Positions 1 to 64,000 of a DNA stretch of 64,000 nucleotides are shown piece by piece; position 1 is the stretch's first letter, and each line of letters begins with the position of its first letter. Position numbers and translations under genes: made by a program. Source of the DNA: Vulcanimicrobiota bacterium. Lineage in GTDB: Bacteria; Vulcanimicrobiota; Vulcanimicrobiia; Vulcanimicrobiales; Vulcanimicrobiaceae. The stretch is from NCBI GenBank assembly GCA_013036105.1, contig JAAXCX010000003.1, positions 124,001-188,000 on the forward strand, given 5' to 3'. Below the pieces are notes generated by a model. That model was not told where the DNA came from. It was given only the letters and a program-made list of their open reading frames with translations, and searched no databases.

Positions 1-49
1 ACCTTCAGAGTTCATCCGGTTCCGATGCGGCGTAATGCTACAAACGACG

Positions 50-76
50 GGGCCGACGAAATGCACTCGTCGGCCC
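50..76. terminator. Perfect 10-bp hairpin before the first gene
   Basis: GGGCCGACGA at 50-59 pairs perfectly with TCGTCGGCCC at 67-76 around a 7-nt loop. No T-run follows on the + strand, so this is either a stem-only terminator for a gene left of the window or a structured leader of the gene at 100. Nothing else is recognisable in bases 1-99. Confidence 0.35.
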
Positions 77-99
77 TCTAGGGTTGCTGTCGTTCAGCT

Positions 100-642
100 A
101 TGGCAATTATAAGGAAGAAGGGGCGCGTGCGTCAACGCGCCACGGTGCGACGACCGCGTAACGCCGGGCAATATACAGCCAGATCGCCAGAGTTCCAACA
201 GCGCTGGAACGCTGTTACCCATGCCATTACTGCTATGCGCAGTGGCAAACTTTCGCTCACTAGTGCGGCACGCGAATACGGAGTTGATCCACGCACCGTC
301 GCGCGCCTGGGCGCACCGGCACTGCGCAAGGGCGCGACTGGACGCTACGCGGCCAAGAGCAGCGACAGTCTGCTGCGCATGCTCGTGGTGCCGACACGTG
401 AGGGACTGGCGGAAATCGCCACTCGCTCTTCGCGCGAGGCAACGCAGCTGGCCGAGTATTGGGAAGCCGTGCAGTGGTTCATCGATACCGGCGACACCTC
501 GAAGCTACGAGCGTTTCGCGGCAAGAGCGTCAGCGGTGCCGACGGGAGCCGCTTACCGCTGATAACCGATCCGGATGAATTAGAGCGACTGGGGAACGTG
601 GGCGAGCTGTCATTCGAGTCCATTTACGCGAAGGCTGCATAG
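100..642 (+). CDS. Helix-turn-helix protein of the putative integrated element
   Basis: 180 residues. The first 25 are very basic (Arg/Lys), as in DNA-binding tails. Residues about 50-70 read as a helix-turn-helix, with the pattern LTSAAREYGVDPRTVARL: an alpha helix, a GVD turn and a recognition helix. The remainder (about 90-142) looks helical and contains WEAVQWF. No named family is recognised. The next gene starts 3 nt after the stop, so it heads a small operon with the HNH-like protein and the family B DNA polymerase. A role as element regulator or DNA-binding accessory protein is inference. No good Shine-Dalgarno precedes the ATG, so it may be leaderless or the start may be misplaced. 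Confidence 0.6.
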   Translation: MAIIRKKGRVRQRATVRRPRNAGQYTARSPEFQQRWNAVTHAITAMRSGKLSLTSAAREYGVDPRTVARLGAPALRKGATGRYAAKSSDSLLRMLVVPTREGLAEIATRSSREATQLAEYWEAVQWFIDTGDTSKLRAFRGKSVSGADGSRLPLITDPDELERLGNVGELSFESIYAKAA

Positions 643-644
643 CA

Positions 645-1169
645 GTGGCAGCGCGACGGCAGCGCGATCCGATAGCGGCAGATGCTCGCAGCGCCGCTGC
701 CGTGCGTCGTGCTGCGCAGCGGCGTTGCGCTACCTGTCCCCAGCTGCGACCGGGGGCGCAAGTCGAAACACGACCAGAAGCGCTGCTCACCAATCGCAAT
801 CCGGTGATCTGCTATGAGTGCATGCTAATTGCCTCAGAAAAGTCATCCCAGGAACCGCATCACGTCGCGGGCCAACGCAACAGCGCGCTTACCGTCGCTC
901 TTCCGGCAAATGACCATCGCGCGATCCTCTCGGTTAATCAGTACGACTGGCCTGCACGAACGCTGCAAAACCCGGACGGAAGCCCACTGCTTGCCGCAGC
1001 CGCAGCGCTCCGTGGATTCGCCGATCTGATTATCTATCTGTTGAACGCGCTTATCTATCCGGTTGCGCATTTACTCGAAGCGCTCGATGAGGTTCTGCAA
1101 AACGAGCGCGGGGAGCAGTGGTGGAAACAAACGCCAATTGCACAGTGGACTCCCCCGTGGCCAAAATAA
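645..1169 (+). CDS. Small Cys/His protein, HNH-endonuclease-like
   Basis: 174 residues, GTG start 3 nt after the preceding stop. Two CxxC pairs (CATC, residues 28-31; CYEC, 56-59) are followed by HH at 72-73, N79 and NDHR with H91. That Cys-Cys/His-His/Asn/His order is the layout of zinc-stabilised HNH (beta-beta-alpha metal) nucleases; the assignment is inferred from motif order alone. A hydrophobic segment (about 128-145, LIIYLLNALIYPVAHLL) follows and the end is Trp/Pro-rich. The Arg-rich first 25 residues may be an over-long start. The 3' end overlaps the polymerase gene by 52 nt in another frame, implying translational coupling. The function could be nicking or cutting for element replication, or defence; untested. 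Confidence 0.5.
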   Translation: MAARRQRDPIAADARSAAAVRRAAQRRCATCPQLRPGAQVETRPEALLTNRNPVICYECMLIASEKSSQEPHHVAGQRNSALTVALPANDHRAILSVNQYDWPARTLQNPDGSPLLAAAAALRGFADLIIYLLNALIYPVAHLLEALDEVLQNERGEQWWKQTPIAQWTPPWPK

Positions 1170-4100
1170 CCCCCATTGATTCACTGCGCATGGCGCTGCG
1201 CGTCTTCCCCGATTTGGGAGATGCGAAGAAGCGCTCGAAGCGTGAGATAGCGCATACCGACCTTCCCACGCGCAGGCTTGTCCTAGATTTTGAAACCCGC
1301 ATCGATGCGTTGCAGGCTATGACGTTTGGTTGCTATCGCTACTATTCCGAGGGCGGGCCGTGCGTTGAAGAGGGATTGGTCTATTCACGCAACCTGAATC
1401 ACAACGAGCGGCGCACTCTCAAACGCTATGCGCAAAAGCGCCGGGCTGACACCGACTGGCCAGCGAGCCACGTTCTACAGCTGCTTCCGCTGTCCGAATT
1501 CGTGGAGAGGTTTTATCTAGCGGCTTACAAGGGACGCTGCCGCGTCGTGGGTTTCAATCTGCCTTTCGATGTGAGCAGAATGGCCAGCGGTTTTGCCAAA
1601 GCGCGCGGTCGATTCGCTGGCGGCTTCTCGCTCAATCTTTCGCAGTACGACGATGGAACCGGACGGCTGCGCGCCGATCGCTTCCGTCCCAATATCGCCA
1701 TCAAGCATATCGATAGCAAACGCGCTCTCAAAGGCTTTACTGGGAGGGCTACGCCGGACAAGGCGGATCGTATTCCGGAACATTCCCCTTCGGGCCAACC
1801 GGAAGAGGGCTATAAGTTTCGTGGTCATTTCTTAGACTTGCGAACGCTGGTTTTTGCGCTGACGGACCGAGGACACTCACTCGAATCGGCTTGCCGGACC
1901 TTTGCCGTTGAGCATCCGAAAACAAAGGCACAAGAGCACGGTACTGTCACCGATGAATATATCGATTACTGTCGGCGAGACGTTCGCGCGACTGCCGAGC
2001 TCGATGACAGGGCGATGGTCGAATTTAAGCGTCATCCGATCCCGTTGCAGGCAACCAAGGCTTACTCTCCCGCTTCAATCGGGAAAGCGTATCTGCGCGC
2101 CATGAACATCGCGCCGGTCCTGCAACGCCAACAATTCCCGATGAAGTATCTGGGCTATGCTCAGTCTGCGTTTTACGGCGGGCGCACGAGCGCCCATGTT
2201 CGCAAGCTGCCGGTGCCGGTTGTCTACTGCGATTTTCTCTCGATGTACCCGACAGTGAACAGCCTTATGGCGCTCTGGGAGTTTGTGATCGCCAAACGGG
2301 TTCGCATCATCACGGACTGTCGCGACGAAATCGAGGCCCTTCTGCGTGACATCACCCTAAAGAAACTCTTCGACCCGTTGAGCTGGACGAATTTTAGTGC
2401 GTTCGTGCGTATCATTCCAAACGGCGACGTTCTACCGATTCGCGCTCCCTATTCAAATGAGAGTAACGACTTTCAGGTGGCGGTTAACCACGTCTATGCG
2501 TATTCGGATAATCCCGAGGACGGCGTTTGGTATGCACTGCCGGATGTCATCGCCTCGGTGCTTCTCACGGGACGCATTCCGCGCATAGTTGACGCATTCC
2601 GAATCGCGCCCGAAGGGACTCTCGAAGACCTCAAGCCGGTCAAGCTGCTTGGCACGGTTCCAATTGACCCGCGCTGTGGCGATTTCTTCCGCCGAATTAT
2701 CGAACAGCGCAAGGTACTTTCGGTGCAACAGAACCTCTCACAAGAAGACCGCGAGCGCTACAACGTCGCGCTGAAAGTGCTCGCGAATGCGACTAGTTAT
2801 GGCATCTTCGCAGAGATGCTCCAACGCGAGAGCGACGAGACGGTCGAGGTGACCTGTTACGGAATCGACTCCGCGCCGTACATCTGTTGCGTAAAGCATC
2901 CCGAAGAGGCCGGCGAATTTTGTTTCTCGCCGCTGGCCTCGCTTATCACAAGCGGAGCTCGTCTCATGCTTGCCATGCTGGAGCGTTGCGTAACCGATCT
3001 CGGGGGCACCTATGCAATGGAAGATACCGATTCGATGGCGATTATCGCCACGCAATCGGGTGGCGCTATTCCGCGCGTGGGCACGGAAGCGCATATCGAT
3101 GCAGATACGATGCGTGCGCTATCATGGGCGCAGGTTCAGCGAATCGTAAAGCGCTTTGCGGCGCTCAATCCATACGATAAGCACATCATTCTCGGCTCAA
3201 TTCTGAAAATCGAAGTGGACAATTTTGACCCGCAAAGTGGCAAGCAGCGAGAGCTGTGGTGCTATGCAATCGCCGCAAAGCGCTATGCGCTCTTCGTTAT
3301 CGATGAACATGGCGAACCGGCTTTGCTGCAAAGCGGCCTCAATAACAAGGACGATAGATGGTCCGAGCATGGCCTTGGCCACCTCCTGAATCCTACCGAG
3401 CCGCAAAGCGAAGATCGTAACTGGATAGCGCAGGCGTGGCTGCGAATGATTCGGCGTGCATTGGGCCTGCCGACGCAGCGATTCGCTTTCGAAAACCGTC
3501 CAGCAGTCTCACGCATAACCATTAGCAGCCCTACGCTTATGCAGCGCTTTGCGGACTATAACAAAGGCAAAGCGTACTGCGCGCAGCTCAAACCATTCAA
3601 TTTCATGTTATCGTGCCACGTAAAGAAGCTGGGGCAACCCCTCGGGGCCGATCCGCAACGCTTTCACCTCATTGCGCCGTACGAACCAGACGCTACGAAA
3701 TGGCTGAAGGGCCTATGGACAGACCAATACGCCGGTAAGCGCTATCGCATTGCAACGTCCGGCGCGCACGGAAGCCGCAATGCAGCGCGCGTGAAGACTT
3801 ATGGCGATGTGCTGCGTGAGTACGAGTATCATCCGGAAGCAAAGTGCGCTGACTCCTTCGGTAAGCAATGCGCAAAGCAGACAATAGGGCTACTGAAACG
3901 GCGAAGCATACGCATTGCGGGTTTCCGGTTCATCGGCAAAGAGTCAAACAAATTAGAAGAGGTCGAGGCCGGTATGGTTCACGATCCGGATAGCGTCTAT
4001 ACCGAGTATCCCGATAAGCGGCGCGACGAATGGGCAACGCGGACACAGCCCGCGCTTAAGGCCATGCCGTTGTGCGAGCTTCAAGAAAAAAGCGGCTTAT

Positions 4101-4189
4101 CACGCGCGACCCTGCAAGCGATCCGAGCCGGGCGAAGGCCTCATCCGAAGAACCAAACCTTGCTCAGGGCGATTGCAAAGGCCCACTAA
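1118..4189 (+). CDS. Family B DNA polymerase with 3'-5' exonuclease and C-terminal HTH
   Basis: 1023 residues. Exonuclease motifs are complete: DFE (D57, E59), NLPFD (N147, D151) and YCRRD (Y284, D288). Polymerase motifs are complete: motif A DFLSMYPT (D372), motif B KVLANATSYG (K553, N557, Y561, G562), motif C YAMEDTDS (D636, D638) and a KRY at 721-723. The A-to-B distance of about 180 residues leaves room for an insertion like TPR1 of protein-primed polymerases (phi29 type) or pipolin PolB; Pol II-type enzymes have a shorter gap. About 300 extra C-terminal residues end in an XRE-like HTH (about 983-1023). GTG codons occur at 1118 and 1121; GGGAG lies just upstream and spaces better with 1121. 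Low chromosomal likeness and its neighbours suggest a mobile element. Whether it primes from protein, de novo or conventionally cannot be read from sequence. Confidence 0.88.
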   Translation: MVETNANCTVDSPVAKITPIDSLRMALRVFPDLGDAKKRSKREIAHTDLPTRRLVLDFETRIDALQAMTFGCYRYYSEGGPCVEEGLVYSRNLNHNERRTLKRYAQKRRADTDWPASHVLQLLPLSEFVERFYLAAYKGRCRVVGFNLPFDVSRMASGFAKARGRFAGGFSLNLSQYDDGTGRLRADRFRPNIAIKHIDSKRALKGFTGRATPDKADRIPEHSPSGQPEEGYKFRGHFLDLRTLVFALTDRGHSLESACRTFAVEHPKTKAQEHGTVTDEYIDYCRRDVRATAELDDRAMVEFKRHPIPLQATKAYSPASIGKAYLRAMNIAPVLQRQQFPMKYLGYAQSAFYGGRTSAHVRKLPVPVVYCDFLSMYPTVNSLMALWEFVIAKRVRIITDCRDEIEALLRDITLKKLFDPLSWTNFSAFVRIIPNGDVLPIRAPYSNESNDFQVAVNHVYAYSDNPEDGVWYALPDVIASVLLTGRIPRIVDAFRIAPEGTLEDLKPVKLLGTVPIDPRCGDFFRRIIEQRKVLSVQQNLSQEDRERYNVALKVLANATSYGIFAEMLQRESDETVEVTCYGIDSAPYICCVKHPEEAGEFCFSPLASLITSGARLMLAMLERCVTDLGGTYAMEDTDSMAIIATQSGGAIPRVGTEAHIDADTMRALSWAQVQRIVKRFAALNPYDKHIILGSILKIEVDNFDPQSGKQRELWCYAIAAKRYALFVIDEHGEPALLQSGLNNKDDRWSEHGLGHLLNPTEPQSEDRNWIAQAWLRMIRRALGLPTQRFAFENRPAVSRITISSPTLMQRFADYNKGKAYCAQLKPFNFMLSCHVKKLGQPLGADPQRFHLIAPYEPDATKWLKGLWTDQYAGKRYRIATSGAHGSRNAARVKTYGDVLREYEYHPEAKCADSFGKQCAKQTIGLLKRRSIRIAGFRFIGKESNKLEEVEAGMVHDPDSVYTEYPDKRRDEWATRTQPALKAMPLCELQEKSGLSRATLQAIRAGRRPHPKNQTLLRAIAKAH

Positions 4190-4241
4190 TAGCCCCCGAT
4201 TCCGGGAGGGGCGCCAAAAAAACCTCTGGCTCGGGGGCCCC

Positions 4242-4271
4242 TTGGCTCGTGGCTCTAGGAGGCGGTACAAT
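4242..4271 (+). promoter_or_regulatory. Possible sigma-70 promoter for the secreted-protein gene
   Basis: TTGGCT (4242-4247) and TACAAT (4266-4271) are separated by 18 nt, with 4 of 6 and 5 of 6 matches to the consensus hexamers. A start near 4278 would leave a leader of about 30 nt before the ATG at 4309. It suggests the downstream gene is expressed independently of the polymerase operon. Confidence 0.4.
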
Positions 4272-4308
4272 AGAGGCACTTCCGGCGACTCTTTTTGCAG
4301 AAAGGGCA

Positions 4309-5958
4309 ATGATGCGGTTACATTCGAGGCTTTTCGCGCTTTGCGTCGCGCAAGTTGTCGCATCCGTATTGGTTATCAGCGAAAGCCGAATCGCTCGCGC
4401 ACAGATAAATGTAGTCCCACCGAATCAAGCACGTATCGCCGCTGTCGCGGTCATGCGTTCCGGTTCATCGACGTACGCAGACTTCTGCACGCCCGATGGA
4501 CAGATCACTGTTGTTATTACGCCAGCCAATACTGATGCGAATTACAACTCGGCCTCCTTTGGGAATGGCGCCGCATACCTTCAGGATGCGAGTGGCGGCG
4601 AGTACCATCTAAATGACGGAAACGCAAGCATTCAGTCCGGCTGTTATCGACTCAAGGTGGCTAATTCCACGGTAACCGGCGACGCTTTTTTGAAAATTAC
4701 CGTTTGGTATAACCCTCAAACTACGGCTCGCGCGTCATCGCCGCAGCCAACACCATTTCATCCTGCGTCTTCGGCCACGGATGCCTACGTAAACGGAAAC
4801 CAGCTACCTCAACTCATCGCGCCCACTCCAAGGCCAAGGCCCACTGCAATCCACATTCCGCGACCTCTATCAACACCGAAGCCCGTCGTTATCCACTCTT
4901 GCGGCGCCGTAGCTAGTGGCGGCTCAATAGGGCAGGAAGCAATTGTCGATAGCTCGGGATGCAAGAGAGCGACTTCGACGCGACACCGCACTGTTACGTA
5001 TAATCCGACTCCCCGACCGCGTAGCGACGCAAGTGAAAGAATCAGCGGAGAGCGGGCGAGTGACAGGTATAACCAGCAGAACCAGGCTATCTCGGCGATA
5101 GTCAACGCACTATTTCCGCCACTAACGTCTAATCCATACGACGATATGGTTTCTGCCAACTATCGGATTCCGCCGCCGGACTTCTCCGAGGATGATTTTT
5201 CTTGTCCCAATGGGAGCAATAGCACCGACATTGTCGAGTATATTGGAAAATTGGAGGAATCCTATAGGGTTTACGTGCGCGCCGTCAACTCTGACGTTGA
5301 TTCTTACAACAATGACGTGCAGCAGATCGCGGATTTGCACCCCACGCAATCCCTTTACGATAGTGAAGTAGCTGACGCTAAGCGGCACTTGGATACCAGC
5401 CTTGCAGATGACGACTCATTTTATAAAGACCAGGATAATTCTTACCGATCTCTGATACGCCGAGAGTGTCAAAGGCTGGCACAGGTGAATGCGAGCACTC
5501 AAAGATACAGCTCGCCACAATTCCAAGTTTCTCGGCAATTAGCCACGGGAGTAACTGCCTTTAGCCCGGCTGGCGCGGCGTATACCTTCCAGCGCCCTCG
5601 GGGGTGGACTCAGGGAAGGCTTTATTACGGAATGCAGTGGGTTGATCCGAGCGCAACCTTTACATCGTATATAGCTTTAACGTCACAACCATTCGCGGGA
5701 ACTGCGGTTGCTTATATGGAGAGGAACCTACGCAACGCGGTACACGATATAATGTCGCTCCCACGAAAAACGCTGCGACTGTGCGCTGGCTCCGCCTATG
5801 GCGTTTTCACGACCTACGCCATAAACGGGGGTGTCTCAGAAGATTTATATGTGGTGCTCAACGGCACTGCCTTCGAAGTACAGTACTTCCACGGACCGTC
5901 GGGGCCGGTTTCTGCATCTGCCGAGCGTTCCCTCAGGAGCTTTTGCCCTAAAAAATAG
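4309..5958 (+). CDS. Secreted protein with Pro/Thr-rich linker, unknown function
   Basis: 549 residues from ATG 4309 (a second ATG follows at 4312; AGAAAGGG lies just upstream). The frame is open further upstream, but this start gives a clean signal peptide: a basic start, the hydrophobic LFALCVAQVVASVLVIS, then ARAQ. Order: a short beta-rich domain with paired Cys (about 55-130), a Pro/Thr/Arg linker (about 150-240), a helical, coil-like section with DVDSYNNDVQQIADLH, and a C-terminal beta domain of about 120 residues containing GRLYYGMQWVDPSATF. No family is recognised. It lies between the polymerase operon and a second secreted-protein gene, so it is probably element cargo acting outside the membrane. 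Confidence 0.7.
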   Translation: MMRLHSRLFALCVAQVVASVLVISESRIARAQINVVPPNQARIAAVAVMRSGSSTYADFCTPDGQITVVITPANTDANYNSASFGNGAAYLQDASGGEYHLNDGNASIQSGCYRLKVANSTVTGDAFLKITVWYNPQTTARASSPQPTPFHPASSATDAYVNGNQLPQLIAPTPRPRPTAIHIPRPLSTPKPVVIHSCGAVASGGSIGQEAIVDSSGCKRATSTRHRTVTYNPTPRPRSDASERISGERASDRYNQQNQAISAIVNALFPPLTSNPYDDMVSANYRIPPPDFSEDDFSCPNGSNSTDIVEYIGKLEESYRVYVRAVNSDVDSYNNDVQQIADLHPTQSLYDSEVADAKRHLDTSLADDDSFYKDQDNSYRSLIRRECQRLAQVNASTQRYSSPQFQVSRQLATGVTAFSPAGAAYTFQRPRGWTQGRLYYGMQWVDPSATFTSYIALTSQPFAGTAVAYMERNLRNAVHDIMSLPRKTLRLCAGSAYGVFTTYAINGGVSEDLYVVLNGTAFEVQYFHGPSGPVSASAERSLRSFCPKK

Positions 5959-5995
5959 AGGCTGCGCCGCATTAGAAGCAAGCCTTGTGAAAGGA

Positions 5996-6032
5996 GCAGT
6001 GCCCCTAATCGGTTACCGATTGGGGGCACTGC
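5996..6032. terminator. Bidirectional hairpin between convergent genes
   Basis: GCAGTGCCCCTAATCGG (5996-6012) pairs with CCGATTGGGGGCACTGC (6016-6032), 17 positions with one G-T wobble and a tiny loop. It sits between two genes that converge on it (stops at 5958 and 6073). There is no T-run, as at several other putative terminators here. Confidence 0.6.
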
Positions 6033-6072
6033 GTTAAGTGGGCGCGAGACTCGTCAGCTCTTCAGCAGTTTT

Positions 6073-6585
6073 TCACGGCTTGTGATTCACATTTACACAA
6101 GTCATATTGACGATGGTCGCGTTTGAGCTCGTATAGGCAAGCCCACTTAGGTACACTTCTCTGTAGTTCGATTTCACCGTAATAGTTGTGCCCGGAGTAA
6201 GAATCCACGCGAGGGAAAGCGGTGTCCCGTCCCAATCGTACACAGCGGGGTTCGAGTCGCTAGAGACGACGACATACGGAGCGTCCAAACCAGTGCCGTT
6301 ATTACTGCTGCCGGGTTTTGCCGAGATCGTTGTAATTTGCATTGAGTCTGCGGCAGGCGCCATACAACGTCGGTATGTATAGCCCCAGCCGTGAGTTTTT
6401 GGAGCGCCAACGGGTCCACCAATTCCATCAGTTAATGCATCACCGACCAAAGGGACTATATTCACGGTTGCCTTCGTATTCTTGCCGAGCGTAATCGAAT
6501 GTCTTACAGCCCATGCAGGTTGCGCGGTCGAGCCTACCGCGACAAGGACCAGCGCTGCGGCCAGAACGTGTCTCAAAACTGACAT
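6073..6585 (-). CDS. Small secreted protein, unknown function
   Basis: 170 residues with a textbook signal peptide: hydrophobic VLAAALVLVAVGS and AWA before the likely cleavage site near residue 26. The mature part is Gly/Thr/Ser/Asn-rich and probably beta-structured, with one Cys in TYRRCMAP and one near the end (NMTCVN) that could form a disulfide. A strong Shine-Dalgarno (AGGAGGG, minus strand, 6593-6599) fixes the ATG at 6585, and a TAGAAT -10-like box lies further upstream (6611-6616, forward coordinates). No family is recognised. It converges on the secreted-protein gene to its left and is the last gene before the comEC junction. Confidence 0.65.
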   Translation of the reverse strand: MSVLRHVLAAALVLVAVGSTAQPAWAVRHSITLGKNTKATVNIVPLVGDALTDGIGGPVGAPKTHGWGYTYRRCMAPAADSMQITTISAKPGSSNNGTGLDAPYVVVSSDSNPAVYDWDGTPLSLAWILTPGTTITVKSNYREVYLSGLAYTSSNATIVNMTCVNVNHKP

Positions 6586-6645
6586 TTATTAACCCTCCTG
6601 TCAGTCCAGTATTCTAACGCCCGCACGGAGTCCTCGCAGCCCGAA

Positions 6646-6733
6646 GCCTCGTTTTCACGGCTCCTGGCTACATTCGGCATAGGGCCTTGAGGCGACACAG
6701 CGCCTCGCTCCCGGCACAGGGGGCCTCGTTTTC
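6646..6733 (+). repeat. Direct repeat beside the comEC break (possible attachment site)
   Basis: GCCTCGTTTTC occurs exactly at 6646-6656 and again at 6723-6733, with weaker similarity continuing (TCCTG in both). Between the copies is AGGCG...CGCCT, a small inverted repeat (6690-6705). The second copy ends about 20 nt before the first recognisable comEC codon. It may be a recombination core or a remnant of repeated integration; the matching left end is outside the window. Confidence 0.3.
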
Positions 6734-6754
6734 GGGCGTCCTGTCTCCTATCCC

Positions 6755-8380
6755 GTGCTCGTCACCGCGGGACTGCACCTTGGCGTCGTGGCTGCGTTAA
6801 CACTTCTATTCTTGCGCTTTCTGAGCGCGTCGCGCGTCGCAGCTTGCGCGCTTACGATTGGCGCCATTTGGTTCTACGCAGTTTTTAGCGGCTTGCACTT
6901 GCCGGCGATGCGGGCGGCGACGATGATCTCGTTCGCGCTCACAGCTTACGCATGCGGCCGAGCAACGCGAGCATGGAACATCTTTGGAGCGGCGCTCCTG
7001 GCAATTGCGTTTTTCGATCCGCTAGCGATAGGAAACGCCTCGTTTGCGCTTTCTTTTTCGTGCGTGGGCGCAATAGTGCTCTGCGCGGATTCCATTGACA
7101 ATGGACTCCAGCGGTATGCGGAGATCCCGGCCCGCCTGCGCGAAATCTTTGCGCTCACGCTGGCGACGCAAATCGGGACCTGGCCCCTGACGGCGTCGAT
7201 ATTCTTGCTCTTCGCGCCGTACGCGATCGTCGCAAACGCCGCGGTCGTGCCTTGCGTCGGAGCGACGATGATGCTCGGCGCGTTGCAACTTACGCTCGCG
7301 TCAATTCCCCCGCTCGCGCAAGCGGTTGCAAACCTCAACGGTTGGATACTGGCGTGGATCGTCGCGACGGTGCACACGCTTGCGACCCTGCCCGACTCGA
7401 CGGTCGCTGCGATGCCGCCGCCTCCGTGGACCATCGCGGCCTACGATCTCTTGCTCGTCGCCGCTGTCTTTCTTTGGAAGCGTAGCGCGAGAGACTTCGC
7501 TCCGGCACTTTTTATTCTCGGGGTTCTGCTCGTCGCGTGGCCGCCGCGCATTCCGGACCACCGGCTGCAGATCACCGTGCTCGACGTCGGACAAGCCGAC
7601 GCAATCGTCATTCGCACGCCTCGCGGGCACACGCTCCTCGTCGATGCGGGCGGCCGTCTGGAGCAAGGACACGGCAGTGAATCCACGGCTGAAGCGGTGG
7701 GCGAGCGCATCGTCGTACCGTTTTTACGCCGGCAAGGCGTGCGCACAATCGATGCGCTGCTGCTTTCCCATCCGCACGGCGATCACGCCGGCGGCGTCGC
7801 TCCAGTGCTGCGTGCACTTCCAACCGGTGAATTCGCCGACAGCGGGCAGCGCTACAACGGCTTCGCTTACAACGACGCGCTGCAGGTTGCGGGAACTCAG
7901 CACACGCCGATCGTTTATCCGCGCGCCGGCGCCGTTTTGCGAACCGACGACGGCTTGACGCTGAGGTTCATCGGACCGTCGCTGCCCCTTCTCACGCATA
8001 CGCGCAACGACATCAACAATAACTCGCTTGCCTTCATACTGCAGTACGGCGGATTCCGCATGCTCTTCACCGGGGACGCCGGCGCGGAAGCCGAGCAGCG
8101 TTTCTTATCGGAGGGAATCGATCTGCACGCCGATGTCCTCAAGGTTGGACATCATGGCTCCGCCTACAGCTCGACGCCCGCGTTCATGAGTGCAGTGCAT
8201 CCGGCGTACGCGATCATCTCCGTTGGCCGGCATAATCTGTTCGGACATCCTGCGCCCACAACACTCGAATCTCTGCAACGCTTCGGTGCGCACATCTATC
8301 GCACGGATGAAAACGGCGCGGTCACCGTTACAACCGACGGCCGCGCCACCAGTGTCATGGTGAGCTTGTCAAACAACTAA
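6755..8380 (+). CDS. comEC: ComEC/Rec2-family DNA-uptake channel, lacking its N-terminus
   Basis: 541 residues. ComEC carries single-stranded DNA through the inner membrane. Visible here: the TAGLHLG motif that opens the competence membrane domain, at residues 4-10; several membrane segments to about residue 265; and a C-terminal metallo-beta-lactamase domain with SHPHGDH, TGDAG and KVGHHGS. Usual family members are 700-800 residues and have about 200 residues (DUF4131/OB region) before that motif. Reading upstream in frame gives only non-homologous codons, then a TAG at 6680. The gene is thus probably truncated by insertion of the region to its left. An assembly join or a naturally short paralogue is possible. 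The GTG at 6755 is only nominal. Confidence 0.75.
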   Translation: MLVTAGLHLGVVAALTLLFLRFLSASRVAACALTIGAIWFYAVFSGLHLPAMRAATMISFALTAYACGRATRAWNIFGAALLAIAFFDPLAIGNASFALSFSCVGAIVLCADSIDNGLQRYAEIPARLREIFALTLATQIGTWPLTASIFLLFAPYAIVANAAVVPCVGATMMLGALQLTLASIPPLAQAVANLNGWILAWIVATVHTLATLPDSTVAAMPPPPWTIAAYDLLLVAAVFLWKRSARDFAPALFILGVLLVAWPPRIPDHRLQITVLDVGQADAIVIRTPRGHTLLVDAGGRLEQGHGSESTAEAVGERIVVPFLRRQGVRTIDALLLSHPHGDHAGGVAPVLRALPTGEFADSGQRYNGFAYNDALQVAGTQHTPIVYPRAGAVLRTDDGLTLRFIGPSLPLLTHTRNDINNNSLAFILQYGGFRMLFTGDAGAEAEQRFLSEGIDLHADVLKVGHHGSAYSSTPAFMSAVHPAYAIISVGRHNLFGHPAPTTLESLQRFGAHIYRTDENGAVTVTTDGRATSVMVSLSNN

Positions 8381-8766
8381 GAGTTGATCGAAGCCTTGTC
8401 TACGAACAGCGGCGAGAAATAAGCGCGCAGCGGCCACGCCACGACGAACCAGAGCGCCAAAGCCACTAACGCCGGCGCGATCGTGGTGGGCATTATCGTA
8501 ATATGGTAGGCCAGAATGTTTGCAAGAACGGCCGCGAGGACGAAGATCGCAAGCACAACGTAGCGGTTGATCATCAGCAAAACGCCGGTAATGACCTGAA
8601 CGCCCGACGTGAACCAAATGAAATGCGAGGTGATGATGGCGGCCTGCCATTCGCCCGCCGGACCCGTCAGTGGGGGCGCCTTCAGGAACCACAGAAATCC
8701 GTTGAGACCCAGGACGAAAAAAATCAGCCCAAGCAGCACGCGCGCGATCGGATGAATGATTCTCAT
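8377..8766 (-). CDS. DoxX-like small membrane protein
   Basis: 129 residues from ATG 8766. Four hydrophobic segments are visible; the first (residues about 5-25) includes VLLGLIFFVLGLNGFLWF, the pattern of the DoxX/DoxX-like family, followed by a short loop with Pro and Gly and three further helices. The last residues overlap the comEC stop by 4 nt on the opposite strand. Family members are linked to redox or thiosulfate metabolism, but the role of this type is not established. It is divergent from the cupin gene, with a 55-nt gap that must hold both promoters. Confidence 0.65.
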   Translation of the reverse strand: MRIIHPIARVLLGLIFFVLGLNGFLWFLKAPPLTGPAGEWQAAIITSHFIWFTSGVQVITGVLLMINRYVVLAIFVLAAVLANILAYHITIMPTTIAPALVALALWFVVAWPLRAYFSPLFVDKASINS

Positions 8767-8821
8767 GTGCCGAGCTTCGGCGGGACGATGAAAAATCTTC
8801 GACGGTCCGAAACATGCCTGC

Positions 8822-9301
8822 ATGAAAAAAGTGAACACAAAAACGGTCGAAGAGCTCACCTGGGCGTCTCCAAAAAGCACTTTCGGCGGCTCGGGCATCC
8901 AAATTTCCGAAGCGTTAGGGCGGAAGCCGAAATCGACCGACGTGCTGGAGCGACATCCATTCGATGTCGAGCTCGCGCGTATTCCGCCCGGCAAAGCTTC
9001 CTGTCCGTACCATTCGCACAGCCAGCAATGGGAGTTCTACCACGTCATCTCCGGCAAAGGAACCGTCCGGCACGAAGGCGGCAGAACCGCCATCGAACCG
9101 GGCGATGCGTTTATCTTCAAACCCGGCGAGCCCCACGAACTGATCAATGACGGAAGCGAAGATCTCGTTATGTATGTGGTGGCGGACAACCCCATTGGCG
9201 AATCGTGTCACTATCCGGACAGCGGCAAATGGATGGTGGGCTCCCCCGAGCGCAGACTCATCCGAAGCGAGTCGCTCGACTACTACGACGGCGAAGAGTA
9301 A
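8822..9301 (+). CDS. Cupin-domain protein
   Basis: 159 residues. One conserved cupin barrel lies in residues about 50-120: PYHSHSQQWEFYHVISGKG carries the first metal-binding motif (two His and a Glu), and PGDAFIFKPGEPHE the second (a His). It is soluble and has no signal peptide. Cupins include isomerases, dioxygenases and sugar-binding proteins, so the substrate cannot be named. It stands alone: divergent from the DoxX-like gene and 1 nt from the convergent antiporter stop. Confidence 0.85.
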   Translation: MKKVNTKTVEELTWASPKSTFGGSGIQISEALGRKPKSTDVLERHPFDVELARIPPGKASCPYHSHSQQWEFYHVISGKGTVRHEGGRTAIEPGDAFIFKPGEPHELINDGSEDLVMYVVADNPIGESCHYPDSGKWMVGSPERRLIRSESLDYYDGEE

Positions 9302-9302
9302 A

Positions 9303-10907
9303 TCATTGCTCTGGATCGATGTCGGTGTGGCCGGTCGTGCTGAGTAAGCTCACCTCTTCGTCTTCTAAATCCAGCAGCGCCTGAATGCGCCGCATGACCG
9401 TATTGTCGATCTTTCCGCCGTCGCGCAAGCGGAGCAGCTCTTCGCGCTGAACGTCTAAGAGCTCGCGCTCGATCGCGCGGTACTGCGACGTGACGCGTTC
9501 GCGGTACTCTTCGCCTTCCTTCGCATCGGCAAATTCGCGCCAGCGCGAACGATGATGCCGCTGCAGCGCTGCCAGGATCGGAGCCGGAACGTTCCGCTCC
9601 TTCCGGAGTCGCGCCAGCCGGATAAGCGCGACGCGCGCTATGCGGGAAAGCGCCAAGCGTTCCTCACGTTCGTCTTCATCGTCTTCGGTGATGTGCAGCA
9701 GCCGCAGCAGCCACGGCAACGTTCCGCCTTGACCCACGAGTGTCGCCAGCAACACCGCGAAGGTCAGGAATATGATCAGACTGCGCTGCGGAAAGCGACC
9801 CGCGCCGACCATCAGCGGCAATGCCAGAGCTGCCGCGAGCGAAATGCCGCCGCGCATTCCCGTCCACGCGAGAACGGTGACGTGCGCCCAATCCGCTTTC
9901 CCGCGCTCGTGTTCGGGTTCGTTGGTGATCGGAATGAGCGCCTGTCCGTAAACCCATGCCAGGCGGACCAGGATCACGGTCGCGCAGATCGCGAGCGCAA
10001 GCCACGTTAAATGCCAGGCCGAGTAACGCGAGAGACTCTCGATAAGAATCGGATGGAACTGCATCCCGACGAGCACGAAGATGAAAGCATTCACAACGAA
10101 GACGATGGTCACCCAAAACCCGGTCGCGCGCAGGCGGGAACGCGGCGTCAAGACGCGCGGAGTAAACCGGCTGACGAAGATTCCGGTCACCACCACCGCA
10201 AGCACGCCGGAAACTTTGAAATGATAGGCCGGCAAGTATGCGAGATAGGGAGCCATCAATGAAATGATCGGTTGGAGCTCGTCGTCGCGTGTAAAATGCC
10301 ACGCTATGACCACGATGCCACCCGCGACAAGCCCGATCGCAAGTGCAGCGACGACCGAAATGACGAGCTGTTCGAGCGCCTGACCAAGGGTAAATACCTG
10401 CCCGACGACGGCTCCGATCGCGACGGCGTAAATGATCAGCGAGGTCGCATCGTTGATCAAGCTTTCGCCTTCGATCGTCGCGATCAGATGGCGGGGAACG
10501 CGCAGTTTATCGGCTATGCTTGCAAACGCGACTTCATCGGTCGACGAAACGATCGCCCCAAGCACCAGCGCGGCGGGCCACCCCATCGCCGGGTCGACAC
10601 GGTGCGCGACAAAGGCGACCGCGACCGTCGTGGCGATAACCAGCCCGAACGCGAGTTGGAAGATCCACGCCGCTCCCGCCTTGAAGCCGCTGGTCGGCGC
10701 GGTGACGCTCTCCCAATAGAGCAGCGGCGGGAGAAAGACCAGGAAAACGAGGTCCGGTCGCAACTCCGCGCGCGGGACGCCGGGGATGAAGCCCAGTATG
10801 ATTCCGCCCAGCACGAGCACGATCGGGTAGGCCACGCCGATGCGCTTGGCTAGCGCGACCAGGGCGAGAATCGCAACCGCAATAACCGCTAGCGCGGCGA
10901 CGCTCAT
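9303..10907 (-). CDS. CPA1-family Na+/H+ antiporter
   Basis: 534 residues. About 12 membrane segments fill residues 1-405. The conserved segment GAIVSSTDEVAFASI carries the Asp of the ion-binding ND/TD site (the usual form is SPTDAVA), and GESLINDATSLI is the second family hallmark. A charged, helical cytoplasmic tail of about 130 residues follows, as in YjcE/NhaP-type exchangers, with the acidic run EDDEDEREE. Its likely job is pH or sodium homeostasis by proton exchange at the inner membrane. Ion preference is not readable. It is monocistronic. Confidence 0.88.
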   Translation of the reverse strand: MSVAALAVIAVAILALVALAKRIGVAYPIVLVLGGIILGFIPGVPRAELRPDLVFLVFLPPLLYWESVTAPTSGFKAGAAWIFQLAFGLVIATTVAVAFVAHRVDPAMGWPAALVLGAIVSSTDEVAFASIADKLRVPRHLIATIEGESLINDATSLIIYAVAIGAVVGQVFTLGQALEQLVISVVAALAIGLVAGGIVVIAWHFTRDDELQPIISLMAPYLAYLPAYHFKVSGVLAVVVTGIFVSRFTPRVLTPRSRLRATGFWVTIVFVVNAFIFVLVGMQFHPILIESLSRYSAWHLTWLALAICATVILVRLAWVYGQALIPITNEPEHERGKADWAHVTVLAWTGMRGGISLAAALALPLMVGAGRFPQRSLIIFLTFAVLLATLVGQGGTLPWLLRLLHITEDDEDEREERLALSRIARVALIRLARLRKERNVPAPILAALQRHHRSRWREFADAKEGEEYRERVTSQYRAIERELLDVQREELLRLRDGGKIDNTVMRRIQALLDLEDEEVSLLSTTGHTDIDPEQ

Positions 10908-10947
10908 CCCGCCGCTTTATAGAGAAGGGGAGCGCCCTTCGACAAGC

Positions 10948-11403
10948 TCAGGATGACATGGATTCCTTTTCTTTCGCCGCGACGATGCGGTCGCCGATCG
11001 TGTTGAGTTCTTCCGGCTCGAATATCTCGCGAGCCATCTTGAAGAGCTCACCCTCTTCTTCTTTGACGTGATGCATGACCAGTTCTTTGAGCACCGTCAG
11101 TTTCGGTTTGTACTTTTCGTCCTTCGGATCGAGGTCCTCCAGCTCGCCGATCATCACTTTGACGACGCCATGTTCCTCGTACGCTTCCAGAATTTCGTCG
11201 CGTTCCTCGCTATTTTCCGCGCGCTTCTTAAACTCCGGATAGAATAGCGTCTCTTCCATCTTCGCGTGCAGCGTCAGTTCCTCGTCGATCTTTTGAAACA
11301 GATTCTTGCGCTGCGTCGATGCGCGATCGCCCAGCCCTTCGACTTCCTCGAAGAGCGCCTTGACTTTCTTGTGATCTTCTTTGAGCAACTTGATTGCGTC
11401 CAC
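10948..11403 (-). CDS. Hemerythrin-like HHE protein
   Basis: 151 residues, all alpha. The His/Glu pattern of hemerythrin-like di-iron bundles is present: EDHKK near residue 10, HAKMEETLF (H and E) around 47-54, EEHG near 78 and HHVKEEE around 111. Members bind O2, NO or iron, or sense redox; the exact role is open. The following leftward neighbours are a membrane antiporter, and upstream (54 nt away) is a thioredoxin-fold protein and peroxiredoxin, so a stress-protection group is plausible. The Shine-Dalgarno GGAGG lies upstream of ATG 11403. Confidence 0.85.
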   Translation of the reverse strand: MDAIKLLKEDHKKVKALFEEVEGLGDRASTQRKNLFQKIDEELTLHAKMEETLFYPEFKKRAENSEERDEILEAYEEHGVVKVMIGELEDLDPKDEKYKPKLTVLKELVMHHVKEEEGELFKMAREIFEPEELNTIGDRIVAAKEKESMSS

Positions 11404-11457
11404 AGATAACCTCCTCGAGTGTGATGCGCCCGGAGAGTGTACCCGCCGCGGAGCAAT

Positions 11458-11919
11458 TTATTGCAGGACTTCGTCCTCGGCGGGCTCGCCGATCACGCGC
11501 GCGATCGCGGCCTCCAAGCGATCGTGCCCTTTGTCGCCCGCCTGAAAGTGGCGCAGCTCGTGTGCACGGTTGAAGACATAATATGAAGGAACGAACTGAT
11601 TTTGGAACCGGTCGACGACCGTATGCTCGTTGTCGATCGCGCAGGGCTGGGTGAAAAGCATCTCCTCGAGTGCGTCCTTGCGCGCGGCCTCGACATCGAG
11701 TTCGGCCTCGGAGCGCGGCTGATGGACGGCGATGAAGATCATGCCTTCCTTCTCGAACCGCTCGCGCCAAATCTTCAGCTGTTCCGCCGCATTGTGGCAG
11801 AGATGACACGTGATCGACCAGAAATGGACGAGGACCGGAAAACCGCGGAGTTCTTCGGCCGTCGGCTGGCCGTTAATCCAAACCGCGACCCCCTCCAGCG
11901 ACGGGAGGGGGCTGCGCAT
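11458..11919 (-). CDS. Thioredoxin-fold protein (TlpA/redoxin-like)
   Basis: 153 residues from ATG 11919, 11 nt after the peroxiredoxin stop. The active site is SITCHLCH (CHLC, a CxxC), and the cis-proline strand reads FVPSYYVF, typical of TlpA/ResA-like thioredoxin folds. There is no clear signal peptide, so it is probably cytoplasmic. Its position directly behind ahpC suggests it reduces that peroxiredoxin or shares its regulation; this is inference. An in-frame upstream start would run into ahpC and is unlikely. Confidence 0.75.
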   Translation of the reverse strand: MRSPLPSLEGVAVWINGQPTAEELRGFPVLVHFWSITCHLCHNAAEQLKIWRERFEKEGMIFIAVHQPRSEAELDVEAARKDALEEMLFTQPCAIDNEHTVVDRFQNQFVPSYYVFNRAHELRHFQAGDKGHDRLEAAIARVIGEPAEDEVLQ

Positions 11920-11930
11920 CCGCAAAGGCA

Positions 11931-12494
11931 CTAGACTTTTTGCAGCAGTGCCTTGCCTGGCTTCCATTCGGCCGGGCACAAACCGCCGGTTTGCAGGGCC
12001 TGCAGTACGCGAATTGTTTCGTCCACGCTGCGGCCGACGTTGTCGTCGGTCACCACGGCATACTTCAGAACGCCTTCCGGGTCGATGATGAACAAGCCGC
12101 GTTGGGCCGCGCCGCTGCCTTCATTCAAAACACCGTACGAGCGCGCCGTTTCTTTCGTGAAATCTGCGACAAGGGGATATTTTAATCCGGCGATGCCGTT
12201 TTTTTCGCGCGGCGTATTAATCCACGCCCAGTGGCTAAAGACCGAATCAGTGGACGCGCCGACGATTTCGCAGTCGATCGCTTTAAATTCTTCGTAGCGG
12301 TCGGAGAGCGCCGTAATTTCCGTCGGGCAAACGAACGTGAAATCCAGCGGATAAAAGAAAAATACCAGCCAGCGGCCTTTGTAATCGGAGAGCGAGAGCT
12401 CCGTTCCGAGGTCCTTGGAGCTGGTCGCACCTTTGGTACTCTTGAGCCGAAAATCGGGGGCGGGCTTGCCAACCTGTGCCAACATAAACGACAT
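11931..12494 (-). CDS. ahpC: Typical 2-Cys peroxiredoxin (AhpC/Prx1)
   Basis: 187 residues, matching the family length. It reduces hydrogen peroxide and organic peroxides in the cytoplasm. The peroxidatic Cys is in DFTFVCPTE (about residue 56) and the resolving Cys in GGLCPAEW (about residue 173), the arrangement of typical 2-Cys enzymes that swap disulfides across a dimer. No ahpF is next to it; the CHLC protein downstream may supply electrons. ATG 12494 has a weak Shine-Dalgarno (AGAGAAAG). Confidence 0.93.
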   Translation of the reverse strand: MSFMLAQVGKPAPDFRLKSTKGATSSKDLGTELSLSDYKGRWLVFFFYPLDFTFVCPTEITALSDRYEEFKAIDCEIVGASTDSVFSHWAWINTPREKNGIAGLKYPLVADFTKETARSYGVLNEGSGAAQRGLFIIDPEGVLKYAVVTDDNVGRSVDETIRVLQALQTGGLCPAEWKPGKALLQKV

Positions 12495-12619
12495 TCACTT
12501 TCTCTTACGCGTGGGATGGGGTTGAGGGTTGATTCTACTCCATCCGGCCAAAAAGTGAAAACGACTTTCATATGGGCTACTTTGCTGCTCGCCAAGCCGT
12601 CCGGGCTCTCGAGCGGGTT

Positions 12620-12672
12620 GGGGCGCTGTGGCGGAAACGCTAAACAGACGCCGCGTTCCGACGCAGCGCCCC
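12620..12672. other. Structured intergenic element of unknown role
   Basis: GGGGCGCTG (12620-12628) pairs perfectly with CAGCGCCCC (12664-12672). The 35 nt between can form further helices (GGCG/CGCC or AACGC/GCGTT). It lies in the 229-nt divergent gap between ahpC and a small basic-protein gene, 51 nt before that ORF. It could be a leader structure, an operator region or part of a small RNA. I match no known riboswitch. Confidence 0.3.
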
Positions 12673-12723
12673 GAACCGCGATGGACGTGGACGGCACCCC
12701 TAAAACCGTGGGACAATAGACCT

Positions 12724-12912
12724 ATGGCACGAGCACGAAAAGGCGGGGACCCGGGGGCCAAGCGGTTCCAGGCGACCCTGGCCAACCTGAAACACACGCC
12801 GCCCAAGGCGCCGGAGGCCTCGGCACCGGCCGAGGAGGCGGCGGTCGTGGAGACCGACGCCGTCAAGGCCGAGCGCCCCAAACGATCGCAGGCCAAGAGC
12901 AAGCTGCGCTGA
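12724..12912 (+). CDS. Small basic protein, unknown
   Basis: 62 residues from ATG 12724. The N-terminus is basic (MARARKGGDPGAKRF), the middle is Ala/Pro/Glu-rich and the C-terminus Lys/Arg-rich (RSQAKSKLR). It is low-complexity and probably disordered, with no family recognised. It lies 17 nt before the aminopeptidase gene in the same direction. The frame is open further upstream, but the N-terminal part there is poor in character, so the later ATG is preferred. Confidence 0.4.
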   Translation: MARARKGGDPGAKRFQATLANLKHTPPKAPEASAPAEEAAVVETDAVKAERPKRSQAKSKLR

Positions 12913-12929
12913 CCGCGAAAGAGCGCACC

Positions 12930-14324
12930 ATGGATACGCGCAAACTCGAATCCGCGGCTCCCGAAAGAGCCCCCCACGACCCCGATACGCCCCAAGCCTT
13001 GGTCGATTTCATGTCGAGCGGCTGGCTGGAAGCGCCGATTACGGTCGTGCGGCCGAAACAAACCGAGAGTTTCACCGAACGCCGCGCGCAGCTCGCGCGC
13101 GCGTTTCCGGACGCGGTGCTCGTCGTCCCGGCGGGCGATGAAAAAGTCAGGGCCAACGATACGAATTACCGCTTCCGATCGTCCAGTGATTTTGCGTATT
13201 TGATCGGACCGGGCGAAGCCGGTTCGACGCTCGTCTTAGAACCCGCCGGCAGATCCCATCAGTCGGTGCTCTTCGTGCCGGCGCACAATCGCGGCGATAA
13301 GGCGTTTTTTGCCGATCGCGTCAGCGGCGAACTCTGGGTCGGGCGTCACCGCGGCGTGGACGAGAGCCAACTCTTTTTCGGCGTCGACCGCTGCCGGCCG
13401 AAGGATCAAACTGAAAGCTATCTGGACGAGCTGCGTTCGCGCGGCGCGACGATTCGCAACGTGGATGAAGACGCCGAGCTCGCCACTTATCTCGCCGAGA
13501 TGCGGCTGATCAAAGACGCCTACGAGATCGCGGAGCTGCGCACGTGTGCGGAAATTACCAAACGCGGATTCGAAGATATCATTCGCATTCTTCCACGCGC
13601 CCGTTCTGAACGAGAGATCGAAGCCGCATTTTGGTCGCGCGCGCGGATTGAAGCCAACGACGTCGGCTATTCGACGATCGCGGCAAGCGGCGAGCACGCA
13701 TGCACGCTGCATTGGATCCGCAACCACGGCGAGCTGCGTCAGGGCGATCTATTGCTGGTCGATGCCGGCGTCGAAGCGGAGTCGCTCTACACCTCCGACG
13801 TGACGCGCACGCTTCCGATCAACGGGCGCTTCTCGAGCGAGCAGCGCGCGGTTTACGATCTCGTCTTCGAAGCGCAGCGCGCGGCCTTCGCGGAGGTGAA
13901 ACCCGGCAGCGACTTCCTGGCGCCGCACCGCGCCGCGATGCGCGTGCTGGCGCAAGGCTTGATGGACTTGGGGATCCTCAAATGCTCGCTCGACGAAGCG
14001 CTCGATCCGCAGAAGCAATATTACCGCCGGTACACCCTGCACGGCACCAGTCACATGCTCGGGATCGACGTGCACGATTGCGCGAAGGCCCGCACGGAGA
14101 ACTACCGGTACGGAAAACTGAAAACGGGCATGGTGCTGACCGTTGAACCTGGCCTCTACTTCCAGCCTGACGACGACACCGTACCCGAACGTTTCCGCGG
14201 CATCGGCGTGCGCATCGAAGACGACGCCGTCGTTACAAACGATGGCTGCGACAACCTCACGGCGATACTTCCGTCGGCTGCAGATGCGGTCGAAATGTGG
14301 ATCGCTCAGATTCAGAGCAGGTAA
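12930..14324 (+). CDS. pepP: Xaa-Pro aminopeptidase (aminopeptidase P)
   Basis: 464 residues. Removes an N-terminal residue preceding proline. The N-terminal creatinase-like domain (about 35-190) has the family start RRAQLARAFPDAVLVVPAG. The C-terminal pita-bread domain shows all dinuclear metal ligands in order: VDAG (Asp), TSDVTRT (Asp), GTSHMLGIDVHD (His), VEPGLY (Glu) and VRIEDD (Glu). It is cytoplasmic. It heads a run of short-spaced genes: nicotinamidase begins 2 nt after the stop. Confidence 0.93.
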   Translation: MDTRKLESAAPERAPHDPDTPQALVDFMSSGWLEAPITVVRPKQTESFTERRAQLARAFPDAVLVVPAGDEKVRANDTNYRFRSSSDFAYLIGPGEAGSTLVLEPAGRSHQSVLFVPAHNRGDKAFFADRVSGELWVGRHRGVDESQLFFGVDRCRPKDQTESYLDELRSRGATIRNVDEDAELATYLAEMRLIKDAYEIAELRTCAEITKRGFEDIIRILPRARSEREIEAAFWSRARIEANDVGYSTIAASGEHACTLHWIRNHGELRQGDLLLVDAGVEAESLYTSDVTRTLPINGRFSSEQRAVYDLVFEAQRAAFAEVKPGSDFLAPHRAAMRVLAQGLMDLGILKCSLDEALDPQKQYYRRYTLHGTSHMLGIDVHDCAKARTENYRYGKLKTGMVLTVEPGLYFQPDDDTVPERFRGIGVRIEDDAVVTNDGCDNLTAILPSAADAVEMWIAQIQSR

Positions 14325-14326
14325 CG

Positions 14327-14902
14327 ATGCAAACGGTCGGTTCGGGTGACGCCCTCATTGTCGTCGACGTCCAAAACGATTTTCTTCCCGGCGGCGCCTT
14401 GCCGACGGCCGAAGGCAGCCGGATTTTCGGGCCGCTGCAACGGGTCATGCCGCTCTTTCCGTACGTGGTCGCCACGCGCGACTGGCACCCGAAGGAGCAT
14501 CCGCACTTCAAAGATCACGGCGGCACGTGGCCCTACCATTGTTTGCAGCACACGCACGGCGCGGGTTTTGCACCGCAAATGAACCTCGCATACGTCGACG
14601 AGATTCTGAGCAAAGGAACGATGGCGCCCTGGCACGGGTATAGCGCTTTTGAAAATTCCGACTTGGCCGAGCGTCTGCGCGGCCGCGGCGTCCGGCGCAT
14701 CTTCGTTGCCGGCCTGGCTACCGATTATTGCGTGAAGGAAACGGCGCTTGCGTCGGTCCAGAGCGGATTTGAAACGCTGGTTATCACCGACGCGGTAGCC
14801 CCGGTAAACGTTACTCCAAACGATGAGGCCGCCGCCTTGGCGGAGATGGAAAAACAAGGGGTGCGCTTTGTGACGAGCGACGAACTTCGCACCGCTGCAT
14901 GA
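14327..14902 (+). CDS. pncA: Nicotinamidase (isochorismatase family)
   Basis: 191 residues from ATG 14327. Converts nicotinamide to nicotinate for NAD salvage. Catalytic residues are in place: Asp in VDVQNDFLPGGAL, the metal-binding RDWHPKEHPHF (Asp and His residues), Lys in LSKGT and the nucleophile Cys in GLATDYCVKET. It overlaps the next gene, an NCS1-family permease, by 4 nt (ATGA). That coupling suggests the permease imports nicotinamide, nicotinate or a related base. Confidence 0.9.
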   Translation: MQTVGSGDALIVVDVQNDFLPGGALPTAEGSRIFGPLQRVMPLFPYVVATRDWHPKEHPHFKDHGGTWPYHCLQHTHGAGFAPQMNLAYVDEILSKGTMAPWHGYSAFENSDLAERLRGRGVRRIFVAGLATDYCVKETALASVQSGFETLVITDAVAPVNVTPNDEAAALAEMEKQGVRFVTSDELRTAA

Positions 14903-16446
14903 CCGATCAGGTCTATCGCGATCAAGTCTTAGAAGTAGAACCCACCGGCATCGAATACATCCCGCCCGAGCAGCGGCACGGTAATCCGCGCCAACTCTTC
15001 GGGCTGTGGTTCTCGGCGAACGCCGAGATTGCGACCTGGATGGTCGGCGTCTTTGCAGTCGCGCTCTACGGCACGAGCTTGGCGGGCGCGGCGCTCGGAC
15101 TGATCGTTGGAAACATCTTCGGATTCGCGCTGCTCGGCGTCCTCGGAACGTTCGGCCCGCGGTACGGCGTACCGCAAATGGTCGCGTCGCGCCTAGCCTT
15201 CGGACGGTATGGAAACGCGCTGCCGGCGGCTTTGAGTTTTTTGGCCGGCGTCGGCTGGTTCGCGATCAATTCAGTCTTCGGCGCGTACGCGCTTCAGACG
15301 ATCACGCACTTGCCCTATGCTTTTGCGCTCGGGATCATGCTGCTGCTGCAAATTTTGCTGGCCGTCTACGGCTACAACATGATCCATTGGTTCGAACGCA
15401 TCAGTTCGGTCTTGCTGGCCGCCGGTTTCACACTGCTTGGCGTGATTACGTTCGAGCGCGCGAACTGGCATGCCGCGTTCAACGCGCACGCGCCGTTTGC
15501 GACGGGCGGCGAGATCGGTGGAGTTATTCTGGCAACCGCACTCGGGTTTTCCTACGCGACGGGCTGGGTGCCGTGCGCGTCGGATTACTCGCGATACCTG
15601 CCGGCGGCAGCCGATCCGCGCAAGATCTGGTGGTACTCGTTCTTGGGAACCGTCATCCCGTGCGTCATCCTTGAAATCATGGGCGCCGCCACCGTCACGG
15701 CGGTGCGCGGCGGTAATTTCGGCGACGCAAGTCCGACGCAGGCGATTGCGACGCTGCTCGGATCGACCGGTACCGGCCTCATCGTTGCAATCTTGGTCCT
15801 ATTAACCATTGTTCTCGGCACGCTGACGGCAAACTGCATGAATTTGTATTCCGGAGCGATGGCGGCGCTCGTCGTGAAGTTTCCGACGGCGTCTTTGCGG
15901 GCGCCGGTTGCGATCGGCGCGTTCTTCGCACTGCTGACCGGCGGACTGTTTGCGATCGCGCACACGGCGCCGATCGTTGCGGCGGGTTTTGCCGTTGCCG
16001 TCGGATTGATCGTCGGGGTCGTGGGGCACATGCGAATTGCGCGCTGGCGCGCGGCGATCGTCGTCGGTGTTCTCGGCGCGCTGCTCGCTTCGGGGGGCGG
16101 CCATCCCAACGAAACGGCCAAACTCTACACCAACTTCTTGCTGCTGCTTTCCTATTGGGCCTCACCGTGGGCCGCCGTGGTCTTCGTGGACTGGCTGCAG
16201 CGCCGCGGCCAAACCGTCGCCCCTGAAACATTCGAGTCGGGCTCGCGCATAAAAATTGGTTTGTACGCATGGATTATCGGCCTCGTTGCCTCGCTGCCAT
16301 TTTGGAACCAAGCGTGGTACGTTGGCCCGTTTACGAGCGCGTATCCGCAGTTCGGCGATCTTTCGTACTACGTCGGGTTCATTGTAGCCGCAATCGTCAT
16401 GCTGCTCTTCTCGAGGCAAAATGCTGCAAGTCCAGCACGTACGTAA
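14899..16446 (+). CDS. NCS1-family nucleobase/vitamin permease
   Basis: 515 residues with about 12 membrane helices. The N-terminal pattern GIEYIPPEQRHG then QLFGLWFSANAEIATW is typical of the cytosine/purine/uracil/thiamine/allantoin (NCS1) family, and YGVPQMVASRLAFGRYGN is the conserved stretch after helix 2. It symports a base with Na+ or H+ at the inner membrane. The substrate is not readable; its overlap with pncA makes a nicotinamide-related compound a candidate. Its 3' end overlaps the ABC ATPase gene by 26 nt. Confidence 0.88.
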   Translation: MTDQVYRDQVLEVEPTGIEYIPPEQRHGNPRQLFGLWFSANAEIATWMVGVFAVALYGTSLAGAALGLIVGNIFGFALLGVLGTFGPRYGVPQMVASRLAFGRYGNALPAALSFLAGVGWFAINSVFGAYALQTITHLPYAFALGIMLLLQILLAVYGYNMIHWFERISSVLLAAGFTLLGVITFERANWHAAFNAHAPFATGGEIGGVILATALGFSYATGWVPCASDYSRYLPAAADPRKIWWYSFLGTVIPCVILEIMGAATVTAVRGGNFGDASPTQAIATLLGSTGTGLIVAILVLLTIVLGTLTANCMNLYSGAMAALVVKFPTASLRAPVAIGAFFALLTGGLFAIAHTAPIVAAGFAVAVGLIVGVVGHMRIARWRAAIVVGVLGALLASGGGHPNETAKLYTNFLLLLSYWASPWAAVVFVDWLQRRGQTVAPETFESGSRIKIGLYAWIIGLVASLPFWNQAWYVGPFTSAYPQFGDLSYYVGFIVAAIVMLLFSRQNAASPART

Positions 16447-17320
16447 GGAGTTCGGCGCCGTGCGCGCCGTGCGCGACGTCTCGTTTTCGATTGCAACGGG
16501 ATCGACGTTCGGGCTGCTCGGACCAAACGGCGCGGGCAAGACGACGACGATGCGCATGATCGTCGGCATTTATATTCCCGATGCAGGTTCGATTCAATGG
16601 AAAGGGATGCCGATCGACGGTCGAATGCGCCGGCGCTTCGGCTATTTGCCTGAGGAGCGCGGTCTCTACGGGCGCATGGACGTCCGCGAGCAGATTGCGT
16701 TCTTCGGACGCTTGCACGGGTTGGTCGAACCTGACGTGAGCGCGCGCACCGATCGCTGGATCGAAAATCTGCAACTGACCGAATACGCCAAACGGCCCTG
16801 CGCCGAACTCTCCAAGGGCAACCAGCAGAAAGTCCAGATCGCGTGCGCCGCCGTGCACAATCCCGAGCTGCTCGTCCTCGACGAGCCGTTCACCGGCCTC
16901 GATCCGGTCAATGCCGATATGCTCCTCGCGACGCTGCGCGAGTTGAAACGCAACGGCACAACACTCGTTCTTTCGAGCCACCAAATGTGGCAGCTCGAAC
17001 AGCTGTGCGATCATTTTTGCATCATTACCGGGGGCGAGAACCGCGCGTCGGGCACGCTCGCGCAGTTGCGTGGAGCGTGGACCACACGCGTCATCCGGAT
17101 CGAGCCGGCAAGCGCCGCCGTCCGCGGCATTCTCGACCGCGTGCCCGGCGCTCGCTCGCTGCCGGGCGAGGAAGGCGATCTGCTGTACGAGGTTCCCGCC
17201 GGAACCGCGTTGCCGGAGATCCTGCGCGATCTCGTTACGGTCGAGGCCGTCACGCGCTTCGAAGCGATCGAGCCATCGCTGCATGACATTTACGTGCATA
17301 CGATTGAAGGCGCGGCATGA
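16421..17320 (+). CDS. ABC transporter ATP-binding protein (NatA type)
   Basis: 299 residues. Walker A GPNGAGKT is at 34-41, the signature reads LSKGNQQKVQ, Walker B LLVLDEPFTGLDP and the switch His SSHQ. About 80 residues after the ATPase core match the C-terminal regulatory part of the NatA/DUF4162 type. It pairs with the ABC-2 permease gene that overlaps it by 4 nt. The role is probably export of a small molecule, ion or lipid, not identified by sequence. Confidence 0.92.
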   Translation: MLQVQHVRKEFGAVRAVRDVSFSIATGSTFGLLGPNGAGKTTTMRMIVGIYIPDAGSIQWKGMPIDGRMRRRFGYLPEERGLYGRMDVREQIAFFGRLHGLVEPDVSARTDRWIENLQLTEYAKRPCAELSKGNQQKVQIACAAVHNPELLVLDEPFTGLDPVNADMLLATLRELKRNGTTLVLSSHQMWQLEQLCDHFCIITGGENRASGTLAQLRGAWTTRVIRIEPASAAVRGILDRVPGARSLPGEEGDLLYEVPAGTALPEILRDLVTVEAVTRFEAIEPSLHDIYVHTIEGAA

Positions 17321-18543
17321 ACGAATTCATCACCGTCTACTCGGCCGAAACCATGCGCCGCCTGCGTTCGCGAATCTTCATCGTCGGCGTTCTCTTGGGC
17401 GCGTTGGGCATCGGCCTGATCATAAAGCTGCCGGCCTATATGGACACGGTGATGAGTCAGGCAGACCGCGTCGTGCTTGCCGGCGATCCCGCGCTCGTTT
17501 CGCAGGCCGTTCCGTTGCTGCGCAAGGACTACCACATCGCCGGCACGATGCCGGGCAAAACGGTCGTCGCGCCCTCGGATCTAGCCGACACGAAAAGGAT
17601 CAGCGCGATTATTTTATTGCGCCGTTCCGGTCGGACCATGACCGTCGCTGTCTATGCGCGCGACCCGGGGAACGTTACAGTGAGTTCTCTGCGCCGCGAT
17701 CTGCTTCCGCTCTCGCTGCAAATCGCCACCGGCCTCTCGCGAACGGACCTCGGCAAAGCCATGAAATTACCGATTACGGTTCGCGCGACCAACTCGAAGT
17801 TCGGCACCGCGGCGCAAGCCAACGATGCCCGCATCATCGCCTACATCATGCTCTTCTCGCTGTACATACTAATCATGATCAACAGCCAGCTCATCATGAG
17901 CTCGGTCGCCGAAGAGAAGACCAGCCGCATCGCGGAAATGCTCGTCGCATCCGTGAACCCAAGCGCTCTGCTCAGCGGCAAAATAGCGGCGTCGGCGACC
18001 TTGGCAATCGTTCAGATGATCATTTGGATAGCGATCGGTTTTCTGCTAGGCGGCCATCCGGGAGCTCCGCCCACGCTCGACTCAGCCGAAAGCTCGCACG
18101 CCACGACGTTTTCGCTCTCGAGCGTATCGGGCGCCGACCTCGCCGGCTTCGCTGCGTTCTTCTTGCTCGGTTACTTGCAAGTTTCGACGATGTTCGCAGC
18201 CGTCGGTTCGCTTGTAAATCGCACCGAGGATCTCGGCGCGCTCGCCGGTCCGCTCGTGATTCCCATCGTCGCCGCTTTCCTTATCGCGATGACCGCACTC
18301 GGCGCACCGAATACGCCCGTCGTCATCATCGCGAGTTTCATCCCGCTCATCGCGCCCTTCGTCATGTTCGCGCGCATCGTCGTGAGCGACGTGCCCTCCT
18401 GGCAGATCGTGTTATCGCTTGCGATCAACATCGCGGCGACGTACGGTATCGCCGTACTCGCGGGAAAGATCTACCGCGTCGGGATGCTGCTTTACGGCCG
18501 TCCTCCGAAACTCTCACAAATTTGGTCGGTCATTCGGTCGTAA
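17317..18543 (+). CDS. ABC-2 type permease (NatB type)
   Basis: 408 residues. One N-terminal membrane helix (about 22-40), a large extracytoplasmic domain (about 40-175), then five or more helices. SVAEEKTSRIAEMLVASV is the conserved coupling-helix motif (EEK.sRt.E.L..s) of ABC-2 exporters of the NatB group. It forms the membrane part of the exporter with the preceding ATPase (ATGA overlap). Its stop codon is inside the left arm of a long hairpin. Confidence 0.9.
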   Translation: MNEFITVYSAETMRRLRSRIFIVGVLLGALGIGLIIKLPAYMDTVMSQADRVVLAGDPALVSQAVPLLRKDYHIAGTMPGKTVVAPSDLADTKRISAIILLRRSGRTMTVAVYARDPGNVTVSSLRRDLLPLSLQIATGLSRTDLGKAMKLPITVRATNSKFGTAAQANDARIIAYIMLFSLYILIMINSQLIMSSVAEEKTSRIAEMLVASVNPSALLSGKIAASATLAIVQMIIWIAIGFLLGGHPGAPPTLDSAESSHATTFSLSSVSGADLAGFAAFFLLGYLQVSTMFAAVGSLVNRTEDLGALAGPLVIPIVAAFLIAMTALGAPNTPVVIIASFIPLIAPFVMFARIVVSDVPSWQIVLSLAINIAATYGIAVLAGKIYRVGMLLYGRPPKLSQIWSVIRS

Positions 18544-18616
18544 CGCCGCGCTAAGCACCGGCTTCATCCCGCCCGGCGACACCGTGGCGAAACGAACCCG
18601 GTGCTTAGCGCGGCGT
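18543..18616. terminator. 19-bp perfect inverted repeat between convergent genes
   Basis: The 19 nt at 18543-18561 are the exact reverse complement of 18598-18616, with a 36-nt loop. The left arm starts at the last base of the permease stop; the right arm covers the stop and last codons of the gene on the minus strand. It is most likely a bidirectional terminator without a T-run. The exactness over coding bases is unusual and may reflect duplication or conversion. Confidence 0.6.
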
Positions 18617-19966
18617 GACGACGAGCTTCTGAACTAAGCTTTGTTCAGAGACTCCGGACGACACGCTCGCGACAACGTAATACGTGGTTTCGATTTTCAC
18701 ACTAGGCGCAGAAAGCGTGACCGCGTCTTGACCAGCGGGGACGTCGCCCTGCTCGACCGTGTTGCCGGCCGCATCCGTGAGCGAGACGCGCGAATCGCCG
18801 TGATTGCCTTTGAGCGTAACAACGACGTCGTCACCCGGTGCAACGCTGCTCGCCGAAAGCACGAGCGCTAGCGGCGTGCTCGGCGATGCAGCTGCAACAG
18901 TCGATGCCGCGACGTCACCCGGCTGAACGGTGACGCCGAGCGAGGATACCGTGTCGGCAGCGCCATTTCGCGCGTGCAAGACGACGCGCATTTTCTGACC
19001 GGCGGCACCCTGTGGAACCTTCAGCGTCGTTACTCCGTCGGCGAAAAGCGCCGCGCTCGCCCACAGCCGGCCCGTTTCGTCGATCAGCCACACCTGTCCG
19101 GACTTTGCGTTCGTCGTGTAGTGCACGACGAGCGGAGCTCCGGCGACAATCGAAGGCGACGCCACGGTGAACGATTCGATGCGCGGTGCGATTGCCGCGA
19201 CGGCGGTCACCGGCGCCGGCGCTTGCGCAATGAGGACGCGGCGCGACGCTTGGGCGGTGCCGAGCGGGCTCGCGAGCGTTGCGGCAAGCACGAGCTGCGT
19301 TCCAGAATTGCGCGGCAAGACGAAGTGCAGCGTTCCTTGACGGTCTTTGAGCAATCCGGCGGCGAGCTGACGGCCATCTTTGGTTTGCAGCGTATACTGC
19401 ATCGAACCTAAGCCCGCGAATGCGTACGGAATGTCGAGCGGAGCGCCGGCGAACGCGCGCGCCGGTGCGGCAAGCAGATCGATGCGCGGTGTCGCGACGG
19501 CTGCGCCGAACGCGGCCCCGAGAACCGCAACGAGACTCGCGGCTAGCACTTTGATCCAGCGCTTGCGCGGGCTCGTGCGGGGCGGCGCGGGCGCTTCGAG
19601 CGTGAATGCGATATCCGCGCCCGAGACTTTGACGATCGCCCGATCGTATGGCCCGACTTCAGCCAGCCGTACCGGAAGCAGCGTTTCGGCGATCGAGAAC
19701 GGCGCGACGTGAACGTCGAGCGGGTAGGCCAACACCGGCAACTCGCGCGAACGCGCGCACGTCATGTGCGCGCGAAGTGGCGACGCGCTTTGGTTGGCGA
19801 TCCGTAACGCGTAAATGGCCGTACCGGCGCGCCGGTCGACTCCCGTCAGCGCGAGTCCGCCTTCGACGTCGCCTTGCGGCAGCGCGACGCGCGCGCGTGT
19901 GCCGAAGGGCAGCGTCTGCGCGCGGCGCTTGGAGAGAGCCGGTACTAAAGCGCGCTCTTCCATCAT
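18605..19966 (-). CDS. Single-pass membrane protein with Ig-like repeats, Tad operon
   Basis: 453 residues. The N-terminal part (about 20-125) is a beta-rich cytoplasmic domain, then one membrane helix (about 138-160, containing LAASLVAVLGAAFGAAVA), then three or four beta domains of about 80 residues separated by Pro/Ala-rich linkers, each with a hydrophobic strand pattern like bacterial Ig folds. No named family is recognised. It overlaps the upstream tadE-like gene by 4 nt and is the last gene of the leftward Tad operon, so an envelope role in pilus assembly or anchoring is inferred. Confidence 0.6.
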   Translation of the reverse strand: MMEERALVPALSKRRAQTLPFGTRARVALPQGDVEGGLALTGVDRRAGTAIYALRIANQSASPLRAHMTCARSRELPVLAYPLDVHVAPFSIAETLLPVRLAEVGPYDRAIVKVSGADIAFTLEAPAPPRTSPRKRWIKVLAASLVAVLGAAFGAAVATPRIDLLAAPARAFAGAPLDIPYAFAGLGSMQYTLQTKDGRQLAAGLLKDRQGTLHFVLPRNSGTQLVLAATLASPLGTAQASRRVLIAQAPAPVTAVAAIAPRIESFTVASPSIVAGAPLVVHYTTNAKSGQVWLIDETGRLWASAALFADGVTTLKVPQGAAGQKMRVVLHARNGAADTVSSLGVTVQPGDVAASTVAAASPSTPLALVLSASSVAPGDDVVVTLKGNHGDSRVSLTDAAGNTVEQGDVPAGQDAVTLSAPSVKIETTYYVVASVSSGVSEQSLVQKLVVTPR

Positions 19967-20394
19967 CGTGAGATGTACATCTTGGAGGTGCTGCTCACCG
20001 ACATCGCCTGAAACGGCCCGAACGATTGAAAGGGATAGGTCGCCGTAACGGTGACCAGGCAGCCCGGCCCATTATAGGGAGCGGTGTTACAGGCGTCCGC
20101 CGGGACGGCGCTCCACGTCGTGGTCACCGTCAGTGACGCCGGGTCGATGTTGGGAGAGACTCCGCGCACATAGGTTTGTATGCTATCGCTCGTCGCCGGA
20201 CAGCCAGTATACGTGCACATGGAGCCGTGGACTATCGCGTAGCGCGCTCCCAGGCGGGCGCCGCTGGTCACCAGATTGTACACGTACATCGCCTGGCCGA
20301 ATTCCATGATCGCCAGCAGCACGAAGAGCAGCACGGTGGCTGCGATGCTGAATTCTACCATTGCGCTTCCGCGCTGGGCGTGAAGGTTCGCCAT
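19963..20394 (-). CDS. tadE: TadE-like pseudopilin
   Basis: 143 residues. The N-terminus is short and basic, followed by RGSAMVEFSIAATV: a Gly, then a hydrophobic helix with Glu at position 5 after the putative cleavage site, as in pseudopilins processed by prepilin peptidase. The extracytoplasmic part has four Cys (two in TYTGC/CTY, two in DAC/GPGC), possibly two disulfides. TadE-type minor pilins are needed for Flp pilus assembly. It follows the next tadE-like gene with no gap. Confidence 0.85.
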   Translation of the reverse strand: MANLHAQRGSAMVEFSIAATVLLFVLLAIMEFGQAMYVYNLVTSGARLGARYAIVHGSMCTYTGCPATSDSIQTYVRGVSPNIDPASLTVTTTWSAVPADACNTAPYNGPGCLVTVTATYPFQSFGPFQAMSVSSTSKMYISR

Positions 20395-20838
20395 CTATTG
20401 ATCCACGGTCATGATGGCGGTCCGGGAGATAGAAAACGTTCGGGGCAGGCCTGGATAAGCGAGCAGCGAGTTCAGCGATCCCGTTACGATGACCTGAACC
20501 CACAGGATCCGATGCAGCGGCAGCGGGCAGTCGGTGGAGAGGCACGTTGAAGCGGTGCCATCGGAACACTTGCAAAAATGCGAGGCGGTTGCCGCAAAAC
20601 CGGTGGCGCTTCCCCAATCGATCTGCGCGGCATTTTGCATTCCGGCGGAATCGCTGGCCGACGTTAAGCTTTGCGCGCCATATTGGACACCGGCGTGAGC
20701 GGCGTTCGCCGCGATGTTTGCGTAATTTGCGTAGCGTCCGATCTCGATGGCACCGATCGCGAGCAGCATGATGAGCGGAAGGATGATCGCGATTTCTACA
20801 AGCGCCGCGCCGCGCTCGGAATGCGAGGGTTTGATCAC
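20395..20838 (-). CDS. TadE/TadF-like pseudopilin
   Basis: 147 residues. RGAALVEIAIILPLIMLL carries the TadE-like signature (Gly, then Glu+5, then a hydrophobic helix of about 20). Further Cys (CKC, CLSTDC) sit in the periplasmic part. It lies between tadE and the tadG-like gene, overlapping the latter by 4 nt. I label it TadE/F-like because the two subtypes cannot be told apart by eye. Confidence 0.8.
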   Translation of the reverse strand: MIKPSHSERGAALVEIAIILPLIMLLAIGAIEIGRYANYANIAANAAHAGVQYGAQSLTSASDSAGMQNAAQIDWGSATGFAATASHFCKCSDGTASTCLSTDCPLPLHRILWVQVIVTGSLNSLLAYPGLPRTFSISRTAIMTVDQ

Positions 20839-22031
20839 TCCGCGAGCACCACGTTGGCGACGCCGCCGGTCATGCCTTTCCCATTGGGACCCAGAAGATT
20901 CGCGCCATTTAACGTGATTGAGGAGCCGATGATGAGCGTCCAGGCATCGCCCGAACTATTTCCGGTGATGAGGGCACTGGGGAAATAGAGCGCGCCGATG
21001 AGGCTGCCGCTATGTCCCGAGTTCAGGGTTGGTCCCGTCGTGTTCGCTTTGGGCTGAAAGAAGAGTACGCCGTTATAAGAGCCGCTCGTCGGTGCGCTTA
21101 ACGTGGTCGTGCCGTTTCCGTTCAGCGTTACGCCGCCTGACACCATGTCGATGGTAACGCCGGTACCGGTGATCGTGCCGGCTCCGTTCATCGTAAGGTC
21201 TCCCGTCAACACGTAAAGACCGGGATTTAAAATGAGGTTGGCTCCGCCGTTTCCGGTTATTCCCCCGCAGTACACGCCCGGGTTCAAGGTCATCGTACCG
21301 TGTATGGTGAGGTTGGTGGAGAGGCAGGGCGACGTCGCCGGAGGGTTGTCCGTAAGGTACGCGCAGCCCGGAATTTGGGCGCACGGATCGGTCGCCGGGA
21401 TCGTCGGAGCCGGACTGGCGTCAACGAAGGTGGTCGAGCTGACCGAGATGCTTCCGGCGTAGCCGACCATTGCGGCGGTTATCGTGCCGCTATGATATGT
21501 CGAGCTTCCATTTGCGATGATGCCGCAAGTCGGCGCGTAGATCGTGGCGGAATTCGACGTAAAGTTCCCGTTGGGATCCAATTGATAAACGCATGGCGCC
21601 GTGCCGTTGCTCGTGAGTATTGCGGTCGCTGTGGTCATGACTCGGGTCGTGTTCTGACCGATGATCCCGCCGAAGAAATTCGGCCGCGTGCTGGTGATCA
21701 CGACCTGCACCGCACCCGTATTGCCGATGTAGTTTCCCGAGACAGGCGGCCAGTTGACGGTCACCGTGTTGTTGGCGTCGGTCGTAAAACCGTTCGAGGT
21801 CGCATCGGCAGCGGCCGCAGCCGAAATCGTTGCCGCCGCGCTCGAATACTCCGCCGCCGAGGCGCCGGCGATTGCGGCAGCGTCGGTTGCAGTCTGCTGC
21901 ATGCGCTGTCGGTACTGCGCCGCTCCGACGTCAACCGCCAGCGCCGCAAAACCAAATATCGCTACGAAACAGACCGCCACGATCGGCAGCGCTTGCCCGC
22001 GTTCGTAGGCGCGAAACGGCGAGACCTTCAT
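20835..22031 (-). CDS. tadG: TadG-like pilus assembly protein
   Basis: 398 residues. The N-terminus RGQALPIVAVCFVAIFGFAALAVDVG matches the short TadG/TadE-like N-terminal helix with the following Q.Q..DAAALAGA pattern (here MQQTATDAAAIAGASAA). The large remainder is Gly/Asn/Thr-rich and repetitive (LTGDLTMNGAGTITGTGVTI), likely a beta-solenoid. A von Willebrand-type domain, present in some TadG proteins, is not seen. The start is 2 nt downstream of the cpaC stop. Confidence 0.75.
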   Translation of the reverse strand: MKVSPFRAYERGQALPIVAVCFVAIFGFAALAVDVGAAQYRQRMQQTATDAAAIAGASAAEYSSAAATISAAAAADATSNGFTTDANNTVTVNWPPVSGNYIGNTGAVQVVITSTRPNFFGGIIGQNTTRVMTTATAILTSNGTAPCVYQLDPNGNFTSNSATIYAPTCGIIANGSSTYHSGTITAAMVGYAGSISVSSTTFVDASPAPTIPATDPCAQIPGCAYLTDNPPATSPCLSTNLTIHGTMTLNPGVYCGGITGNGGANLILNPGLYVLTGDLTMNGAGTITGTGVTIDMVSGGVTLNGNGTTTLSAPTSGSYNGVLFFQPKANTTGPTLNSGHSGSLIGALYFPSALITGNSSGDAWTLIIGSSITLNGANLLGPNGKGMTGGVANVVLAE

Positions 22032-22032
22032 G

Positions 22033-23463
22033 TCAGCGCGTAATGACCACCGGCGTCATCACGAAGACGACATCGCTGCGATTGTTTTGATAATTGGTGG
22101 ACCGGAAGAGCTTGCCGAGGATCGGCAGGTCGCCGAGCAGCGGAATCTTCAGAATCGTACGCGTCTCGACGTGGCGCACCAAGCCGCCCATGATGATCGA
22201 TTCGCCGGGCTGCGTGATCACGTTGGTGGAGAGTTTGCTTTCCTTGAGCGCCGGGATCACAAAGCCGTTCTGATTCACTCCGTCGGCGAAATCGAGGTCG
22301 GAAATGTCCGGTGCTATCTGCGCTTGCACGGAGCCGTTGCCCAAAAGTATCGGCGTCACGTTGAGCTGCACGCCGAAGTTCTCATACTGGATGCTCACGA
22401 CGCCCAGTCCCGTAGAGATCGGAATCGGGATCTGCCCGCCAACCAGAAACGTGGCCGGCATGCCGGGCATCGTGACGAGATCCGGTGAGGACAATAGTCG
22501 TACGTGGCCTTCTTGGATCATCAAGTTCAGCGTCGGAGCGAGCGTGATCGTGCGAAGGAATGCGCCAACTTTCGATCCTGCGCCGGGGGCACCGGCCGCC
22601 GGAGGAAACTCGACGATCGGAAAACTTGGAGTCGAGCTCGTCCTATACTGATAGGGATCGGCGCTGGAAAAAACCGCCGACTGCAGCTGCACGCCCAAAT
22701 TGCTTGCGCCGGTATTATCGACTTCCAATACGTAGACTTTGATGTCGATTTGACTGTTCGTATCTGTACTAATGCGATCGATCAATTTTCCGTCGCTGGA
22801 AAGATACGGACCGGCTAAGCCGCGCGCGCGTTCCAGGATGGCGGCGACCGTTACCGCGTCGTGCGCGTGGCCGCTGACGATCACGTTGCCCTTTCCGTCG
22901 GGATCCACGCGGATTTCGCCGGCCCCGGGCACCATAGCGAGCCCGCGCTGCAGATCGCCGAGCGGGTGCGCTACCGTAACCGCATTAACGATCGAATACT
23001 TTTCGCTCTGCGCGTATTTTTCGAACCGGCCGAGGATATCGGTCAGCATCTGGAAGTGTGCGCCATCCGCGACCGTTCCACGCACCACAACCGATCGATT
23101 GAAGCTGACGACCTGAACGCGCGGCTCGTCGATCGACGTGCGCAGCATCTGCGCGATTTGATCGACCTCTTGTTCGGTGACGGTGACTTCGTAGGTGGCC
23201 CGGCGGCCGGACTCCCAGATGAAGACCGTCGTATGACCCGGAGCCTTGCCGTTGATCACCAGTTGCGCGCTGCCGATCGGCACGACCCCAGCGATCCGGC
23301 CGTCGCCCACGGCGACCCGGGTAAGACCCGGCGTCTGCAATAAGACTGAGTGGCCGGACTGGACCGAGAGCAGCTGGACGGTCTCGGACTGGGCCCGGAC
23401 TGGTCCCGCCGTCAGGACCGCGAGCGCCAGCAGGCCCGCTATTCCAAAGAGCATCGGTCGCAT
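22033..23463 (-). CDS. cpaC: Tad secretin CpaC/RcpA
   Basis: 476 residues. A signal peptide (about 1-24, LLALAVLTAGPVRAQ), then a BON/secretin N-domain (about 25-115, with LVINGKAPGHTTVFIWESG), then the C-terminal secretin barrel (about 240-476) with the family end VKIPLLGDLPILGKLFRS-like segment (here LKIPLLGDLPILGKLF) and ITQPGESIIMGGL. It forms the outer-membrane channel for the Flp pilus, which implies a diderm cell. GGAGG upstream of ATG 23463 fits. It starts the leftward operon cpaC-tadG-tadE/F-tadE-Ig protein. Confidence 0.93.
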   Translation of the reverse strand: MRPMLFGIAGLLALAVLTAGPVRAQSETVQLLSVQSGHSVLLQTPGLTRVAVGDGRIAGVVPIGSAQLVINGKAPGHTTVFIWESGRRATYEVTVTEQEVDQIAQMLRTSIDEPRVQVVSFNRSVVVRGTVADGAHFQMLTDILGRFEKYAQSEKYSIVNAVTVAHPLGDLQRGLAMVPGAGEIRVDPDGKGNVIVSGHAHDAVTVAAILERARGLAGPYLSSDGKLIDRISTDTNSQIDIKVYVLEVDNTGASNLGVQLQSAVFSSADPYQYRTSSTPSFPIVEFPPAAGAPGAGSKVGAFLRTITLAPTLNLMIQEGHVRLLSSPDLVTMPGMPATFLVGGQIPIPISTGLGVVSIQYENFGVQLNVTPILLGNGSVQAQIAPDISDLDFADGVNQNGFVIPALKESKLSTNVITQPGESIIMGGLVRHVETRTILKIPLLGDLPILGKLFRSTNYQNNRSDVVFVMTPVVITR

Positions 23464-23538
23464 GTGCGTGGATGACCTCCGATAGGCAAACTCGACCCGG
23501 GTGTTCCCGTTTCGAACCCCCCGATTATCCCACGCTGA

Positions 23539-23561
23539 GATACGTTAACACGTCAACGATC
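23539..23561. promoter_or_regulatory. Imperfect palindrome in the divergent Tad intergenic region
   Basis: The core CGTTAACACGTCAACG (23543-23558) matches its reverse complement at 12 of 16 positions, and GAT/ATC flank it at equal distance. It lies in the 197-nt gap between the two Tad operons, where both promoters must be. A GATAAT-like -10 for the cpaC direction lies nearby. It could be an operator; there is no direct evidence. Confidence 0.25.
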
Positions 23562-23660
23562 AATAGACGGGCAGTAAAGAGTGAGTACAAACCGTCATTA
23601 TTCTATTGAACGGCGGCTCAAGCGATGCGATGATGACGCCACCGAACAGGAGTCGGAAAC

Positions 23661-24170
23661 TTGCGAATTACCCTGGTTCTAGCCTCGGCGATTATGCTTT
23701 TCAGCCTCCCGGCCATATCGGCCGGGGCTGGATCGCGCGCAGCTTCCGGATCCCCTTCCCGGCCCGGCACCGGTGGTGTGTTGCGGCCCGGAGCAGGTAC
23801 GCCCATCGCCCAAGCCGGAGGCTCTTCGCAGCGAATCCTATCCCTCGACGTGCGTCAGCACGAGGGCGCGGAGGCCATCGACGTCAGCGGTTCGGCGCCA
23901 CCCAACGCTCCGGTGACCATCACCCTGCTAGCCACGGTCTCCACGGACGTTCCGACGATCGTGGTAAGCCGTCAAGACGTCGTCACTGACGTCAACGGAC
24001 GTTTCGGGGCCTTGATCCCCATCGCGTCCGCCTACGAGCGTGGGACGATCCTGAAAATCGTTGCCACTTCGTTGCCCGGCGTCATACCGGCGTCGGCGCA
24101 ACTCGTCATCAACGCTCCCAACGCGGGAGTAACCGTCCCCCTCGAGCAGACGCCGCACCCCGCTCGATAA
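23661..24170 (+). CDS. Secreted protein with one Ig-like domain, start of the Tad pilin operon
   Basis: 169 residues from TTG 23661, with AGGAG 8 nt upstream (23648-23652). The signal peptide is LVLASAIMLFSLPAIS ending near AGA. A Gly/Ser/Pro linker follows, then a beta-sandwich-like domain (about 60-160; DVSGSAPPNAPVTITLLATV and VVTDVNGRFGALIPI) resembling carboxypeptidase-regulatory/Ig folds. It is the first gene of the rightward Tad operon, 32 nt before the first flp. It may help pilus biogenesis or be a minor surface component. Confidence 0.6.
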   Translation: MRITLVLASAIMLFSLPAISAGAGSRAASGSPSRPGTGGVLRPGAGTPIAQAGGSSQRILSLDVRQHEGAEAIDVSGSAPPNAPVTITLLATVSTDVPTIVVSRQDVVTDVNGRFGALIPIASAYERGTILKIVATSLPGVIPASAQLVINAPNAGVTVPLEQTPHPAR

Positions 24171-24202
24171 CGCACACACGGAACTCGAAAATCGGAGGAT
24201 CT

Positions 24203-24364
24203 ATGTTCAAGAATATGCTTGCGATGCTTCGCGACGACGAAGGCGCCACGATGGTCGAATACGGCATCATGGTCGCACTCATCGCCGCCGTCTGTATCGT
24301 GCTCGTAACCACGCTGGGCAAGAACGTTTCCAACGCGTTCGGCTCGGTCAACAACAACCTATAA
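24203..24364 (+). CDS. flp: Flp-type pilin 1
   Basis: 53 residues, AGGAT-like Shine-Dalgarno before ATG. The prepilin motif GATMVEYG (Gly, then Glu+5 and Tyr+6) precedes a hydrophobic helix IMVALIAAVCIVLV. The mature pilin would start at the Ala after the Gly. It differs from the second copy at only a few residues and is followed by a hairpin terminator. Confidence 0.92.
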   Translation: MFKNMLAMLRDDEGATMVEYGIMVALIAAVCIVLVTTLGKNVSNAFGSVNNNL

Positions 24365-24382
24365 TTCGAAAACGAAAAACAC

Positions 24383-24419
24383 TAGCCGGGGCTGTCCTCT
24401 CTCCCTTCAGCCCCGGCTA
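24383..24419 (+). terminator. 12-bp hairpin between the two flp genes
   Basis: TAGCCGGGGCTG (24383-24394) pairs perfectly with CAGCCCCGGCTA (24408-24419), loop 13 nt. It lies between flp1 and flp2, so it would stop part of the transcripts and raise flp1 pilin over the rest of the operon, or stabilise the flp1 message. Confidence 0.6.
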
Positions 24420-24440
24420 CTTCTTCACGACAGGAGACTT

Positions 24441-24602
24441 ATGTTCAAAAATCTGCTCGCGATGCTTCGCGACGACGAAGGCGCCACGATGGTCGAATAC
24501 GGCATCATGGTTGCCCTGATCGCCGCGGTCTGTATCGTGCTCGTCCTGACACTGGGTCAGAACGTTTCCAACGCCTTCGGCTCAGTCAACAACACGCTTT
24601 AG
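24441..24602 (+). CDS. flp: Flp-type pilin 2
   Basis: 53 residues, ATG 24441 preceded by CAGGAGA (24431-24437). Same architecture as the first pilin (GATMVEYG, hydrophobic helix, C-terminal FGSVNNTL). The differences are conservative: NM/NL, VTTLGK/VLTLGQ, NNNL/NNTL. It is 76 nt downstream of flp1, so a recent tandem duplication is likely. It starts the gene series tadV-cpaB-tadZA. Confidence 0.92.
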   Translation: MFKNLLAMLRDDEGATMVEYGIMVALIAAVCIVLVLTLGQNVSNAFGSVNNTL

Positions 24603-24623
24603 TTCGCGGGACACGCAACAGCG

Positions 24624-25142
24624 ATGACCCTGCAACTCGTGACGGTCCTGGTTGCGTCGCTTATCGGAGCCGCAAGCGACGTAAGAACGAGGCGCATCCC
24701 CAATGCGCTGGTCTTTGCGTTGCTGATCTGCGGATTGATCGAAAATGCCATGCTTTCAGGTTGGAGCGCAGCGCTCGCCGCTCTCGGCCTCGTGGCGCTT
24801 GTCCTGATTGCCGGCACGATCGCTTTTTCATTCAAATTGATCGGCGGCGGCGACATAAAACTGCTTGCCGCTGCGGCTGGAACGCTTGCATATCCGGCCG
24901 GCATCTCGTTTCTTCTCCTGACGCTGCTGAGCGGCGGCGTGCTTGCGATCGCCTACGCCATCTCCAAGGGCCGCCTGCAAGCGACTTTTGCAAATGTGCA
25001 AGCCATCACGCTTCCACTCTTCGCCGGCGCACAGCCGGCACGTCCGCAAAACGGACTTGCCATGCCTTACGCGCTTGCGATTTTTTCCGGGGCGCTCTGC
25101 ACCGCGGCGCTTAGCGCCGCACACTTGAGGTTGCTGCCATGA
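24624..25142 (+). CDS. cpaA: Prepilin peptidase TadV/CpaA (A24B)
   Basis: 172 residues, about six membrane helices. The two catalytic Asp of aspartyl prepilin peptidases are in SDVRTRRIPN and GGGDIKL (GxGD). It is single-domain, lacking the N-methylating cysteine loop of PilD. It probably trims the Flp pilins and the TadE-like proteins at the inner membrane. It starts 21 nt after flp2 and overlaps cpaB by 4 nt. Confidence 0.9.
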   Translation: MTLQLVTVLVASLIGAASDVRTRRIPNALVFALLICGLIENAMLSGWSAALAALGLVALVLIAGTIAFSFKLIGGGDIKLLAAAAGTLAYPAGISFLLLTLLSGGVLAIAYAISKGRLQATFANVQAITLPLFAGAQPARPQNGLAMPYALAIFSGALCTAALSAAHLRLLP

Positions 25143-26020
25143 ACTCCCGCCGTATGACGCTGGTCATCGCGTTGATCCTTGCTATCGGAACCGGATGGCT
25201 CACGCTGAATTACCTCTCTTCAATCCAACGCTCGAGCGCGATAAACAATCAGCCGCGTCAGATCGTCGTCGCCGCGCAAGAGATACCGGCGCGCGTTCCG
25301 ATCACTCCGGCCATGCTCACAACGGCGAACCGGCCCGCCGCCGCTATCGAACCCGATGCATTCAACGATCCCTCTAAAGTTGTCGGCGCGCTTTCCCTGA
25401 TCACGATTCCGGCCGGGGGAACGATTACGCTTTCGAAAGTCGGCCATCCCAGCGACATGCCGCTGCCCGTGCGTCTGCAGCCCGGCATGCGCGCCGTCAG
25501 CATCCCGATCGACAAGGTGAAAGCCGTTTCCGGATTGATCGAACCCGGTGACCGGGTCGACGTCATCGCCATCCCGCCGAAAACCGGCGATTCGCCCCCG
25601 CCGGCCGCCACGATTCTGCGCGGCATTCGCGTGCTGGCGGTCGGGCCGCTCCTCGAAAACACGTCGGCAACTCCCGCACCGGAGAATCAGGTTTCGACGA
25701 CGATCACGCTCGAGGTCACTCCCAAACAAGCAGACCTCATCGAAATGGCCGACGTCAATACAAATCTTCGTCTCGCGCTGCGCTCGCCGCGCGAGGCGCT
25801 CAACTCCCAGCCGACCGAAGCCCTGCACTTCCCGGCCGGCTCTACAAACGACGTCATGGCCGCGGCGCCGGCGCAGTCTTCTCAGGACGCAACGGCCCTG
25901 GCTCTGCGCGCGCTGGCCGCTCAATCGCAAACCCGGAACGCACCGCGGGCTGCTCCCGCTGCCGCGTCCAGCGGCGTCGTCGTTATCGACGGCGACCGGT
26001 ACACCTCGGGCCAGCCGTGA
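25139..26020 (+). CDS. cpaB: Flp pilus assembly protein CpaB/RcpC
   Basis: 293 residues. One N-terminal membrane helix, then a SAF domain (about 40-110: QIVVAAQEIPARVPITPAML) and the RcpC/CpaB domain (about 110-225: RAVSIPIDKVKAVSGLIEPG then VDVI). The C-terminal tail is Ala/Gln-rich. It sits in the periplasm and is thought to help the secretin; a stalk role is family knowledge. It overlaps both neighbours by 4 nt. Confidence 0.92.
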   Translation: MNSRRMTLVIALILAIGTGWLTLNYLSSIQRSSAINNQPRQIVVAAQEIPARVPITPAMLTTANRPAAAIEPDAFNDPSKVVGALSLITIPAGGTITLSKVGHPSDMPLPVRLQPGMRAVSIPIDKVKAVSGLIEPGDRVDVIAIPPKTGDSPPPAATILRGIRVLAVGPLLENTSATPAPENQVSTTITLEVTPKQADLIEMADVNTNLRLALRSPREALNSQPTEALHFPAGSTNDVMAAAPAQSSQDATALALRALAAQSQTRNAPRAAPAAASSGVVVIDGDRYTSGQP

Positions 26021-28113
26021 ACGGACCGGTCTTCGCGCTGATCGGCGCCAAGGGCGGATCCGGCGCGACGACCATCTGCGCGGAGCTCGCCAAGGCGATG
26101 AGCGATCGAACCGTCGCGCTTGTCGACGGCGACCTTTCGGGCCGGCGCAGCGCAGCGATACTTTTCGATTCGGTGAGAAATCTCGATGTTGCGCGCGAGG
26201 ACGGGTCGATCGCGCTCGCCCGCGCCGACGGCGTAACGCTCGCGGAGCTCGCTCCAACATACGATTCCGCTTTTACGATAAAGTTCGACGACGTCGAAGC
26301 GCTGGCGGCTTCGCTCGTCAGCACGTCTGACTACGTGCTCGCCGACATCCCGATTCCTTTTGCTGCGCCCGTTCGTCCGTTCGTCGTGAGAGCCACCCGT
26401 TTTATCGTGGTTGCCGAGCCAACGCTCTTAGGGTTGGCGTCCGCGCGAACGATGATCGGCGAGCTGAAAAAATTTGGCGTTCCGCCCTCACGCATCATGC
26501 TGCTCACAAACTGCCGCGACGGTAAACCTGTCGAAGAGCGCCTCCAGATCGAACGCGCGCTGGACGTGAAAGTCGTCAGCGAGTTGCCGTCGATCCGCGA
26601 TCGCTCGTTCGCCCGCGCACTCCAGACTCTGGAACGCACGCTTCGCAACATCCCCGCGGAAGCGCAGATTGAGGCGCTGCTCCCGTCGGCGCGCGGTTTT
26701 ATTCAGGATCGCCGGCGCGAGCCGCGTTCGGCGATGCGGCCACGCGCCGCCGTGCCCGATGTGCCGGAACGTTCCGGAAATGGAAAGGCGTCGGCACGAT
26801 CGATTCTCGTTTCACCGCGTGACCGCATCAAAACCGATATTCACGAAATGCTCGCCAAGAAAGTCAATCTCGTCGAAGCGAGTCAAGTGCACAGCGACGC
26901 CGCGAAACTCGCGGAGCTGCGCGTAAAAGTTGAAGGCATTACGCAGCAGATTCTAAGCGAGATCAGCCACAAGGGTGATCTCACGGCTGAAGAGATTGCC
27001 CAGCTCAAGGACGAGGTCGTCAACGAAGCGCTCGGTTTGGGTCCGCTCGAAGACCTTATGACCGACCCGGCGGTCACCGAAATCATGGTCAATGGCCCGA
27101 AAACCGTCTACGTCGAGCGTTTGGGAAAGATCGATCGCACCGCGAAGGAATTCACGAGCGAACAGCAGTTGCGCTTGGTGATCGAACGGATCATCGCGCC
27201 GCTGGGCCGGCGCTTAGACGAGTCCGTGCCGATGGTCGACGCGCGGCTCCCCGACGGGTCGCGCGTCAACGCCATCGTAGAACCGCTTTCGATTGACGGC
27301 GCGACGCTAACGATCCGGCGCTTTGGCACGAGCCGCTTGACCGCTCAGGATCTGCTCGAGAAAGGGTCGGCCGTTCCGCAGATTCTCGATTTCTTGCGCG
27401 CGTCGATTGAGGGCCGCCTCAACATTATCATCAGCGGCGGCACCGGCTCGGGCAAAACGACGTTCTTGAACATTCTCTCCAGCTACATTCCCGAACGCGA
27501 GCGCATCGTTACGATCGAAGACTCCGCAGAACTTTTCCTTAACCAGCCGCACGTCGTGCGCCTCGAATCGCGTCCCGCCAACATTGAAGGGCGCGGCGAG
27601 ATCGCGATCCGCGACCTGGTTCGCAACTCGCTGCGCATGCGCCCTGACCGCATCATCGTCGGCGAGTGCCGCGGCGGCGAAGCGCTGGACATGCTGCAGG
27701 CAATGAATACCGGACACGACGGTTCGCTCACCACCGCACACGCCAACTCTCCACGCGACGCGCTTTCCCGCTTGGAGACGATGGTCATGATGGCCGGTTT
27801 CGATCTCCCCGTGCGCGCGATCCGGGAACAGATCGCCAGCGCCGTCGATTTGATCGTGCAGACCGCGCGCATGCGCGACGGCAGCCGCAAGATCATTTCG
27901 GTCAGTGAGATCGTCGGCATGGAAGGCGACGTCGTCACCATGCAAGAGATCATGCGCTATCAACAGCACGGCGTCGACAAAGACTCGAAAGTTTCCGGCG
28001 AGTTTCAATACACAGGCGTACAGCCGCAGTGCCTGCGACGCTTCGACGAATACGGCATTCAATACGACGTCCGTTCGCTCTCCGGACTCGCGTCGACGGG
28101 CGCGCTATGGTAG
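26017..28113 (+). CDS. TadZ-TadA fusion: pilus localisation ATPase joined to pilus assembly ATPase
   Basis: 698 residues, two normally separate proteins in one frame. Residues 1-about 240 are the TadZ/CpaE MinD-like domain: KGGSGATT (12-19) is a deviant Walker A lacking the usual Lys before TT, as described for TadZ. After a basic linker (about 235-265) comes TadA/Cpa[15 protein letters not shown], an N-terminal helical part, then Walker [10 protein letters not shown] (K480), Walker B-like [16 protein letters not shown] and an EDSAELFL Asp/Glu box. No frameshift or stop breaks the join. TadA powers pilus assembly at the inner membrane; TadZ places it at the pole. tadB overlaps the stop by 7 nt. 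Confidence 0.93.
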
Positions 28114-28910
28114 TCACGTCCTCCGCGCTCGACTTTCGAGCCGGATCGGACAACCTCGGCAAGTTCGTCGATACGCTCGATCGCGCAGGCATCAGCACGA
28201 GCGTGCGCGATATTGCAATCCGCGTAGGGATCGGCGCCGTCGTTCTCTGGGTACTGACCGTGCGCCTCATGCATCCCTCGATAATTGGAGCGGCGCTGCT
28301 TCTTCCTTTCTGCGCAGGTGCTGCCGCCGGCGGTTTTTGGATGAACGTCCAATTCAAACTGCGCAAGCGGCGCGAACAATTCGTGCAGCAGCTCGAACTC
28401 GCGCTGCGCCTCATGGCGAGCGGCGTGCGCATCGGTTTGGGTTTGCGCCAGGCGATGGCCATCGTCATCGAAGAAATGCCCGACCCCGCGCAGCACGAGT
28501 ACATGCGCGTCATCGGCCAGACGAACATCGGCGCCAGCGTCTACGACGCCATGGACGATTTGGCAAGGCGCATGCCGGGAAACGAAACGCTCATGATGGC
28601 GCGGGCCGTGCGCATTCAGTCGCAGACCGGCGGCGATCTCGGCAAAATTCTCGAACACCTCGCCAATACGATCAAAGAACGCCGCCGCATCCAGCGTAAG
28701 ATTTCGGCGCTGACGGCTGAGGGCCGCGCGGGAGCGGTTATCCTCTCCGCGCTTCCCCCATTTCTTACGGCGTTTATCGCCCTGACCGAACACGACATGG
28801 GGCACGCGCTGCTCTTTACCACACCCGGGCATATCGCACTCGCCTTAGTCGCCGTCTTGGAAACGCTCGGCGTGATCACGTTGATGAAGATGCTGAAGGT
28901 CGAAGTATGA
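28107..28910 (+). CDS. tadB: TadB inner-membrane platform protein
   Basis: 267 residues from ATG 28107, whose bases overlap the tadZA stop (ATGGTAG). Two N-terminal helices are followed by a cytoplasmic T2SS-F domain (about 80-200: QQLELALRLMASGVRIGLG and IQSQTGGDLGKILE) and two C-terminal helices. It forms the platform with TadC that the TadA ATPase turns. Overlaps tadC by 4 nt. Confidence 0.9.
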   Translation: MVVTSSALDFRAGSDNLGKFVDTLDRAGISTSVRDIAIRVGIGAVVLWVLTVRLMHPSIIGAALLLPFCAGAAAGGFWMNVQFKLRKRREQFVQQLELALRLMASGVRIGLGLRQAMAIVIEEMPDPAQHEYMRVIGQTNIGASVYDAMDDLARRMPGNETLMMARAVRIQSQTGGDLGKILEHLANTIKERRRIQRKISALTAEGRAGAVILSALPPFLTAFIALTEHDMGHALLFTTPGHIALALVAVLETLGVITLMKMLKVEV

Positions 28911-29749
28911 TCTTCGGCATCGTCTTCTTGGGGATGGTTGCGGCATTTTTGTTCGCCGTCTCGCTCATCCCGCAGAAGAGCCCGCTTACCCGAACGCTCG
29001 AAGAACTCGAAGCCCGCGGGGCGCAGCGCGACTCTAAAGCGGTGCGTCCATTCGATAAGCTGTTTTCGCGCGAGCGGCGCAGCCGCTTACTGCGAAAACT
29101 CATGGAAGCCGGGTGGTACACGGTTACGCCGGCACAGATGGGCGCGCGCATCGTCGCGTTCGGCTGCGTCGGTCTGATCGTGTCGTTCGTTCTGCTGGCC
29201 TTCATCCACGCCAGCCTGGTCATGACGATCGTGATTACGCTCATGATGGGCTCCGGCGCTGCGTACTTGCCGTTCTCCTCGCTCGAGCGCGCGTGTGAGG
29301 CTCGCAAGCGCCAAGTGCAAAAAACGCTGCCGGATTTTCTGGATATGGTCGCTACGACGGTGCAGGCCGGCCTCTCCGTGAATGCGGCTCTGGTCTATTC
29401 CATCGATGCCGCGCCCGGCGCGCTCGGCGAAGAAATCAAGGCGACTCTATCAGAGATGCGTCTGGGCCGCTCGCGCATCGAAGCGTTGCGCGGCGCGGCC
29501 GAGCGGCTGCAGCAGCCGCAATTCAGCACGACCGTCACAGCGATCACACAGGCCGAACGGCTGGGAAGCAATATCTCCAACGTGCTGAACGAATTAGCCG
29601 AAGACGTTCGCAATCAACGCATCATGCTCGTCGAGGAGCACGCTGCCAAGCTCCCGGTAAAGATGATCTTCCCCATGGCGCTCTTCATGCTGCCGGCCAT
29701 CTTCGTCGTCATCTTCGGCGCGCTCGTCGCCAATTATTTCACGCAATGA
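28907..29749 (+). CDS. tadC: TadC inner-membrane platform protein
   Basis: 280 residues. Helices at the N-terminus, around 85-130 and at the end, with a T2SS-F domain (about 135-250: LPDFLDMVATTVQAGLSV, AERLGSNISNVLNELAED). It is the second half of the TadB-TadC pair. Overlaps of 4 nt on both sides keep the tadB-tadC-peptidase order translationally coupled. Confidence 0.9.
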   Translation: MIFGIVFLGMVAAFLFAVSLIPQKSPLTRTLEELEARGAQRDSKAVRPFDKLFSRERRSRLLRKLMEAGWYTVTPAQMGARIVAFGCVGLIVSFVLLAFIHASLVMTIVITLMMGSGAAYLPFSSLERACEARKRQVQKTLPDFLDMVATTVQAGLSVNAALVYSIDAAPGALGEEIKATLSEMRLGRSRIEALRGAAERLQQPQFSTTVTAITQAERLGSNISNVLNELAEDVRNQRIMLVEEHAAKLPVKMIFPMALFMLPAIFVVIFGALVANYFTQ

Positions 29750-30354
29750 TTATCGCATCGCTGCTCGGAGCGCTCTTCTTCGGCGCCGCCGGTTATGCGG
29801 GCTCGATCCTCGGCCTGCTCTTTGCGGAGCGCATCGAACGTTTCCCCGACGGGCCGGAGCCCGGACGCGCGCCGGTTCCGTTCCTTATTGCCGGATGCGC
29901 GATCATCGGCGCCGTCGTCGCCGCGCACGCCGATCGCGGACAGGTCTTATTGATCGCCATCGTCTGCGCCGCCTTGGTTGCCATTTGGATCACGGATTCG
30001 ATCGGCGGCATCGTGCCGGACGTTTTCACGCTGGGACCGCTCGGGCTCATCCTCATCGTCGCGCTCGCGCAGCACAACTGGTTCGCCTTCGGGTCGGCAG
30101 CGATTCCATTCGTACCGTTTGCGTTTGTGGCCATGGTCTCTCGGGGCCGCGGAATGGGATGGGGCGACGTGAAGTTGGTCGCGCTCGGAGGCGCTTTGCT
30201 GGGCGCCGAAATATCGGTGCTGGCCTTTTCGGCGGCTTGTATCGTCGCAGTCGTTCTGAACTATGCGCGCGGTCGGCGTCGCGGACCGATCGCATTCGCG
30301 CCCTATCTGGCCGCGGCGATCGGGCTGGCAATTCCGGTCGGCCTGCTGCGCTGA
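29746..30354 (+). CDS. Second A24 prepilin peptidase-like protein
   Basis: 202 residues. Both catalytic Asp contexts are present: ITDSIGGIVPDVFT (Asp in D.I.g.iPd) and GMGWGDVKL (GxGD), with about seven helices. It is longer than the CpaA of the same operon and also lacks a methylase domain (no Cys loop). Two peptidases in one Tad locus may divide work between Flp pilins and the TadE-like proteins, but this is inference. It follows tadC with an ATGA overlap. Confidence 0.8.
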   Translation: MIIASLLGALFFGAAGYAGSILGLLFAERIERFPDGPEPGRAPVPFLIAGCAIIGAVVAAHADRGQVLLIAIVCAALVAIWITDSIGGIVPDVFTLGPLGLILIVALAQHNWFAFGSAAIPFVPFAFVAMVSRGRGMGWGDVKLVALGGALLGAEISVLAFSAACIVAVVLNYARGRRRGPIAFAPYLAAAIGLAIPVGLLR

Positions 30355-30365
30355 GTGGTGACGGC

Positions 30366-30710
30366 ATGCCGAAACTGCACAACGTTACCACGGGCGAAAT
30401 CATCGCCGAGGACGTTCGCATTGCCGACGGCTGGTGGGAGCGCTTCGCGGGGCTGATTCCGCGAAGCATCGTAACGCCCGACGAAGGGCTGTGGTTCCGC
30501 GACTGCTGGGCAATCCATACGCTCATGATGAAAACGAAGATCGACGTCATCTTTTTGGACGAGCAGTCTCGAGTGTTGCGCACGCATGCGTGCGTAAAGA
30601 GAAATCGTTTTGCAGTTGCGTGCTTGGGAGCCAACGGTGTCGTAGAGCTGGGCGCGGGCGCGCTCGAAGGCCGCGACGTTCTTCCCGGCGACCGGCTGGA
30701 GTTGAAGTGA
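30366..30710 (+). CDS. DUF192 family protein
   Basis: 114 residues. The DUF192 core is clear: GWWERFAGLIPRS, LWFRDCWAIHTLMMKTKIDV and IFLDEQSRVLR, ending in the ALEGRDVLPGDRLELK segment. There is no signal peptide. The family has no agreed function, but its members are often next to Tad genes. It starts 11 nt after the peptidase and shares GTGA with the next gene. Confidence 0.8.
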   Translation: MPKLHNVTTGEIIAEDVRIADGWWERFAGLIPRSIVTPDEGLWFRDCWAIHTLMMKTKIDVIFLDEQSRVLRTHACVKRNRFAVACLGANGVVELGAGALEGRDVLPGDRLELK

Positions 30711-32020
30711 AAGGCCGCTTCGCCGCCGGCATCGTCGCGTTCGCACTTGCCACGGCGGTAGTCGCGGCGGGCGGAACGCTGCCCGAGTTTTTTATACAGC
30801 TTCGTGATCCCAATCTGTTGGGCGGCAGCATCTACGCATGGCTGCTGCATACGTTCGGGTTTTCGTTCGTACTGGGTGCGTGCGCCGCGATCACCGCCGC
30901 CGCACTCCTGATCGCCGCGTGGCGCACGCGGCTGCGCGGCGCCTCAGATTGGCACGTGGGTTTGGCGGCCGTTTTTATCGCGCTCTGCCTTATCGGACGC
31001 CTCGGCGTGAGCCTCGATCCGATCGCTTGGCTGTGCGCGGCAGTAATCTGCCTGCTGCTCGATCGCGACGACCTTTGGAGCGCAGCTGCTATCGTCACTG
31101 TAGTCGCGCTGTGGTCGCTACTGCAGGGTGGAGCGACGCTAGGCGCGCTGCTCGTTTCGCTCGCGGCGATCGCGAAGCTCGTGGAACAGAAGCAATTCGA
31201 TACCGCCGTCGCGCGGAGGTTCTGCGCGGCCGGCGCGTGCATCGCGGTTTCGCTCGTACAAGTGCATTCGGGCATACTCGCCGGGTATGGCGCTCACGCG
31301 CTCTATCTCGATTCGCTCCTCGGCGGTTCGCAGCGCGACCGTTTATGGGTCGGAGCAATCTCCCCGCGGGACCTGGGCTTCGCCGGGATCGTCATCGTGG
31401 CCGGATGGTACGGAATCCGCCGGCGCGGACGTCTCGGAGATGCGTTCGTTTTCTTCGCGCTGCTTCTGCTCTCGTTGGCGGACGCGCGTAACCTGCCGTT
31501 TTTCGGGATCGTTGCGGCGCCCGTCGTCGTCGACGCGCTTGCGAGCTACTATGTTGAAAGGCGCGAACGGCCCTCGGGCTCGCTCGCCGCATACGCGTTC
31601 GCGTTCTCGGCGGCAGCCTGCGCGTTCGTCGCCGTTATCACGGCGGTTGAGCCGAAAACGATCGCGTGGCCCAGTTCAAGCGTTGCTCCGCTCTTAAGCT
31701 CTTTGCTGCATCAACCGGGCCGCCACAACATTCTGTGCGTTCAGCCGCGCTGGTGCGATGCCGCGTCGCTCGTGCGTTCGCGCGGGCTCACGGTGGTGCT
31801 GGATGACCGGGGCGGCCTCGCGGCGCCGCTTGCGCGACGCGTTCAACGGGACGTGTCCGATGCGATTGGAAATTGGCAGGAAGATCTGCGTCGCGCAAAC
31901 GTCGACGCGATTCTCGCCGATCAGGACAGCCGCCTCATTTCACTGCTTCATGCCGACGGATGGGAAAGTACGATCTCTTCCGGCGGCGCCATCCTGTTGC
32001 AGAAGATGGGAAGGCAATGA
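30707..32020 (+). CDS. Polytopic membrane protein of unknown function, Tad-operon end
   Basis: 437 residues from GTG 30707 (overlapping the DUF192 stop). About ten membrane helices fill residues 1-320; a soluble C-terminal domain follows with LCVQPRWC (C-x5-C), LDDRGGLAAP and VDAILADQDS. The next gene has the same layout and a matching C-terminal domain, so the two are divergent tandem paralogues. Similar proteins are membrane glycosyltransferase-like, but no catalytic motif is clear. A role in modifying pilins or surface sugars is a guess. Confidence 0.55.
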   Translation: MKGRFAAGIVAFALATAVVAAGGTLPEFFIQLRDPNLLGGSIYAWLLHTFGFSFVLGACAAITAAALLIAAWRTRLRGASDWHVGLAAVFIALCLIGRLGVSLDPIAWLCAAVICLLLDRDDLWSAAAIVTVVALWSLLQGGATLGALLVSLAAIAKLVEQKQFDTAVARRFCAAGACIAVSLVQVHSGILAGYGAHALYLDSLLGGSQRDRLWVGAISPRDLGFAGIVIVAGWYGIRRRGRLGDAFVFFALLLLSLADARNLPFFGIVAAPVVVDALASYYVERRERPSGSLAAYAFAFSAAACAFVAVITAVEPKTIAWPSSSVAPLLSSLLHQPGRHNILCVQPRWCDAASLVRSRGLTVVLDDRGGLAAPLARRVQRDVSDAIGNWQEDLRRANVDAILADQDSRLISLLHADGWESTISSGGAILLQKMGRQ

Positions 32021-33429
32021 GGATCGCCTGGGCCGTTATCGCCATCTTCGGCGCGCGCTTTGCTGCGATCGCCTGGCATTATCGCGGTCAAGACGCCGAC
32101 CTCGCCTGGCAACAATGGCTGGGCAACCAAGTGCTCACGCTGCACCGCATTCCGTCAGCGCTAGGCCTTGAAACATTTACGGCGTCCGGTGCTCATTGGG
32201 TCGCCCAAGAGTGGCTGTTTAGCACGGCCGTCGCTGCAACGATTTCTACGGATCGCTATTATCTGCTCGCGATTGCCGTCGCCCTCGCGGCAGCCTGCGC
32301 GCTCGCGGTGACGGCTTGGCGCGCGCGCCGGCGCGGCGCTTCGCCGTTCGCTACGGCACTCACGGTCGCGCTGGTCGGATTTACGATGATGCAATCCTTC
32401 GGCGTGCGCGCGCAGATCTTCGGATGGGCGCTCCTGGCCGTCATCATGCTCTTGCTCGACTTAGAGTCCCCCCTAATATTCTTGATCATCCCGCTGACGG
32501 TTCTGTGGGCGAACATTCACGCCAGCGCGCTCATCGTGCCCGCGCTTGTGGGAATCTGGGCACTTGGCACGGCAATCGAGGACCGCGGCTGGACGCCGCG
32601 CGTGGAGCGCAACGTGGTGCTGACATTCGGGACGTGTCTCGCCGTTTTGCTGACGCCGTTCTCCTGGCACTTGCCGGCTTATGCAGTTGCGTTGCAAACG
32701 AGCGCAATACGCGCCTCGATCAGTGAATGGCGGCCGCCCGATATCACGATTACGTCTTTTTCGGCCGGCTTGCTGCCGCTCATAGCGATGGGATGCTTCT
32801 TCGGGATCGCCGCCCCGCGCGAGCGCTGGCGCGACGGAATGCTGTTCGCGGTTACGACGGTCCTTGCGTTCACCGCGATCCGGCATATGTCTCTTTGCGC
32901 GATCGTTATCGCGCCGATGGTCGCGCAGCGTTTGAGCAGCGCGATCCCGCAGCATGCGCGACTAAACGTCGTGCTCAGCGAACGGTTCAGTCAGGGCCTC
33001 ATCATCACTTCGAGCGTTCTCGCCGCGATACTCATCATCGTTACGCTCAACCAAGCGCCGGCGATCGCGCGTTCGTCCTTGCCCGAGACCGCGATCACCC
33101 GGATTGCGCAATCGCCCGGCGTGCACAAACTCTACTGCGAAGACTTCGCTTGGTGCAGTTTAGCGCTGCCGCAAAAGAACGTGCGCGTCTTCCTCGATGG
33201 CAGGTGCGACCCGTTTCCGGCTGCGGTCTGGCGCGCCTATCTCGATGTTGAAAACGTCACGCCGCGTTGGTCGGCCGTTCTCGACAAGTACTCCGTCGAT
33301 GCCGTGTTAACGAAACCGGGAAGACCGCTGGCCCAAGTGCTGGCCCTACGCGCCGGCTGGCGCGTCTTCTACCGAGACGCCCGCTACGTCGTTTTTACGC
33401 GTGACGGCGTACGCACCGCAGAGCGCTAA
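32017..33429 (+). CDS. Polytopic membrane protein, paralogue of the preceding gene
   Basis: 470 residues from ATG 32017 (ATGA overlap). The N-terminus has DADLAWQQWLGNQVL then AQEWLF, like membrane proteins of a glycosyltransferase-like family with a D-x-x-L-W-x-H-x3-G signature. About ten helices, then a C-terminal domain with YCEDFAWC (C-x5-C), RVFLDGRCDPFP and VDAVLTKPG, aligned with the preceding protein. The final 84 nt are overlapped by the GT87-like gene on the other strand. Confidence 0.55.
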   Translation: MRIAWAVIAIFGARFAAIAWHYRGQDADLAWQQWLGNQVLTLHRIPSALGLETFTASGAHWVAQEWLFSTAVAATISTDRYYLLAIAVALAAACALAVTAWRARRRGASPFATALTVALVGFTMMQSFGVRAQIFGWALLAVIMLLLDLESPLIFLIIPLTVLWANIHASALIVPALVGIWALGTAIEDRGWTPRVERNVVLTFGTCLAVLLTPFSWHLPAYAVALQTSAIRASISEWRPPDITITSFSAGLLPLIAMGCFFGIAAPRERWRDGMLFAVTTVLAFTAIRHMSLCAIVIAPMVAQRLSSAIPQHARLNVVLSERFSQGLIITSSVLAAILIIVTLNQAPAIARSSLPETAITRIAQSPGVHKLYCEDFAWCSLALPQKNVRVFLDGRCDPFPAAVWRAYLDVENVTPRWSAVLDKYSVDAVLTKPGRPLAQVLALRAGWRVFYRDARYVVFTRDGVRTAER

Positions 33430-34776
33430 CGAGACCAAGCCGGTCCAGGTCGGCAGTTTCGGGATCCACCACACCAATCCGGCGCTCGAGGTTTGATCCG
33501 AGATATGCTGCGCCCAAGACGCTTCGGCGAGGAGCGGATCGAGCGACGCCTGCGCCGCATGCGGTGCAGTTTGCGGACCCAGATGCCACGCGACCAGGAT
33601 GGCCGCAGAACAAAATAGCGCCGCGCCGAGCCCCAGCCGCAGCGACGACTGCACGGAGCCGCGCAGCACGACCAGCGCGATCGCGATCGTTCCGGCCACG
33701 ACTGGTACGACCAGTGCCGGCTGCGTAACGATTGACTGCCACGGAAGCGCCACGAGCACCAGCGAGACCGCCGCGAATCTTTGCGCGATCAGGCGCGTGC
33801 GCGCGTAAAGCAGCAATGCCGCCGGAAAGGCCAGCGTGATCTCGCTGTAATGAATAAACGATCCGAACGTTACGGCAAGCGCCGCCGGAATCAGCAAGAG
33901 GAACGCGGGATCTGCAAACCGGCGCGCCGCTGCGCCGGCCAGCCAAACACCGAGAACGACGGAGAGCAGATAAGAAAGATTTCCCGCAGCCAAAGCAACT
34001 CGGTCCGGCGCGCCCAAACCTTGCGCGAACCACGTCATGCTGTACTGCGTAACGAAACCGATCTCCGATGCGGCGTGGTTGGGCAGGACGCGCGTGAAGT
34101 AGGATATCGCCAATTGCGGACCGCCGATCGTCAGGTCGATCGCGGCAAGTGCGGCGCAGAGCAGCGCAACCGGCAGGCGTACCGCGCGATGCCAAATGAA
34201 GAGCGCCAAAAAGACCGGCAGCGCAACGTGCGGCAGCAAAGCGACGACGGCAAGCGCCGCGATCAGCGGCGCGTTTACGCCCCGCCGCAGCGCGAGTGCT
34301 GCGGCGGCCAGCGCGGCGAAAATAACCGGCGCGAGTTCCCCGTACGGAATCACCGCAACGCTGAAAGCGACGGCAAGCAGCGTCAAAACCGCGTAAGGCG
34401 GACGCTGCGTCAACCGAGCCGTAAGAGCGCAAGCCGCTGCCGTGCACGCCAGCAGCAAAACAAACCACGCTACCGCAGCGAGCGGATACGGAAGCAGCGC
34501 GAAGATCGCGAACAGCGCCAGGGCGTAACCGGGAAAGGGGGCCGGCAGATCGACTTGATCGCGTGCCGTGTGCAGTCCGAATGGCTGCGGCACTTGTTCG
34601 CAGTGCAGCAGCGGAGCCGCGGTATAGGGATTCGCTCCGTGCAAGAGTGTGGAGCCGCCGCAGTAGAACGCGCGAAAATCGCCCAGGAGCATGCGCCCCT
34701 GCGAATTGACGACGAGTTGCCAAGCTAAAACGGCGCACGCCGCGATCACGAGCGCGGCGAGAACCGGTTTACGCAC
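33346..34776 (-). CDS. GT87-like membrane glycosyltransferase
   Basis: 476 residues, about eleven helices. The N-terminal loop GDFRAFYCGGSTLLHGANPY has the Asp-Phe/Tyr and NPY pattern of GT-C type family 87 (DUF2029) mannosyl/arabinosyl transferases using polyprenyl-phosphate sugars. Catalytic Asp in GDFRAF is the expected one. Its last 84 nt lie over the 3' end of the rightward gene, and its first 8 nt overlap the regulator upstream. Substrate not predictable. Confidence 0.7.
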   Translation of the reverse strand: MRKPVLAALVIAACAVLAWQLVVNSQGRMLLGDFRAFYCGGSTLLHGANPYTAAPLLHCEQVPQPFGLHTARDQVDLPAPFPGYALALFAIFALLPYPLAAVAWFVLLLACTAAACALTARLTQRPPYAVLTLLAVAFSVAVIPYGELAPVIFAALAAAALALRRGVNAPLIAALAVVALLPHVALPVFLALFIWHRAVRLPVALLCAALAAIDLTIGGPQLAISYFTRVLPNHAASEIGFVTQYSMTWFAQGLGAPDRVALAAGNLSYLLSVVLGVWLAGAAARRFADPAFLLLIPAALAVTFGSFIHYSEITLAFPAALLLYARTRLIAQRFAAVSLVLVALPWQSIVTQPALVVPVVAGTIAIALVVLRGSVQSSLRLGLGAALFCSAAILVAWHLGPQTAPHAAQASLDPLLAEASWAQHISDQTSSAGLVWWIPKLPTWTGLVSLALCGAYAVTRKNDVAGVSVEDAPAGA

Positions 34777-36367
34777 TATCGCGCTTGTTGCGTCTGCGTT
34801 CTTCGAGCGAAGCGGGGGCGGACGGAATGCGGTACTGCGGCGCCACTGTGCCGAGCATCTTCACCAGCCCTTCAGAATCCGGACGCAACTTCGCGACACG
34901 ATAAGCATAGTCCGCAGCGCCTTTCATGTCGCCTTCGTCGAACGCGAGCTGCGCGAGCCGTTCGAGGACGATGACGTAACGATCTTCGAGCAGTTGCGCG
35001 TGCGCTGCAAACCACGCTTCGGGCGCATCGGCTTCGAGCAGACGCCCGGCATAGAGTTCTTCCGCTGCGCGGTAACGCGCCGCCGCTTCTTCCAAGTCGC
35101 CGCGATCGAAGGCGCCGTCGCCATCGGCAACGTGCGCTCCAAAACGGCGCACGTCCGCCGCGATTTGCGAGAGCTCCAGCGCGACGTCGGGATCCGCGCG
35201 AAAGTAGCGTTCGACCACGGCGTAGCCCGTGATCGCCGCAATCGCCTTGCGGATGTTGCTGCAAGCCGTGCGCACGCTCTGCGCGGCCAGCTGACGGTCC
35301 GCGTCGGGCCAAAAAATCGAGGCGAGTTCGGTGCGGGTCGCCGACGCGGACGGTTTGAGAAGCAAGTATTTGACGATCTGCTGATCGCGTTTGCGGATCC
35401 ATGCGATCTCGGTGCCGCCGATGCGCACTTCGAAGTGGCCGAACATGCGTGCAGACATCGGAGCCAGCTGCGTTTGAGGTGAACGCGCCCGGCCTCCGCG
35501 CAGATGGCGGATCGGCCGCAGCGGACGGCAGCCGCCTGCGTCGTCGATCACGAAGAGCCCGGCAGCTTCGAGCCGCTGCAAGCGCTCCTCGTCGTCGGGC
35601 AGCGCACCCGCCATGACTCCCCGCAGCAGCGCGCGGTCTTCTTCGGCAGCGTTCTCAAGCTCGGCCGCGATGAATTCGGTGAAGAGCTGGCCGTAGCGCG
35701 TACGCCAGTTCTCGAACGCGCTATTAAGCGAACGGCCGTCCTCGGCTGCGCAGCGGACCGCGCCGCACAGCACGATCGCCCAGCCGTCGCTTTCCTCGAT
35801 CAGCCGTGAGACGTCGACGTCACTATGCGCCACGCCGCACGCTTCGGCGAGCAGCTGCGTCTCGGCGGCATCGAAGGCGAGTTTGCGCGAGTCGCAGAGC
35901 ACTGCCAAGCCTCGCGCGATCCACGTTTTTGCATCCAGCGCGTCGCGCGCGCGCGCCGCGTAAATGAAACTGACGCTGTCGGGAGCGCTTTCGACGAGGC
36001 GGTGCAGATACGCGTTTGCCTGCGGCGTCGCGTTGTCGGCGTCGTCCACGATGAGTTCGACCGGACCGCGTAAACCTTGCAGCAGCGCAATTACGTCATC
36101 GAAGGATTGCGGAACGCGCGGCAGCGCGAGCCCCAAGGCCAATGCTTGAAAAAGCGCGGCCGGCCCGCACCCGGGCGGCAGCGCGCAATAGCCCGCTGCC
36201 ATCGGGCTCTCGGGAATGTACTTTAAAAGAAGCGTCGTCTTACCGGATCCCGGGGGTGCGATCAAGAGCCGCACCGGAATTCCGGCGTGCGCTGCAAGCC
36301 AGCGTTCGAGCCGCGGACGCCTAACGGTGGAAGGCGCGAGCCGCGGAAGCGTTCGGGTCAGCGTCAT
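34769..36367 (-). CDS. STAND/SARP-type transcriptional regulator (AAA + winged helix + BTAD)
   Basis: 532 residues. A P-loop ATPase domain at the N-terminus (GSGKTT around 41-46; Asp pair in LIVDDADN), then after a linker a winged-helix-like segment (about 305-390, RMFGHFEVRIGGTEIAW and TRTELASIFWPD) and a helical bacterial transcriptional activation (BTAD) part to the end. This domain set, with HTH toward the middle and BTAD at the C-terminus, is like SARP/MalT-related activators. It starts the leftward operon with the GT87 gene. Which promoter it controls is unknown. Confidence 0.75.
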   Translation of the reverse strand: MTLTRTLPRLAPSTVRRPRLERWLAAHAGIPVRLLIAPPGSGKTTLLLKYIPESPMAAGYCALPPGCGPAALFQALALGLALPRVPQSFDDVIALLQGLRGPVELIVDDADNATPQANAYLHRLVESAPDSVSFIYAARARDALDAKTWIARGLAVLCDSRKLAFDAAETQLLAEACGVAHSDVDVSRLIEESDGWAIVLCGAVRCAAEDGRSLNSAFENWRTRYGQLFTEFIAAELENAAEEDRALLRGVMAGALPDDEERLQRLEAAGLFVIDDAGGCRPLRPIRHLRGGRARSPQTQLAPMSARMFGHFEVRIGGTEIAWIRKRDQQIVKYLLLKPSASATRTELASIFWPDADRQLAAQSVRTACSNIRKAIAAITGYAVVERYFRADPDVALELSQIAADVRRFGAHVADGDGAFDRGDLEEAAARYRAAEELYAGRLLEADAPEAWFAAHAQLLEDRYVIVLERLAQLAFDEGDMKGAADYAYRVAKLRPDSEGLVKMLGTVAPQYRIPSAPASLEERRRNKRDSA

Positions 36368-36417
36368 GCAGGAGCTAGTATCGGCCTTCCTCCCCTCCGG
36401 CCTTAGCGAGCGTACGG

Positions 36418-36435
36418 ACCGCCCGACCGGGCGGT
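36418..36435. terminator. Short hairpin after the glutaredoxin gene
   Basis: ACCGCCC (36418-36424) and GGGCGGT (36429-36435), 7 bp with a 4-nt loop, lie 11 nt past the glutaredoxin stop. They lack a T-run, as at other sites here. The 79-nt gap also holds the promoter of the regulator to the left. Confidence 0.35.
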
Positions 36436-36446
36436 GCTCAAACCGT

Positions 36447-36707
36447 TCAACCGCGCGGGGGAGAACCCCAGCCGGATCGCACGTATTGACCGTTAACGGT
36501 GATGGCCGGAACCGTCGGATCGCCGCCGGTCAGGGCCAGCATTCGCTCGCGCAATTCCGAATCGTTCGCAGCGTCGTAGAGCGTGTAAGGCGTGCCCACG
36601 CGATCGTAATGCTCCCGCGCCGCCCGGCAGTATGGGCACGATGGACTAACGTACATCTCGACCTTCATCCCCGGAGGGATGTGCTCAACGTCGAACTCCG
36701 CAGCCAT
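36447..36707 (-). CDS. Glutaredoxin-like protein
   Basis: 86 residues from ATG 36707 (a shorter form starts at 36668). CPYC is in MYVSPSCPYCRAAREHYD, and TVPAITVNGQYVRSGW has the cis-Pro (TVP) and the G/W end expected of glutaredoxins. It reduces disulfides or glutathione-like mixed disulfides. Its ATG complements the rsmI ATG at 36706 (they share two bases), so the two genes are divergent from one tiny region. Confidence 0.8.
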   Translation of the reverse strand: MAAEFDVEHIPPGMKVEMYVSPSCPYCRAAREHYDRVGTPYTLYDAANDSELRERMLALTGGDPTVPAITVNGQYVRSGWGSPPRG

Positions 36708-37539
36708 GCCGCTCGTGTTCGTGCCGACTCCGCTGGGCAACCTTCGCGACATCACCCTGCGCGCGATCGACGTGCTCAAAGAGTGCGAGCTCGTGGTCGC
36801 GGAAGATTCGCGCGTCGCGCGCAGGCTGATCTCCGCGCTTTCGCTTCCCGGGAAAGAGATCCGCAGCTACCGCGAGCAGAACGCGCGCAGCGCGACCGGT
36901 CCGATCCTCGACCGCGCCCGCACGGCGCTCGTCGCCGTCGTTACCGACGCCGGCACGCCCGGCATTTCCGATCCCGGATCCGAGCTGGTCGCCGCGGCGC
37001 GTGAAGCGGGCATCGATATCGAAGTCTTGCCCGGACCCAACGCTGCGCTCGGCGCCGCGCTGCTCTCCGGATTTCCCATCGCGCGTTTTATCTTCGAGGG
37101 ATTTCCGCCGCGCACGGCGTCCGCGCGTAAGGCTGCGCTGGAAGCCGCGCTTGCATTGAGAATTGCGAGCATCTGGTATGAATCGCCCAACCGTATTCGC
37201 GAGACGCTGCGAGAATTCGCGCAGCTCGATCCTTCGGCGCGCGTCTTTCTGCTGCGCGAATACACCAAGCGCTTCGAGCAGCAGCTCAGCGGCACGCCGG
37301 AAGAAGTCGCCGCCGCTCTGCCCGAGCGCGTGCGCGGCGAGATCACGCTGGTCGTCCTTCCGTCGCCCGCCAAGCCCATCTCGCACTCGACGCGCGAACT
37401 CGACGCGCGCATCGACGCGCTGCTGGAAGAGTCGCAAAGTGTCGCATCGGTCGCGAAGACGCTGGCGTCGCAAGGCTTCGGTGAGCGCAGCGTCATCTAT
37501 GCGCGAGCGGGCAAGCGAAAACGCGCTCGCGGGGAATAG
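36706..37539 (+). CDS. rsmI: 16S rRNA 2'-O-methyltransferase RsmI
   Basis: 277 residues from ATG 36706 (an in-frame ATG at 36679 adds nine residues not typical of the family). It methylates C1402 of 16S rRNA. N-terminus VFVPTPLGNLRDITLRA and TDAGTPGISDPG are the family signatures; GPNAALGAALLSGFP follows. The C-terminal tail (about 220-277) is basic and helical. metG begins 7 nt later. Confidence 0.93.
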   Translation: MPLVFVPTPLGNLRDITLRAIDVLKECELVVAEDSRVARRLISALSLPGKEIRSYREQNARSATGPILDRARTALVAVVTDAGTPGISDPGSELVAAAREAGIDIEVLPGPNAALGAALLSGFPIARFIFEGFPPRTASARKAALEAALALRIASIWYESPNRIRETLREFAQLDPSARVFLLREYTKRFEQQLSGTPEEVAAALPERVRGEITLVVLPSPAKPISHSTRELDARIDALLEESQSVASVAKTLASQGFGERSVIYARAGKRKRARGE

Positions 37540-37546
37540 CGACTAA

Positions 37547-39070
37547 GTGCGCTCTTTTTACGTCACGACGCCTATCTATTACATCAGCGGCGACCCGCAC
37601 ATCGGGCATGCCTATACGACGATCGTGGCTGACGTGTTAGCGCGCACCGCGCGCGCAGGAGGGGAAGCGCGCTTTCAGACAGGCACCGACGAGCACGGAC
37701 AAAAAGTAGCCGACGCCGCCGCGGCCGCGGGTCAAACGCCGCAAGCGTGGTGCGACGCGCTCGTCCCGCGCTGGAAAGAACTCTTCGCGCTCTATAACGT
37801 GCAGTACGATGACTTCATCCGCACGACCGAGCCGCGCCACGAACGCGTCGTGCAGGCGGTCTTCGAAAAAATGCTCGCCAGCGGCGACGTGTATCTCGGC
37901 AAGTACGAGGGCTGGTACTGCGTCGACGACGAGACGTTTTGGCCGCAGGCAAAGCTTGTCGAAGGAAAATGCCCGACGTGCGGTCGCGCCGTGCAATGGC
38001 TCAGCGAAGACGACTGGTTCTTCCGCCTTTCGAAATATACGGCGCGGCTGAAAGAGCATTTCCGCGCGCATCCCGATTGGGTGCGCCCACGCGCCGTGTA
38101 CAACGAAATGACGGCGATACTCGATGAAGGTCTGGAAGACCTCAGCATCTCGCGCAGTAATTTTGATTGGGGCATACCGGTGCCTCAATCCGCCGAAAAC
38201 ATTTCCGGCAAAGCGGTGATCTACGTCTGGTTCGACGCGCTGCTCAACTATATTTCGGCGCTCGACTGGCCCGACGGCGCCCAGATGAAACAGTGTTGGC
38301 CCGCGAACGTGCAGCTCGTCGGAAAAGAGATCGCGCGCTTTCACACGCTGATTTGGCCCGCGATGCTCTGGAGCATCGGCGAACCTGCGCCCGAGCTCGT
38401 CTTCGCGCACGGCTGGATCACGCTCGAAGGCGAGAAGATCGGCAAGAGCCGCGGGAACGCGGTCGATCCGTTTGCGCTCGCCGAGCGGTTCGGGGCCGAC
38501 TCACTGCGCTATTTTCTCCTTCGCGAAGCGCCCTTCGGGAGCGACTTCTCTTACTCGGAAGAAAAGATCGTACAGCGCTACAACAGCGACCTGGGAAACG
38601 ATTTGGGCAATTTGCTGCGCCGGTCGCTTTCGATGCTTGCGCAGTACCGCGAGAGTTTGGTGCCGCCGGCAGTATCTGGGGAACTTGCCGGGCGCTTCGC
38701 CGATTTGGGCCCACGCGTGCGCGATTTGATCTTACGCTTGCAGTTCCGCGAGGCACTCGAAGCAATCTGGGAGCTGGTCACTGCCCTCAACCGCGCCATC
38801 GACGAGCGCAAGCCGTGGGTCTTATATAAGGAAGAACAGGGCGCGGATCTGGACGCGCTCCTGTACGAGCTCTGCGAAGGGCTCCGCTGGCTCGCGATTC
38901 TTCTGGCGCCCTTCATGCCGGAACGGGCGCGCGAAATGTGGGCGCAGCTCGGCGCAGGCGAAGCGATCGACGCCGGGTGGGAGACGGCTTTACGCTGGGG
39001 CGGGTTGGCCGCCGGCACGCTGACCACGCCCGGAGACGCACTCTTTCCGCGAAAGGAACCGGTGAGGTAA
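37547..39070 (+). CDS. metG: Methionyl-tRNA synthetase
   Basis: 507 residues, GTG start. Charges tRNA-Met. HIGH motif HIGHAYTT (18-25), zinc-knuckle CPTCG in the connective part, and KMSKS-type KIGKS (297-301). The C-terminal tRNA-binding appendix found in longer MetG is absent, which is normal for many bacteria. The stop is 2 nt from the GGDEF gene, so the rsmI-metG-ggdef-tatD run may be one operon. Confidence 0.95.
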   Translation: MRSFYVTTPIYYISGDPHIGHAYTTIVADVLARTARAGGEARFQTGTDEHGQKVADAAAAAGQTPQAWCDALVPRWKELFALYNVQYDDFIRTTEPRHERVVQAVFEKMLASGDVYLGKYEGWYCVDDETFWPQAKLVEGKCPTCGRAVQWLSEDDWFFRLSKYTARLKEHFRAHPDWVRPRAVYNEMTAILDEGLEDLSISRSNFDWGIPVPQSAENISGKAVIYVWFDALLNYISALDWPDGAQMKQCWPANVQLVGKEIARFHTLIWPAMLWSIGEPAPELVFAHGWITLEGEKIGKSRGNAVDPFALAERFGADSLRYFLLREAPFGSDFSYSEEKIVQRYNSDLGNDLGNLLRRSLSMLAQYRESLVPPAVSGELAGRFADLGPRVRDLILRLQFREALEAIWELVTALNRAIDERKPWVLYKEEQGADLDALLYELCEGLRWLAILLAPFMPERAREMWAQLGAGEAIDAGWETALRWGGLAAGTLTTPGDALFPRKEPVR

Positions 39071-39072
39071 CC

Positions 39073-40749
39073 GTGCGCGATCGCCGCAGGCGGTTGCTTT
39101 ATCCCGCGATTCGCTTCGCAGTGCTCCTGCTTGCGATCGGCGCGACCGCGGCGGCTGCGCCCAAAGCGTTCGCGCATCTGCACCGCGACGATGGCATCGC
39201 CCTGGCCGTAGCGCTCGTGCTCTTCACGTTGCTCGCGCGAATCAACGTGCCGCTAACGGCGCGCGGTTCGTTTTACAGACGGCGCAGCGCTGAACCCGGA
39301 CGCATCACGCTCGAGTTGCCGCTGATCCTTACCGTCGTCAGCATCTACGGACCGGTCGTTGCCGCGGCCCTGACGCTGGTCGCGTATCCGTTCGCGCTGA
39401 CGAGCGAAGGCGGATCGCGTTTTCTGCGGCGCATTTTCGAAGGCGCACCGCAAGCCATCCTCTGGCTCTTCGCCGGTACGCTGCATGCCGAACTTTATCG
39501 CGGGCCGATCATGCTTTCGATTCCGTCCTACCTTGCGTTCCTCGCGTTTTACACGCTCGCGATCTACATGTTCTTGTATGGAATCTGGACGCCGCTTCGC
39601 ATGATCTCGACGCATGTCCGGCTGCGCCGTTTTTGGCACAACCTCTCGCGCGATACGCGTCTGCTCGGTTTTCTGCTGTTGCTGACGTCGTGGGGATACG
39701 TCTGCACCGTCATCTGGCTGCACGCAGGCATCGCGATCGGACTGGTGAGCCTCGCGCCCCTGCCGTTCCTGGCCTACACCCTGCGCGCCCTGCACGAATC
39801 GCAGATCGAATTGCACCGGCTGCGGCTGGCGCGCGACGCTGTCCAAGCTATGCTCGGCGCGGGCGATCCGATCCCGCAAATGAATTCATTGCTGGCGAGT
39901 TTGCACACGCCGACCGCTAAGGAAACGCTGCAAATATTCGCCGCGATCACGCCCGACGAAACGCGCCTCGCGCCGCTCGCGACGATCGGCCATCAGCCAA
40001 CCGTCGAGCAGGTCGAGCTCTGCAGCCGCGCGCTCGCGGAGCTGAGCCGTTCCGACGGTCCCGCCGTCACGGTGCGCAACTCCACCTTCGTCGTCTTCGC
40101 CGACGCCGCGCGCAGCTCAGACGATGAGCTGCTCGGCGTGCTGATCGCGCACCGGCCGCTCTCCACATCGCAGCTGCTCCCGCGCAAGCGTTTCGCCCAA
40201 GCCGCCGCCGACCTCGCTCCCCTGCTGCGCGACTTCCGCTCGATCGCCGCTACCCAAAGCGCTGCCGCGCTCGACGCCCTAACCGGTCTTCCGAACCGCC
40301 GCACGATCATGCAGCTGTTGCGCGATCGCGTCGACAACGTCGCGTTCGGCAACCCATGCGCCGTACTGCTGCTCGACATCGACCGCTTCAAATCGATCAA
40401 CGACATGCTCGGCCATCCCGCCGGCGATCGCGCGCTGCGAGTCGTCGCCGGCACGATCGCGCGTTCGATCCGCAGCCACGACCGCGCCGGCCGCATCGGC
40501 GGCGAAGAATTTCTCGTTCTGATGCCCGAAACCAACAGCGAAACCGCCGTGGCCGTCGGCGAACGCCTACGCGGCGCGATCGCGAACGCCGAGATCCGGC
40601 ACGCCAACGGCGACCGGGTCACCGCCAGCATCGGCGTCGCCGTCGCGTCGATTAGCGACACGATCGAATCGCTGCTGGCGCGCGCCGATCACGCACTCTA
40701 TCAGGCCAAACGCCAAGGCCGCAACCGGGTCGTCGAAACGGTTCAGTAG
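39073..40749 (+). CDS. Membrane GGDEF diguanylate cyclase
   Basis: 558 residues from GTG 39073. Residues about 1-250 hold six or seven membrane helices; then a variable region with a possible GAF-like part (about 260-395), and the GGDEF domain (about 400-558). The active site is GGEEF (allowed variant), with the inhibitory RSHD (RxxD) site 5 residues upstream, so product feedback by cyclic di-GMP is predicted. LDALTGLPNRR starts the domain. tatD begins on the last base of the stop. Confidence 0.9.
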   Translation: MRDRRRRLLYPAIRFAVLLLAIGATAAAAPKAFAHLHRDDGIALAVALVLFTLLARINVPLTARGSFYRRRSAEPGRITLELPLILTVVSIYGPVVAAALTLVAYPFALTSEGGSRFLRRIFEGAPQAILWLFAGTLHAELYRGPIMLSIPSYLAFLAFYTLAIYMFLYGIWTPLRMISTHVRLRRFWHNLSRDTRLLGFLLLLTSWGYVCTVIWLHAGIAIGLVSLAPLPFLAYTLRALHESQIELHRLRLARDAVQAMLGAGDPIPQMNSLLASLHTPTAKETLQIFAAITPDETRLAPLATIGHQPTVEQVELCSRALAELSRSDGPAVTVRNSTFVVFADAARSSDDELLGVLIAHRPLSTSQLLPRKRFAQAAADLAPLLRDFRSIAATQSAAALDALTGLPNRRTIMQLLRDRVDNVAFGNPCAVLLLDIDRFKSINDMLGHPAGDRALRVVAGTIARSIRSHDRAGRIGGEEFLVLMPETNSETAVAVGERLRGAIANAEIRHANGDRVTASIGVAVASISDTIESLLARADHALYQAKRQGRNRVVETVQ

Positions 40750-41519
40750 TGCCCGCCCTGATCGACACCCACACGCACATCCACGACAAAGCCTTCGACC
40801 CGGATCGCGACGCAGTCGTCGAACGCATGCGGGCCGCCGGCGTCACATCCGCGATCACCGTCGGCTGCGATCTCACCGATACGGAGCGCGCGTTCGAAAC
40901 CGCGCAACGCTACGACCTGCGCGCTACCGCCGGCATCCATCCGCACGAAGCGAGAAATGCGCCGGCCGATATCCGCGCGGCATTCGCGCCGTTCCTGAAA
41001 AACGAACGCATCGTTGCGATCGGCGAGACGGGACTCGACTACTATTACGACAACAGTCCATGCGACGTGCAGCAGCGCGTTCTGCGTGAGCAAATAGCGA
41101 TCGCGCACGATGCGAACCTGCCGCTCGTCTTTCATCACCGCGACGCGTTCGAAGACTTCACCGCGATCCTGCGCGAGGAGTGGCGGCCCGGCATGCGTGG
41201 CGTCGTCCACTGCTTCACGGGCGATGCCGCGCAAGCGCGCACGTACGTCGACGAGTTCAGGCTCTACCTCGGCATCGGCGGCATCGTCACGTTCAAGACC
41301 GCGCAACCGGTTCGCGATGCAGTCGCCGCAATCGGGATCGCTCAGGTCATCCTCGAGACGGACTGTCCGTATCTTGCGCCGGTGCCGCACCGCGGTGAAC
41401 GCAACGAGCCCGCATTTCTTTCCGATACTGCGAAGTACGTGGCGGAGTTGCTGCGGACTCCGCTCGAAGAGATCGCTTTGCGCACGACGGAGAACGCGAG
41501 GAAGCTTTTTGCGATGTAG
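40749..41519 (+). CDS. tatD: TatD-family metal-dependent DNase
   Basis: 256 residues, GTG start overlapping the preceding stop by 1 nt. HTHIHD (metal-binding HxH), the GETGLDYYY segment (E ligand) and HHRDA with VHCFTGD (His) are TatD hallmarks. Activity is a 3'-5' exonuclease/deoxyribonuclease; the tat name reflects another genome's location and not export. Confidence 0.92.
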   Translation: MPALIDTHTHIHDKAFDPDRDAVVERMRAAGVTSAITVGCDLTDTERAFETAQRYDLRATAGIHPHEARNAPADIRAAFAPFLKNERIVAIGETGLDYYYDNSPCDVQQRVLREQIAIAHDANLPLVFHHRDAFEDFTAILREEWRPGMRGVVHCFTGDAAQARTYVDEFRLYLGIGGIVTFKTAQPVRDAVAAIGIAQVILETDCPYLAPVPHRGERNEPAFLSDTAKYVAELLRTPLEEIALRTTENARKLFAM

Positions 41520-41553
41520 CGATCGGCGAATGGATCCGGCTCCGTCCGCCCGC

Positions 41554-42435
41554 TCACCATGACACTGCGTAGGGCTTCGCAGTGCGCCACGTTGTTGCGA
41601 AGCGGCGCGACAAATGGCGCAGTACATCGGGCGCGTCCGTTCGCAATCCCCAGTCGATCTGATCGCCGTTTGCGTAAGACGAGGTCGCGTTTGCCGACCC
41701 CGTCCACGCGCGCGCGCCGTCGACGATCGCCATCTTTTCGTCCGAATTGCCGACTCGAACGGCGACACCGGATTGCGCGAGTGCTGCGAGCGCTCGTTTC
41801 GACTTGACGTTGAGATCGCGCTGCGAGACGATCAGCCGGCACGATACGCCGGATTCCGCCAGGTGTTTGAGTGCACCGTAGACGCCGCTGCCCGCTCCGA
41901 ACGACTCGCTCTCGACCTCGACGCGCTTCGCGCCGCGCGCGCCGGCGAGCAACCGGCGCTCGGCCCATAACGCGTCGCGTTTGCTCGTCCAGAATTCCGG
42001 GGTGGTGCCCGCGCGTCCGCGAAGTGCGGCGGATCGAACGGCGTTTACGTCTGCGCGGAAATCGTCGCGCAAAATCGTATCGCCGCTATTGGGCCAGTTG
42101 CGATCGTCCAGATAGGCGACCCCGTCACAGATTGCGGCTTTCATGTGAAGCGCCGGTCCGTTGTGCGCGTTTGTGTCGGCGAGTTTCGCGTCCGCGCCAA
42201 GGCGGCGCAACTCGCGAACCACGCGCTTGTTGCCGGCGGCAAGCTCGCCGGACGGGTCTGCATATGGGTGGCCTTCCAAGCGCATGGTGACGCGCGCTCC
42301 GCGGCGAGCTGCATCTGCGAGCGCATCGAGCACGGATCCGGGCCGAAGCGTGTAGGCGGTGAGCAAAACGCTGCGCGCGGTTTCCATTGCGCGCGTAAGG
42401 CCTGCCTCCGAGCTGAGGGAAATCACCTGACGCAA
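41554..42435 (-). CDS. Phospholipase D-like protein with a degenerate second HKD
   Basis: 293 residues; TTG start at 42435, with an in-frame ATG at 42387 as alternative. Two PLD-like halves. The first has HMKAAICDG...DDRNW, a standard HxK(x)4D. The second has DEKMAIVDGARAWTGSANA, where the His is Asp (DxK). PLD enzymes need a His from each motif, so this copy is likely altered in chemistry or inactive. No signal peptide is clear. Its role could be nuclease or phospholipid-related. Confidence 0.7.
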   Translation of the reverse strand: MRQVISLSSEAGLTRAMETARSVLLTAYTLRPGSVLDALADAARRGARVTMRLEGHPYADPSGELAAGNKRVVRELRRLGADAKLADTNAHNGPALHMKAAICDGVAYLDDRNWPNSGDTILRDDFRADVNAVRSAALRGRAGTTPEFWTSKRDALWAERRLLAGARGAKRVEVESESFGAGSGVYGALKHLAESGVSCRLIVSQRDLNVKSKRALAALAQSGVAVRVGNSDEKMAIVDGARAWTGSANATSSYANGDQIDWGLRTDAPDVLRHLSRRFATTWRTAKPYAVSW

Positions 42436-42512
42436 TCACGACGGCGGCGCCGTCTGCCAAGGGGGTGGCTCCACAGGAACGCCGCCCGCCGCTTGGAAGC
42501 GTACTCATCCGC

Positions 42513-43241
42513 ATGAATCTAAGCCCGGCGGCACCGCCGCCGAAGAACGACAAGAGCGCCTACGTCCGCGACATGTTCGCGACGATCGCTCCGCGATACG
42601 ATCGCACCAATCGCGTCATCAGCGCCGGAATGGATGAGGGGTGGCGGAAGCGCGCGATCGCGCTGCTGCGCGCTCCCGCCGGAGGCAGCATCATCGATTT
42701 ATGTTGCGGGACGGGCGATATCGTCTTTCATCTGTTGCGAACCGATCCGACGCTGCGCGTCACAGGTGTTGATTTTTGCGAGCCGATGCTGGCGCAGGCT
42801 CGCGCGCGTTCGGTCCGGGAAGGCGGCGGCAGCACCGAATTTCTCGAAGGCGACGTGATGGCGCTCCCATTTGCCGATAAGACGTTTGATGGCGCTACCA
42901 TGGGTTTTGCAATGCGCAACGTTGCCGGCATCGACGCAACGCTGCGCGAGGTTCGCAGAGTATTGAAGCCCGGAGCACGATTCGTGAACCTCGACATGAG
43001 CAAGGCTCCCAACCCCGCGTGGAAGGCATGCTTCGATCTGTATTTCTATGGGATCGTTCCGCTGATCGGCGGGATCGTCAGCGGTTCGCGCGCGGCCTAT
43101 ACCTATCTCCCGAACTCACTCACGCACCATCCCGGCGCGGAAGCTTTACGCGATCGCTTTACGGACGCGGGTTTTACGAACGCGGCGTTTGTACGCCTGA
43201 TGGGCGGCGCAGTTGCGATTCATTACGGAGATGCGTCGTGA
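42513..43241 (+). CDS. menG: Demethylmenaquinone methyltransferase
   Basis: 242 residues from ATG 42513. Methylates demethylmenaquinone as the last step of menaquinone synthesis. SAM site LCCGTGDIVFHLL, and MGFAMRNVAGID and KPGARFVNLDMSKAP-type segments are family signatures of MenG/UbiE. The neighbour, a polyprenyl diphosphate synthase sharing GTGA, supplies the side chain. Menaquinone use is supported by the bc-type genes downstream. Confidence 0.92.
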   Translation: MNLSPAAPPPKNDKSAYVRDMFATIAPRYDRTNRVISAGMDEGWRKRAIALLRAPAGGSIIDLCCGTGDIVFHLLRTDPTLRVTGVDFCEPMLAQARARSVREGGGSTEFLEGDVMALPFADKTFDGATMGFAMRNVAGIDATLREVRRVLKPGARFVNLDMSKAPNPAWKACFDLYFYGIVPLIGGIVSGSRAAYTYLPNSLTHHPGAEALRDRFTDAGFTNAAFVRLMGGAVAIHYGDAS

Positions 43242-44194
43242 TACAGAGCGAACGCGCCCAGTTACGCCGCGACGAAATAGAGACGTTCTTCCGCGAGCGT
43301 TTCACGACGGACAATCCGTTGATTACCGAGGCTGTGAAACGCATGCTCGAGGCCGGCGGAAAGCGGCTGCGCCCGCGCATCACGCTGCTGGCGGCGCAAA
43401 CGAACGACGGCGCATCCGAGCGGCACATGCAGCTCGCGGCCTACATGGAACTGATTCACGTCGCCACGCTCATTCATGACGACGTCGTCGATAACGCCCA
43501 GACGCGGCGCGGCGTCAATGCCACGGCGATCGATTACGGGAACCGTATCAGCGTGCTCGCGGGCGATTATCTCTTCGCCTGGATATTTAAAAACGTCACG
43601 CAATTCTACTCGCCGCCCATCCCCAACATCCTCTCGGCCACGCTGGCCGAAATCTGTGACGGCGAAGTGCTGCAACTCCGATCGCTCGGCGATCTGAACG
43701 TTTCGCTGCAGTCGTACATAGATATAGTGGAAAGAAAAACCGCCTCGCTCTTTGCCGCCTCCGCGCAGTGCGGAGCAATCGCGGGCGGCGCGCCGCCGCA
43801 AGCCGTCGAAGCGCTGCGGAGTTTCGGCCTGGCTTACGGCATCGCGTTTCAGATGCGCGACGACTTGCTCGACGTGACCGCCGAGGCTGCCGCGCTCGGA
43901 AAGCCGGTCGGAAACGATCTGGCCGAGCGCAAGATGACGATTCCGTTAATTCTGGCCTTGCGCGGCGGCAGTCGAGAATTCTACGGCATGGTCGAGCGTT
44001 TGTATGCGGGAAGAGAACCGGACGCCGCCGCGGTCATCGCGGGCATACGGCAATCGGGCGCGATCGAAGCGACGCGAGCGAAGATTGCCGAGTACTCCCG
44101 CCGCGCGGAAGATGCAATCGACGGTCTCGAAAATACATCGGCGAAAGCCGAGCTGCAGCGGCTTGCCGGCGAATTGCTCGAAGAAGCCTCTTAA
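43238..44194 (+). CDS. All-trans polyprenyl diphosphate synthase
   Basis: 318 residues from GTG 43238. Makes the isoprenoid tail of menaquinone from IPP and an allylic starter. First Asp-rich motif LIHDDVVDNAQTRRG, second QMRDDLLD; KRLRPRITLLAA has the Lys-Arg-x-Arg binding site. Length and motifs suit a heptaprenyl/octaprenyl synthase; chain length cannot be read. Ends 11 nt before tatA. Confidence 0.93.
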   Translation: MIQSERAQLRRDEIETFFRERFTTDNPLITEAVKRMLEAGGKRLRPRITLLAAQTNDGASERHMQLAAYMELIHVATLIHDDVVDNAQTRRGVNATAIDYGNRISVLAGDYLFAWIFKNVTQFYSPPIPNILSATLAEICDGEVLQLRSLGDLNVSLQSYIDIVERKTASLFAASAQCGAIAGGAPPQAVEALRSFGLAYGIAFQMRDDLLDVTAEAAALGKPVGNDLAERKMTIPLILALRGGSREFYGMVERLYAGREPDAAAVIAGIRQSGAIEATRAKIAEYSRRAEDAIDGLENTSAKAELQRLAGELLEEAS

Positions 44195-44205
44195 AGGAGA
44201 GAAGT

Positions 44206-44508
44206 ATGCACGTCACGCTCGCCCTGGGTAGCCCGGAAATCGTCATGATCTTGATAGGCCTAGGGCTCTTGCTCTTCGGAGCGGAGAAGCTGCCGAAGTT
44301 AGCGCGGAGCGCCGGCGCGGCCAAAAAAGAGTTCATGGTGGGACAGGCCGAGGCCGACGCGGCCGCCGCCAAGGCGCGCGAAGACGCGCGCGTGCGGGCC
44401 GAAACGGCGCGCGCCGACGTCATGGACAACGTCTCGCAAAACAACGCGGACGGCACGGGAGCCAACGTTCCGCCGCCCACGCCGGACAAAGGGACCTTGA
44501 GCGGCTGA
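44206..44508 (+). CDS. tatA: TatA-type twin-arginine translocase subunit
   Basis: 100 residues, RBS AAAGGAGAG (44193-44201). One N-terminal hydrophobic helix (IVMILIGLGLLLFGAEKLP), then the conserved FGxxKLP motif hinge and an amphipathic helix, ending in an acidic/Pro tail. It forms the pore with TatC, whose gene begins 4 nt downstream. It serves the Rieske protein encoded below. Confidence 0.92.
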   Translation: MHVTLALGSPEIVMILIGLGLLLFGAEKLPKLARSAGAAKKEFMVGQAEADAAAAKAREDARVRAETARADVMDNVSQNNADGTGANVPPPTPDKGTLSG

Positions 44509-44512
44509 CGTC

Positions 44513-45259
44513 GTGTCCGACACCTGGGACCAAAAAGAAATGAGTTTTACGGAGCACCTTCGGGAGCTCCGTAAACGTCTCTTGATCTCGCTCGTCACTG
44601 TTTTCGGACTGGGCGTCCTCCTGTTCATCCCCTCGCCCTATGTCATCGAATTTCTCAAGAGCGCGTACTTTCAGAACGTCCAGCTGCACGCTTTTGGCCC
44701 CGCCGACGCGATCCTGGCGGAATTCAAGTTCTCGATCTATGCGGCGATCGTGCTCGGGCTGCCCGTACTCTTATACCAGCTATGGATGTTCGTCGTGCCC
44801 GCATTTCATCCGCGCACGCGAAAATTGGTCTACGTCTACGTCGCTCCGTCAGTACTGCTGGCGTTTGCCGGAATTGCATTCGCGCACTTCATCGTGCTGC
44901 CGCGGGTCGTCCATGCGCTTCTCCGGATCACGAGCCATATCGCGACGCCGACCTTCGGCATCGAATCGACCATCAATTTCATTCTGCTGATTTTCTTAGC
45001 GTTCGCGCTAATCTTTCAGACGCCGATCATCATGATTGCACTCGCCCGCATCGGCATCATCAACTCGACTTTCCTGAAGAAAAACCGCCGCTATTTCCTC
45101 TTCGGGTTCTTCGTCTTCGGCGCCATCGCGGCGCCGGACGGAAGTCCGTTCACCATGGCGCTCATGGCTCTGCCTATGTACGTTCTCTACGAAGCCAGTC
45201 TCTGGATCATCGTCCTGCTCGAGAAGTCGTGGCGCGCGGAGGCCGCCCGAGTAGACTAA
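44513..45259 (+). CDS. tatC: TatC twin-arginine translocase subunit
   Basis: 248 residues, GTG start, six membrane helices. The N-terminal SFTEHLRELRKRLLISL binds Tat signals in the family, and FVVPAFHPRTRKL-like loops follow. It recognises the twin-arginine signal. The gene sits between tatA and the cytochrome maturation genes, 6 nt from resB. Confidence 0.93.
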   Translation: MSDTWDQKEMSFTEHLRELRKRLLISLVTVFGLGVLLFIPSPYVIEFLKSAYFQNVQLHAFGPADAILAEFKFSIYAAIVLGLPVLLYQLWMFVVPAFHPRTRKLVYVYVAPSVLLAFAGIAFAHFIVLPRVVHALLRITSHIATPTFGIESTINFILLIFLAFALIFQTPIIMIALARIGIINSTFLKKNRRYFLFGFFVFGAIAAPDGSPFTMALMALPMYVLYEASLWIIVLLEKSWRAEAARVD

Positions 45260-45265
45260 AAGAGC

Positions 45266-46621
45266 ATGCAGGCAGTCCGGGAGCTCTACGACGACTTCAT
45301 CCGCACGTTCGGAAACGTGCTCTTTGCGGTGCTGCTCTTCATCGTCTGGGGACTGCTGACGCTGGTCGGCGTCATCATCGCGCAGGGCAAAGACCCCGCC
45401 ACCTATTTCGATTCTTATGCGGCGCCGCTTGCGCGCCTGATCCTGCGGCTCGATTTCAACAACATCTACCACACGCCGTACTACGTCGGCATCATCGGAT
45501 TGATCTTGCTCTCGCTCGCGGTCTGCACGTTCAAACGCGTTATCCCCGCGCGCCTGCCTCCGCTGCGCGCGGTCGCGATCGACAAGATTCCACTGCACGC
45601 GTCATTCGAAGCGGCCGGCGATCCCGAAAGCGTCCGCGAGCGCATCGCCGCGTTCTTTCGATCGCGCGGCTGGAACGTGCGCAAGCGCGAACTCGGCGGG
45701 GTCGAATGGACCTTCGCCGACAAACACAACTGGGCGCGCCGCGGCGTGCTCGTCGCGCACGCGGGCTTCGTTATCATCGCGGCGGGTACGACGATCTATT
45801 GGGCCAAGGGCTTCTCCGGCGATGAAGCCATCGTAACGGGCCAAACGGTTTCCGTGCCGCACACGCTAACGTCGATGAAACTCGACGGTTTCTCCTATAA
45901 GATCAAGCCGATCGTGACGAAAAGCGGCATGGTCTATCAGCCCATCGACTATGTCTCGCGCGTCACCGCAAAGGGCAGCGATGGGGTCGCGCGGACCGCG
46001 ACGATTCGCGTCAATCATCCCCTCGACGTGGACGGCGTGCTCTACTACCAGTCGAGTTACGGATTTGCCATGCGCTTTCGCGTAACGCACGACGGCGTGC
46101 GCGTTCCCGCATTGATGAATCGCGACTATCTCACCGGCGATGCAATCGATCTGCCGGGAACGCAGCGCACCGTCGCGGTGGCGCAATTCGTGCCCACCGT
46201 CGATCGTCTGAACGGGCAGCCTTCGGCCGATCCGCGCGTGAATAACCCGGCCGTCTTTCTGCAAATCTTCGACGGCGGACAAGCGTCGGGCGCCGGCCTC
46301 GTGCCGATGAAGTCCTCGATCGACGTCGGCGGCGGGTGGCGCCTCACGCCGGAACGCTATTTGCTCGTCAGCGGCATACAGTACACGCACGACCCGGGCG
46401 TCGTGCTCGTCGGCATCGGCGCCTTCGTTTTGCTGGCGGGTCTGATGATCTCGTTTTATCTGTTGCCCGCGCGCATGTTCGTGCGGATCGATCCGGCACC
46501 GGGTGGATCGCGGATCGGGCTGGCGGCCACGACGGTCAAAGGGTACGACATTTTCGAACGGCAATTCAACGATCTCGCGGCGGCGCTCGGGACAAAACTG
46601 ATCGGAGATTCGCGTGGCTAA
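45266..46621 (+). CDS. resB: ResB/CcsB cytochrome c maturation protein (System II)
   Basis: 451 residues. Membrane helices lie around 15-40, 75-95, 160-180 and near 395-415, with a large periplasmic domain between the last two. TFKRVIPARLPPLRA and WTFADKHNWARRGVLVAHAGFV match ResB (conserved His in AHAGF, HNW). With CcsA it brings heme across and attaches it to apocytochrome c. Overlaps the next gene by 8 nt. Confidence 0.9.
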   Translation: MQAVRELYDDFIRTFGNVLFAVLLFIVWGLLTLVGVIIAQGKDPATYFDSYAAPLARLILRLDFNNIYHTPYYVGIIGLILLSLAVCTFKRVIPARLPPLRAVAIDKIPLHASFEAAGDPESVRERIAAFFRSRGWNVRKRELGGVEWTFADKHNWARRGVLVAHAGFVIIAAGTTIYWAKGFSGDEAIVTGQTVSVPHTLTSMKLDGFSYKIKPIVTKSGMVYQPIDYVSRVTAKGSDGVARTATIRVNHPLDVDGVLYYQSSYGFAMRFRVTHDGVRVPALMNRDYLTGDAIDLPGTQRTVAVAQFVPTVDRLNGQPSADPRVNNPAVFLQIFDGGQASGAGLVPMKSSIDVGGGWRLTPERYLLVSGIQYTHDPGVVLVGIGAFVLLAGLMISFYLLPARMFVRIDPAPGGSRIGLAATTVKGYDIFERQFNDLAAALGTKLIGDSRG

Positions 46622-47483
46622 CGGACACATGCCCTTAGACGAAGTGCTGATGATTATTGCGATTGGCGCGTACGTCGTCGGTGCGCTTGCGCTGCTCGTC
46701 TATTTCTTCTCCCGCGCAGAATGGCTCAAGCACCTCGCGATTCCGCTGGCCATCGCCGGCTGCGCCGCGCAGTTCGGACAGTTGGTCGCGCGTTACGAGA
46801 TCACGGGCATCTGGCCGCTCCTCAACTTATACGGCTCGCTCTCGCTCTTCGCGGCGGTTGCCGTTCTGATCTTCATCATCTTCGCGTTCCGCTACGACCT
46901 CTGGTTTGCGGGCGGCTTCGTTCTGGGTCTCTCGGCGCTCTTTCTCGCCTACGCAATCACATGGAACGAGGGCACGATGCCCGCTGTCCCTTCGCTCCAA
47001 TCATACTGGGCGAAAATCCACGTGCCGCTGGTCGTTTCGTCATACGCCGCCTTTATGGTGTCGTTCGTCATATCGGTTCTGTTTCTCGTCAAGTATTATT
47101 TCGAACGATCGCTGGCAAGGCAGAGTGCTTCTTCGGCCGGCAGTACCGGCACGCAATGGCTCAATACTATTCCGAGCTTGGCGCAGCTCGACGTGCTGAT
47201 TTACCGCATCGTTGCAGTGGGGCTGCCGCTGCTGACGCTCGGCATCATTACGGGGGCGATGTGGGCGCACGAGTCGTGGGGACATTACTGGCAGTGGGAT
47301 CCCAAGGAAACAGCGGCACTGTTTTCGTGGATCGTCTACGCCATATACATGCATTTGCACACGCGTAACGCATGGCGGGGGATGCGTACTGCGTGGGTAA
47401 GCGTGATCGGATTTCTCTCGATCATGTTCTGCTATTTCGGCGTCAACCTCTGGATTAGCGGGCTCCACAGCTACAAAGTCTAG
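46614..47483 (+). CDS. ccsA: CcsA/ResC heme-handling protein (System II)
   Basis: 289 residues, GTG start (ATG at 46629 is an alternative). Eight helices. The WWD heme-binding motif is WGHYWQWDPKETAALFSW, and further His residues (HVPL..SSYA; YMHLHTRNAWRG) fit the family. It works with ResB in cytochrome c assembly; the client is the fused cytochrome downstream. Confidence 0.92.
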   Translation: MANGHMPLDEVLMIIAIGAYVVGALALLVYFFSRAEWLKHLAIPLAIAGCAAQFGQLVARYEITGIWPLLNLYGSLSLFAAVAVLIFIIFAFRYDLWFAGGFVLGLSALFLAYAITWNEGTMPAVPSLQSYWAKIHVPLVVSSYAAFMVSFVISVLFLVKYYFERSLARQSASSAGSTGTQWLNTIPSLAQLDVLIYRIVAVGLPLLTLGIITGAMWAHESWGHYWQWDPKETAALFSWIVYAIYMHLHTRNAWRGMRTAWVSVIGFLSIMFCYFGVNLWISGLHSYKV

Positions 47484-47568
47484 GAGCGGCGGCTTGCTGG
47501 GAACGAAGAGGTTGGTCGTGGCGGCGGCGGAAAAGCCGCCCTACAAATCGGAGTGGAGGAGACGCGAA

Positions 47569-48222
47569 TTGTCGAGTCACGCGCACGTTCCGGGGGCCAA
47601 CGACGAGGTAGAAACCCCCGAGGTCATCTCGAGGCGCCAGTGGATGGCCAATGCGACCATTGCCATAAGCGGTGTCATCGGTTTGACCCTGGCCATCCCG
47701 ATCGTCGGGTCGCTCGTCCCGGACGTCGGCGCCGGCGGCGCCACGTGGACCCCGCTCGACGAGAACGGCTGGAAGCAGCTGCAGAGCGCCACCGACAAGG
47801 CGGTGCGCATCGACATCAACCTGAAGAGTAAAGATGCGTACTTGCCGGAGCAAAGTTCGCCGCAATCGGTCTGGGGCATCAAGGTGAAAGATCCGCAGAA
47901 ATTTTCGCGCGACCGCAGCGATCTTTTCACGCCGGCGGGTAAAGATATGCTTCCCTATCCGATCGTGACGCTCGGTTTCGTGCTCTTTAGTCCGATCTGC
48001 CCGCACTTGGGCTGTTACTACAACTACAACGCCGCGGCCAACAAATTCCAGTGCCCATGCCACGGCTCTCAATTCGATCAGAACGGCTCGCACATTGCCG
48101 GACCCGCTGCGCGCGGGCTCGATCCGCTGCCGCTGCGCGAGCAAAGCGGCATCGCGCAGTGCGAATGGATCCGCTACGCGCCCACCATTCCCAACCGCCT
48201 CGTCGTGTCGTACACCGCGTAA
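47569..48222 (+). CDS. Rieske iron-sulfur protein with Tat signal
   Basis: 217 residues from TTG 47569, chosen because GGAGGAGA precedes it at good spacing (a TTG at 47494 would add 25 residues). SRRQWM (21-26) and the hydrophobic stretch after it form a twin-arginine signal anchor. Cluster ligands are CPHLGC (C144, H146) and CPCHG (C162, H165). It transfers electrons from quinol to cytochrome c in a bc-type complex. A GGCGGC/GCCGCC hairpin lies between ccsA and this gene. The stop shares a base with the cytochrome b start. Confidence 0.92.
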   Translation: MSSHAHVPGANDEVETPEVISRRQWMANATIAISGVIGLTLAIPIVGSLVPDVGAGGATWTPLDENGWKQLQSATDKAVRIDINLKSKDAYLPEQSSPQSVWGIKVKDPQKFSRDRSDLFTPAGKDMLPYPIVTLGFVLFSPICPHLGCYYNYNAAANKFQCPCHGSQFDQNGSHIAGPAARGLDPLPLREQSGIAQCEWIRYAPTIPNRLVVSYTA

Positions 48223-49703
48223 TGTTGAACTGGATCGATCGCCGAACCGGCTTCGTCACCATGGCGAAGGATTTTCTGACCGAGGACGTTCCCGGCGGCG
48301 CGAGCTATTGGTACGTTTTCGGCAGCGCCACGCTCTTTGCGATGATCGTGCAGATCGTCACCGGCATCTTCTTGACGTTCTTCTACGCACCGTCTGCAAT
48401 GACGGCGTGGGAATCGACCAAGTACATTTACGATCATCCCTTCCAGCACACGGTTTTAAGTATTCACTATTGGGGCGCGTCGGCGATGATCGCGCTCGTC
48501 TTTCTGCACTTGCTCCAAGTGGTGATCTGGGGCGCTTACAAATCGCCCCGCGAGATTCAGTGGATCGTCGGCGTGCTGCTCCTGCTCGTCACCATGGTGC
48601 TCGGACTCACCGGCTATCTGCTCCCGTGGGACATGGACGCGTACTTTGCGTCGCAAGTCGCGATCAATCTCACGCTCAACGTACCGTTCATCGGCGGCTG
48701 GATCCAGCAATTCGTGCAAGACGGCACGACGATGGGCACGCTCACGATCAACCGCTTCTTCGGCCTGCACGTTTGGCTGATGCCCGCCGCGCTCGTCGCG
48801 CTCGTCGGCGCGCACTTGGCGATCTTCCGCTGGAACGGGCCGGCGGGACCGCCGGTCGAGGATCCGCGCCCGCTGCGCAGAGGACGTTTCTGGCCCGATC
48901 AGCTCTTCATGGACACGGTCGCGTCGCTGCTCGTGCTGATCGGGATCGTCGCGCTCGCAACGTTCTGGCCGCCGTTCCTCGACGTCAAAGCGGATCCGAC
49001 GGTGCAATTCACGCCCTATCCGGCGTGGTACTTCCTCGATCTGTTCGGCTTGCTGAATATCGTTCCGGGCAATTTGGAAATCGTCGGTGCGATCATCATT
49101 CCGGGCATTGCGACGACGCTCCTCATTCTGTTGCCCTGGATCGATCGCAGCACGACGCGCGTCACCGGATCGCGCAAATTTATTCTCTGGCTGCTCGGCG
49201 TCTCGCTGCTCATTATTTGGGCGCTGACCATTTGGAGCCAGCTCTCGATCATGCAAAAACAGGCGGCAGCCCCGGCAGGCGGCCCGCCTGCGGTCGCAGC
49301 CAAAGAACAGGCCAACATGACCAAGAGCGGCACCAGTAACGTTTCGCCGCCCAGCGCGACGGCTGCGGTGAGCCCCGCGGCGAAGGCCGGTCAAGCCGTC
49401 TATTCGCAGAACTGCAGCTCGTGCCACGGCGCGGCGGGCGCCGGTACGCCGCCGAACTTCCCGCCGCTCGCGGCCAACTCGTTCGTCACGGGCGATCCGA
49501 AACAAGTCATTCTCACCGTACTCAACGGAAAGACCGGCGCAATTCAAGTGAACGGCGCGAATTACAACGGAATGATGCCGCCGTGGAAGCCGTCGCTTTC
49601 GACGAAAGACATCGCCAACGTCGTCACCTACATCCGTTCGGCGCTTGGAACGAACCGCGCGGGCCCGGTCACGCCGGCAGACGTTGCCAAGCTGAAAAAA
49701 TAA
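48222..49703 (+). CDS. Cytochrome b fused to a c-type cytochrome
   Basis: 493 residues. The b part (about 1-345) has two His pairs: H82/H96 (X13) and H183/H198 (X14), the b6-type spacing. The Qo-site motif normally PEWY reads PAWY (267-270), so the conserved Glu is Ala. A linker rich in Ala/Pro/Ser (about 355-385) leads to a c-heme domain with CSSCH (398-402) and a likely Met ligand (MMPPW). The fusion would let electrons pass straight to an own c-heme, serving as the cytochrome c1 equivalent. Family b6/bc complexes split these parts. Confidence 0.92.
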   Translation: MLNWIDRRTGFVTMAKDFLTEDVPGGASYWYVFGSATLFAMIVQIVTGIFLTFFYAPSAMTAWESTKYIYDHPFQHTVLSIHYWGASAMIALVFLHLLQVVIWGAYKSPREIQWIVGVLLLLVTMVLGLTGYLLPWDMDAYFASQVAINLTLNVPFIGGWIQQFVQDGTTMGTLTINRFFGLHVWLMPAALVALVGAHLAIFRWNGPAGPPVEDPRPLRRGRFWPDQLFMDTVASLLVLIGIVALATFWPPFLDVKADPTVQFTPYPAWYFLDLFGLLNIVPGNLEIVGAIIIPGIATTLLILLPWIDRSTTRVTGSRKFILWLLGVSLLIIWALTIWSQLSIMQKQAAAPAGGPPAVAAKEQANMTKSGTSNVSPPSATAAVSPAAKAGQAVYSQNCSSCHGAAGAGTPPNFPPLAANSFVTGDPKQVILTVLNGKTGAIQVNGANYNGMMPPWKPSLSTKDIANVVTYIRSALGTNRAGPVTPADVAKLKK

Positions 49704-49709
49704 CGTGCG

Positions 49710-50444
49710 ATGGAAGGCGCCGAGCGTGAAGAGCTTCTTCGCTCGCTGGGGGCGGGCGAAGAGAAGCTAACTCAATCCGAGATCGCCGGCCTCGATCGCG
49801 ACGGGTACGTGGTCTTGCCCGCGATTTTGACTGCGGATCAGGTCGCCGACGCGCGCGCGGCCTTAGACAAACTCATCGCGCAAGCCCGCCTCGATCCGAC
49901 CTGGCACGCCGGCGGCACGCTGCACCTGAACGATCTCGTCAACGAGCCCGCCTTCGATCCGGTCTGGAAATCGGACCGGCTGCTTTCCGCGATCGTCCAC
50001 GTTATTGGGTACGACCTGCGCATCGGTTCGGTTGCCTATCGCGCTCCGCAAGCTGGATACGGCGCGCAAACGCTGCACGCCGACTTCATGCAGGCCTACC
50101 GCGGCGAGTATCAAGTCGCGACTGCGATCGTCGCGCTGGTGGACTTTACGGCAAGCAATGGTGCGACGCGCGTCATTCCCGGATCGCACCTGCCGGGCGA
50201 TCTCGTCGCGCCATCCGATGCGGCTACTCCGCATCCGGCTCAGCGGTTCGTCACATGCGTCGCGGGATCGGCGGTCGCTTTCAACGGACATCTGCTGCAT
50301 TCGGGCACGCGCAACACATCTCAAGAAACGCGCCACGCGCTGCAGATCACGTTCGCGCGGCGCACGGCGCCGATTACCGGCACCGGCCGGATCGAAAACG
50401 CGACGCTCGAGCGTGTCGGCGACGCAGCTTTCCTTTTTCTTTAA
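49710..50444 (+). CDS. PhyH-family Fe(II)/2-oxoglutarate dioxygenase
   Basis: 244 residues. HADFMQAY has the HxD iron-binding pair and HLLHSGTRNTS the distal His, with Arg nearby for 2-oxoglutarate. DGYVVLPAILTADQVA is the phytanoyl-CoA dioxygenase N-terminal signature. The substrate is unknown. It follows the cytochrome gene by 6 nt and may simply ride in the operon. Confidence 0.8.
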   Translation: MEGAEREELLRSLGAGEEKLTQSEIAGLDRDGYVVLPAILTADQVADARAALDKLIAQARLDPTWHAGGTLHLNDLVNEPAFDPVWKSDRLLSAIVHVIGYDLRIGSVAYRAPQAGYGAQTLHADFMQAYRGEYQVATAIVALVDFTASNGATRVIPGSHLPGDLVAPSDAATPHPAQRFVTCVAGSAVAFNGHLLHSGTRNTSQETRHALQITFARRTAPITGTGRIENATLERVGDAAFLFL

Positions 50445-50458
50445 GCTCCGAGCGGAGC

Positions 50459-50627
50459 GCGCATAATGTTCGGGCCAGCGGTTCCATTTCGCTTGGCCAC
50501 GCGCTCGCTGCGGCATCCGGCCTCCGCTTGCCCTGCTGTCTGCAGACCGCTCCCGCCATCCATGGCTCCGCGGTTGCAGTCAGACGACCTGCGCCGAAAC
50601 GGAACCGCTGGCTCAAACATTATGCGC
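50459..50627. repeat. Long inverted repeat (33-nt arms), possible MITE-like element
   Basis: The 33-nt arms are 50459-50491 and 50595-50627, complementary at 30 of 33 positions; the loop between is 103 nt. Each arm starts with GCGCATAATGTT or its complement. It lies between convergent genes; its right arm covers the stop codon of the GT39-like gene. It could be a REP/MITE relic or a bidirectional terminator. No target duplication is visible at its ends. Confidence 0.55.
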
Positions 50628-52275
50628 ACGTCGGCCCGGTGTACAGAAAGAGGTTCGCTTCTCCCCACGTCGTCACGAGCGTCCGCTTTCGTCCGAACGT
50701 GTCTTGCGTGAATGGCTTGTGGCGCGGCGCGATGAGCCAGAGACGTTGCGCACCGCAGATAATGTTGCGCGGATTGGCGGTGCCGTTGGCGATCGGCTCG
50801 CCCGGGCGCGCGAAAACGTAGACCACGGGACGCGTATAAAAGATCAGCGCGTTGCCGCCCGCCAGGTTCTGAATCGCAACGGCGTCGCTCGGAAGCCGCT
50901 TGCTGTCGATCAAACTCGCCATGTGCGGGATCGGCTTGAATTGTTCGCCCTGCGGCAGCACCAGAAGCGCCAGCAAGCCGATCGCGGCCGCCATCGAGAA
51001 CGCTAGGACGTAAGGTGCGGCGAAAGCGCGCGAACGATCGAAGAGCAGCACGAAACTGACGATCGAACCGGCGAAGATCGCGCCGCCGACCCAGATCAAG
51101 CTGCGTGCAGCAACGGCGAGTTCCGTGTTGAGGCGGTTGTCGCGCGAGAACATGACGATCGCGATCGCGACCAGCAGAATCGTTAGCGGCACCGCGGCGG
51201 TCGAGATCAGCGCCGAGCGGCTGCGCACGCGCTCGAGCGCCGTTTCGAAATAGAGCGCGACCAGCAGCGCCGGCGCCGGCAATTCCAGTGCGATGTAGTT
51301 CGGAAGTTTCGTACGCGCAAAGCTAAAGAAAAGCAGCGGCAGCACGATCCAAACGATCGCCAGCCGTATAAGCTGATGCAAGCGCCGCTCTTCGGTCGTG
51401 ACTGCAGGCTCGCGTAGCACGCGCACTGCCGACGCTATCGCGGACGGCAAGAACGCGATCCACGGAAAGAAGCCCAAGATAATGACCGGCAGGTAATACC
51501 ACGCCGGACCGCCTTGGCTTTCGATCGTTCCGGTGTAGCGTCCAAACGTGTAATGTCCGAGAAGCTCGGCGATCGAAGTGCTGCCGGCGCGCTGCCAAAG
51601 CGCCAAAAGCCACGGAAGCACGATGACGAGAAAGAACGCAATACCGCCGGCCCACGCGCGCCAATTCGGGGGCCGTGCGTGTGTCGCGCGCCTCTCCCAC
51701 AAGTAATAAGGAACGATCACGAGCAGCGCAACGACCGGCGCAACCGGGCCCTTGGCCAAAAATCCGAGCCCCGCCGCAATCCAGCCGTAGATGAAATAGG
51801 AATCTTCTCCGGTCTGCACCGCGCGGAACCACCAGAAGATCGTCGACGCAACGGAAAGGTCGAGCAGCGCGTCCATAATCGCGAGTCGGCCCACGATCGC
51901 CTGCATCAAGCACGTCGAAAGAATGACGCCCGCGTAGATTCCCGCGCGGGCTCCCGCCTGACGCGCGACCGCATATGCCGTCATCGCTCCCATCGCGATC
52001 GTCGCGAGCGCGGCCGGCAGCCGAAGCGCCAAAGTCGTCACGCCGAAAATCTTCGCGCAAATCGCCGCCATCCAAAAATACAGCGGCGGCTGAACGAACC
52101 ACGGATCGCCGTTGAAATGCAACACGATCCAGTCGCGAGCCAGGAGAATCTCGCGGGCGACTTCGCCGTAGGCGGTCTCGCTGTTATCCCAAAGCGTGCC
52201 GCTGCCCAGACCGGGCAGCGTGACCAGCGCGGCAACCGCCGCTCCGATCAGTGCGGCGCGCCAAGGAGTACGCAT
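50620..52275 (-). CDS. GT39/ArnT-like membrane glycosyltransferase
   Basis: 551 residues from ATG 52275 (an in-frame ATG at 52311 gives 563). N-terminal loop DNSETAYGEVAREILLARDW and then DPWFVQPPLYFWM match the PMT/ArnT family's E..Y.EVAREM and KPPL segments. About 12 helices are followed by a periplasmic end. It moves a sugar from a polyprenyl phosphate to lipid A or protein; the target is unknown. It is divergent from the tetrapyrrole operon, with only 8-44 nt between. Confidence 0.8.
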   Translation of the reverse strand: MRTPWRAALIGAAVAALVTLPGLGSGTLWDNSETAYGEVAREILLARDWIVLHFNGDPWFVQPPLYFWMAAICAKIFGVTTLALRLPAALATIAMGAMTAYAVARQAGARAGIYAGVILSTCLMQAIVGRLAIMDALLDLSVASTIFWWFRAVQTGEDSYFIYGWIAAGLGFLAKGPVAPVVALLVIVPYYLWERRATHARPPNWRAWAGGIAFFLVIVLPWLLALWQRAGSTSIAELLGHYTFGRYTGTIESQGGPAWYYLPVIILGFFPWIAFLPSAIASAVRVLREPAVTTEERRLHQLIRLAIVWIVLPLLFFSFARTKLPNYIALELPAPALLVALYFETALERVRSRSALISTAAVPLTILLVAIAIVMFSRDNRLNTELAVAARSLIWVGGAIFAGSIVSFVLLFDRSRAFAAPYVLAFSMAAAIGLLALLVLPQGEQFKPIPHMASLIDSKRLPSDAVAIQNLAGGNALIFYTRPVVYVFARPGEPIANGTANPRNIICGAQRLWLIAPRHKPFTQDTFGRKRTLVTTWGEANLFLYTGPTCA

Positions 52276-52319
52276 CCGGTGCAGTTTTGGGCAGTCGTGC
52301 AGCGAAGTCATGCGCACCG

Positions 52320-54164
52320 ATGTCGTTTCCCGTGACGCTATCCGTTCGCGGCCGCCTGGCGGTCGTGGCCGGCGGCGGCGAAGTCGCGCGCAAGAAGGCC
52401 GCGGCCCTCGAGGCAGCTGGGGCGCGCGTCCGCATCGTCGCGCCCGCGATCGAACCGGGCTTGCGCGAAGCGGCCGTCCAGCACGGTTTCGAATTGCTCG
52501 AGCGCGGTTACGAGCCGGCCGATCTCGACGGAGCCTTTCTCGCGATTGCCGCCACCTCCGATAATCGAGTGAACGAAGCCGTCTGCGCCGACGCGCGCAC
52601 GGCGCGCGTTCTGGTCTGTGACGCGTCGAATGCTGAGCGCGGAGATTTCGCCATGTCTGCGACCGTGCAGATCGGCGACCTGACCTTCGCAATCGATACC
52701 GGCGGCGCCGCGCCCGCGTTTGCAAGACGGCTTGCTTCCGAATTGCGAGAGCATTTCGACGACTCGTATGCGGCGGCGCTCAAAACGCTCGAGCAAATGC
52801 GCGATTACGCTAAGAGCGAACTTTCGGAACATGAGCGAGGCGGAGCGATGCGCGAGCTGGCGCAGCTTCCGATCGACCGGCTCGCGGCCATGAATGTGAG
52901 AGCGGCCGTCTGCGCAACGCGCGCGAGCGCACTGGCGATGATCCAAGCGCGCACGGTTGCGGCGCAATTGGCGCGGCGCGGGGTCGCCACGACGTTCTTG
53001 AACGTGACGACGACAGGCGATCGCATCGTGGACCGATCGATTGCGGCGATCGGATCCGAAAGTTTGTTCGTGAAAGAGCTGGAGATCGCCATTCGCGAAG
53101 GACGCGCGCAGTACGCAGTGCACTCGTGTAAAGATATTCCCAGTGAATTGCCCGCGGATATGCGCATCGCCGCGATCTCCGCACGCGAAGATCCGCGCGA
53201 CGTCTTCTGCAGCGAACGGTACGAAAATCTCGCTGCACTTCCGCCCGGCGCGCGAGTCGGCACGTCGAGCGCCAGGCGTCGGGCGCAGTTGCTCGCCCTT
53301 CGCAAAGACCTCGAGTACGCGGACCTGCGCGGCAACGTCGATACGCGTTTAAGAAAACTTCGCGATGGTGAATACGACGCGATCGTTTTGGCGGCGGCAG
53401 GTTTAGAGCGCCTGCACGCAAGCGCGAAGCACATGCATCCTTTCGAACTCACCGAGATGGTGCCGGCCGTGGGGCAAGGCGCGCTCGCCGTCGAGATTCG
53501 CGCCGGCGGCGAACTCGAGAACGACATTCGCGAAGCAGTGAACGATCGTCGGGCGGAACTCGCCGTCCTGTGCGAACGCGCGGCGCTGCGCGAGCTGCGC
53601 GGCGGATGTCAGGCGCCCATCGGCATTCACGCGCATTTTTCCGGCGCCGAGCTCGAAGCGATTGGCGCACTCGCCGAAACCGAGGGTTCGGAGATCGTGC
53701 GCGCGCGTTTGAGCCGGCCCGTGGAAACGGATGCCCAGGCCGAAGACCTCGGAACGGAGTTGGCGGCCGCGCTGAAGGCGCAGAAGGGCCGGGTGCTGGA
53801 CGGCAGGCTTGTCGTGCTTCCCCGAACGCAGGAGCACGCCAGCCGAATCGCTTCCGCCCTGCGGGCAGACGGGGCGGAGGTGCTCGAGATGCGCTCCGGT
53901 GAAGCCGAACCGCTGGGACTGGGCCAGCGGGTGCCGGATCTCATCGTCTTTCCGTCCAGCGGATCGGTGGGCGCGGCTGCCGAGTATTTGGCGCGCGTGC
54001 ACCGGTTCGAGCGGCGTCCGGCCATTGCCGCAATGGGACCGGCCAGTTCGGCCGCCGCGCACGCGGCCGGATTTACGCCCGATCTGGTGGCGCCCGAAGC
54101 GGCCATCGACGCGCTGGTCGACGCGATCCGCGATCATCTTTCTTCCAAGGAGCGCTCCAGCTGA
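52320..54164 (+). CDS. SirC-HemC-short HemD tri-domain fusion
   Basis: 614 residues from ATG 52320. (1) Residues 1-about 170: precorrin-2 dehydrogenase (SirC/CysG-N), with LAVVAGGGEVARKKAAAL NAD-binding. (2) About 190-480: porphobilinogen deaminase HemC: VHSCKDIPSELP and the dipyrromethane Cys in ELRGGCQAPIG (C430). (3) About 490-614: an abbreviated uroporphyrinogen-III synthase (HemD) with LVVLPRTQEHASRIASAL, the FPSSGSVGAAA box and AAMGPASSAAAHAAGF. HemD is normally about 250 residues; here only about 120 are left. A full HemD domain exists in the CobA-HemD gene downstream, so this piece may be regulatory or structural. Overlaps hemB by 4 nt. Confidence 0.92.
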   Translation: MSFPVTLSVRGRLAVVAGGGEVARKKAAALEAAGARVRIVAPAIEPGLREAAVQHGFELLERGYEPADLDGAFLAIAATSDNRVNEAVCADARTARVLVCDASNAERGDFAMSATVQIGDLTFAIDTGGAAPAFARRLASELREHFDDSYAAALKTLEQMRDYAKSELSEHERGGAMRELAQLPIDRLAAMNVRAAVCATRASALAMIQARTVAAQLARRGVATTFLNVTTTGDRIVDRSIAAIGSESLFVKELEIAIREGRAQYAVHSCKDIPSELPADMRIAAISAREDPRDVFCSERYENLAALPPGARVGTSSARRRAQLLALRKDLEYADLRGNVDTRLRKLRDGEYDAIVLAAAGLERLHASAKHMHPFELTEMVPAVGQGALAVEIRAGGELENDIREAVNDRRAELAVLCERAALRELRGGCQAPIGIHAHFSGAELEAIGALAETEGSEIVRARLSRPVETDAQAEDLGTELAAALKAQKGRVLDGRLVVLPRTQEHASRIASALRADGAEVLEMRSGEAEPLGLGQRVPDLIVFPSSGSVGAAAEYLARVHRFERRPAIAAMGPASSAAAHAAGFTPDLVAPEAAIDALVDAIRDHLSSKERSS

Positions 54165-55150
54165 AAACACTTGCGAAACTTCGCCAACCGATCCGACCGC
54201 GACGCCTGCGCCGGAACAGCGCCATGCGCGAACTCGTGCGCGAGCACCGCACCGATCCCGCGCAGCTCGTGCAGCCGATCTTCGTCGTCGAGAATCCCGA
54301 CCAGGCAGGCCCGATTGCGTCGATGCCCGGCATCGAGCGATACACGGTCCAGAGCGCCGTGCGCGAAGCGCGCACGCTCGATGCGCTCGGTTTGGGTTCC
54401 GTGCTGCTCTTCGGCATTCCAAAAACAAAGGACGCACGCGGCAGCAAGAACTTCGATCCGGAGGGCGTGGTGCAGCGGACTGCACGCGAAATAAGAAACG
54501 CCCTGCCGCACATGATCGTGATCGCGGATCTCTGCAACTGCGAATACACCGATCACGGACACTGCGGAATTCTCAACGAACGGGGCGACGTAGATAACGA
54601 CGCGACGGTCGAAATATTAGCGCGCACCGCGCTGACGTATGCGCGCGCCGGGGTGGATGTCATAGCCCCATCCGACATGATGGACGGTCGCGTGGGCGCA
54701 ATTCGCACCGCGCTGGACGCCGAAGATTTCGAAGAGACCGCGATCATGGCGTACAGCGCGAAGTACGCCTCGGCATTTTACGGCCCGTTCCGCGAAGCCG
54801 CTGACTCGACCCCACAATTCGGCGATCGCCGAACGTATCAAATGGATCCGTCGAACGTGCGCGAGGCGCTGCGCGAAATGACGCTCGATGCGCAGGAAGG
54901 CGCCGACATCCTCATGGTTAAACCCGCGCTCGCGTACCTCGACGTGGTACGGGCGGCGCGCGACCGCTTCGACTTACCTATTGCTGTCTACAATGTCAGC
55001 GGCGAATATTCGATGCTCAAGGCCGCCGCCATCAACGGCTGGATCGACGAAGAACGCGCGGTCCACGAGATGCTCGTCAGCTTTGCGCGCGCCGGCGCCA
55101 ATATCGTCATCACGTATTTCGCCAAAGAGTATGCAGCCCGCAGCCGCTAA
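54161..55150 (+). CDS. hemB: Porphobilinogen synthase (ALA dehydratase)
   Basis: 329 residues if started at CTG 54161, which is preceded by AAGGAG (54147-54152) at 8 nt and overlaps the previous stop (CTGA). The first ATG (54224) would cut the conserved start RPRRLRRNSAMRELVRE. Zinc-site Cys lie in CNCEYTDHGHCG; the two Schiff-base lysines are in AYSAKYASAFYGPF and LMVKPALAYLD. It condenses two 5-aminolevulinates. CTG starts are rare, and the shorter ATG form remains possible. mobA overlaps the end by 20 nt. Confidence 0.93.
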   Translation: MKTLAKLRQPIRPRRLRRNSAMRELVREHRTDPAQLVQPIFVVENPDQAGPIASMPGIERYTVQSAVREARTLDALGLGSVLLFGIPKTKDARGSKNFDPEGVVQRTAREIRNALPHMIVIADLCNCEYTDHGHCGILNERGDVDNDATVEILARTALTYARAGVDVIAPSDMMDGRVGAIRTALDAEDFEETAIMAYSAKYASAFYGPFREAADSTPQFGDRRTYQMDPSNVREALREMTLDAQEGADILMVKPALAYLDVVRAARDRFDLPIAVYNVSGEYSMLKAAAINGWIDEERAVHEMLVSFARAGANIVITYFAKEYAARSR

Positions 55151-55715
55151 CGTCGCCGTCGTTATCCTTGCCGGCGGAGAAGCGTCGCGTTTTCCCGGGA
55201 AGCTGGAAAGCGACGCCGGCGGAGTACCGCTGCTGCTGCGCGTCTACCGCAACGTGCGATCGATCGGGCCGGTCTACATCTCGGCGAACGCGCCATTCTG
55301 CGAAAAAATCGCGCGCGAACTCGACTGCGCGATCGTACCCGATCTCCAGCCCGGCCGCGGACCGCTGGGCGGAATCATCTCGACCTTTGAATCTCTCTCC
55401 CAGCCGCTCTGCTTCACGGTCGCGGGTGATGCGCCGTTTGTCGACCGCAGCATTTTCAACCGCCTGCTGGAGGCCTGGGAGCCGCAGCTGGAGGCCGTGC
55501 TTGCGGATCGGGAAGGGCGACTCGAGCCGCTCTGCGCGATCTACTCGCGGGAAGCGTTTTTGCGGGAAGGCCGCTCCGAACTGGGCAGGTCGGGAGCCGT
55601 CCGTGCGGTCGTCGAAAGGCTCGCTCACCGGCGGGTCAGCTTTCCTGACGAACGCGCGCTGGCCGGTATCAATACGATCGCGGAGCGCGATGCACTGTTA
55701 GGACCTCATCTTTGA
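55131..55715 (+). CDS. mobA: Molybdenum cofactor guanylyltransferase MobA
   Basis: 194 residues from ATG 55131. LAGGEASRFPGK is the nucleotidyl-transferase signature (usually LAGGxSxRMGxxK), and VAGDAPFVD plus GRGPLGGI are also typical. It joins GMP to molybdopterin for molybdoenzymes. No moa/mog gene is next to it, so its place in a heme operon is unusual. Ends by TTGA overlap with hemL. Confidence 0.8.
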   Translation: MQPAAANVAVVILAGGEASRFPGKLESDAGGVPLLLRVYRNVRSIGPVYISANAPFCEKIARELDCAIVPDLQPGRGPLGGIISTFESLSQPLCFTVAGDAPFVDRSIFNRLLEAWEPQLEAVLADREGRLEPLCAIYSREAFLREGRSELGRSGAVRAVVERLAHRRVSFPDERALAGINTIAERDALLGPHL

Positions 55716-57016
55716 GATTAGAACGCTCGATTTCCGCGTTTGCGCGCGCGCGCGAAATCATTGCGGGAGGCGTCAATTCACCGGTGCGCGCGTTTCGCGC
55801 GGTCGGCGGATCGCCCGTCTTCATGCAGCGCGGATCCGGCCCGTTTCTTTACGATCTCGACGGACACGAATACGTCGATTACGTTTTGTCGTGGGGCGCC
55901 GCGCTGTTGGGGCACGCCAATTCCGCGATCGTGAAAGCGATCGTGCAAGCGGCCGGGCGCGGAACGTCGTTCGGAACGCCGACCGAAGCCGAATCGGAAC
56001 TCGGCGAGCTCGTCGCTTCGATGGTGCCGTCGATCGAGCGCATTCGCTTCACTTCCAGCGGCACCGAAGCAACCATGAGCGCAGTCAGGCTGGCGCGCGG
56101 ATTCACCGGGCGCGACGCGATCGTAAAATTCGCCGGCTGCTACCACGGTCACGGCGACGCATTCTTGATCGCTGCCGGCAGCGGCGCGATCACCAACGGC
56201 ATTCCGGATTCGCCCGGCGTCACCGCGAGCGTCGCCGGAGATACGATCGTGTTGCCGTTCAACAACGCCGCCGCGGTCGCAACCGCTTTCGAGCAACATG
56301 CCGGTAGAATTGCCGCGATCGTCGTCGAGCCTTACGCCGGCAACATGGGATTGATCCCGCCGGTGCCGGGATTTCTGCAAACGCTGCGCGCGTTGTGCGA
56401 CCGCCATGGCGCGCTGCTGATCTTTGACGAAGTGATGACTGGATTTCGCGTGGCGCGCGGCGGCGCGCAGCAGCGTGAGGGCGTGACGCCGGATCTTACG
56501 ACGCTGGGCAAAGTGATCGGCGGCGGACTTCCGGTCGGGGCTTTCGGCGGACGCGCACAGATCATGTGTGAACTCGCGCCCGACGGCGCGATCTATCAAG
56601 CGGGAACGCTTTCGGGAAATCCGCTCGCCATGGCGGCCGGCGTTGCAGCACTTCGCGCGATTGCGAACGATCCCACGCTCTACGAACGGCTCGAAGTGCT
56701 CTCGAAACTGCTCTGCGATGGTCTCTCCGAAGTCTTTGCCAAACATGAAGTTCCGCTCTCGACAGCGTACGCCGGTTCCATGTTGTGCGTGTTTTTCACC
56801 GGCGATCCCGTGCGCGATCTCGACGGTGCGCTTCGTTCGGATACCGCAGCGTACGCGCGATACTTCCACGCCATGCTGGATCGCGGCGTGTACTTGCCGC
56901 CCTCGCAGTTCGAATCGCTCTTCGTCTCCTCGGCGCATACGACGCGGGAAATCGAACGTACGATCTCGGCGGCCGACGATTCGCTGGCGCAACTGGAAGT
57001 GGTCGCCGCGCGATGA
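55712..57016 (+). CDS. hemL: Glutamate-1-semialdehyde aminomutase
   Basis: 434 residues, TTG start overlapping mobA by 4 nt. Makes 5-aminolevulinate. GGVNSPVRAF, RFTSSGTEATMSAVRLAR, FDEVMTGFRV and the PLP Lys in TTLGKVIGGGLPVGAFGG are all present. Works with HemA: together they form the C5 route. Overlaps rex by 4 nt. Confidence 0.95.
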   Translation: MRLERSISAFARAREIIAGGVNSPVRAFRAVGGSPVFMQRGSGPFLYDLDGHEYVDYVLSWGAALLGHANSAIVKAIVQAAGRGTSFGTPTEAESELGELVASMVPSIERIRFTSSGTEATMSAVRLARGFTGRDAIVKFAGCYHGHGDAFLIAAGSGAITNGIPDSPGVTASVAGDTIVLPFNNAAAVATAFEQHAGRIAAIVVEPYAGNMGLIPPVPGFLQTLRALCDRHGALLIFDEVMTGFRVARGGAQQREGVTPDLTTLGKVIGGGLPVGAFGGRAQIMCELAPDGAIYQAGTLSGNPLAMAAGVAALRAIANDPTLYERLEVLSKLLCDGLSEVFAKHEVPLSTAYAGSMLCVFFTGDPVRDLDGALRSDTAAYARYFHAMLDRGVYLPPSQFESLFVSSAHTTREIERTISAADDSLAQLEVVAAR

Positions 57017-57696
57017 TTGAACCGATCGCAGCTGCGCTTCTCAAACCGGGCGCGCGCGTGGCGCAGAGCGACGTCGCGATTCCGCGGCTCTTCGCCTACC
57101 ATCGCGCGCTCGCTCAGGCTGAGACGGCTGGGAAGACAGTCGTCACCTCTATCGGGCTGGCCGACCTGCTCGGCCACACGATCTCCTCGACCCAGATCCG
57201 CAAGGATCTCTCGGCGCTCGGCCCGCTTGGACGTCGCGGACAAGGCTATGCGATAAAACCGTTGATCGATCAGCTCGTGCTGGTCTTAGGATTAGAGCGT
57301 GACTGGCGGATCGCTATTGCCGGCTTTGGTTTTTTGGGACACGCGTTTGCCACGTTTTTGGCGGCGCGCGAGGAACGGTTCAAAGTGGCGGCAATTTTCG
57401 ACAACTCTCCGTCGGTCGTCGGACAAGAGTGGCAGGGCGTTCGCGTCGAGGACGCCGCTTCGCTTGAAACGGCGCTCGCACGCGTCGACGCACAGATCGG
57501 CGTTATTGCGGTGCCTGCCGATGCAGCTCAAGCGATCGCGGGCCGTCTCGCACAGAGCGGAGTCCGGGCCTTGCTAAACTTCGCGCCGGTTTCGCTGCGC
57601 GTGTGGCAGCCGGTCATCGTTCGCAACATCGATCTCGCGGGTGAGCTTTCCATCCTCACGCACCGCTTGAGCTTCGCGCAAGGGTATACGAACTAA
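57013..57696 (+). CDS. rex: Rex redox-sensing repressor
   Basis: 227 residues. N-terminal winged helix (SIGLADLLGHTISSTQIRKD: HTH) and a Rossmann domain with the NAD(H)-binding GFGFLGHAFA (usually GxGxxGxA). Rex leaves DNA when the NADH/NAD+ ratio is high and controls respiration genes. Its position in the hem operon resembles the rex-hemACD arrangement in Streptomyces. hemA follows 1 nt later. Confidence 0.93.
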   Translation: MIEPIAAALLKPGARVAQSDVAIPRLFAYHRALAQAETAGKTVVTSIGLADLLGHTISSTQIRKDLSALGPLGRRGQGYAIKPLIDQLVLVLGLERDWRIAIAGFGFLGHAFATFLAAREERFKVAAIFDNSPSVVGQEWQGVRVEDAASLETALARVDAQIGVIAVPADAAQAIAGRLAQSGVRALLNFAPVSLRVWQPVIVRNIDLAGELSILTHRLSFAQGYTN

Positions 57697-57697
57697 G

Positions 57698-58984
57698 GTG
57701 CCGCTGGTTTGTCTCGGTCTCTCCCACAATACCGCACCCATTGAGGTCCGCGAGCGCCACGTCTTTCCGGCTGAGCGCATGAGCGAGGCACTCGTCGCGC
57801 TGCGCGATTACGAAGCGGTGCGCGAAGCGCTGATGCTGCAGACATGCGGGCGGCTCGAAATCTATGCCGAGGTCGGCGATTACGAAGCCGGCGTCGCGCA
57901 GCTCAAATCGTTCCTCCAGCATTTCCGCCACGGATCGGTCGCCTACGATCTCGAGTCGTACTTGTATACGCTGCTGGGCCGCGAAGCCGTCGAACATCTT
58001 TTCCGCGTCAGTACCGGGCTCGACTCGATGTTGATCGGCGAAGCCGAGATTCTTGGCCAAGTCAAAGAAGCGTATGCTGCGGCGCGCGAAGCGAACTCGG
58101 CCGGCGAAGTCTTGCACAAGCTGCTGCGCGAAGCGATGAGCGCCGGAAAAACCGCGCGCACGCAAACGCGTATCGGCGAGGAATCGCCGTCCGTCGCAAC
58201 CGCCGCCATCGATTTGGCGAAGAGGCGTTTCGGATCGCTCGAAGGGCGTAGCGTCCTGGTGATCGGCGCCGGCAAGATGGGCGGGGCGGCCGCAAAGCGT
58301 TTTCGCCGCGAAGGAGCGAGCAGCGTCGCCGTTCTGAGCCGCACGCTCGAACGCACGCGCGAAGTGATCGCGCAGATCGGTGCGGGCGAAGCGCTCGAAC
58401 CGGGTGAGCTCCGCAACGCGCTGACTGCAGCGGACATCGTCATTACCTCAACGGGCGCCACGCACTTCGTTCTGACACCGGAAATCGTCGCCGAAGCACT
58501 GGAGAAGCGCTTAGATCGCCCGCTCTTCATCATCGATATCGCTGTTCCGCGCGACGCACATCCCGCGGTGGGCGAGCTGCCCAACGTCACCCTCGTCGAC
58601 ATCGACGGCTTGAAAACGCACGTCGACGAAAAACTCGAAGTTCGGCGCGAAGCCATTCCGCAGGTTGAAGAGATCGTCGGCGAATATGCCGGCCGCTTCA
58701 GGCAATGGTATAAAGCGCGCGCGACGGTACCCGTGATCGCATCACTCACGCAAAAAGCCGAAGCCATCCGGGCCGCCGAATTGGAACGCTTGTTCGCGCG
58801 TCTTCCGGATCTGGGCGAGCGTGACAAAATGCTGATGACCGGCGCGTCGTTGACGATCATCTCGAAACTCTTGCACACGGTCGTCACGAAGCTGCGCGAA
58901 AAAGCTTCGGAAGAAAGCTCCGAGGCGATCACGCACGCCAAACTGCTTCAGGAGCTCTTCGAACTCGACGTTGCCGACCGGTAA
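57698..58984 (+). CDS. hemA: Glutamyl-tRNA reductase
   Basis: 428 residues, GTG start. Reduces glutamyl-tRNA-Glu to glutamate-1-semialdehyde. GLSHNTAPIEVRE and the catalytic Cys in QTCGRLEIY (TCGR in place of the usual TCNR) are at the N-terminus; VLVIGAGKMGGAAAKR is the NADPH site. The C-terminus is the helical dimerisation domain. Overlaps cobA-hemD by 14 nt. Confidence 0.95.
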   Translation: MPLVCLGLSHNTAPIEVRERHVFPAERMSEALVALRDYEAVREALMLQTCGRLEIYAEVGDYEAGVAQLKSFLQHFRHGSVAYDLESYLYTLLGREAVEHLFRVSTGLDSMLIGEAEILGQVKEAYAAAREANSAGEVLHKLLREAMSAGKTARTQTRIGEESPSVATAAIDLAKRRFGSLEGRSVLVIGAGKMGGAAAKRFRREGASSVAVLSRTLERTREVIAQIGAGEALEPGELRNALTAADIVITSTGATHFVLTPEIVAEALEKRLDRPLFIIDIAVPRDAHPAVGELPNVTLVDIDGLKTHVDEKLEVRREAIPQVEEIVGEYAGRFRQWYKARATVPVIASLTQKAEAIRAAELERLFARLPDLGERDKMLMTGASLTIISKLLHTVVTKLREKASEESSEAITHAKLLQELFELDVADR

Positions 58985-60467
58985 GGTCTTTCTCACGGGA
59001 GCTGGGCCCGGAGATCCCGGGCTGCTCACGCTGCGCGCGCGCGAAGCACTGCGGCGCGCCGACGTTCTGCTCTACGACGCGCTTGCATCCGACGCGATCG
59101 TCGACCTGGTATCGCCCGCATGCGAACGCATCTACGCGGGCAAGCGCGGCGGCGCGGAGAGTGTCGCGCAAGACGAGATCGAAACGCTGATGATTGAAAA
59201 AGCGCGCGCCGGAAAGACGGTCGTGCGTTTGAAAGGCGGCGACCCGTTTCTCTTCGGTCGCGGCGGCGAAGAGGCGCAGGCATTGCACGCGGCCGGCATC
59301 GACTTCGAGATTATCCCGGGAGTAAGTTCTGCGCTCGCAGCTCCGGCCTACGCCGGCATTCCCGTGACGCACCGCGATCACAATACCGTGCTCACGATCG
59401 TCTCGGGGCACGAAGACCCCGCGAAGGATCGCTCGGCGATCGATTGGCAGCGCTTAAGCGACCCGAGGCAGACGCTGGTTTTCCTGATGGCGATGCGCAA
59501 TCTGCGCGAGATTGCCGCCAATCTGATGCAAAGTGGTTTGCCGGCAGATCACCCCGCGGCCGTGATTGCAAACGGAACGCAGCCTTCACAGCGCACGGTG
59601 ACGGGCACGCTCACTACCATTGCCGAGGATGCCGAACGCGAAGGATTGAGGGCACCAGCGGTTGTCATTGTTGGTACGGTTGTCGCCCTGCGTGAGGCAG
59701 TCGCTTGGTTCGAGAAACGCCCACTCTTCGGCCGGCGCGTGCTCATGACGCGCCCGGCCGACCCAAACGACGACCTCACGCGCGCGCTATTGCGCGCGGG
59801 TGCGGAGCCGATCGCCGCTCCCACCATTGCGATCGCGCCACCCGACGACACCGCGGCCGCCGAGCGCGCGACGCACGATCCCGCGCAGTATAGCTGGGTC
59901 GTCTTCACCAGCGCCAACGGCGTGCGCGTCTTCTTCGATTACCTAGAAGCGCGCCGCGACGATGTGCGCATCTTCGGCAACGCAAAAATTGCCGCGATCG
60001 GTTTGAAGACGTCGCAAGCACTCCTGCAGCGCAGCGTTCGGGCGGACGCCGTTCCGCAGCGCTACATCGCCGAAGACCTCGCCGACCTGCTGATCGCGTC
60101 GTCGCGCGACGGCGACCGCATCTTACTGTTCCGCGCGCAAGAAGCTCGCGACGTGCTGCCCGAACGCCTAAATGCGGCGGGCCGCCATGTCACGGTCGTG
60201 GCCGCATACAAAACGGTTATGGCGAACGACCCGCATTTCGCCCAGCGCGTCTCGGAAAGCGACATCGTAACGTTCACGAGCACGAGCACGGTCAACGGCT
60301 TCGTCCATAATCTCGGGTCACCGGAGGCCGCGCGAGAAGCGTGCGCCGGAAAGATCGTGGCGTGCATCGGTCCGATCACCGCGCAGGCTGCGAAGGATGC
60401 GGGGCTCACCGTGCAGGTCGTCGCTCCCGAGCACACCGTGGAAGGCCTCGTGGAAGCGCTATCGTAG
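58971..60467 (+). CDS. CobA-HemD fusion: uroporphyrinogen-III methyltransferase and synthase
   Basis: 498 residues, TTG start. Residues 1-about 245 are SUMT/CobA: FLTGAGPGDPGLLTLRA, RLKGGDPFLFGRGGEEA and PVTHRDHNTVLTIVSGHE. Residues about 250-498 are full-length HemD: VLMTRPADPNDDLTRAL, VVFTSANGVRVFFDYL and IACIGPITAQAAKDAGL-type ends. The pair converts hydroxymethylbilane to uroporphyrinogen III and on to precorrin-2. SirC at the operon start would carry it on to sirohydrochlorin. Confidence 0.93.
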   Translation: MPTGKVFLTGAGPGDPGLLTLRAREALRRADVLLYDALASDAIVDLVSPACERIYAGKRGGAESVAQDEIETLMIEKARAGKTVVRLKGGDPFLFGRGGEEAQALHAAGIDFEIIPGVSSALAAPAYAGIPVTHRDHNTVLTIVSGHEDPAKDRSAIDWQRLSDPRQTLVFLMAMRNLREIAANLMQSGLPADHPAAVIANGTQPSQRTVTGTLTTIAEDAEREGLRAPAVVIVGTVVALREAVAWFEKRPLFGRRVLMTRPADPNDDLTRALLRAGAEPIAAPTIAIAPPDDTAAAERATHDPAQYSWVVFTSANGVRVFFDYLEARRDDVRIFGNAKIAAIGLKTSQALLQRSVRADAVPQRYIAEDLADLLIASSRDGDRILLFRAQEARDVLPERLNAAGRHVTVVAAYKTVMANDPHFAQRVSESDIVTFTSTSTVNGFVHNLGSPEAAREACAGKIVACIGPITAQAAKDAGLTVQVVAPEHTVEGLVEALS

Positions 60468-61252
60468 CCCGCATCGCCGCTGCCGCGATTCTGGCGGCAA
60501 TCGTTGCTTTCGGCGCATGGCGCGCGCGCTCGCTGACCGCTAGCGGCGCGGTGGCCGCAACGTTGGTCGGCACGGCGGTTTTTGCGGCGGGCAGCTGGAG
60601 CTTCGCCGCGGTACTCTTCGCCTTTTTTCTGCCGGCCATCGTACTTTCGCGATTTGGATCGCAACGCAAAGCGGCGATCGTCGACACCGACAAGCGCAAA
60701 GCGCGTGACGCGCGCCAAGTTCTTGCAAACGGCGGCGCGGCAGCCGCGTGCGCGGTGGCCTACGCTTTCACGCGATCGCCCGTGCTCGCCGCAGCTTTCG
60801 CAGGGGCATTGGCCGCGGCTGCCGCCGACACATGGGGAACCGAACTCGGAACGCTCGCGCGCAGTACGCCGCGATCGATCGCGACGTTTCAGCGGGTCGC
60901 GCGCGGGCTGTCCGGCGGAGTCACGGCCTGGGGGACGCTTGCCGAGATTGGCGGAGCGCTCGCGGTCGGACTTGTCGCGTGGCTTGTTGGAATAGCGCCC
61001 TGGTGGATCGTGGCCGGCGCCGGATTTTCAGGCGCGTTAGCCGACTCGCTTTTCGGCGCGACACTGCAAGCGCTGCGCTACTGCAGCCGCTGCGAACGGC
61101 TGTGCGAAACTGATCCGCATCTCTGCGGGAGTGCGACGACGCTGGTACGCGGATGGGGAGCGATCGACAACGACGCGGTCAACGCCATCGCAACAATTAC
61201 CGGCGCCGTTGCCGCCGGCTGGGCCGCGGCGCTCTATACCGCGGCTTTCTGA
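60461..61252 (+). CDS. DUF92 family membrane protein
   Basis: About 263 residues. Family pattern: N-terminal helices with RARSLTASGAVAATLVGT, NGGAAAACAVAYA, AAADTWGTELGTL and SGALADSLFGATLQ. Related archaeal and plant proteins have been linked to phytyl-phosphate metabolism, which is weak evidence here. The start is uncertain: the frame overlaps the cobA-hemD stop and has no ATG, GTG or TTG at the expected place; ATC 60461 or an upstream GTG (60341) are the options. Confidence 0.7.
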   Translation: MVARIAAAAILAAIVAFGAWRARSLTASGAVAATLVGTAVFAAGSWSFAAVLFAFFLPAIVLSRFGSQRKAAIVDTDKRKARDARQVLANGGAAAACAVAYAFTRSPVLAAAFAGALAAAAADTWGTELGTLARSTPRSIATFQRVARGLSGGVTAWGTLAEIGGALAVGLVAWLVGIAPWWIVAGAGFSGALADSLFGATLQALRYCSRCERLCETDPHLCGSATTLVRGWGAIDNDAVNAIATITGAVAAGWAAALYTAAF

Positions 61253-61491
61253 CCGTACGTTTTTTCGAGATAGGGAATGATATCGTCGTCGTCGTCGAGG
61301 ACGACGTCACCGTCCACCATCACCGGAATACTCGTTTGGCCGGAAACGTCGCGCACGACCGTGCGCAGGGCGTGACCGGGCGGAACGTTGACGACTTTGT
61401 AATCCAGCAGAAGCTCGGTCAACTTCGCACGCACGCGCGCGCAGTACCCGCACCACTCGGCTTGGTATAAAATGATGTCTGTCGGCCGCAC
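61234..61491 (-). CDS. Glutaredoxin-like protein
   Basis: 85 residues. CGYC in LYQAEWCGYCARVRAKL is the active site, with the cis-Pro TSIPVMVDG and the acidic VVLDDDDDIIPYL after it. The 3' end overlaps the DUF92 gene by 19 nt on the other strand. A second glutaredoxin-like protein is at 36447; this one has GST-N-like features. Likely a cytoplasmic disulfide or mixed-disulfide reductase. Confidence 0.8.
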   Translation of the reverse strand: MRPTDIILYQAEWCGYCARVRAKLTELLLDYKVVNVPPGHALRTVVRDVSGQTSIPVMVDGDVVLDDDDDIIPYLEKTYGQKAAV

Positions 61492-61560
61492 GTTCTTCTC
61501 CTGAAGGGGGCCCTCACTGCGCGGGTCGTAGTAGTACGCCTACCGTAAGGGGCTCATTGC

Positions 61561-62316
61561 TTGCAATCACTTGATGGGACCGGATCGTTGCGACGCGCGT
61601 TTGCCGCCTCGCTCGGCTTCCATCTGGTCGTGGCCTTCATCATTCCCCTCTGGCCTGCACAGCTATCATCCGGACCCGAAGCGATCGAAACGCTCACGTT
61701 CGCCCACATCGCCCACATCCACATCGAAAAGCACGCCGATCCGCGCCCGCTGCCGGTCGCGATGCCGAAAACGACACGGCGATCCCCGGTAGTCTCGTTC
61801 GAACGCAAGCATAGCGAGCTCTCCGCCAAGAACCGCAATCCGCATTCGCGTCCGACGCCGGTGAACGGTCCACAAGGACGCGTCGCCGCTGCTCCGCGCG
61901 ACGTTCCAAAGAATCGGCCGGTGCCGCTCGTCGCGCGCGCGCCGGGCATCGCGCCTCCAAAGGATCAAACGCTTCAGCGCGCTCCCGGACCCTCGCCCAA
62001 TCCCCAAGGTACCTCCGACGTCGCGATGTCCGGTTCAGGCGCGAACGACCGCGGCGGCGTTTCACCGTTCGGTGCGGAGCAGCCGCCCATTCTCGATCCG
62101 CGCGTCAAGACCGCGCTGCTGCAGCGCTTCAACGTGCACGTCGTGCTGATCATAACCGTGGGCGAAGACGGCAAGACCAAGAAGATCGAATTTCATCCGC
62201 CGCTCGATGACGCGACGCAGCGTGCAATTCAGACCATGCTGGCAAATGCGAGCTGGGATGCAGCCGTCTGCGGCGGCGGCGTCAGTTGCGAAGGCGTCGC
62301 AACGATAAAATTATAG
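61561..62316 (+). CDS. TonB-like energy transducer
   Basis: 251 residues, TTG start with AAGGGG 8 nt upstream. One N-terminal membrane helix (FAASLGFHLVVAFIIPLW, with the Ser/His typical of TonB), a long Pro/Arg-rich spacer (about 60-180) and a small C-terminal domain (about 190-251) with VVLIITVGEDGKTKKIEF, like TonB C-domains. Cys in CGGGVSC may form a disulfide. No exbB/exbD or receptor is nearby. Overlaps the arginase stop by 6 nt. Confidence 0.6.
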   Translation: MQSLDGTGSLRRAFAASLGFHLVVAFIIPLWPAQLSSGPEAIETLTFAHIAHIHIEKHADPRPLPVAMPKTTRRSPVVSFERKHSELSAKNRNPHSRPTPVNGPQGRVAAAPRDVPKNRPVPLVARAPGIAPPKDQTLQRAPGPSPNPQGTSDVAMSGSGANDRGGVSPFGAEQPPILDPRVKTALLQRFNVHVVLIITVGEDGKTKKIEFHPPLDDATQRAIQTMLANASWDAAVCGGGVSCEGVATIKL

Positions 62317-63183
62317 AATAGCCTTTCCTAAGGCGGAGCAGATCAAGCCGACTGCCAGTGTGGCCGTTTGATTGCGTGTATCGAGGATCGGATTGATCTC
62401 GACCATCTCGATCGAGCCGAGCTTGCGCGATTCCGCGAGCATCTCCATCGCGAGATGCGCTTCGCGGAAACTCAAGCCGCCCTTGACCGGCGTGCCCGTT
62501 CCCGGCGCTTCGCGCGGATCGATCGCGTCCAAATCGAACGACACGTGTATCGGCGTCTCTCCCGCTCCCGCAATCGAGATCGCTTCTTCCATGACGCGCG
62601 TCATCGTCAATCGATCGACGTCGCTCATCGTGAAGGCTTTGACGCCCGAACTGCGGAGGTTTGCCTTTTCCTCCGGTTCCACGTCGCGCAATCCGATCTG
62701 TACCGTGCGCCTCGGATCGGCGTATCCGCGCTCGAGCACGAACCACAGCGGCATACCGTGCACGTTTCCCGACGGCGAGCTCTTCGGGCTGTTGATGTCG
62801 CCGTGAGCGTCGACCCAGACGAGGCCGGCGGCCTGGCCGCGCGCGCGTTTGAGGCCGTCTAGCGTTCCAATAGCGATGGAATGATCGCCGCCGAGCACGA
62901 TCGGAAAGCCGCCGGCTCGCACCGCTTCCTCGACGAGCGCCGACAGCTCCGCGCAAACGCGATCGATCACGTCGAGATACTTCGCGTGCTGGTCGTGCTC
63001 GTCGACCGCTTCACGGATCGGCACGTGCAGGTTGCCATGATCTTCGATGCGCGCAATGCCGAGCGCCCGCAGCTGTTCGTGCAATTGCGCGTAACGGACT
63101 GCCGACGGACCCATGTCGACGCCGCGGCGGCTGGCGCCCAAATCCATCGGGACGCCGATGATATCGACGCGAGGACTACTCAC
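62311..63183 (-). CDS. rocF: Arginase
   Basis: 290 residues. Splits arginine into ornithine and urea. Manganese ligands are all visible: [13 protein letters not shown] and SFDLDAIDP, plus the substrate loop with [12 protein letters not shown] as in arginases (agmatinases differ in it). Overlaps the AI-2E gene by 4 nt, and converges on the TonB-like gene. Confidence 0.9.
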
Positions 63184-64000
63184 CCTTCGGCCTGGGCGTC
63201 GGCCTCGACGACTTCCTTTGGGTCTTTGGTTAACACCGGTTTGGCTTCTTCGCGACTGACTGAACCGGGAATAACGTGCAGCAACAGCACGCGAATAATA
63301 CCTGCAACGGGAACGGCAATGAACATTCCCGCGACGCCATAGAGCTCGCCGCCGATGAGCACCGACAAGACGACCGCGCTCGGCGAGAGCTTAATGGTGC
63401 GGCTGACGATGTTCGGCGCGATGACGTGCCCCTCGAGCTGGTTCGCTATGAAGAAGACGACGGCGACAGCCACCGCCTTCCCAATCCCACCGGCCGAGAA
63501 GCCGACCACAAATGCCGGAATAAATGCTATGACCGGGCCGACGTAGGGGATCAGATCCAAAGCTCCCGCGACCGCGCCGATCAGAATCGCGTATGGCACG
63601 TGAACCAGCATCAAGCCGACCGCAATAATGACGCCGATCGAAGCGCCGACGATCAACTGGCCGCGAATGAATCCGCCGAGGACTTCCTCGAGTTCGCCCA
63701 GGAGGCCGAGCGTGGCATCGCGCCGTTTTTCCGGCACGAATCCCATGAAGAACCGCTTGATGATCTCGGAATCGAAGAGCAGGTAGGCGGCCAGCACCGG
63801 AATCGCAATCATTGCGCCCAAGAAGGCCGCGGTGCCAAGCAGGACGGTTACCGCTCCGGTCGCGGCGCCGCCGCCATGTTTTTGAAACCACACGATGGCT
63901 TGGTTAGGAAGCTGCGCGAGCTCTTTGCGCACTACTTCCGGCGCGTGACCGATGACCGGCGTTTGGGGACTCGTCAGAAACTTTTGGATGTTGGCGAGAA
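63180..64000 (-). CDS. AI-2E family membrane transporter (partial, N-terminus outside window)
   Basis: About 270 residues are seen; the frame is open at the right edge, so the start lies beyond 64000. Helices alternate with loops; FIRGQLIVGASIGVIIAVG and LDLIPYVGPVIAFIPAFVVG carry the PerM/AI-2E signature (the second holds the PYVGP motif). Members export small molecules or ions. The tail is acidic ([14 protein letters not shown]). ATGA overlap with arginase. Confidence 0.85.
   Translation of the reverse strand, partial: LANIQKFLTSPQTPVIGHAPEVVRKELAQLPNQAIVWFQKHGGGAATGAVTVLLGTAAFLGAMIAIPVLAAYLLFDSEIIKRFFMGFVPEKRRDATLGLLGELEEVLGGFIRGQLIVGASIGVIIAVGLMLVHVPYAILIGAVAGALDLIPYVGPVIAFIPAFVVGFSAGGIGKAVAVAVVFFIANQLEGHVIAPNIVSRTIKLSPSAVVLSVLIGGELYGVAGMFIAVPVAGIIRVLLLHVIPGSVSREEAKPVLTKDPKEVVEADAQAEG

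Follow-up and report, generated by a model that had tools for sequence, protein, structure and literature searches.

Evidence for a casposon insertion in comEC, a DNA-uptake gene, in an uncultured Eremiobacterota bacterium

The window, the whole 64,000-nucleotide stretch of DNA analysed here (C3:124001-188000), lies on a contig of ~210 kb (C3) in the metagenome-type genome bin of an uncultured bacterium of the Eremiobacterota (G000; 2.34 Mb in 29 contigs, 95% complete, 4.22% estimated contamination). Its first 6.75 kb (window 1 to 6754) form the right-hand part of a mobile element that has a terminal inverted repeat (TIR) and a target-site duplication (TSD) at both ends and that continues to the left of the window as far as C3:115388. 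The element is followed by a 3' fragment of comEC (6755 to 8380, forward strand), which encodes the rest of the Competence channel domain and the metallo-beta-lactamase domain and matched PF03772 (E = 8e-41), PF00753 (E = 2.3e-18), and TIGR00361 (E = 1.9e-65) in profile searches. The original prediction held that this gene starts at its TAGLHLG motif, about 200 residues late. Similarity to ComEC does begin exactly there, at window 6755 with VLVTAGLHLG (from position 28 of the Pfam Competence profile and from 162 of 663 in NCBIfam TIGR00361), but the missing 5' part amounts to ~262 codons. The DNA directly upstream had been read as unrelated to comEC, and inspection of the sequence and its frame agrees, with an in-frame TAG stop at 6680. 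The first possible start of the listed 3' open reading frame (ORF) is a GTG at 6755, inside the TSD, and no Shine-Dalgarno-like sequence was seen upstream of it.

Leftward extension of the contig recovered the 5' part of comEC at C3:114606-115394, on the same contig and outside the window. A search of G000 placed the N-terminal ComEC domain DUF4131 at C3:114729-115166, on the same strand as the 3' part, and the two halves stand in the right order and orientation. The 5' frame has 262 codons and ends in VHVLVTAG and a stop; because this TAG lies inside the left TIR, the 5' product would lack the channel and metallo-beta-lactamase domains. In a whole-genome profile search, the single PF03772 match in G000 was the window fragment. 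Since this is the only Competence-domain match and the 5' part lies further left, comEC is split by ~15.4 kb.

The whole element covers C3:115388-130754 (15,367 bp) and has a GC content of 0.55, compared with 0.61 in its flanks. The TIRs extend over ~54 nt; they agree exactly in the first 33 nt, after which a run of C differs in length by 2 nt. The right TIR, GGGATAGGAGACAGGACGCCCGAAAACGAGGCCC... (window 6701 to 6754, reverse strand), has its partner at C3:115388 to ~115441; the left comEC half runs into GGGATAGGAGACAGGACGCCCGAAAACGAGGCCC, and the reverse complement of GGGATAGGAGACAGGACGCCCGAAAACGAGGCCC precedes the right half. A search of G000 found the TIR core at just these two element ends and no second genomic copy. 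Outside the TIRs, the same direct repeat, CGTGCTCGTCACCGCGGGA, is found on both sides; its GGGA doubles as the end of the TIR, which leaves the 14-bp sequence GTGCTCGTCACCGC as the duplicated core. The right copy (window 6755-6768) encodes VLVTA of VLVTAGLHLG, and the left copy is at C3:115374-115387. A different direct repeat, the 11-nt GCCTCGTTTTC, had originally been reported to flank the stretch upstream of comEC. It is indeed present at 6646 and 6723, but it is neither an insertion footprint nor an attachment site: the copy at 6723 is part of the TIR, with an inverted partner at the far end (C3:115409), and the copy at 6646 to 6656 (forward strand) is a short internal match to the TIR, not a target-site repeat. 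TIR-like repeats within the element are near chance (two TIR 11-mers against 0.24 expected by shuffling).

We reconstructed the empty site by joining 200 bp of each flank with one TSD copy. The joined flanks aligned to comEC of the same genus with DNA identities of 83.1% over 391 bp (L110), 83.3% (L108), and 79.9% (L113), and the printed alignments to these three loci showed no gap at the join. The sequence across the junction reads GTGCAC-GTGCTCGTCACCGC-GGGACTGCAC, and GTGCTCGTCACCGC stands on both sides of the element in G000 and as a single copy in the relatives. When the 5' and 3' halves of the protein are placed on the relatives, there is an 18-nt overlap between them, which is what a duplicated target predicts. 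The junction is uninterrupted in four related genomes (G105, G100, G103, and G102), with a frame of 847 aa in G105, and the relatives do not share the short comEC together with the sequence upstream of it. The 5' half to the left, the TIRs with their TSD, and the uninterrupted junction in relatives uphold the earlier proposal that an element entered comEC. Because the empty site aligns uninterrupted in relatives, both a naturally short comEC and an assembly join (a chimera) are rejected. An artificial join of unrelated contigs is thus hardly credible as the cause of the break: the bin is of the metagenome type with 4.22% estimated contamination and its contig C2 repeats the comEC neighbourhood at 83-89% identity, but inverted repeats, a direct repeat shared by both sides, and an exact empty site would not arise from a misjoin, and the two comEC halves share a single 210-kb contig, correctly ordered and oriented.

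Casposons are self-synthesizing transposons that move with the help of a Cas1 enzyme, a relative of the CRISPR spacer integrase, and the CRISPR adaptation enzyme is considered to derive from them. They are defined by Cas1, a family-B DNA polymerase (PolB), TIRs, and TSDs (PMC4046053), and all four features are present here. The Cas1 encoded in the element (516 aa; PF01867, E = 1.6e-38) finds its best PDB match in 6opm (E = 4e-23), with the CRISPR Cas1 chains ranked behind it; the 6opm record is named CRISPR-associated endonuclease Cas1, and we take it to be the Methanosarcina mazei casposase. Residues E168, H249, D261, and E264 (numbered in a 518-aa frame) are invariant in 18 homologues, as are three cysteines of the C-terminal region. 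In the Cas1 tree, the protein and two others from Eremiobacterota form a group (support 1.0) within a clade that takes in Chloroflexi, Acidimicrobiia, and Acidobacteriota and lies apart from the archaeal casposases and from the CRISPR-type Cas1 of the phylum.

The polymerase gene (1118 to 4189, forward strand, 1023-aa frame) encodes the motifs DFLSMYP, NATSYG, and DTDS and an HTH-like C-terminal end. Its product matches PF03175 weakly, and its homologues adjoin casposases of bacteria (up to ~60%) and of archaea including methanogens (~30%). Beside it, on the same strand, lie genes for an HTH protein (100 to 642; weak PF05225 match) with homologues in 31 casposon loci and, in between, for a small CxxC protein (645 to 1169) conserved in 18 casposon loci. 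Two cargo ORFs (4072 to 5958, forward; 6073 to 6585, reverse) have no family match, and the second encodes 170 aa with a signal-peptide-like N-terminus. Further genes of the element encode several HTH proteins, a ParB-like protein, a DNA methyltransferase with a fused Mrr-like domain, and, separately, an Mrr-type nuclease for which the candidate defence family PDC-S02 gave a match (E = 8.5e-129). The cargo may have a composite history. An HNH endonuclease had no match among the scanned ORFs; the HNH gene is common in family 2 and 3 casposons and is neither universal nor defining. No tyrosine or serine recombinase was found among the ORFs scanned, a set that took in only some of the very short ones, and within this set the stand-alone Cas1 is the only integrase. 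A search of IMG/VR with the casposase gave no match. A prophage or tectivirus-like element, the first guess from the polymerase, was dropped on the finding of Cas1, TIRs, and TSD. A CRISPR-Cas locus was likewise rejected, given that the scanned ORFs contained no other Cas match and that Cas1 stands apart from the CRISPR-type Cas1 of the phylum. The element is almost certainly a casposon that entered comEC where the gene encodes the TAGLHLG motif.

Like known casposons (families 1-4; PMC4046053, PMC6614799, PMC9939771), the element combines a Cas1 whose active-site residues are conserved with a casposon-type PolB, has TIRs and a 14-bp TSD that shares GGGA with the TIR, carries genes for HTH proteins as well as cargo for restriction and methylation, and measures ~15 kb. 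By description, it may be likened to family 3 casposons such as AceAut-C1: it has a bacterial host, its PolB is akin to the archaeal casposon enzymes, and its Cas1 continues at the C-terminus into zinc-binding and HTH regions, as described for AceAut-C1 (PMC4046053). In the published cases, casposons target intergenic sites or the 3' ends of genes for tRNAs or proteins (PMC4046053, PMC6614799). In contrast, the present casposon lies inside a protein-coding gene, which it breaks; it also differs in its Eremiobacterota host and in that no HNH gene was found.

Casposase or Cas1 matches were obtained in 33 of 149 genomes of the phylum, the weakest of which look like CRISPR-type Cas1 in the tree. 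Several genomes carry many casposase matches, fragments included (12 in G053, eight in G107, and five each in G108 and G038), which suggests casposon expansion in several Eremiobacterota genomes. Ends and TSDs were resolved for a subset of these related casposons; their ends are of the GGGATAGGAG type and their TSDs measure 14-15 bp. In G084 and in G129, where the arrangement is tandem, the casposon site is the secA 3' end, with the 15-bp TSD CTTA(C/G)GC..GCGGCTC; the same TSD, again in a tandem arrangement, is present in G038 (L067, L076, and L062 for this set of loci). A casposon also lies beyond ppk in G038, and another occupies the 3' end of mqnC in G093. Casposons of Terriglobia and Edaphobacter lie beside tRNA-like sequence (recognised from translation rather than by a tRNA scan), and a Granulicella casposon (L146) splits an outer-membrane beta-barrel gene, implying that gene breakage is not unique to the comEC casposon. 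A ATGCGYCAYCCG-like motif occurs ~28 nt upstream of several insertions (L060, L061, L182, and L184) and is possibly a casposase leader motif. In near relatives, a common motif like ATGCGTCATCCG precedes several insertions, and the comEC site is without it. Among the 130 genomes of the phylum with a Competence-domain match, one casposon in comEC was found, the one described here. The survey does not support comEC as a recurrent casposon target: the other short comEC matches that were read were contig ends, frameshifts, or the serine-recombinase break described below, plus one locus in G104 (L204).

Casposases join transposon ends at staggered target positions and leave a TSD of ~14 bp (PMC6614799). 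By this chemistry, the casposase of the element would have joined the transposon ends to the two target strands 14 bp apart, and gap filling would then have produced the 14-bp duplication. Judging from its family, the element's own polymerase probably serves to replicate or repair the element. The 5' fragment of comEC is truncated and the 3' fragment is without a good start, so DNA uptake via ComEC should be lost; from the sequence, we strongly infer loss of ComEC function, and the loss of uptake that the original prediction expected is plausible. The M. mazei casposon is reported to excise leaving one target copy (PMC10359463), and an excision of this kind would restore comEC exactly. Other competence genes are present in G000, namely DprA (C1:196882) and an HHH_3/ComEA-like gene (C3:108667).

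A second kind of break was found in comEC of relatives. In two genomes of the same genus, G102 (L113) and G103 (L108), the comEC frame ends in SHPHGEP*, the break falling at the HPHGDH motif (HPHG/DH) that binds metal, and in G102 a serine recombinase (PF00239, E = 6e-19; PF07508) follows directly after the break. The complementary right-hand breakpoint, GGCGA-TCA, is present in G104 (L203), G101 (L205), and contig C2 of G000 (L194). In G050 (L214), which belongs to a different genus, the recombinase again follows comEC at HPHGDH. A large serine recombinase adjoins the comEC break in G102, C2, and G050, and this recombinase is present in four genomes of the family. From the shared breakpoint, we infer that the breaks in G103, G104, and G101, where no recombinase was seen, have the same cause. 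The same break in two genera and the shared breakpoint within the genus indicate that comEC was hit repeatedly, and the elements that break it are of no fewer than two unrelated kinds.

The explanations considered for why comEC was hit all accept the element as a casposon, and the evidence at hand is one casposon in comEC, read from sequence data of an uncultured host. Chance is the explanation we lean towards: with a casposase that accepts many targets once its preferred site is taken or missing, the casposon would have landed in comEC, with the effect on uptake a by-product. This agrees with the comEC target being without the ATGCGYCAYCCG-like motif seen upstream of several near-relative sites, with the Granulicella casposon that likewise splits an ordinary gene for an outer-membrane barrel, and with the casposase of A. 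boonei, which shows little target preference in integration where its own site is missing (PMC6614799). However, two unrelated kinds of element in comEC within one genus look, by informal judgement, like more than chance for an ordinary gene.

Alternatively, and somewhat more doubtfully, the casposon could be one of the elements selected to break comEC, as a host that does not transform cannot cure them; this presumes natural transformation. Both the hypothesis and examples have been published (PMC4774983), G000 keeps DprA and a ComEA-like protein, and the serine-recombinase element sits at HPHG/DH in G102 and in G050 of another genus, with the same breakpoint in G103, G104, G101, and C2 (the last with a recombinase). 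Against such selection, only one casposon is in comEC, and its relatives lie at secA, mqnC, tRNA-like, and other sites. In Listeria, excision of the comK prophage restores comK, and a parallel can be drawn for a reversible comEC. That comEC is a contested switch, which casposons and serine-recombinase elements independently and adaptively target to escape curing and which precise excision would turn back on for uptake, seems unlikely.

Mobile elements are known to disrupt comK, comYC, comFA, comM, and comEC (PMC4774983), and a transposon-broken comEC has been described in Piscirickettsia salmonis (PMC12955456). The present case resembles these in that an element splits an uptake gene while other competence genes (DprA and ComEA-like) remain; it differs in that the element is a casposon and in that recurrence at one site in comEC is seen only for the serine-recombinase break. 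Our literature searches found nothing linking casposons with comEC or with Eremiobacter, and among the papers mentioning both casposons and competence, none was, by its title, on competence genes as casposon targets. The casposon class and elements breaking competence genes, including comEC, are known; a casposon at the biologically loaded comEC site is new. To our knowledge, few bacterial casposons have been described, and the comEC casposon and its clade widen this record with sites at the 3' ends of secA and mqnC, at tRNA-like sequence, and inside genes. A casposon in the gene for the DNA-uptake channel, with another class of element in the same gene and genus, offers a natural test of the anti-curing idea, in which mobile elements disable transformation to escape being cured.

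Two minor observations concern other copies of comEC. In G104, the similarity of the comEC at L204 (near 11471) breaks off beyond residue 104 of the 3' part. Contig C2, which may derive from a co-binned relative, carries a copy of the genes downstream of comEC (G000:C2:37441-85000, L194-L196) with 83-89% identity to the window, and it holds a second broken comEC 3' end that is split once more by ~36 kb.
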